From: a virus
IMG/VR virus record: IMGVR_UViG_3300030450_001763
Coordinates: 1-21,182 of that record
Direction: 5' to 3' (one strand)
DNA length: 21,182 nt
In this document: positions 1 to 21,182 of the stretch, piece after piece
Position numbering within the stretch: the stretch's first letter is position 1
Layout: the number at the start of each line of letters is the position of its first letter
Notes under the pieces: generated by a model
Databases searched by the model: none
What the model was told of the DNA's origin: nothing
The model's input: only the letters and a program-made list of their open reading frames with translations
Made by a program: the position numbers and the translations under genes

Positions 1-2057
1 GATGTATTATCATCACCTGGTGGCTCTGAAAAATCATTAGTATTACCTGATGTAAGAGTTAAATCACTCATAAACCCAAACACCCCTAAATGAACATGAT
101 ATTTACCATTTGCAGCATCATTATCAAATTTTGCATATGGATTAGAATATTGCTTATCCCATGCAGTATCACCTGTTTCGTTAATCAGATTTACATCATA
201 AATCTCTAATGGAGATTTTCCATCAACCTCATATGATGTCCAGTTATTCTGTATTGGATTATCTTCTGCATAAGTTTCATCATCATGATAATCAGAAAAT
301 CTTACGACATCTCCTAGTTTAATAGTATTTCCCCATGTGTCAGTAAGAGCTGTATTTGAAACAGCTTGTGTATAACTTTTACTGTGTATCGAACCTCCTT
401 CAGTTTGATACCATCTAAACTTAATCTGATTATAAAGAGAAAATTCATTTGAATTAGACCTAGCTGCTATGTATATAATTTTACTTGCATCATTTTGATT
501 AATACTTTGCTCTGGCATTACCCAATGACCAAATGCAATCCAATGTGCATATGTACCCTGAGCTGCATTACTACAAGCACCACCTCTGTTTATAAACTCT
601 ATAGGAGGTTCTGTTTCTATAACAAACCTAAACAGGCTATGTTTAAACCTATTTTTTTCAAGTTGCTCTATATTGCCTTGCTGTGCAATCATGGCATCAC
701 TTCTATTTGCTAAACCCATATCAGCAGATGCTAATGTATGAGTAGATTCAAAATTGCCATCAGTCATATATTCAAATTCTTCTTCAAGTAATTGATCTCC
801 ACCCATAGGCTGATTATTACTATCTACTTGAGTGCTACCACCAAACCCTGTATCTCCATCACCTAAACTAATAGTAGCTGATTCTTGATCCCATTCAACA
901 GCATTATCTCGTCTTTCTAAAGTTATTTTACTAGGTTTATAAACAACCATTAATTGTGCTACAGACCTTGTTGATAATGGAGTTGTAGCAAATTGAGCTA
1001 TTTTAGTTGTATATACATCATCATCAATATATTTAATTTGAGTTGGATTGTCAGGATAGTCAGAAAAGTTAAAAAATGAAGTTGGTTCATTAGGATTATT
1101 ATTATCTCCTAGTTTATAATCTATTGTATCTGCTATAGAGCAATAATGGTCATCTACTACTATAAATAAAGCTCCAAAATCTCCACTACCATCAGTAGGA
1201 CTAATACCAGTTCCTTTATTAAAGGGATAACCATAGCTATCGGTATTATTAAAATAATTTCTAAAAAATCCATTTATAGGTCTTGAATCAGCATAAACTT
1301 TTTTATTACCACCAACTACTACTGGTGATTTAGGCATATATCCATAAACCATAGGTATTCTTGAATCCCTATAAGTATCCATAACACTATCATTATTTGG
1401 TAATTTATTTTTGGGAATCTGTTGTTCAAAACGAGAAGAACCTAATTCTTCAGCAGTTATAGTTACAACATTGTCATCATGTGCAATTTCTCTTATTTCG
1501 CCAATATAAAATGTTGGACTAACTTTTGGATACTCATCATAAACATCTCCAAATGAATCAGTAAATTCATTATCAAAAGATGCTTGTTCAAAATAAACTG
1601 AGGATATAGGAGCTAAACTATTTATAGACTTATAACAAAAACTTATTCTTCTTCCTATAAGAGATTCTTTCCCTAATATATCAGAAAATCTTTTACCATT
1701 ATAAGGTGTATTAGATATTTTAAACGTACATTTAGAAATAGTATATTTTCTATTTTCAACATCTATTTTTTCTGTTATTACAGGATTATCTAATAATAAT
1801 GGCTCAAAATATAAACCATCTGGAAATCCATTATCACCATATGGATTAGGAGAACTTTCTATACATTCATCATGAGATAGGTATAGAGGATGTGTAGATA
1901 ATAACTTGTCCGACCTTTCTCCAGAACCTCCTGACGAGCCACCAGCCCAATAAGGATCAAACCATGTAATCCAATCATCCCTTTCAATAATCAACAATGG
2001 GATTAATTGAACATCCTTAGCTGATATATCTTGTTCGAATACTTGTGGTAATTTCAT
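1..2057 (-). CDS. Large tail-tip / baseplate-like tail protein, C-terminus beyond window edge
   Basis: The frame is open from an ATG at 2057 to the left edge, about 685 codons with no stop, so the C-terminus is missing. The ATG follows directly on the tape-measure stop (TAA then ATG), with a GGA-rich sequence just upstream. The protein starts MKLPQVFEQD and is rich in Asp, Asn, Ser and aromatic residues typical of beta-rich virion proteins. I see no signal peptide and no obvious membrane segment. In siphovirus gene order the frame after the tape measure encodes the distal tail or tail-hub proteins, and that is the basis of the call. I do not recognise a named domain, and no catalytic motif is evident in the visible part. 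It could be a Dit/Tal-type hub protein, a fused baseplate protein or a host-binding protein. Confidence 0.75.
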   Translation of the reverse strand, partial: MKLPQVFEQDISAKDVQLIPLLIIERDDWITWFDPYWAGGSSGGSGERSDKLLSTHPLYLSHDECIESSPNPYGDNGFPDGLYFEPLLLDNPVITEKIDVENRKYTISKCTFKISNTPYNGKRFSDILGKESLIGRRISFCYKSINSLAPISSVYFEQASFDNEFTDSFGDVYDEYPKVSPTFYIGEIREIAHDDNVVTITAEELGSSRFEQQIPKNKLPNNDSVMDTYRDSRIPMVYGYMPKSPVVVGGNKKVYADSRPINGFFRNYFNNTDSYGYPFNKGTGISPTDGSGDFGALFIVVDDHYCSIADTIDYKLGDNNNPNEPTSFFNFSDYPDNPTQIKYIDDDVYTTKIAQFATTPLSTRSVAQLMVVYKPSKITLERRDNAVEWDQESATISLGDGDTGFGGSTQVDSNNQPMGGDQLLEEEFEYMTDGNFESTHTLASADMGLANRSDAMIAQQGNIEQLEKNRFKHSLFRFVIETEPPIEFINRGGACSNAAQGTYAHWIAFGHWVMPEQSINQNDASKIIYIAARSNSNEFSLYNQIKFRWYQTEGGSIHSKSYTQAVSNTALTDTWGNTIKLGDVVRFSDYHDDETYAEDNPIQNNWTSYEVDGKSPLEIYDVNLINETGDTAWDKQYSNPYAKFDNDAANGKYHVHLGVFGFMSDLTLTSGNTNDFSEPPGDDNT

Positions 2058-4052
2058 TTATCCAATTCCAAAATCTGTTCCTCTACGAACTGCTTCTCTA
2101 ATATTTTCTGCTAATTCACCTTCAACAAAATCTGATGTTAATACATTCCCTGATACATTTACTACTACTGAAGCACCCCCACCTTGAACACCATCAATAT
2201 TAGGACTTTCAAGAGGAGTAATAGATACTTGTTCTGCTCCTGCTTCACCTGCCAATATCATAGTTGGCTCATCTACAACTTCATCCATACCATATTGAGC
2301 TTTTTTGCTTTTTAAAGGAGCTGTTAATTCATGAATAGCAATTCCTATACCAGCACCAGCAGTAGCAGCTACTGCAATATTAAGTGGAAATGGTAATGTT
2401 GCTATTGCTTTCTTCATTTGGTTAGCAGCAGCTTCAGCAGCATATGCTCCTATCTTGTCAATAGCTGCATCTCTTGCTTTATCTGCATCTTGTCTATAAA
2501 GTTTACCTATGGTAGTAAAATCTTTGATAGCTGCTTTTGTATTTGCTTCCTTAGTTTTTTGAGCTGCAGCATCAGCTCTTTCTTGCTTTTCCTTTTCTTT
2601 ATTAAGATCTTTCTGAGCATCTGTTTCTAAACCAAGTGCTTCTGCTACATCCTTATGGTCTTGTACTAGCTTCTCTATTAGTGCTTGTTCATGCTCATAA
2701 TTCTTTAATTGCTCATCTTTTTCCTTTTTAAATTCGTCAAATTGTGCAAGGAATATTTCTTCAGGTGTTAGTTTAGGTGGATCTGGTTTAGCTGGAGGAT
2801 CATAAACATCATCTAGTGCTTTTCCAGCTTTAGCTCTTTCATTCTCAGCTTTTAATAGCTGTTTAAGAAAATCTATTTGTTCTAAATATGTATTCTTCTG
2901 ATCTAGTTGCTCTTTACTTAAACTTGTTTGACCTTTAATAAGCTCTTTTAACAACCCTACTCTATCAGAAATAAACTTTCTAATTTTTTCTTCATTAACT
3001 AATTCTGCAGTTTGAACATCAACCTTTCTTCTATCATTACTTAGCAATTTTACTTTTACACCTAATAATTCTAGTTCTGTCTTAGTCAAATCTTGTGTTA
3101 TAAAGTTATTATTTTTTACACCCTGCCCTTGTGTTCTTAATAAATCAACAATTTTCTCATTTGCAGTAATCCAATTTTGAGTATGTTCCTCTATCTTAAT
3201 AACATTATCCAGTAAAGTTAGCTGATCTCCTGCAATTCCAAGCTCTCTTAATTGCCTAACAAGAGTTTCCATATCAGTTTCGTTTAGCTTGTTAAAGAAC
3301 TCAGATAATCTTTCACTAGCTGATTTTATAGTCTTTGTTACTGCTATTGTAGCAGGTTCAAATATTTCACCCATAGTTTCAGCAGTATCTCCCATAGCAT
3401 TTTTCATCTGTTCAATAGAACCTGTCATTGTATCTGCTTGAGCTACTGCTTGTCCACCAAATAATGCTGCAACATTACCTGTAAGATTCTCTAATCTTTC
3501 ACTAGATCCAACTGCACCTTCAACTTGTATTCCATATCTTGATAATGCATTAGTAGAAGAACCAAATGATTTAGATACTAAGTCGGCAGCAGCAGTTAAG
3601 TCCATACCTTTAGCAGCAGCTAAATCAAGAGTAGTTTTTGTTAATTCTTTAATCTGTTCTTCATCTTTAGTAAATGCACCAATTAATGCCTGGACACCTA
3701 TAATAGCTTCATCACCAAATGTTGTTGTTTCTTGTAATGCAGATGCTTGTGTTAATAATGCTTGAGAAGTAAATCCTAATGCCTGAGATAATTTTCTTTC
3801 TGCTAATTCTTGTTTTCCATAAGCACTTATTAATGAACCAATAGCTTTAGCACTTCCACCAAAAGCAAATGTAACAAGTAGCATATTGTTTCTTAAAGCA
3901 CCAAGAGTCCTTCTTAAACCAGCAGTAGATATTCTCATTCTCTTAGTTTGATCATCTACCCCTTTCATGGATTTTTTTACTGTTTTAAGCTGAGCTAGTA
4001 ACTTCTTAGTTTTAGCTTCCATTTCTAATACTATCTTTTTATTATCAGCCAT
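2058..4052 (-). CDS. Tail tape measure protein
   Basis: This 664-residue protein sets tail length and is threaded through the tail tube before DNA ejection. The N-terminal part is Lys-rich and helical (KLLAQLKTVKKSMKGVDD). Ala/Gly-rich helical stretches follow. Roughly residues 440-540 are a highly charged Glu/Lys coiled coil. A hydrophobic Ala/Gly segment lies at about 555-578. The last 80 residues carry a block of the form DEPTMILAGEAGAEQVSITP, which is typical of the C-terminus of siphovirus tape measures. It is the longest complete gene here and lies directly after the chaperone frames. At about 1.5 angstrom per residue (a family rule, not measured here) the tail would be near 100 nm. The start has AAGGA four bases upstream and abuts the stop of the previous frame (TAA-ATG), so translation is probably coupled. 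Confidence 0.92.
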   Translation of the reverse strand: MADNKKIVLEMEAKTKKLLAQLKTVKKSMKGVDDQTKRMRISTAGLRRTLGALRNNMLLVTFAFGGSAKAIGSLISAYGKQELAERKLSQALGFTSQALLTQASALQETTTFGDEAIIGVQALIGAFTKDEEQIKELTKTTLDLAAAKGMDLTAAADLVSKSFGSSTNALSRYGIQVEGAVGSSERLENLTGNVAALFGGQAVAQADTMTGSIEQMKNAMGDTAETMGEIFEPATIAVTKTIKSASERLSEFFNKLNETDMETLVRQLRELGIAGDQLTLLDNVIKIEEHTQNWITANEKIVDLLRTQGQGVKNNNFITQDLTKTELELLGVKVKLLSNDRRKVDVQTAELVNEEKIRKFISDRVGLLKELIKGQTSLSKEQLDQKNTYLEQIDFLKQLLKAENERAKAGKALDDVYDPPAKPDPPKLTPEEIFLAQFDEFKKEKDEQLKNYEHEQALIEKLVQDHKDVAEALGLETDAQKDLNKEKEKQERADAAAQKTKEANTKAAIKDFTTIGKLYRQDADKARDAAIDKIGAYAAEAAANQMKKAIATLPFPLNIAVAATAGAGIGIAIHELTAPLKSKKAQYGMDEVVDEPTMILAGEAGAEQVSITPLESPNIDGVQGGGASVVVNVSGNVLTSDFVEGELAENIREAVRRGTDFGIG

Positions 4053-4451
4053 TTATCCTTCTTTCAATTTTTTATCTCTTAACATCATAGCCCTTTTAAT
4101 AGTATAATACTTGTTTATCCATAAACTAGGAGTATCTTGGTATGATCCTGAATATGGAGGTGTGCTTGTATCTTTGCAATAAACATATTTTTCTATATCT
4201 TTCTGACAATTAATGTCTAATATTTTGTTATTACATGCAAAAAAAGGTAATTGTTCATATACATTGTTTAATATATCAAACGAACTACTTGATTTTGAAA
4301 CAAACTCTGCTTCTTCTTTTAGTTTTGAAATATAATCCCACAATTCATCATTATTATTAATGGTTATTGCAGGTTCATCTGAATGAATTAATATATTTTG
4401 AAACGTATAGGGGTACTCATGATAATTACACCCCTCACAACTACTGTCCAA
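4053..4451 (-). CDS. Second tail assembly chaperone frame, probably expressed by -1 frameshift
   Basis: This 132-codon frame begins, if translated alone, with a TTG at 4451 that has no well-placed ribosome binding site. The frame is open further upstream, to a stop at 4515-4517, so it overlaps the end of the preceding chaperone gene in the -1 frame. This is the G/GT arrangement known from lambda and many siphoviruses, so the true product is probably a fusion made by ribosomal slippage at a run of five G in the overlap. The protein has Cys at positions 5, 8, 73, 82 and 92 (a CxxC near the beginning) and ends in a basic helix that runs into the tape-measure start. Location immediately before the tape measure supports a chaperone role. 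A disulphide or metal site is possible but not shown. Confidence 0.7.
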   Translation of the reverse strand: MDSSCEGCNYHEYPYTFQNILIHSDEPAITINNNDELWDYISKLKEEAEFVSKSSSSFDILNNVYEQLPFFACNNKILDINCQKDIEKYVYCKDTSTPPYSGSYQDTPSLWINKYYTIKRAMMLRDKKLKEG

Positions 4452-4465
4452 TAAGACATTTAATC

Positions 4466-4780
4466 CTAGTTGGAGGGAGCTTCTTCCCCCATTATTTGCG
4501 AAGATTGAACTAAATCAAATAATTCTTCTCTTTCAACATCAGATAACTGCTTTAATACAGAATCAGGAGGATATGCACCATTAGGTTTCCAGTTTTTAAA
4601 CTCTCCACCACCTAGTCCAGCTCTAATCCAAGCTGTTCTTGCAACATTAAGATTTTCCACAATAGTAGAACCATCTTTGTGATATTTCATTTTGATAATG
4701 TCTTTCAACTCATCAATCTTATCCACAGATAATTCTCTAATCTTAACTTTCCTTCCTGATTTTAACTTCTTTTCTATCAT
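4466..4780 (-). CDS. Tail assembly chaperone, first frame (gpG-like)
   Basis: The product is a 104-residue, mostly helical, charged protein (MIEKKLKSGRKVKIRELSVD at the start). Its position between the major tail protein and the tape measure is that of the tail assembly chaperone in siphoviruses. That protein coats the tape measure while the tube polymerises and is not part of the finished virion. The start has GGAG nine bases upstream. The last codons contain ATG GGG GAA, a run of five G, shortly before the stop, which is a plausible slippage site into the following frame. No sequence motif is diagnostic, so the call rests on order, size and the overlapping frame. Confidence 0.72.
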   Translation of the reverse strand: MIEKKLKSGRKVKIRELSVDKIDELKDIIKMKYHKDGSTIVENLNVARTAWIRAGLGGGEFKNWKPNGAYPPDSVLKQLSDVEREELFDLVQSSQIMGEEAPSN

Positions 4781-4802
4781 GTTCCAATACTCCTTATTTT
4801 AA

Positions 4803-5912
4803 TTACCAAGCTGACTGTGATTCACCATTGAATATTTGTATTTCAAATGCTTCATTATTATCTGATGCTCCTGTTGATACACATTCAAAAGGGAGTGTAT
4901 GGAATATACCACTTTCACTCACATCTTGTCCTGGATCACCTGTATATTGAATATTCATTTGCATATTAGCTTCACCAACTGAACTCAATGTTCCATCACC
5001 AATATTAATAGCAAGAGGTAATGTATCACCATCAAGAAAATCTTGAATAACATTCCTTGCTCCTTCATAAGCAAAGTTATCATCCATTTTAATGGTTAAA
5101 TCTCCAGTAACAACATACTCAGGAATAGAATAACTTTCTGCATCACCATTAGAATTAAAACCAACTCTATTAACACCATTAGCGATATTAATATTTAATG
5201 ATTTCAAAATTAAATCTTGAGTTGCTCCATCATCACAAGTTAATGTTTTAGTTGATATATTCCCAATATTATAGTATCCTGTTGTTTCAGGTGCTGTCCA
5301 ACTTCCTGTTGAAAATGATTGTTCTAAACAACTTCCTGTTGAAACAGGATTAGAAAAACCACTAAAGTAATTACCACTCATGGTCATAAACCCACCATTT
5401 GTTCCATAATCTAAACTTAAACTTAGATCAGAACACACTACTCCAGTAACTTTAATTCCTTCTCCTGAATCAGCTCCTGCTACTTCATAAGCAAGATTAA
5501 CAGTATGTGGTATATTATTAGTTTTTGAACCACCTAATGAACTTAGTAATGCTCCTTGACCACCTATTTCATGTGTGTGTATTGTACTACCAGATTCACT
5601 ATGTTCTTGACAAACCAATGCTAAATGTTGAGATAACAACTTTGGAGTTGCTATCATATCAAAAGGCATTGTTACAGTACCACCTCTTAAATTCAATATT
5701 GTATCATTAGAATTTTTAACAAGTCCTCTCCCTGATAATAATCTTGATTCTCTAGTAACATTAAATGTTGGTTTAGAAACTTGAACTATTGGTAGTTGTC
5801 TAAATGCTGTACCTTCATCTCCTGTAACATCTATACCTACACCAAAAGAAGATTCAGCTTTAATACCTGCTACAACATTACTAATGGGAACGACTTTTGC
5901 ACTTATAGCCAT
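4803..5912 (-). CDS. Major tail protein (tail tube)
   Basis: At 369 residues this is long for a tube protein, which is often 200-250. It starts MAISAKVVPISNVVAGIKAE and has early text of the kind IKAESSFGVGIDVTGDEGTA, typical of tube proteins that begin with a description of the target frame. It is Gly/Ser/Thr/Asn-rich and beta-rich throughout, with almost no long helices. It precedes the chaperone pair and the tape measure, as expected. The extra length could be an added surface domain. A strong GGAG lies six bases before the ATG. Two copies of a 16-base sequence (5299-5314 and 5329-5344) encode VSTGSC-like and FSTGSW-like turns ten codons apart. Confidence 0.82.
   Translation of the reverse strand: MAISAKVVPISNVVAGIKAESSFGVGIDVTGDEGTAFRQLPIVQVSKPTFNVTRESRLLSGRGLVKNSNDTILNLRGGTVTMPFDMIATPKLLSQHLALVCQEHSESGSTIHTHEIGGQGALLSSLGGSKTNNIPHTVNLAYEVAGADSGEGIKVTGVVCSDLSLSLDYGTNGGFMTMSGNYFSGFSNPVSTGSCLEQSFSTGSWTAPETTGYYNIGNISTKTLTCDDGATQDLILKSLNINIANGVNRVGFNSNGDAESYSIPEYVVTGDLTIKMDDNFAYEGARNVIQDFLDGDTLPLAINIGDGTLSSVGEANMQMNIQYTGDPGQDVSESGIFHTLPFECVSTGASDNNEAFEIQIFNGESQSAW
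5299..5344. repeat. 16-base perfect direct repeat inside the major tail protein gene
   Basis: The sequence CAACTTCCTGTTGAAA occurs at 5299-5314 and 5329-5344, exactly 30 bases apart, so recombination between the copies would add or remove ten codons in frame. It probably reflects a local duplication of a Ser-Thr-Gly-Ser turn in the tube protein. Confidence 0.8.
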
Positions 5913-6098
5913 TTATTTCTCCTTTATTTTTTTATTTTCTATTATTTCAACCAATCCCATTGATGACATTAGTTCTGCATTTTCTTTTGATAATGCTATT
6001 GTCTTGCCATCTCTTAAATCGTTAAATTCTTTAGATGAGCAAGGCATACCAACAGCATTAAACTTTTCTAATTTATCTGCTAACCCTTTAACTTTCAT
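5913..6098 (-). CDS. Small protein between tail terminator and major tail protein
   Basis: I do not recognise this protein. The frame extends upstream to an ATG at 6137, but the ATG at 6098 (protein beginning MKVKGLADKLEKF, 61 residues) has AGGAG four bases upstream and only a 12-base overlap over the stop of the tail terminator gene, so I choose 6098. It is Lys/Glu-rich with a hydrophobic VGMPCSSKEF turn, has no membrane segment, and looks like a small soluble helical protein. Two small genes at this place are common in siphovirus tail operons. The stop is followed at once by the AGGAG of the major tail protein gene. Its job could be tail assembly but no evidence is visible. Confidence 0.7.
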   Translation of the reverse strand: MKVKGLADKLEKFNAVGMPCSSKEFNDLRDGKTIALSKENAELMSSMGLVEIIENKKIKEK

Positions 6099-6109
6099 AA
6101 TTCTCCTAT

Positions 6110-6547
6110 TTATGTTATATTTGCAATATGAGAGCAATTAAACTCCCATTCTACTATATATGGATCTTCTGGTTCACCAGCATCTAATGTGCAAGTTTCC
6201 ATTCTACAATCAAATAATTGTGTATTGTCAGCTAAATCCATAGATATATTATCATGCATTAATGCTTCAGCTCTTGAAACAAATCTTAATATATGATCAT
6301 ATTCCTTTTTACCAATTTCTTTACTATCAAAATAAAAGAAAATATTTATTGTAAATTCTCTTTGCTCTCCACCAGCATATAACTCAGTTAGCTCAGAAGA
6401 AGCAGGTTCTAGCCTAAAATACTGATTTCCTGCACTCTCATCAGCTCTACCTATAAAAACAGGTGCAGTACCACCAAATTCAGCCCTTAAAGTAGATTGC
6501 ACTTTATCTAATATATTCTTCCAATTATTTGTAAAAGTTACAGCCAT
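6110..6547 (-). CDS. Tail terminator / tail completion protein
   Basis: This 145-residue protein starts MAVTFTNNWKNILDKVQSTL and then alternates beta strands and a helix. That is the fold pattern of tail terminator proteins (lambda gpU-like), in which an N-terminal helix precedes a beta sheet with residues such as EFTINIFFYFD. It sits between the head-tail joining genes and the major tail protein, the usual place for the protein that caps the finished tail and binds the head connector. The ATG overlaps the stop of the thermonuclease gene by one base (TAATG). It has only a weak AAAGA ribosome site, so coupling to the gene before it is likely. The call is by order and fold-like sequence, not a motif. 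Confidence 0.65.
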   Translation of the reverse strand: MAVTFTNNWKNILDKVQSTLRAEFGGTAPVFIGRADESAGNQYFRLEPASSELTELYAGGEQREFTINIFFYFDSKEIGKKEYDHILRFVSRAEALMHDNISMDLADNTQLFDCRMETCTLDAGEPEDPYIVEWEFNCSHIANIT

Positions 6548-6909
6548 TATTTATTCATCTTTCTAGCCAATTCTTTATTTCCACCATGATATTTATATGC
6601 ATGACCATGTTTTACTAATTCTTCGTTCATATTTACACCATCTAAGACAACTTCTCCTAAGCAGCGACCATACTTGCCAACTCCATGAGATATAAGGTTA
6701 AATGAGCCTTCTTCAAGGAAGTCAACAACAAACTGTTTTGCTGCTAGTCCTTTTTTCTTTTCTTCTAAATCTCTAGTTCTACTTTCCCAAGTATCTACAC
6801 CATATAATCTAACTCTGATTTTAATATGACAGTTAAATCCTAAATCAGCCAAACAATCAAGTGTATCACCATCTACTACTCTAAGTAATTTTGCTTTATA
6901 TTCAAACAT
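6547..6909 (-). CDS. Staphylococcal-nuclease-like thermonuclease
   Basis: A 120-residue SNase domain is recognisable over the whole length. The motif VVDGDT at 11-16 carries the metal-binding Asp15. RLYGVDTWES at 34-43 carries Arg34, Asp39, Thr40 and Glu42, matching Arg35, Asp40, Thr41 and Glu43 of the Staphylococcus enzyme. KYGR at 79-82 carries Arg82, matching Arg87. All catalytic residues are therefore present, so an active calcium-dependent phosphodiesterase is expected. There is no signal peptide, so it would act in the cytoplasm or inside the virion. It is co-transcribed with head-tail joining genes, with one-base overlaps on both sides. Its role is not known: host DNA degradation, a virion-borne nuclease, or resolution of DNA during packaging are all possible. 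Confidence 0.9.
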   Translation of the reverse strand: MFEYKAKLLRVVDGDTLDCLADLGFNCHIKIRVRLYGVDTWESRTRDLEEKKKGLAAKQFVVDFLEEGSFNLISHGVGKYGRCLGEVVLDGVNMNEELVKHGHAYKYHGGNKELARKMNK

Positions 6910-7892
6910 TATCTTCTCGTCATCTTAATATTACCAACTTGTCCAGGAGTTGATGAATCTAAATTGTGTCCAAAAAGCTCTATTTCATACTCATCATCAG
7001 CAGTAGTTATAGCAGAATCATTATCTCCACTCCAACGTATTTTCATACCAGAAATACCTAAGCTCTGATAATCTCCTGTAATAATTTCAGAATCTATTAA
7101 TACAGTATTCTTTAGTTTTGTTGAATCTTTACCTTTAACTGTCATTCTAGTAGTTCCTATAACACCATTTTCACCACTATCTATATAAACTTTTAATAAT
7201 TCATAAGCAGAACCAGTATAATGACCTGTTAATTCTACAGGTCTTAAATCTGAAGAAGCATTTACTGAAACCTCTCTAATAATGCCCTTAGCAGCATCCA
7301 TAGTCCTCTGATTGCCTAATATAACAATAGTACCTGAGTTGATACCATCTACTATTTCAGCTAGTTCCTCTTTGAATGGCTCTATAATGGGATTTGTGGG
7401 ATCTTCGGAAGTGAGGAGAAGTATAACAGATTGTAAGGCTGCTGCTCGGACAATAATATCTGGATAATTACCTTCTCTGTCTTTAATTTGTGTATCTGTA
7501 ACTCTATAACCAATCTTACTATCAATCATTCTTGATGCTCTTTTGGCTACTCTTGTTATTAATGTTTCAAAATCATCCCCTGATTCTACAAGTATATCAT
7601 TAGGACTAAGAGTTGCACCTGCACTTGTTGTAAGAAATACTTGAACAGAATCTGTACTTGCTGAGTAATTAAATTCATAATTAGCATTAGGACTATCACC
7701 TACAGAAGTTCCTTCTATTCCATCAAAATATAATTGAGTAATTAATCCTGTACTGTTTGCTTGATACTGATTTGTTGTATCTGTGGTTGTCCATCCATAT
7801 ATAGGTCTTTTAGAATCACCACTATCGTTTATAGCAGGATATGTATCTTTAATATCTCTATGAGTACAATATTGTATATTACTTGTTGCCAT
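6909..7892 (-). CDS. Head-tail connector / adaptor protein
   Basis: The first 30 residues (MATSNIQYCTHRDIKDTYPA) match the way gp6/gp15-type adaptors begin. Helical text of the form RVAKRASRMIDSKIGYRV lies around residues 130-150, and another helix with RAAALQSVILLLTS follows. These are the helices that pack around the portal. The protein is 327 residues, longer than typical adaptors (about 100-150), because beta-rich segments lie in the region of residues 55-120 and over the last 110 residues. It overlaps the preceding 28-residue ORF by one base (TAATG) and the thermonuclease start by one base. The beta-rich C-terminal half could be a decoration domain; its function is unknown. Placement between decoration genes and tail terminator supports the connector role. 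Confidence 0.68.
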   Translation of the reverse strand: MATSNIQYCTHRDIKDTYPAINDSGDSKRPIYGWTTTDTTNQYQANSTGLITQLYFDGIEGTSVGDSPNANYEFNYSASTDSVQVFLTTSAGATLSPNDILVESGDDFETLITRVAKRASRMIDSKIGYRVTDTQIKDREGNYPDIIVRAAALQSVILLLTSEDPTNPIIEPFKEELAEIVDGINSGTIVILGNQRTMDAAKGIIREVSVNASSDLRPVELTGHYTGSAYELLKVYIDSGENGVIGTTRMTVKGKDSTKLKNTVLIDSEIITGDYQSLGISGMKIRWSGDNDSAITTADDEYEIELFGHNLDSSTPGQVGNIKMTRR

Positions 7893-7978
7893 TATTTTTT
7901 CCTTTTACCATATTTAGCTTTTCTGCTTTTTTTAGGTTTTAAATTCTTACTACCATATTTACCTTTACCAGATGGCAT
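7892..7978 (-). CDS. 28-residue Lys/Gly/Tyr-rich basic protein
   Basis: This tiny frame runs from an ATG at 7978 to a TAA at 7892. It has an AAGGAG six bases upstream, and that site follows at once on the stop of the 533-residue gene. Its own stop overlaps the connector start by one base (TAATG). The protein starts MPSGKGKYGSKNLKPKK and repeats the pattern K-Y-G: GKYGSK near the start and AKYGKRKK at the end. It has 14 Lys/Arg, no acidic residue, and no hydrophobic core. Strong ribosome site, tight coupling on both sides and codon-level pattern argue that it is real. Such Gly-Lys-Tyr-Gly micro-proteins occur in structural operons of other phages; no function is established to my knowledge. 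Nucleic acid or capsid-interior binding is a guess. Confidence 0.75.
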   Translation of the reverse strand: MPSGKGKYGSKNLKPKKSRKAKYGKRKK

Positions 7979-7988
7979 AATTTACTCC

Positions 7989-9590
7989 TTAATCAAATGC
8001 TACTATTTCAACAGTAGAATTAATTTTACTATTACATGACCTAGCAGATATTTCTACAATCATATTCTGTGTATTAGTTCCAGAATTATTACCACCACCA
8101 TGTGCTGAATCATAATTTGCAGTTATAGCAAACTGTGCATTAGCTTCTCCAACAAAGTCTATAGCTCCTGTTTGATAATTAATAGTTCCAGTCGCAGTTC
8201 CTTTGATATTTCCATGACCATCATCATAAAAGAATACACCAGTATTAGGAACTGTTACACCATCTCTATTAATAATTGTATCATCTGGTAATCTAGCAGA
8301 AACAGCACCTGCTGGACTTACAGGTATTCTACCAATAATATTAGATCCATCAAATAACTCATCAGTTCCTGCTGTTCCATCAGTATTAGTTGTTATTGCT
8401 ACTGCTGAAGTAGATAGTCTTGAATGAGATGTTATTCTAATATCTCCATTAACTATTCCAACTGAAGCTCCATCTTGGAATCCATTTTTAGCTGGATTAT
8501 AATATAATGCATTTATAGCATTCTGTAATTTTTGAACTACTCCATTAGTACCACCAAAGTTAGTATTATTTGCATCAGTTGTAAATGTAATCTTATCTGT
8601 TGTACCACCATTAAGAGCTACAGACAGATAATAAGTTGTTGAAGCAGATAAACCTGAATTTGTAGAAGCAGTAATACCTTTTAAACCAAATGATTGATAA
8701 CCTGGCTCATAAAACTTACCTGCAACAGAGCCTGGAACTATACCATCTGCTGTTGAATCTGCTACTCTACCATATCCAAAAAAGTTACTTACACCAAATC
8801 TTCCTGAAGCATCAGTTTGCACTACACTAAAATCATTATAATCTCCATAAGTATTAAATATAGGGAAATATACTTTAGCATTATTAACTGCACCACTTGT
8901 GGCATCTGTTTGGTTATCTTTATCTGCTGCCGAAGTTCCATACAATGCCCTATCCACACTTAACACATGAGTTGCTATTGAAGTAACTCGCATAACTTCT
9001 TGCCTAGTAGCAGTAGTATCATTCGTACCTACTTGAATTAAATCTCCAACCTCAAACAAATCTCCATCATCTACAGTTAAAGTTGTGCTAGTATCCTCAA
9101 AATCTGCCTGATTAATTAGAGTTCCACTATCAACTTCTAAATCTGAGGTTAATGTTAAATAAGCACCATTTGTAGTAGGTTTAGCATTAGCAGCAGAAGC
9201 ATCATCCTCATAAGAAACCCATCTTGCATTAGGTAAAAACATATATTCACCAGCACCTAATAATGTTGTTATATATCTAGTTGTACTTGCACCATCACCA
9301 CTAATATCTATTGAATTAGCATCATCTACATTTGAGTTATTAGCATAATCAGTTACTTTAAACTGAACTTCTGTGCCAACTTCACCATCATTCCTTATAA
9401 CTATAGATTTTGCATTCCTAATAGATGATTGCCCTATAGTAGTAGAAGGGGTTAATAAAGTAATAAAAGAATTACTATTATCTACTTCTTGCCTTAGATT
9501 AAATACTTCAGTATAATCTTCAGCAAAGTTGAAATTAAACGACTCTCCTGTTCCTGTTTGTATTGTTAAACTTTCTGTTAATTTTGCCAT
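7989..9590 (-). CDS. Large beta-rich structural protein (decoration or head fibre candidate)
   Basis: The 533-residue product is almost wholly beta-strand text rich in Thr, Ser, Asn, Asp and Gly, with no coiled coil and no membrane segment. An early region (about residues 30-115) has IRNDGEVGTEVQFKV, typical of an immunoglobulin-like or jelly-roll beta domain. Later regions contain repeated FTTD/DGT turns, a segment with a putative structural role around VGDLIQVGTND, and a C-terminal part with THGGGNNSGTN-like loops. The gene starts with the ribosome site AGGAG at 9596-9600, six bases before the ATG. It lies between appendage genes and the connector, so it is likely a virion surface protein. 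It could be a head decoration protein, a head fibre, or a neck appendage. Confidence 0.6.
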   Translation of the reverse strand: MAKLTESLTIQTGTGESFNFNFAEDYTEVFNLRQEVDNSNSFITLLTPSTTIGQSSIRNAKSIVIRNDGEVGTEVQFKVTDYANNSNVDDANSIDISGDGASTTRYITTLLGAGEYMFLPNARWVSYEDDASAANAKPTTNGAYLTLTSDLEVDSGTLINQADFEDTSTTLTVDDGDLFEVGDLIQVGTNDTTATRQEVMRVTSIATHVLSVDRALYGTSAADKDNQTDATSGAVNNAKVYFPIFNTYGDYNDFSVVQTDASGRFGVSNFFGYGRVADSTADGIVPGSVAGKFYEPGYQSFGLKGITASTNSGLSASTTYYLSVALNGGTTDKITFTTDANNTNFGGTNGVVQKLQNAINALYYNPAKNGFQDGASVGIVNGDIRITSHSRLSTSAVAITTNTDGTAGTDELFDGSNIIGRIPVSPAGAVSARLPDDTIINRDGVTVPNTGVFFYDDGHGNIKGTATGTINYQTGAIDFVGEANAQFAITANYDSAHGGGNNSGTNTQNMIVEISARSCNSKINSTVEIVAFD

Positions 9591-9597
9591 AATTCTC

Positions 9598-10386
9598 CTA
9601 TCTCAAATGGTACTTGACTGTTATATTTATTGAATAATCTGAATTAACACTATCTGATCTAAAAAATGCTAATATTACTTTACCTGCATCTATATCTGTT
9701 ACATCCTTAGTTAGTGTAGTCTTATAAATTTGCTCATTACCTGCATTGGTAGTATCTGCTGTACTATGTGCTACAACTGAACCAGAGGATAATGCACTTG
9801 TACTTCCTGAAGTAAATGTATATTGGAACAAATGAATCCTTGTTGTATCTCCAGTCGCATCATCAGCCCCTACAAAAGCATATACATTATCTATCGTTAT
9901 ATCATCTGGAACAAACCACATCACAGGAACTAACTGAGCAGCATACTGACTATCTGTGTTGGCAGTAGTAAATGTTGTGTCTGGATCTGTACCTGTTCCA
10001 AAATCTACATCATTACTTGCACTTGCACCACCACCTCCTGAACTAAATGGAATTGCATAATGAGTATTCGCACCAGGATGAGAAAAATCATTAAAATTAA
10101 CACCAAAATAAGCATATTGAGTATTTACATAATGCCCTAATGCCCTTACATAAGGAACAGTTGTATTAACTCTAAACTTTTCATTACCACTTGTATCATC
10201 TACCTCCAATGCATTTCCATTAGATGAAGGATAAACTATTAATTCACTATTAGATACTTTTATAGAAGAAGAAACTCCATCACCATCTGTACATCTTACT
10301 GCTGTTCCAGTAACTCCACTATTATCATCAACTCTTAAAAGGCTTTTATATCCACCTGATATTGTAGTATTTTTTAACCCTGCCAT
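9598..10386 (-). CDS. Appendage / fibre protein with YKSLLR N-terminal module
   Basis: The 262-residue protein opens with a module of the form YKSLLRVDDNSGVTGTAVRC then DGDGVSSSIKVSNSEL. This text is common at the N-terminus of fibre-like proteins in uncultured marine phages: the segment attaches an appendage and is followed by a small beta domain. A Gly-rich hinge (SSGGGGASAS) lies around residue 120, followed by a beta sandwich with a FVPDDITIDNVYAFVG pattern. No chaperone domain or enzyme motif is visible. The start has GGAG eight bases upstream (GGAGAGTAG before ATGGCAGGG). It may project from head or tail and contact the host, but the location in the virion cannot be told from sequence. 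Confidence 0.68.
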   Translation of the reverse strand: MAGLKNTTISGGYKSLLRVDDNSGVTGTAVRCTDGDGVSSSIKVSNSELIVYPSSNGNALEVDDTSGNEKFRVNTTVPYVRALGHYVNTQYAYFGVNFNDFSHPGANTHYAIPFSSGGGGASASNDVDFGTGTDPDTTFTTANTDSQYAAQLVPVMWFVPDDITIDNVYAFVGADDATGDTTRIHLFQYTFTSGSTSALSSGSVVAHSTADTTNAGNEQIYKTTLTKDVTDIDAGKVILAFFRSDSVNSDYSINITVKYHLR

Positions 10387-10395
10387 CTACTCTCC

Positions 10396-11013
10396 TTACG
10401 TTCCATCATAAATTCCTATTGGTAATGCTGTTGCTTTCATAATAAAAGGAGCATACTCTCCTGTTGCATCTCCACCCCAAAATAAAGTTACTCTACTTGC
10501 TTGTTCTGCTTTTGCTCCAAAATAATATGTATAAGATGTTCCAGCTGTTAAACCTGTTATTACCCATCTATGATTTATTTGCATTTCATCAGTTTCATCC
10601 CCTTCTCCAATAAAATGTTCATGAGTAACATCTATTGTATTGTAAGTTGAATTATCTGACAATCCAAATTGTAACCATCTATTTGATGTCCATTTACAAA
10701 ATACACTCGCAAATATCTCAACATTACCACTTGGAGGTGCTACAAATGTTATTATAGCATTATTTATGGTAACAAAAGATGTAGTTACAGAATAACTACT
10801 ATCAGCAGCATCATTTAACAAGCAAGTATATCCAAGAACCTGTCCTGCATATACAGTAGAAGAATCAATAGTTCCTGTAACCTCTAAATTACCAGACACC
10901 CTAGCTCCATTACCCTCACTAGCAATACTTAAAGAAGATAATGAATCATCTTCCGACCTTAAAGCCTGAAGATGTGAATCTAATATCTGATCTGTCTTGA
11001 AACTATCTTTCAT
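10396..11013 (-). CDS. Appendage protein with C-terminal beta-sandwich
   Basis: A 205-residue protein. The first 35 residues are helical, with heptad spacing, as in fibre attachment segments. NLEVTGTIDSSTVYAG at about 42-57 is the recurrent beta-turn text of phage fibres. From about residue 60 a beta sandwich resembles the C1q/TNF-like heads of phage tips, ending in FIMKATALPIG. It overlaps the upstream 85-residue gene by four bases. It is the first of three adjacent beta-rich appendage genes, all reading leftward. A receptor-binding or capsid-fibre role is likely; I have no residue that distinguishes them. Confidence 0.65.
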   Translation of the reverse strand: MKDSFKTDQILDSHLQALRSEDDSLSSLSIASEGNGARVSGNLEVTGTIDSSTVYAGQVLGYTCLLNDAADSSYSVTTSFVTINNAIITFVAPPSGNVEIFASVFCKWTSNRWLQFGLSDNSTYNTIDVTHEHFIGEGDETDEMQINHRWVITGLTAGTSYTYYFGAKAEQASRVTLFWGGDATGEYAPFIMKATALPIGIYDGT

Positions 11014-11267
11014 TTTTTAATCTTATCTACCTTCTTTGCTAATTCTAGTAATTGATTTTCATAATTATCAACTCTCATCTCTAACTCATGAATCTTCAAA
11101 TCCTTAGTGACTAATAATTGTTTTATCTCCTTAACACCTTTATCTGCTTCATTAGGCTTTTCCATATAATCAACTAAGCTCTTAATCTTCTCAATGCCCT
11201 TAAATTGCTTTAAAACCATATCAAGCACTTTAGGTACTACTGCTTTAATGATCATAGCAGGAAGCAT
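11010..11267 (-). CDS. Small coiled-coil protein, function unknown
   Basis: This 85-residue frame has a GGAG eight bases before the ATG, and its stop overlaps the next start by four bases. The beginning (MLPAMIIKAVVPKVLDMVLK) is a hydrophobic amphipathic helix. The rest is a charged coiled coil with leucines in heptads (VTKDLKIHELEMRVDNYENQ). It could be a membrane-anchored or trimerising spacer between the lysis and fibre genes. There is no proven signal for export. I do not recognise a family. Confidence 0.6.
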   Translation of the reverse strand: MLPAMIIKAVVPKVLDMVLKQFKGIEKIKSLVDYMEKPNEADKGVKEIKQLLVTKDLKIHELEMRVDNYENQLLELAKKVDKIKK

Positions 11268-11462
11268 CTATTTCACTCCTTTAACAACTGTTAGAGTGGC
11301 ATCATAGACAGCATCTAATAATTCTTTCTCTTGTTTTTCATTTAAGATAGGAATATTAATGTCTTTATTTAATTTTGCTACTACTTCATCTTTGTTATCA
11401 GTTAAATACTTAATAACATAATCAATAGCAAATCCTTTTAAAAAATCAGTTAGTTTTTTCAT
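11268..11462 (-). CDS. Small helical protein in the lysis region, function unknown
   Basis: The 64-residue product starts MKKLTDFLKGFAIDYVIKYL and is a helical, Lys-rich protein with a slightly hydrophobic front helix and a hydrophilic middle (NKDINIPILNEKQ). It overlaps the 96-residue membrane gene by four bases (ATGA). A GGG-rich site lies ten bases upstream. Proteins like this are frequent next to endolysin/holin genes in marine phage operons, so a link to lysis is possible but unproven. Confidence 0.6.
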   Translation of the reverse strand: MKKLTDFLKGFAIDYVIKYLTDNKDEVVAKLNKDINIPILNEKQEKELLDAVYDATLTVVKGVK

Positions 11463-11749
11463 TTTTCTTTATCCCTTAATATTAGTTTATTTATTATTTC
11501 TACCAATGCTTCGTATTTACTCTTAATCCCTCTTAACTCTATCTGCATCTTTTTCTGCTGATTAATAAGAGCAATTATAATATTTCTTAAATCTTCATTT
11601 ATAATCTTCTCTAATAAGTGAAACTTATGGTGAAGATCCTTTGTTAAATCATCCTGTATATACTTGTTTTGCTTGTAAATAAACCAAGCTAAACCAAGAC
11701 AAAATGCTACTGGTACTCCAAATTCCTGTAATATCTCTATAGGATTCAT
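11459..11749 (-). CDS. Putative holin (single N-terminal membrane helix plus coiled coil)
   Basis: This 96-residue protein has one N-terminal hydrophobic helix (about residues 9-26, GVPVAFCLGLAWFIYKQ) followed by a long amphipathic, charged coiled coil. It resembles the BhlA/UviB type of small holin-like membrane proteins, which begin with similar NPIEILQEFG text. Its ATG overlaps the endolysin stop by four bases (ATGA), so it is translated together with the endolysin, as in a lysis cassette. Being next to an endolysin without signal peptide, it is the best candidate for the membrane-permeabilising partner. It has only one membrane helix, so it may need the neighbouring small helical proteins. 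Confidence 0.68.
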   Translation of the reverse strand: MNPIEILQEFGVPVAFCLGLAWFIYKQNKYIQDDLTKDLHHKFHLLEKIINEDLRNIIIALINQQKKMQIELRGIKSKYEALVEIINKLILRDKEK

Positions 11750-12156
11750 TCATTACTCTGTGCTTTGACTATATTAGATAGCTCTATAGCTCTATTAGGT
11801 GTCTGCCTAGCCCACCTACTATCAAGCATTTCTTTAGATGCTTTATCATAGTTTTTATCTGCTAAATATTGAATTGTTTTCTTGAACTTGGAGAATCCAG
11901 AAACACCCATTTGGTAGCACATATTATATACTACATCTTGTATTTCATAAGGTGCATCATTAACCCAAGAGAATCTATTCTTAACTCTCTTGATTAAATG
12001 TTCCAGTTTTCTTACGAGTATTTCTTCTGCTAAATCAAGGTCTAATTCTAAATCTGCTACCTTAAATCCAAACCCTATAGTGTCATGACCTTCTGTGCAT
12101 TGATAAACCCTAGACCTGAAACCTTCATGTTCCTTGATCTGGTCAATTAATGACAT
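11746..12156 (-). CDS. T4-type endolysin (lysozyme, GH24) with Cys in place of catalytic Asp
   Basis: The 136-residue protein is a phage lysozyme of glycoside hydrolase family 24, cutting peptidoglycan between MurNAc and GlcNAc. The N-terminus HEGFRSRVYQCTEGHDTIGF aligns with T4 lysozyme without gaps, and numbering even coincides: Glu11 is the acid catalyst, Thr26 positions the water, and position 20, Asp in T4, is Cys here. His31 of T4 is Phe. The family is known to have Glu-8-Asp/Cys-5-Thr triads, and T4 D20C is reported as highly active, so the enzyme is probably functional. It is shorter than T4 lysozyme (164), mainly from trimming in the C-terminal lobe. There is no signal peptide, so it needs a holin. 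The gene follows a small protein with a single-base gap. Confidence 0.9.
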   Translation of the reverse strand: MSLIDQIKEHEGFRSRVYQCTEGHDTIGFGFKVADLELDLDLAEEILVRKLEHLIKRVKNRFSWVNDAPYEIQDVVYNMCYQMGVSGFSKFKKTIQYLADKNYDKASKEMLDSRWARQTPNRAIELSNIVKAQSNE

Positions 12157-12157
12157 T

Positions 12158-12352
12158 CTAGTTAGTTTCTATAATTACAACTGTAAAAATTTTAGATCCA
12201 AATTTTGCACAACTATGTGAAACTTTAGCAGGAGTAGTATCTAAACCATCTATCCAATCCTGTATATCTTCTGCAAGAGTTCCATCTGCATCTCCATCTG
12301 CACTAACTATTTTATCATCATTATGTAAAAAACTTTTTACTTTGATAGCCAT
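12158..12352 (-). CDS. Small acidic protein, function unknown
   Basis: A 64-residue frame starting MAIKVKSFLHNDDKIV. The centre is acidic (DGDADGTLAEDIQDWIDGLD), then a basic-hydrophobic tail (CAKFGSKIFTVVIIETN) suggests a small alpha/beta fold, with a beta hairpin at the end. It is preceded by GGAG eight bases before the ATG, inside the end of the previous gene, and overlaps its stop by one base (TAATG). I recognise no family. Its location between capsid and endolysin genes gives no function. Confidence 0.65.
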   Translation of the reverse strand: MAIKVKSFLHNDDKIVSADGDADGTLAEDIQDWIDGLDTTPAKVSHSCAKFGSKIFTVVIIETN

Positions 12353-12519
12353 TATTTACTCTCCTTCTTTTTAGAAGGCTTTTTAGTGGCTTTCTTTTCA
12401 GCTTTGATTGGTTTACCATTAGCATCACATTCTTCAAATCTTTCCATTAAAGAATCCATGTCATGATTAGGTGTAGCTTCAATAACTAAACCATTTGGTT
12501 TTTTGAAATATTTTGACAT
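12352..12519 (-). CDS. 55-residue basic-tailed protein downstream of the capsid gene
   Basis: The frame runs from ATG 12519 to TAA 12352. AGGAG lies six bases upstream of the start, and the stop overlaps the next start by one base, which supports translation. It begins MSKYFKKPNGLVIEATPNHD and ends in a Lys-rich tail (about half Lys from residue 36 to the end, e.g. KAEKKATKKPSKKKESK). The front half may bind another protein, the tail DNA or capsid. It is the first gene after the capsid gene and lies below a strong RNA helix. I do not know a named family. Confidence 0.72.
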   Translation of the reverse strand: MSKYFKKPNGLVIEATPNHDMDSLMERFEECDANGKPIKAEKKATKKPSKKKESK

Positions 12520-12537
12520 ATTAAACTCCTGTTTGTG

Positions 12538-12613
12538 TAGGCAAGGATTAATGTTATTTAAGGATTTTGCGAATCAATAATGAAAAAGATAGATTGGCAT
12601 TAACCCTTGCCTA
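12538..12613 (-). other. 16-bp RNA helix between the capsid gene and the next small gene
   Basis: Arms at 12538-12553 (TAGGCAAGGATTAATG) and 12598-12613 (CATTAACCCTTGCCTA) pair over 16 positions with a 44-base loop. The single imperfect position reads A against C in the plus strand, but in the leftward transcript it becomes a U-G wobble, so the helix is continuous only in the strand that is transcribed. It starts 15 bases after the capsid stop. There is no U-run after it, so it is not a standard intrinsic terminator. A transcript stabiliser, processing site or attenuator for downstream genes is more likely. Confidence 0.75.
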
Positions 12614-12628
12614 TATTATGATTAGTTA

Positions 12629-13573
12629 TTAAGAAACGTCAGTTAAGATATAAACACCAAATGCATCTTTTATCTCTACTTCACCCCAGAAACCACAAGC
12701 GATATACTCTGTAGTTCTAAATGAAGCATTTCTTTCAGTTTCTATTCTAAATAAACCATCAACACCAACAGCTAGTCCAATAGCACCTTTAGAAAATGCA
12801 AATCCAGCAGCATCACCACCAGAACCAACATCTTCATTGATTTGATCAGACCAATAAACATTAAAACCAGCAATACTACCAACAAAACCAGTAGCCATAG
12901 CTTCTTCACCTTTATTACCCATTAAAGACATAGGTTTAGCATTTGATCCTGTAACAGCATCATCATGCAATAAAGATATAAGACCCTTAGAACCCCATAC
13001 TTGTTTTGGAGATAATACTAAATTATAAGGCATAGGTGCACCAGCTGCTCTTAATTGTCGCATTGAACCAAAAACATGAGATAAAGCTAAAGCAGTACCT
13101 GCTGAAGATTCAGTTTGAGAAAAGCCTGTACCTAATGCAGTTAAGTCAGCATCAAGTTTAGCAGCAACTGCATTACCTAATACAGCACCAACATTACCAG
13201 TTAGATCTTCTGCATTACCCATAACAGCTAAATCAGAAACATCTGCTCTAACAATATGCTCACTAATAGTAGCAGTTCTAGCAGCAGTTGCTACTGATGT
13301 AACAGTAGTTTCATCAACACCATCACCTGGTGTTCCAACATCACTAGAAGCTAGTTTTGTATAATCTGCGAATTGAACATGAGTTGTTCCTGGATTAGCT
13401 TGTTTAGTAGTAACAAGTGGAAACATAACATTAGCATGGTTAAATGCTATAACAGCATCACCAATAGTTCTACCTAAACCACCAGCTGCAACACCAGTAT
13501 CAGTTTCTCCACAAGGCATATTAGCCATAGCACCATGCAAAGCATAGTTTTGTAATCTTTCTAAATTCGTCAT
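12629..13573 (-). CDS. Major capsid protein (HK97-type fold, inferred)
   Basis: A 314-residue protein following the scaffold, with text typical of HK97-fold coat proteins: an N-terminal helix with LERLQNYALHGAMANMP, a central region with AVLGNAVAAKLDADLTALG (P-domain helix), NLVLSPKQVWGSKGLISLL (loop preceding a strand), and a beta-rich C-terminal part with AFGVYILTD. Its size fits such coat proteins and it is downstream of a scaffold. The start ATG has a GAGG about nine bases upstream. It is composed of residues favouring Ala, Gly, Thr and has few Cys (3), as usual. I see no protease gene in the window, so maturation may be protease-free. Confidence 0.85.
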   Translation of the reverse strand: MTNLERLQNYALHGAMANMPCGETDTGVAAGGLGRTIGDAVIAFNHANVMFPLVTTKQANPGTTHVQFADYTKLASSDVGTPGDGVDETTVTSVATAARTATISEHIVRADVSDLAVMGNAEDLTGNVGAVLGNAVAAKLDADLTALGTGFSQTESSAGTALALSHVFGSMRQLRAAGAPMPYNLVLSPKQVWGSKGLISLLHDDAVTGSNAKPMSLMGNKGEEAMATGFVGSIAGFNVYWSDQINEDVGSGGDAAGFAFSKGAIGLAVGVDGLFRIETERNASFRTTEYIACGFWGEVEIKDAFGVYILTDVS

Positions 13574-13649
13574 TGAATTTACCTCTTATTTTCTCCCTCT
13601 ATCAACTGCCGAAGCCTTCAAGTAGGGTATTATTTTAATATTTACGAGG

Positions 13650-13994
13650 TTATTTCATTATGTTCCCATTTTCATCAAAATTAACACCATTGAACATTCC
13701 AATAGAAGAAGTGGTTATGGATTTGCCTTTTTGATGTCTATCAGCTCTTTCTTCTAATTCATCAACATAAGAATTATAATCCATTTTTTGCCCTTTATAC
13801 TTGACATCACAATCTCCATCATCTTTAACATCTACAACCATATCACCTTTCGGATCAAAGTCAACTCCCATAATCTTACTATGGTCTTTCTTAATAGCCA
13901 ATTCTAATCTTTCCAGATGTTTGTGGTGTATTTGCCTTTTTGTATCCTGCTGGATCTTTAGTTGCCCATTCTTGATAAGAACTGTAACCACCAA
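13650..13994 (-). CDS. Small protein overlapping the scaffold end, function unknown
   Basis: The frame is open over 114 codons and overlaps the scaffold end by 104 bases in the +1 frame. An ATG at 13994 has no good ribosome site, so a later start is likely: TTG at 13901 preceded by GGAAAGA, or ATG at 13871. The text after that is clean: GVDFDPKGDM around residues 43-52 and GVNFDENGNIM near the C-terminus form two copies of a G-V-D/N-F-D-x-x-G-D/N pattern. A Glu/Lys-rich helix with ELEERADRHQKGK lies between. The position, between scaffold and capsid, suggests a role in head assembly. A frameshift extension of the scaffold is another reading. I am unsure of the start. Confidence 0.55.
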   Translation of the reverse strand: MVVTVLIKNGQLKIQQDTKRQIHHKHLERLELAIKKDHSKIMGVDFDPKGDMVVDVKDDGDCDVKYKGQKMDYNSYVDELEERADRHQKGKSITTSSIGMFNGVNFDENGNIMK

Positions 13995-14478
13995 ACTCTC
14001 CTAATTTAGCATCTCTGCCTTCAGGAACATTTGGTACATTTGATTTAGAAACATTTAACCTCTTTGATAATTTTTCTATATCGTTTAAAGGCAAATGACT
14101 AAATTGCTCTCTATCATCTTCAGAAAAAGATTCTAATAATTCAGACTTACGAGTATTTAAGTAATTATCATATTCTCCAGCTTTTTTAGTTAAAGATTCA
14201 ATTTGTGAATCTTTTTCAGCAATAATTGTTTTGAACTCACCAGCTTCTTCCATTTTTTTCTGCCTAGCTGCTGCTTCATTCTTTTCAAATTGCTCTAATT
14301 TACTTTGAAGCTCTTGATTCTTACCTCGTAACTTTTTATTATAATCTACTTCATTCTCATGTAGAGATTTCCAATTAGTATCATTTGTATTACTTTGATC
14401 GGTCTGATCATTAGTTTGAGCTGTCTGCTCTCCAGAAATCCCTGCCTGTTCAGTCTGGTTTTGTACTTCTTCAGCCAT
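13891..14478 (-). CDS. Capsid scaffold protein
   Basis: A 195-residue, highly charged, Gln/Glu/Asn-rich protein. After a disordered, Gln/Asn/Thr-rich start of about 35 residues, a long coiled coil follows from about 40 to 112 (e.g. LRGKNQELQSKLEQFEKN). The C-terminal portion with FGGYSSYQEWATKDP and a short basic end is where scaffold proteins contact the coat. Length, composition and position immediately upstream of the coat protein gene agree with scaffold proteins, which direct coat assembly and then leave. The start has AAGGAG nine bases upstream. It is the first gene of the leftward late operon and is probably driven from the divergent promoter region. Confidence 0.85.
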   Translation of the reverse strand: MAEEVQNQTEQAGISGEQTAQTNDQTDQSNTNDTNWKSLHENEVDYNKKLRGKNQELQSKLEQFEKNEAAARQKKMEEAGEFKTIIAEKDSQIESLTKKAGEYDNYLNTRKSELLESFSEDDREQFSHLPLNDIEKLSKRLNVSKSNVPNVPEGRDAKLGEFGGYSSYQEWATKDPAGYKKANTPQTSGKIRIGY

Positions 14479-14494
14479 TGTAATAAACTCCTTT

Positions 14495-14522
14495 TTGACT
14501 TTTTTAGTAACATAAATATACT
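14495..14522 (+). promoter_or_regulatory. Sigma70-like promoter reading rightward toward the large terminase
   Basis: A TTGACT at 14495-14500 lies 16 bases before TATACT at 14517-14522; both are one or two bases from consensus. The start point would be about 14529, giving a leader of about 60 bases before the terminase ATG. The -10 lies inside the palindrome at 14515-14536. Confidence 0.5.
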
Positions 14523-14536
14523 ATTTATAGTATATT
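14515..14536. promoter_or_regulatory. Perfect palindrome in divergent promoter region (operator candidate)
   Basis: Arms AATATACTAT (14515-14524) and ATAGTATATT (14527-14536) are perfect inverted copies with a TT centre. Because of symmetry each arm carries a TATACT that could act as a -10 box in both directions: rightward with TTGACT at 14495-14500, leftward with TTTATA read from 14556-14551 and a 16-base spacer. A dimeric regulator here would control the scaffold/capsid operon and the terminase operon together. No regulator gene is seen in the window. Confidence 0.65.
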
Positions 14537-14556
14537 AGATATATGAAATATATAAA
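14529..14556 (-). promoter_or_regulatory. Possible leftward promoter for the scaffold-capsid-tail operon
   Basis: On the minus strand TTTATA (14556-14551) and TATACT (14534-14529) are 16 bases apart. The -35 matches consensus at only four of six bases. It is supported mainly by the divergent gene layout and by symmetry with the rightward promoter. The leader would be about 45 bases and include the AAGGAG of the scaffold gene. Confidence 0.35.
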
Positions 14557-14590
14557 CTATTCTACTAAAATACAAAAATTTTTATAATAA

Positions 14591-15970
14591 ATGATGGAAT
14601 ATACACAAAATATTGAAGAATATAAGAATAAATGGTTTAATTTCGTAAAGTACGAGCCACATAGTGGACAAAAAAAATTACATTTCCCTCCTAATGGTGT
14701 ATATAATGCAGAAAACAATCCTGATGGCACAAGATATACTGTAGTATCGGCAGGAAGAAGGTTCGGTAAAAGTTTTAGTGCAGCTAGAGAAATAGAGATC
14801 CAATTATGTATTCCTAACTCTGTATGTTGGATAATAGCACCTAATTATGCCACATCAAGTAAGATATTTGAGTTTGTATATACAGAGCTTGTTATTCAAA
14901 AAGGATATAAACCTGCTAGATATTCAGCTAAAGATCAATATTTAGAGTTTGATTGGAATGGTGGGAAGTCTGTATTAGAGGGTAAGTCAGCAGAGTTTCC
15001 TAATTCTATGATTGGTGAAGGTGTATCTTTAGCAGTATTTGATGAAGCAAGTAAGATTAAAGGATTAAAGAAAATCTGGGAGATGTATGTAAGACCTACT
15101 TTATCTGATGGTAAGAGGGGTAAAGGTAGAGCAATATTTATTTCCACACCACAAGGACACAATTATTTTTACAGATTGTTTTTAAAAGGACAAAATGAAG
15201 CTAATTGGTATTCGTTTAACTCTCCATCATGGGATAATAGACATTCATTTCCAGAAGGAGAAGAAGATTTAGATTTATTAGAAGCTAAACAATCTCTGAC
15301 TGACGAGATATTCAGACAAGAGTTCGCAGCAGAGTTTACATCATTACAAGGTAGAGTATATAATGACTTCTCTAGGAATGAGAATGTAGGTAAATATAGA
15401 TATAGATACAATCTGCCTACTTTTATGTCTATTGACTTTGGATATAGAAGTCCTGCTGTATTATGGTTTCAAACAGAACGAATTAATGATGTGGATCACA
15501 TTTATTTTATAGATGAGATAGTACATCAGACTAATATTAAAACAACAGAATTAGTGGACATGATAAAGCAAAGACCATATCAGATAGCAAATGTATATGG
15601 AGATCCTGCTGGTTATCAAGTCCAGGCTTCAGTAGGTAAAGGTGAAGCAGATATATTTTATCAAAATACTGGGTGGAGAGTATTTGCAGTAAGAGATAAA
15701 GCATCTAGGAGTATAGCTTCAGGTGTATCTCATGTAAGAAATTTCATACTATCTTCAGATGGAACAAGAAGATTGCATATAGATGAAAAATGTACTGGAT
15801 TAATAGAAGATATGGAAGGATATGCATACCCTGAAAGCAAAGAGGGTTATGATTTAAAAGAGCTTCCAAAGAAAGATGGATACCATGATCACAGCATGGA
15901 TGCTCTACGGTATGCATTAGTTAATCAATTTCCAATCAGACAATATCAAATACAATTCAGGAGCAGATGA
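14591..15970 (+). CDS. terL: Large terminase subunit
   Basis: A 459-residue packaging motor: ATPase plus headful/cohesive-end nuclease. The Walker A motif (AGRRFGKS, residues 54-61) and Walker B (LAVFDEAS, 147-154, with Asp151-Glu152) are clear. A coupling motif STPQG lies at 185-189. The RNase H-like nuclease has Asp282 (SIDFGYRSP), Asp338 (GDPAG) and the HDHSMDALRYA motif at 432-442, supplying further acidic residues. The gene has two ATGs in tandem (14591 and 14594), but no Shine-Dalgarno-like sequence within 20 bases upstream; a TATAAT lies three bases before the first ATG, so translation could be leaderless or AT-leader dependent. Its stop overlaps the portal start. Unlike the usual case the small subunit is not next to it. 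Confidence 0.97.
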   Translation: MMEYTQNIEEYKNKWFNFVKYEPHSGQKKLHFPPNGVYNAENNPDGTRYTVVSAGRRFGKSFSAAREIEIQLCIPNSVCWIIAPNYATSSKIFEFVYTELVIQKGYKPARYSAKDQYLEFDWNGGKSVLEGKSAEFPNSMIGEGVSLAVFDEASKIKGLKKIWEMYVRPTLSDGKRGKGRAIFISTPQGHNYFYRLFLKGQNEANWYSFNSPSWDNRHSFPEGEEDLDLLEAKQSLTDEIFRQEFAAEFTSLQGRVYNDFSRNENVGKYRYRYNLPTFMSIDFGYRSPAVLWFQTERINDVDHIYFIDEIVHQTNIKTTELVDMIKQRPYQIANVYGDPAGYQVQASVGKGEADIFYQNTGWRVFAVRDKASRSIASGVSHVRNFILSSDGTRRLHIDEKCTGLIEDMEGYAYPESKEGYDLKELPKKDGYHDHSMDALRYALVNQFPIRQYQIQFRSR

Positions 15971-17319
15971 TGATTTATTCAATGGCAAGGCAAATAATAG
16001 ATAACTCTATTAAAAGACAAAAGCTAGAACAAGCTAAAAACAGGAGAGCATTGACTTATAAAATGCTTGATTATTATAATGGTGATAATACTGAACAATA
16101 TGTGAAAGATAGATTTAGTGCTTCTTCATTCCAAGAAGTTCCAATAAGTTCAATGAATATCACTAAAAGATTTGTAGATAAAATGTCAAGAGTTTATACT
16201 CTTGGTGCAAATAGAACCCTACAAAGTAAACAAGATGTTTATGATGATTTAACTAGAATGAAAGACGTTAAATTAAAACATTTTGAAAAAATGACTAAAC
16301 TATTAGGTACTATTGCTGTGCATATAGGGATGGATGAGGATGCGAATGGTAATAAATTCTTTAAATATACACCAAAATATGCTTTTGATGTTATACTTGA
16401 CGAATTAGATCCATTTAAACCAATAGCTATTAAGTATCCAATTATCTTAAATACTGATGATGCATCTGTGGGAAATGAAGTGTTACAGTATGCTTATTAT
16501 GATGATCAAGGTTACATAATATATGACGATAATGGTAAAGAACTAAAGGCAGAAACTCATGATTTAGGTGTTCTGCCTTTTGTGTTCATGCATAAAGATC
16601 ATCAACAGCTTGAATTTAATGTTCCTGGAGCTGTAGATATAATCAATGCAAATGAGCAACTTAATATCTTATTTACAGAAATGAATCTGGGAATGAGATT
16701 CCAAATGTTTGGACAATATACAGTTACTGGAATGTATGCTGATGAAAACATACAAAGAGCAGGTTCTGATGAAATTATAATACTACCTGAAGGTGCTAAT
16801 ATGAACATATTATCTCCTACTGTTAATATTGATGATGCCATAGCTCTTGCTAAAACAATGCTTGAAGTAACTGCTTCTAATAATCACTTAACAGTATCAT
16901 TTATTGATCCTCAAAAAGATAGACCTCAATCTGGAACTGCTCTCCAAATTAGGAATATTGAATATAATGAGAAATATCAAGATGATCTTGGATTATGGAC
17001 AGGCAATGAGATGGCATTATATGAATTAGAGAAAAGAGTCGCTGATTCTAATGGAATTAAATTGCCTAATGAAATAGGTGTAGACTTTAATGAACCTAAA
17101 ACAATCATGACTACTCCAGAGGAAATAGCTATGAATACTTGGTTATTAGAGAATAATATGACTACTAAAGCTAAATTATTGAAAAAATACAATGATGACT
17201 TAACTTTAGAACAAGCACAAGCTGAAATTAAAGACAATGAAAGTGTAAATGGCACAAAAGAAGAACAAAGTGGATCAATCTTTAGTAGGGTTCGTAACAG
17301 AACTCAAGCAACTGAATGA
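15967..17319 (+). CDS. Portal protein
   Basis: A 450-residue protein in portal position, right after the large terminase. It starts with a helical region, followed by text typical of SPP1 gp6-like portals: FVDKMSRVYTLGANRTLQ around 60-80, PFVFMHKDHQQLEFNVPGAV near 205-223, INANEQLNILFTEMNLGMRF nearby, and a long C-terminal part with a helical stem and a charged tail. It forms the dodecameric ring through which DNA passes and on which the connector sits. Start choice: AGGAG at 15959-15963 is best spaced for the second ATG at 15970 (six bases). The first ATG at 15967 is three bases away, so the true start may be three bases later. It overlaps the terminase stop. Confidence 0.88.
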   Translation: MMIYSMARQIIDNSIKRQKLEQAKNRRALTYKMLDYYNGDNTEQYVKDRFSASSFQEVPISSMNITKRFVDKMSRVYTLGANRTLQSKQDVYDDLTRMKDVKLKHFEKMTKLLGTIAVHIGMDEDANGNKFFKYTPKYAFDVILDELDPFKPIAIKYPIILNTDDASVGNEVLQYAYYDDQGYIIYDDNGKELKAETHDLGVLPFVFMHKDHQQLEFNVPGAVDIINANEQLNILFTEMNLGMRFQMFGQYTVTGMYADENIQRAGSDEIIILPEGANMNILSPTVNIDDAIALAKTMLEVTASNNHLTVSFIDPQKDRPQSGTALQIRNIEYNEKYQDDLGLWTGNEMALYELEKRVADSNGIKLPNEIGVDFNEPKTIMTTPEEIAMNTWLLENNMTTKAKLLKKYNDDLTLEQAQAEIKDNESVNGTKEEQSGSIFSRVRNRTQATE

Positions 17320-17503
17320 TATTGAAGTAGAGATTCCTAAAGCTAATATTAAATCAATTATTGAAGATCCTAGTCAATATGCAAAGGACTTTATAGAAGT
17401 GTCTTTTGCTAAATTTATACCTAGATACATTAAGGCTTATAAATTAGGTAAAGGATTTGGAAAGAAATTAAATGATACAAGTAAAGTACAAGAAGAACTT
17501 TGA
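17249..17503 (+). CDS. Small helical protein between portal and head genes, function unknown
   Basis: The 84-codon frame overlaps the portal end by 71 bases and has no clear ribosome site at its first ATG. A GTG at codon 8 has an A/G-rich sequence upstream, so the start is uncertain. The body (PKANIKSIIEDPSQYAKDF and later FIPRYIKAYKLGKGFGKKL) is a helical, basic protein of the type often found between portal and MuF-like genes in marine phages. It also overlaps the next gene by 32 bases. The compact overlap and clean downstream text support a real gene. Its role is unknown. Confidence 0.6.
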   Translation: MAQKKNKVDQSLVGFVTELKQLNDIEVEIPKANIKSIIEDPSQYAKDFIEVSFAKFIPRYIKAYKLGKGFGKKLNDTSKVQEEL

Positions 17504-18014
17504 TGTAGGCAGACTATTGAGGAATGTACGAGCTTCTGCTGCTGTGCTACTCAATGATGTTGCAGTTCCTGTTAAAGAGGGATGGGATGAGTCAATAGGT
17601 CAGGGAAAGTTTAATAATTTTTACAACAAAAAATCTACACAAGATTTGCATGATGGAGAACCATTGCTTGTTACTGGTAAACTAGCAAAATCTAATAAAA
17701 TACTAAAAGCAAGTACAAAAAAACTAAAAGCAGTAGTTAAAAATACTGCTAAAAGCTCTAAAAACTATAAAATTAAAAAACCTAATGGAAAGATATTTAA
17801 AGGAACTAGAAAATCGCAACCTGTATTTTATGGTTATTATCAGAATAAAGGCTTTACAACTGCTTCTAATTCTCTAATACCTAATAAAAGAGTTCCAGCA
17901 AGAAATTTTGTAGATAAGACATTAGATAATCTTGAAAAAAATCCGAAATACATTAAAGCAAAACAAAAATTTGCAAAGAATTTAGAAAAATCAATGAAAA
18001 TGGCATCTAAATAA
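17472..18014 (+). CDS. gp10 / gpG-like tail completion or neck protein
   Basis: A 180-residue very basic protein. It begins with a helix (RLLRNVRASAAVLLNDVAV), then has a P-L-L-V-T-G-K-L-A-K-S text (residues 63-73) that resembles the PVDTGRLRNS motif of HK97 gp10-like proteins. A central Lys-rich stretch follows (about residues 75-110). Then comes YGYYQNKGFTTASNSLIPNK with VPARNFV (residues 121-147), matching the Y-x-x-x-x-G-x-n-x-PARPF motif of the same family. This is a protein of the head-tail interface. The location between portal and MuF genes, not with the connector, is unusual; it may instead be a minor head protein. Its start follows GGAAAGAA about six bases upstream. The stop abuts the next ATG. 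Confidence 0.65.
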   Translation: MIQVKYKKNFDVGRLLRNVRASAAVLLNDVAVPVKEGWDESIGQGKFNNFYNKKSTQDLHDGEPLLVTGKLAKSNKILKASTKKLKAVVKNTAKSSKNYKIKKPNGKIFKGTRKSQPVFYGYYQNKGFTTASNSLIPNKRVPARNFVDKTLDNLEKNPKYIKAKQKFAKNLEKSMKMASK

Positions 18015-18583
18015 TGGCAATACAAGATTATAGCGACATCTTCGGAGATGACTTTCAAGAAACATTAGATACACTTGAAGAACAATTCCCAGACGAAATA
18101 GATACAATAATAGACGAAATAGTTACATTAATGATATTTGACTCACAAGCATTTGCACTTAATGTTGATAAATACGTTACACAACTACGAGCAAATGGAA
18201 TAGACGATACAACTATTGAAGAACAATTAACTAGAGATATGGATGAAGGTGGCAAGATATTTGGGTTACTTAAAAACTCAATTAAAGCTGCTGTAGTATT
18301 AGGAATTGCTCAATCTGCTAGATTCGGACAATACGAAGAATTTGATATGGATCAAGAATTTACATGGGTAACAGTATCAGGACATAGAATATGCTCAGAC
18401 TGCGAAGAAAGAGCAGGAACTGTATTACCATTCTCTGATTGGGAAGCAATAGGACTGCCAGGAAGTGGATGGAGTCTATGTGGAAGTTTTTGTTATTGTA
18501 TATTAGATCCTACAGGAAGTGTTTCTAGTACGATACAACTACCAAAAAACTCACCTATAAGGGAAAAATCAAGCAATAGTTAG
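18014..18583 (+). CDS. MuF-like minor head protein with C-terminal Cys cluster
   Basis: A 189-residue protein whose first 110 residues are helical and acidic. The C-terminal part carries the signature of SPP1 gp7/Mu gpF-type head morphogenesis proteins: W118, a CxxC at 127-130 (CSDC), R133/G135, W143, G150/G152, and a second Cys set at 156, 160 and 162 (LCGSFCYC). These cysteines probably bind zinc. Proteins of this family attach to the portal and enter the head in few copies. The gene is short for this family, which often has 250 or more residues. Its ATG overlaps the previous stop by one base, and its end overlaps the convergent minus-strand gene at 18569 by 15 bases. Confidence 0.72.
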   Translation: MAIQDYSDIFGDDFQETLDTLEEQFPDEIDTIIDEIVTLMIFDSQAFALNVDKYVTQLRANGIDDTTIEEQLTRDMDEGGKIFGLLKNSIKAAVVLGIAQSARFGQYEEFDMDQEFTWVTVSGHRICSDCEERAGTVLPFSDWEAIGLPGSGWSLCGSFCYCILDPTGSVSSTIQLPKNSPIREKSSNS

Positions 18584-18778
18584 TGGACAATAATAAACGT
18601 TATCTCCTTGTAAATCAATTAAGTCAACAATTAAATCTTCAACATCAAATATAACATTTTTAGTATCATAACCCATACATTCATATAAGAACTCATAATC
18701 CTCAATGTACATAATCATAACTTGTATGATAAACCTATTTTCCTTCGATATTTCCTGTTTCTCGTCTGTGTAGTTCAT
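18569..18778 (-). CDS. Small acidic protein, convergent with head genes, function unknown
   Basis: A 69-codon frame, overlapping the small terminase end by 44 bases at its start and the MuF-like gene end by 15 bases (tail to tail). A shorter start at 18718 (MIMYIEDYEFLYEC) would avoid much of the overlap. It is rich in Tyr, Asp and Glu and ends in DVEDLIVDLIDLQGDNVYY, like small phage acidic proteins. No family recognised, and the ribosome site is poor, so it may be coupled to the terminase gene. I am not certain it is translated. Confidence 0.45.
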   Translation of the reverse strand: MNYTDEKQEISKENRFIIQVMIMYIEDYEFLYECMGYDTKNVIFDVEDLIVDLIDLQGDNVYYCPLTIA

Positions 18779-19439
18779 CTAACCATTTTTTCCTTGCTTG
18801 TGGTGTAGGCTTTCCAGGAGGTAAAGGCTTTAATCCAACTTTGTTAGCTCTGTAACGTAACTTTTTCCTCTCATTAGCAGCTTTCCTCTTTTTATCATCT
18901 GCATAAGTCCTTTTAGATCTTAACTCTGCATCCCTTAATGCTTTATTCTGCCTTCTAGCTACTGTATTAGGAGTATCATTAAGTGGATCTCGTTCAGGTA
19001 AAGGAGGTAACATATCCTGATCTTTAACCTCAAAACTATTACCAATATCAATAGCTACATCTTCTACTATCTCTGCATCTTCAGTATCAGCCACCTTTAA
19101 ATGTTGCATAAAAGGAGATTCTACCTTTAACACTAAAGTGTCTTGTAACTTACCAAAGTGCTTTAATATCAATTCAGCAGCTCTAGTATTACCTCTTTTA
19201 GCTTCTTCTATCTGTGCCATTAATACCTGTGGTAAATGCACTCCTGCAATCTCCATGAACCTATCATATACCATATCAATAACATCAGGATCAGTCCTAT
19301 AATTGCTAATAGTTTCAACACTTACATTTAGTTTTTTAGAAAGCTCAGCAGCCTTTATTCCAGGATTCAATGCCATCATCTCTGCCACTATCTTCTTCCT
19401 AGCTAATGTTACATTAGGCTTGGTAACGTTATTTTTCAT
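18735..19439 (-). CDS. terS: Small terminase subunit (HTH-containing)
   Basis: A 234-residue protein. Residues about 25-55 form a helix-turn-helix of the type used to bind the packaging site (GIKAAELSKKLNVSVETISN). The segment RGNTRAAELILKHFGKLQDT (residues 89-108) is the helical core common to terminase small subunits of the phBC6A51 type, and is preceded by a helix (LPQVLMAQIEEAK). The C-terminal third is very basic (many Arg/Lys from about 160), likely DNA binding. It recognises the packaging site and loads the large subunit. The ATG at 19439 has no Shine-Dalgarno; an alternative GTG at 19388 has AGGAAG six bases upstream. It is separated from, and convergent with, the terL block. Confidence 0.78.
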   Translation of the reverse strand: MKNNVTKPNVTLARKKIVAEMMALNPGIKAAELSKKLNVSVETISNYRTDPDVIDMVYDRFMEIAGVHLPQVLMAQIEEAKRGNTRAAELILKHFGKLQDTLVLKVESPFMQHLKVADTEDAEIVEDVAIDIGNSFEVKDQDMLPPLPERDPLNDTPNTVARRQNKALRDAELRSKRTYADDKKRKAANERKKLRYRANKVGLKPLPPGKPTPQARKKWLDELHRRETGNIEGK

Positions 19440-19513
19440 AATTTTAATTTAGGCACATTAGGGTAACATTAAAAAGAGAAAAAATACTTGTGGCTGTCTG
19501 CGAAAGTATAAAC

Positions 19514-19543
19514 CCATTTCCCCCCATTGCCATTGTGCCATTG
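19514..19543. repeat. CCATT(G) repeats upstream of the small terminase
   Basis: CCATT occurs four times within 29 bases (19514, 19524, 19530 and 19538), three of them as CCATTG. A run of six C lies between the first two. The sequence is much richer in G+C than the surroundings. It lies 75-105 bases upstream of the small terminase gene. Packaging recognition sites are often found next to or in this gene, so it is a candidate binding site, but nothing proves it. Confidence 0.55.
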
Positions 19544-19731
19544 ATTTCATTATTTCTGATAATATACATTATGTTAACTAAGGTTATAGAGGAGGGAATT
19601 ATTTAAGGTGCTTGAAACTTGTATTATTTAAAGTTATTTATTGTTATTGCCTAAACATTTAAAGTTGCAGATTATTTGTTAGGTGCTGTTATTTTTAGGC
19701 GTTGGAGTGTGTAAAATACCGATAAACCAAT

Positions 19732-19835
19732 TCATTTATACATCACCTACAATTCATTACCAGCTATTAAAACAGCTTAAAAGCAACGCTTAAAGCGTTA
19801 TTAATTGTTAATTGATTGGTACAATGTATAAATGA
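19732..19835. repeat. 12-base inverted repeat enclosing a small palindrome
   Basis: TCATTTATACAT at 19732-19743 and ATGTATAAATGA at 19824-19835 are perfect inverted copies, 80 bases apart. Between them AACGCTT-A-AAGCGTT at 19785-19799 forms a 7-bp palindrome. The nested structure could extrude or fold as a branched hairpin, as at origins or protein-binding sites. Confidence 0.6.
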
Positions 19836-19840
19836 TTATA

Positions 19841-19925
19841 AAGCTTTAAATGGTATTATATAAGCTTTAAAGATATATAGTTAAATACTACCATATACTT
19901 AATTAAGCTTTAAATAGTGTTATAT
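19841..19925. repeat. AAGCTTTAAA iteron-like repeats
   Basis: AAGCTTTAAA occurs at 19841-19850, 19862-19871 and 19905-19914. The first and third copies continue as TGGTATTATAT and TAGTGTTATAT, so a 21-base unit repeats with two mismatches. The core CTTTAAA also appears inverted as TTTAAAG at 19627 and 19658. Such spaced repeats suggest binding of a replication initiator or regulator. Confidence 0.6.
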
Positions 19926-19965
19926 GATTAGATTAGTGTTAAATGGTGTAAGATGTTAAGGATAT

Positions 19966-20003
19966 AAAAAAAGCTCCATAAACTTAATTACAGAGCTTTA
20001 TTT
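19966..20003 (-). terminator. Rho-independent terminator for the small-gene operon
   Basis: In the leftward transcript the sequence reads AAATAAAGCTC, a 16-base loop, GAGCTTTTTTT: a stem of seven to eleven pairs (one mismatch) followed by a U-run. It lies about 22 bases past the stop of the last small gene (20025), so it ends the 21077-20025 operon. In the rightward direction the U-run is broken (TTTATTTATT), so it would be weak that way. Confidence 0.8.
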
Positions 20004-20024
20004 ATTGATTACTGGTAGTTACTA

Positions 20025-20138
20025 TTAGTTACTGTCAAATAGACTCATTATAAAGTATAGTATAGCAACTTTACAAGTGAAGAAGAATATCAACATTAAC
20101 ACAGCATAAAACGTAATAATTACTTCTTGATTAGTCAT
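20025..20138 (-). CDS. 37-residue membrane protein
   Basis: Read from ATG 20138 to TAA 20025. GGGAG lies eight bases upstream, within the end of the previous gene, whose stop it overlaps by eight bases. The protein begins MTNQEVIITFYAVLMLIFFF and is one strong hydrophobic segment (residues 7-31, including TCKVAILYFIM), with a short polar start and end. It is a likely single-pass inner membrane peptide. No family is recognised. Its size and hydrophobicity would suit a small host-modifying or lysis-related protein, but there is no direct sign. Confidence 0.65.
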   Translation of the reverse strand: MTNQEVIITFYAVLMLIFFFTCKVAILYFIMSLFDSN

Positions 20139-20304
20139 TTAAACTACTCCCTTCATTATCTCTTATAGGATTGTACAAAACATCTGGATAAGACTTTAAA
20201 AGATTATCAGTATTTTTAAAATGTTTTTTTAACAACCATATAATTTCTTTTTTACAATCAGGGCTGTCTATTATATATTCTGCCGTTCTATTAAATAAAT
20301 CCAT
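20131..20304 (-). CDS. 57-residue soluble protein, function unknown
   Basis: The frame is open to an ATG at 20400, but the ATG at 20304 (MDLFNRTAEYIIDSPD) is preferred. It follows AAGGGAGTAATAAATAAC, the same leader as other genes here, and the upstream extension overlaps the whole of another gene. The protein is Lys/Asp-rich with a helix ending in KKEIIWLLKKHFKNTD, then an unstructured tail. No recognised domain. It is the fourth gene of this small operon and overlaps the membrane-protein start by eight bases. Confidence 0.65.
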   Translation of the reverse strand: MDLFNRTAEYIIDSPDCKKEIIWLLKKHFKNTDNLLKSYPDVLYNPIRDNEGSSLND

Positions 20305-20305
20305 G

Positions 20306-20479
20306 TTATTTATTACTCCCTTCTTTGTTAAATACTTCCCATATTGGTTTATTAAGCGTTTCTTCTGGGTCATCTGCGAATAGATACCAAATAAACACAA
20401 TAGGTGCAGTAAGCCAATAAAACATTATAAAATAATCAAATAAGTTCCTGATCAGTTCGGTGTTAATTTGTAGATCCAT
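20306..20479 (-). CDS. 57-residue membrane protein hidden by an overlapping frame
   Basis: Starts at ATG 20479 with GGAGG seven bases upstream and ends at TAA 20306, one base before the next ATG. The sequence begins MDLQINTELIRNLFDYFIMF and has a hydrophobic segment (FYWLTAPIVFIWYLF, residues 20-34) followed by a charged, acidic tail (ADDPEETLNKP). A single membrane helix with a cytoplasmic tail is likely. It is expressed in tandem with the neighbours. No homolog is known to me. Confidence 0.68.
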   Translation of the reverse strand: MDLQINTELIRNLFDYFIMFYWLTAPIVFIWYLFADDPEETLNKPIWEVFNKEGSNK

Positions 20480-20481
20480 TG

Positions 20482-20862
20482 CTACACCTCCAACTTCTCA
20501 GAGTCTTTTAACCCTGTATTATATATGTTAGTTGCTATTTTTTTAAGACAATAGTCATATTCTAAACCTATACCACAAGCAGTACGACCCCAAAAATAGA
20601 CACCTTCAACATCACAAACAGCTTCTCCAGCTTCGGATAGTCTTTCATATAAGTATTCTGAAACTATCCACCATTGATATACTTCTTTAGGTTCGTACTC
20701 CTCATTTTCATCTTCATAATAAAAGTTCTCTATTTCATCGTAAAGACAATACTCAGAGTCATTTAACAACTTCTCAAATAGTCCATTAGCTAATGTTAAA
20801 ATTTCCTTCCATATTAGCCTATCAACTATTTTACTTCTTTCACAGTTTATATACTTATTCAT
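20482..20862 (-). CDS. Conserved phage protein of unknown function (WWIVSEYL / WGRTACG family)
   Basis: A 126-residue acidic protein. The segment EVYQWWIVSEYLYERLSEAG (about 59-78) and the following EAVCDVEGVYFWGRTACG (80-97) match a recurring phage hypothetical protein with the pattern Y/Q-W-W-I-V-S-x-x-L-x-x-x-L, G-E-x-V, and W-G-R-T-x-x-G. This family occurs in diverse phages; no function is known to me. A central acidic cluster (YEDENEEYEP) precedes the motif. A GGGAG lies nine bases upstream. The stop is two bases from the next start. Given its wide occurrence with early genes, a role in host interaction or replication is possible. Confidence 0.75.
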   Translation of the reverse strand: MNKYINCERSKIVDRLIWKEILTLANGLFEKLLNDSEYCLYDEIENFYYEDENEEYEPKEVYQWWIVSEYLYERLSEAGEAVCDVEGVYFWGRTACGIGLEYDYCLKKIATNIYNTGLKDSEKLEV

Positions 20863-20882
20863 AATTACTTACTCCCTTCTTT

Positions 20883-21077
20883 TTATACGTTATCCATTTT
20901 AGAATTAAAATAATCTTTTAATTCACATTCTTCTTGATAGGTTAAATTAAAATCAGACATATAATCAGCAAATTTATTATAACTATCATAGCCTAAATTT
21001 TCTCTATAACCATTTTTATCTCTATAATTACAAGCTTTTTTATATAGCTTGTCTATGTATTTTTTAACTTTATTCAT
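20883..21077 (-). CDS. Small early-type protein, function unknown
   Basis: A 64-residue basic/aromatic protein with GYRENLGYDSYNKFADYMSD followed by NLTYQEECELKDYFNSKMD, recalling other small phage proteins with the L-x-Y-x-E-x-C/E-x-L pattern. It is the first gene of the leftward small-gene operon, with AGGAG nine bases upstream (leader AAAGGAGTTAGTAATTATG, near-identical to the leader at 20862). No known function. Confidence 0.65.
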   Translation of the reverse strand: MNKVKKYIDKLYKKACNYRDKNGYRENLGYDSYNKFADYMSDFNLTYQEECELKDYFNSKMDNV

Positions 21078-21182
21078 AATTACTAACTCCTTTATTTGTG
21101 TTTAATTGACCCTATATAATAAAAACAGTTTACGAAAAAACAAAAATATTTATTTTTATAGGCTATTTATGAAGGAATTTAG
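21078..21182 (-). promoter_or_regulatory. Leader of the small-gene operon, weak promoter candidate
   Basis: The region upstream of the 21077 start is very AT-rich. Reading leftward, TTGTTT and TATTAT 16 bases apart could form a promoter, but the match is weak. On the other strand TATAAT is at 21115-21120 with no good -35. A 7-bp inverted repeat AAAAATA-TT-TATTTTT is at 21142-21157. I cannot say which, if any, is used. Confidence 0.3.

Follow-up and report, generated by a model that had tools for sequence, protein, structure and literature searches.

What does a conspicuous inverted repeat do when it lies in the short gap between two phage operons that run away from each other, one carrying head genes and the other the terminase large subunit gene (terL)? 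The question is raised by the IMG/VR record IMGVR_UViG_3300030450_001763, a linear, A+T-rich virus DNA of 21182 bases, the whole of which was analysed and is referred to here as the window. Leftward from 14478 run the capsid and tail genes, while rightward from 14591 run terL, a portal-like gene and others, the divergent scaffold-like/capsid (-) and terL/portal-like (+) operons being separated by a gap of 112 bp (Table 1). The portal-like gene is assigned by its position, a family match being absent, and a portal search among phages gave no match; searches for a close cultured phage and, with the host in mind, for a relative of TerL in genome contigs also found none. The tail-gene region additionally holds a staphylococcal-nuclease-like gene (6547-6909, -).

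Table 1. Positions of the genes, repeat elements and candidate promoter elements in the window
Feature	Position	Strand	Remark
Major capsid protein gene	12629..13573	-	phrog_544
Scaffold-like gene	13891..14478	-	named for lying upstream of the capsid gene, without a family match
GGAG, Shine-Dalgarno-like site of the scaffold-like gene	14488..14491	-	direct reading
Earlier-proposed promoter TTGACT-N16-TATACT	14495..14522	+	conserved in the close clade
Inverted repeat, 10-bp arms and TT centre	14515..14536	n/a	
Homologous family core ACTA-TTTA-TAGT	14520-14531		inside the inverted repeat
Dyad left half, AATAGT on -, homologous to TATWGT of relatives	14520..14525	-	putative; possible scaffold -10 or operator half-site
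TAGTAT, terL -35 position by homology with TTGYAT	14528..14533	+	putative
Earlier-proposed promoter TTTATA-N16-TATACT	14529..14556	-	spacing 15 in L002 and L023, direct reading
TATAAACT, terL -10 region	14551..14558	+	putative; TATAAA 17 bp or TAAACT 19 bp after TAGTAT
Terminase large subunit gene (terL)	14591..15970	+	phrog_2; Terminase_6N, 6C
Helix-turn-helix protein, probably small terminase subunit	18735-19439	-	HTH_11, below its cut-off

The repeat and its expected frequency

The repeat, AATATACTAT-TT-ATAGTATATT, had been described in a first-pass annotation as a perfect 22-bp palindrome, a label that fails because the two central bases, TT, lack symmetry, leaving two 10-bp arms about an asymmetric centre and 20 of 22 positions symmetric. 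It is the only perfect repeat in the window with arms of at least 10 and a loop of at most 4, thresholds that were chosen after the repeat had been seen, against a mean of 0.17 over 30 shuffles. Shuffling the 112-bp gap in which it lies 2000 times yields a comparable perfect repeat in 31 cases, and a looser palindrome score, with mismatches permitted, gives p = 0.07 within the gap; on these counts the repeat taken alone is only mildly unusual for a gap so rich in A+T. An RNA hairpin or intrinsic terminator was rejected, with 0 terminators, no Rfam match and a fold no better than shuffles (z -0.5). A second, imperfect inverted repeat (TTTTAGTAACATA / TATTCTACTAAAA, at 14502-14514 and 14558-14570) flanks the dyad but has a different centre.

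The element in related phages

Searches of IMG/VR with TerL gave 18 loci (numbered here with the prefix L) and then the best 80 of 372, with identities from 99% down to about 47%. Among these best 80 of 372 TerL loci, most place terL back to back with a leftward gene, called scaffold-like from its location, across a gap of ~50-140 bp; no leftward gene lies close to terL in, for example, L049, L051, L052, L054, L056, L057 and L062, and some loci are uninformative on gene order, their contigs beginning too near terL. Loss of the palindrome in relatives had been proposed as grounds for dismissing it, and here the outcome is graded: the repeat is kept in the close clade and in relatives of 92-99% identity, L002 and the L008/L009/L010 group of the close clade carrying a central A to G change that gives perfect arms of nine, it is changed though still dyadic in L025 and L026, and it is unrecognisable in L011, L027, L028, L030 and others.

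In the distant relatives, 23 non-redundant loci supplied 24 hits, L012 contributing two, and these could be aligned without gaps across the dyad, the spacer and TAASTTADATTA. Their consensus is AC[AT]A-TATC-TTG[CT]AT, then 17 bp, then TTADATTA, and C1 and G10 are the most conserved positions in the 24 aligned hits; by direct reading, the window core ACTATTTATAGTAT shares 11 of its 14 positions with ACTATATCTTGTAT. A profile that leaves out the window clade was built from 16 sequences of distant relatives, whose TerL is about 47-50% identical; run over the whole window on both strands, it has its top score of 8.3 bits at 14514, on the repeat, with a runner-up of 5.3, and still gives 8.0 bits at the window repeat when rebuilt without L012. 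Since this profile scores best exactly at the repeat, the repeat appears to be more than chance. The profile's best score in L025 (17.7) is also at the element; at L023, a 92% relative, the profile fails (0.2 bits, p 0.07), in L020 and L023 a minus-strand match at the start of terL outscores the element, and no convincing match was obtained in L011, L027, L030, L031, L034, L042, L044, L053 or the non-divergent loci.

On a TerL tree of 48 rows, the recognised core is present in 32, needing five changes, and absent from 16, including L011, L027, L028 and L030, which are the next relatives of the window; it is therefore either ancient, with several later losses, or the product of more than one gain. 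Allowing one mismatch, the window gap also matches ACTATATATAGT, a sequence of the L045-L060 group, as do 78 of 5000 shuffles by chance. With respect to copy number, a scan of 882 kb gave 39 hits at terL against 1 elsewhere, and 13 of 18 whole records hold exactly one exact core; a late promoter repeated across the phage was rejected on the ground that there is one site per phage. A 19-mer identical in L213 and L215 lies in a different gene context and was taken as chance, and in L012, L013 and L014 the core is present twice, the copies 31 bp apart. In many relatives, not all, the element occupies the gap that separates the scaffold-like gene from the divergently oriented terL; it thus lies between two divergent operons and is conserved alongside that arrangement, as would be looked for in a divergent promoter region.

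Spacing and symmetry of the element

A scan of the collection for TATCTTGYAT-N16 to 18-TTADATTA gave at least 120 stretches, from which 116 matches were parsed. Among the matches listed, every one of the 58 located immediately upstream of terL shows a distance of 17 bp to TTADATTA, a constrained -35/-10 spacing found on the + strand only; among the remaining 58, the distance is 17 bp in 37, 18 bp in 14 and 16 bp in 7, and 8 of these 58 fall, by our own filter, in loci with terL elsewhere, most of the 8 resembling the same element. The best-conserved form is ACWA-TATC-TTGYAT-N18-TADATT, which as a promoter would read TTGYAT-N18-TADATT. The fixed distance to TADATT leads us to infer a promoter for terL, with the right arm of the repeat as its -35 and a -10 about 17-19 bp downstream. 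The window clade has a variable spacer with a 1-bp indel between two conserved blocks, like a -35/-10 layout, the distances from TAGTAT to the -10 candidates being one bp shorter in L002 and L023 (16 to TATAAA, against 17 in the window, where TATAAA is at 14551-14556). Against the sigma-70 consensus, TAGTAT matches at 2/6 positions and TATAAA at 5/6.

The symmetry itself is less strict than the repeat in the window suggests. In 29 distinct 24-mers from 55 loci, arms pair with their own partner in 0.74 of cells and with a swapped one in 0.62, a difference that is inflated by relatedness and drawn from selection patterns that favour palindromes. When selection is made on the right half alone, the left half reads ACWA in 19 of 20 distinct terL sites versus 5 of 41 other sites, which argues for constraint on both halves. 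In this right-half-selected set, the outer pairs -6/17 (p 0.005) and -3/14 (p 0.01) exceed swapping, and the core pairs are invariant or without covariation beyond chance. The C:G pair is replaced by A:T on both sides in L025; in many relatives ACTA stands opposite TTGT, a mismatch at pair 2/9, and TTGC brings one at pair 0/11. Each half thus seems to be constrained, a claim that stops short of strict symmetry.

As to what the left half might contribute, its TATWGT matches 4-5/6 of the -10 consensus in most relatives, the window reading AATAGT, and the -35 that would accompany it is poor. The distant clade offers a further copy, a third half-site, YATNTWGT, some 31 bp (about three helical turns) left of the core in L071, L080, L091 and others, oriented like the right arm. 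Of 43 distinct distant-clade sequences, 42 have it at -28 to -26, 28 of them exactly at -27, and it is found nowhere else in -60..-2; it was not seen at the corresponding place in the window.

A candidate divergent promoter and operator

Taken together, the position at the start of both operons, the retention in close relatives and the homologous element in distant ones make a divergent promoter/operator shared by the two operons likely. In its full form, to which we give somewhat better than an even chance, the proposal is that the repeat forms the core of a single, conserved divergent promoter/operator, its right arm serving as the terL -35 and its left half also being constrained; position, single copy, conservation and, in the distant clade, fixed spacing come directly from the data. 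A single divergent region would start the leftward scaffold/capsid and the rightward terL/portal operons. For terL, the polymerase would use the right arm as -35, which reads TTGYAT in relatives and TAGTAT in the window, together with a -10 some 17-19 bp to its right, TADATT in relatives and TATAAA/TAAACT in the window; the left half (ACWA) would be either part of the leftward promoter, as a -10 of the form TATWGT, or a half-site for a dimeric regulator. A leftward promoter could use a mirrored -35, in which case the transcript would start at or inside the Shine-Dalgarno site, or the left-half -10 TATWGT, in which case that site would stay in the transcript, at the price of a poor -35; of the two, the left-half -10 is preferred. 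As the two promoters would share bases, polymerase or regulator bound one way is expected to exclude binding the other way, so that shell building would be balanced against packaging; the -35 and -10 identities, the transcription starts, this exclusion and any regulator are read into the sequence. A more speculative extension, and one that we doubt, is that the mirrored half-sites and the third copy 31 bp away in one clade form a family-specific switch, in which one phage or host protein would set the ratio of head building to packaging through the direction of the polymerase.

The first-pass annotation had likewise proposed shared divergent control, and that part of its account is supported by the position between two operons and the conservation; its choice of -10 boxes is not. 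A TATACT is indeed present on each strand (+ at 14517-14522, - at 14534-14529), each 5/6 to sigma-70, and the hexamers TTGACT (14495-14500) and TTTATA (14556-14551) precede the + and - copies, respectively, by 16 bp. A symmetric bidirectional promoter with these boxes, starting at ~14529 (+) and ~14522 (-), 7 bp apart, stays the main rival because its + hexamers fit the consensus better in the window (10/12 for TTGACT-N16-TATACT, retained in the window, L001, L002 and L023, versus 7/12 for the TAGTAT/TATAAA pair). It also has a precedent in bacterial promoters that are bidirectional owing to a symmetric -10 (Warman et al. 2021, as summarised in PMC10268837), whose start pairs lie 7-25 bp and usually 18 bp apart. 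We nevertheless judge it unlikely. The pair of TATACT hexamers belongs to the window clade and is mostly not kept in distant relatives, which makes its boxes doubtful as -10 elements; L002 and L023 have the wrong minus-strand spacing, 15; the model leaves unexplained the conserved block that lies downstream of the dyad; and the surrounding 2 kb contains 16 sigma-70-like pairs, where shuffles give 10.2 (sd 3.9), a near-chance density that makes these promoter matches weak evidence. Persuasive -10 boxes in an eye-catching palindrome can therefore mislead, and comparison with distant relatives can shift the likely promoter.

It is rather improbable, though somewhat less so, that the dyad is mainly an operator for a dimeric regulator, with the promoters elsewhere in the gap. 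The symmetric and most conserved C1 and G10, the left half conserved under right-half-only selection and the third half-site of one clade all speak for such a role, but the fixed distance to TADATT suits a promoter, HTH_3 is above its cut-off in only 4 of 15 records, and no regulator has been identified. The window had been said to hold no regulator gene, which is not quite right given the helix-turn-helix protein of Table 1, a possible candidate, although none was found beyond this TerS-like protein. A chance palindrome without function, in DNA that is 85% A+T, would accommodate the looser score within the gap and is very unlikely in view of the distant-relative profile, which peaks at the same place, and the fixed spacing among the matches listed. 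Least probable of all is a packaging (cos/pac) or replication site, for which a single-copy dyad adjoining terL would be suitable; the rigid spacing is promoter-like, GC skew tracks the gene strand, and contig ends lack a clear pile-up, 3 of the best 80 of 372 TerL loci (L004, L032, L037) having a contig start no more than 100 bp upstream of the terL match, a count read off with no formal test. A search for the phage RNA polymerase family PF00940 gave no match in 14 records and is uninformative, as the control genomes also gave nothing.

Classical overlapping divergent promoters with a dyad operator have back-to-back operons, a short shared gap and a central dyad. The present element is alike in all three, but lacks a known regulator gene, and both of its operons are structural or packaging ones. 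Compared with the -10-symmetry promoters, as PMC10268837 summarises them, divergent transcription would be expected here too from a nearly symmetric A+T-rich site, whereas the symmetry here seems to fall on the terL -35 instead of the -10, and the starts of the TATACT model would be 7 bp rather than the usual 18 bp apart. The element would be a promoter region of the general divergent/bidirectional kind, and no more than a candidate member of the -10-symmetry class. No description of it was found in the literature, surveyed at overview level. Its interest for this uncultivated phage family is as a conserved, single-copy site that may control the head and packaging genes and, if the two promoters are mutually exclusive, as a simple means of balancing the production of shell and motor. 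In the cultured Pelagibacter phage HTVC112P and in phage DSL-LC06, whose major capsid proteins are weakly similar to that of this phage, the terL, portal, scaffold and capsid genes all run in one direction, so that these phages have no such divergent gap.
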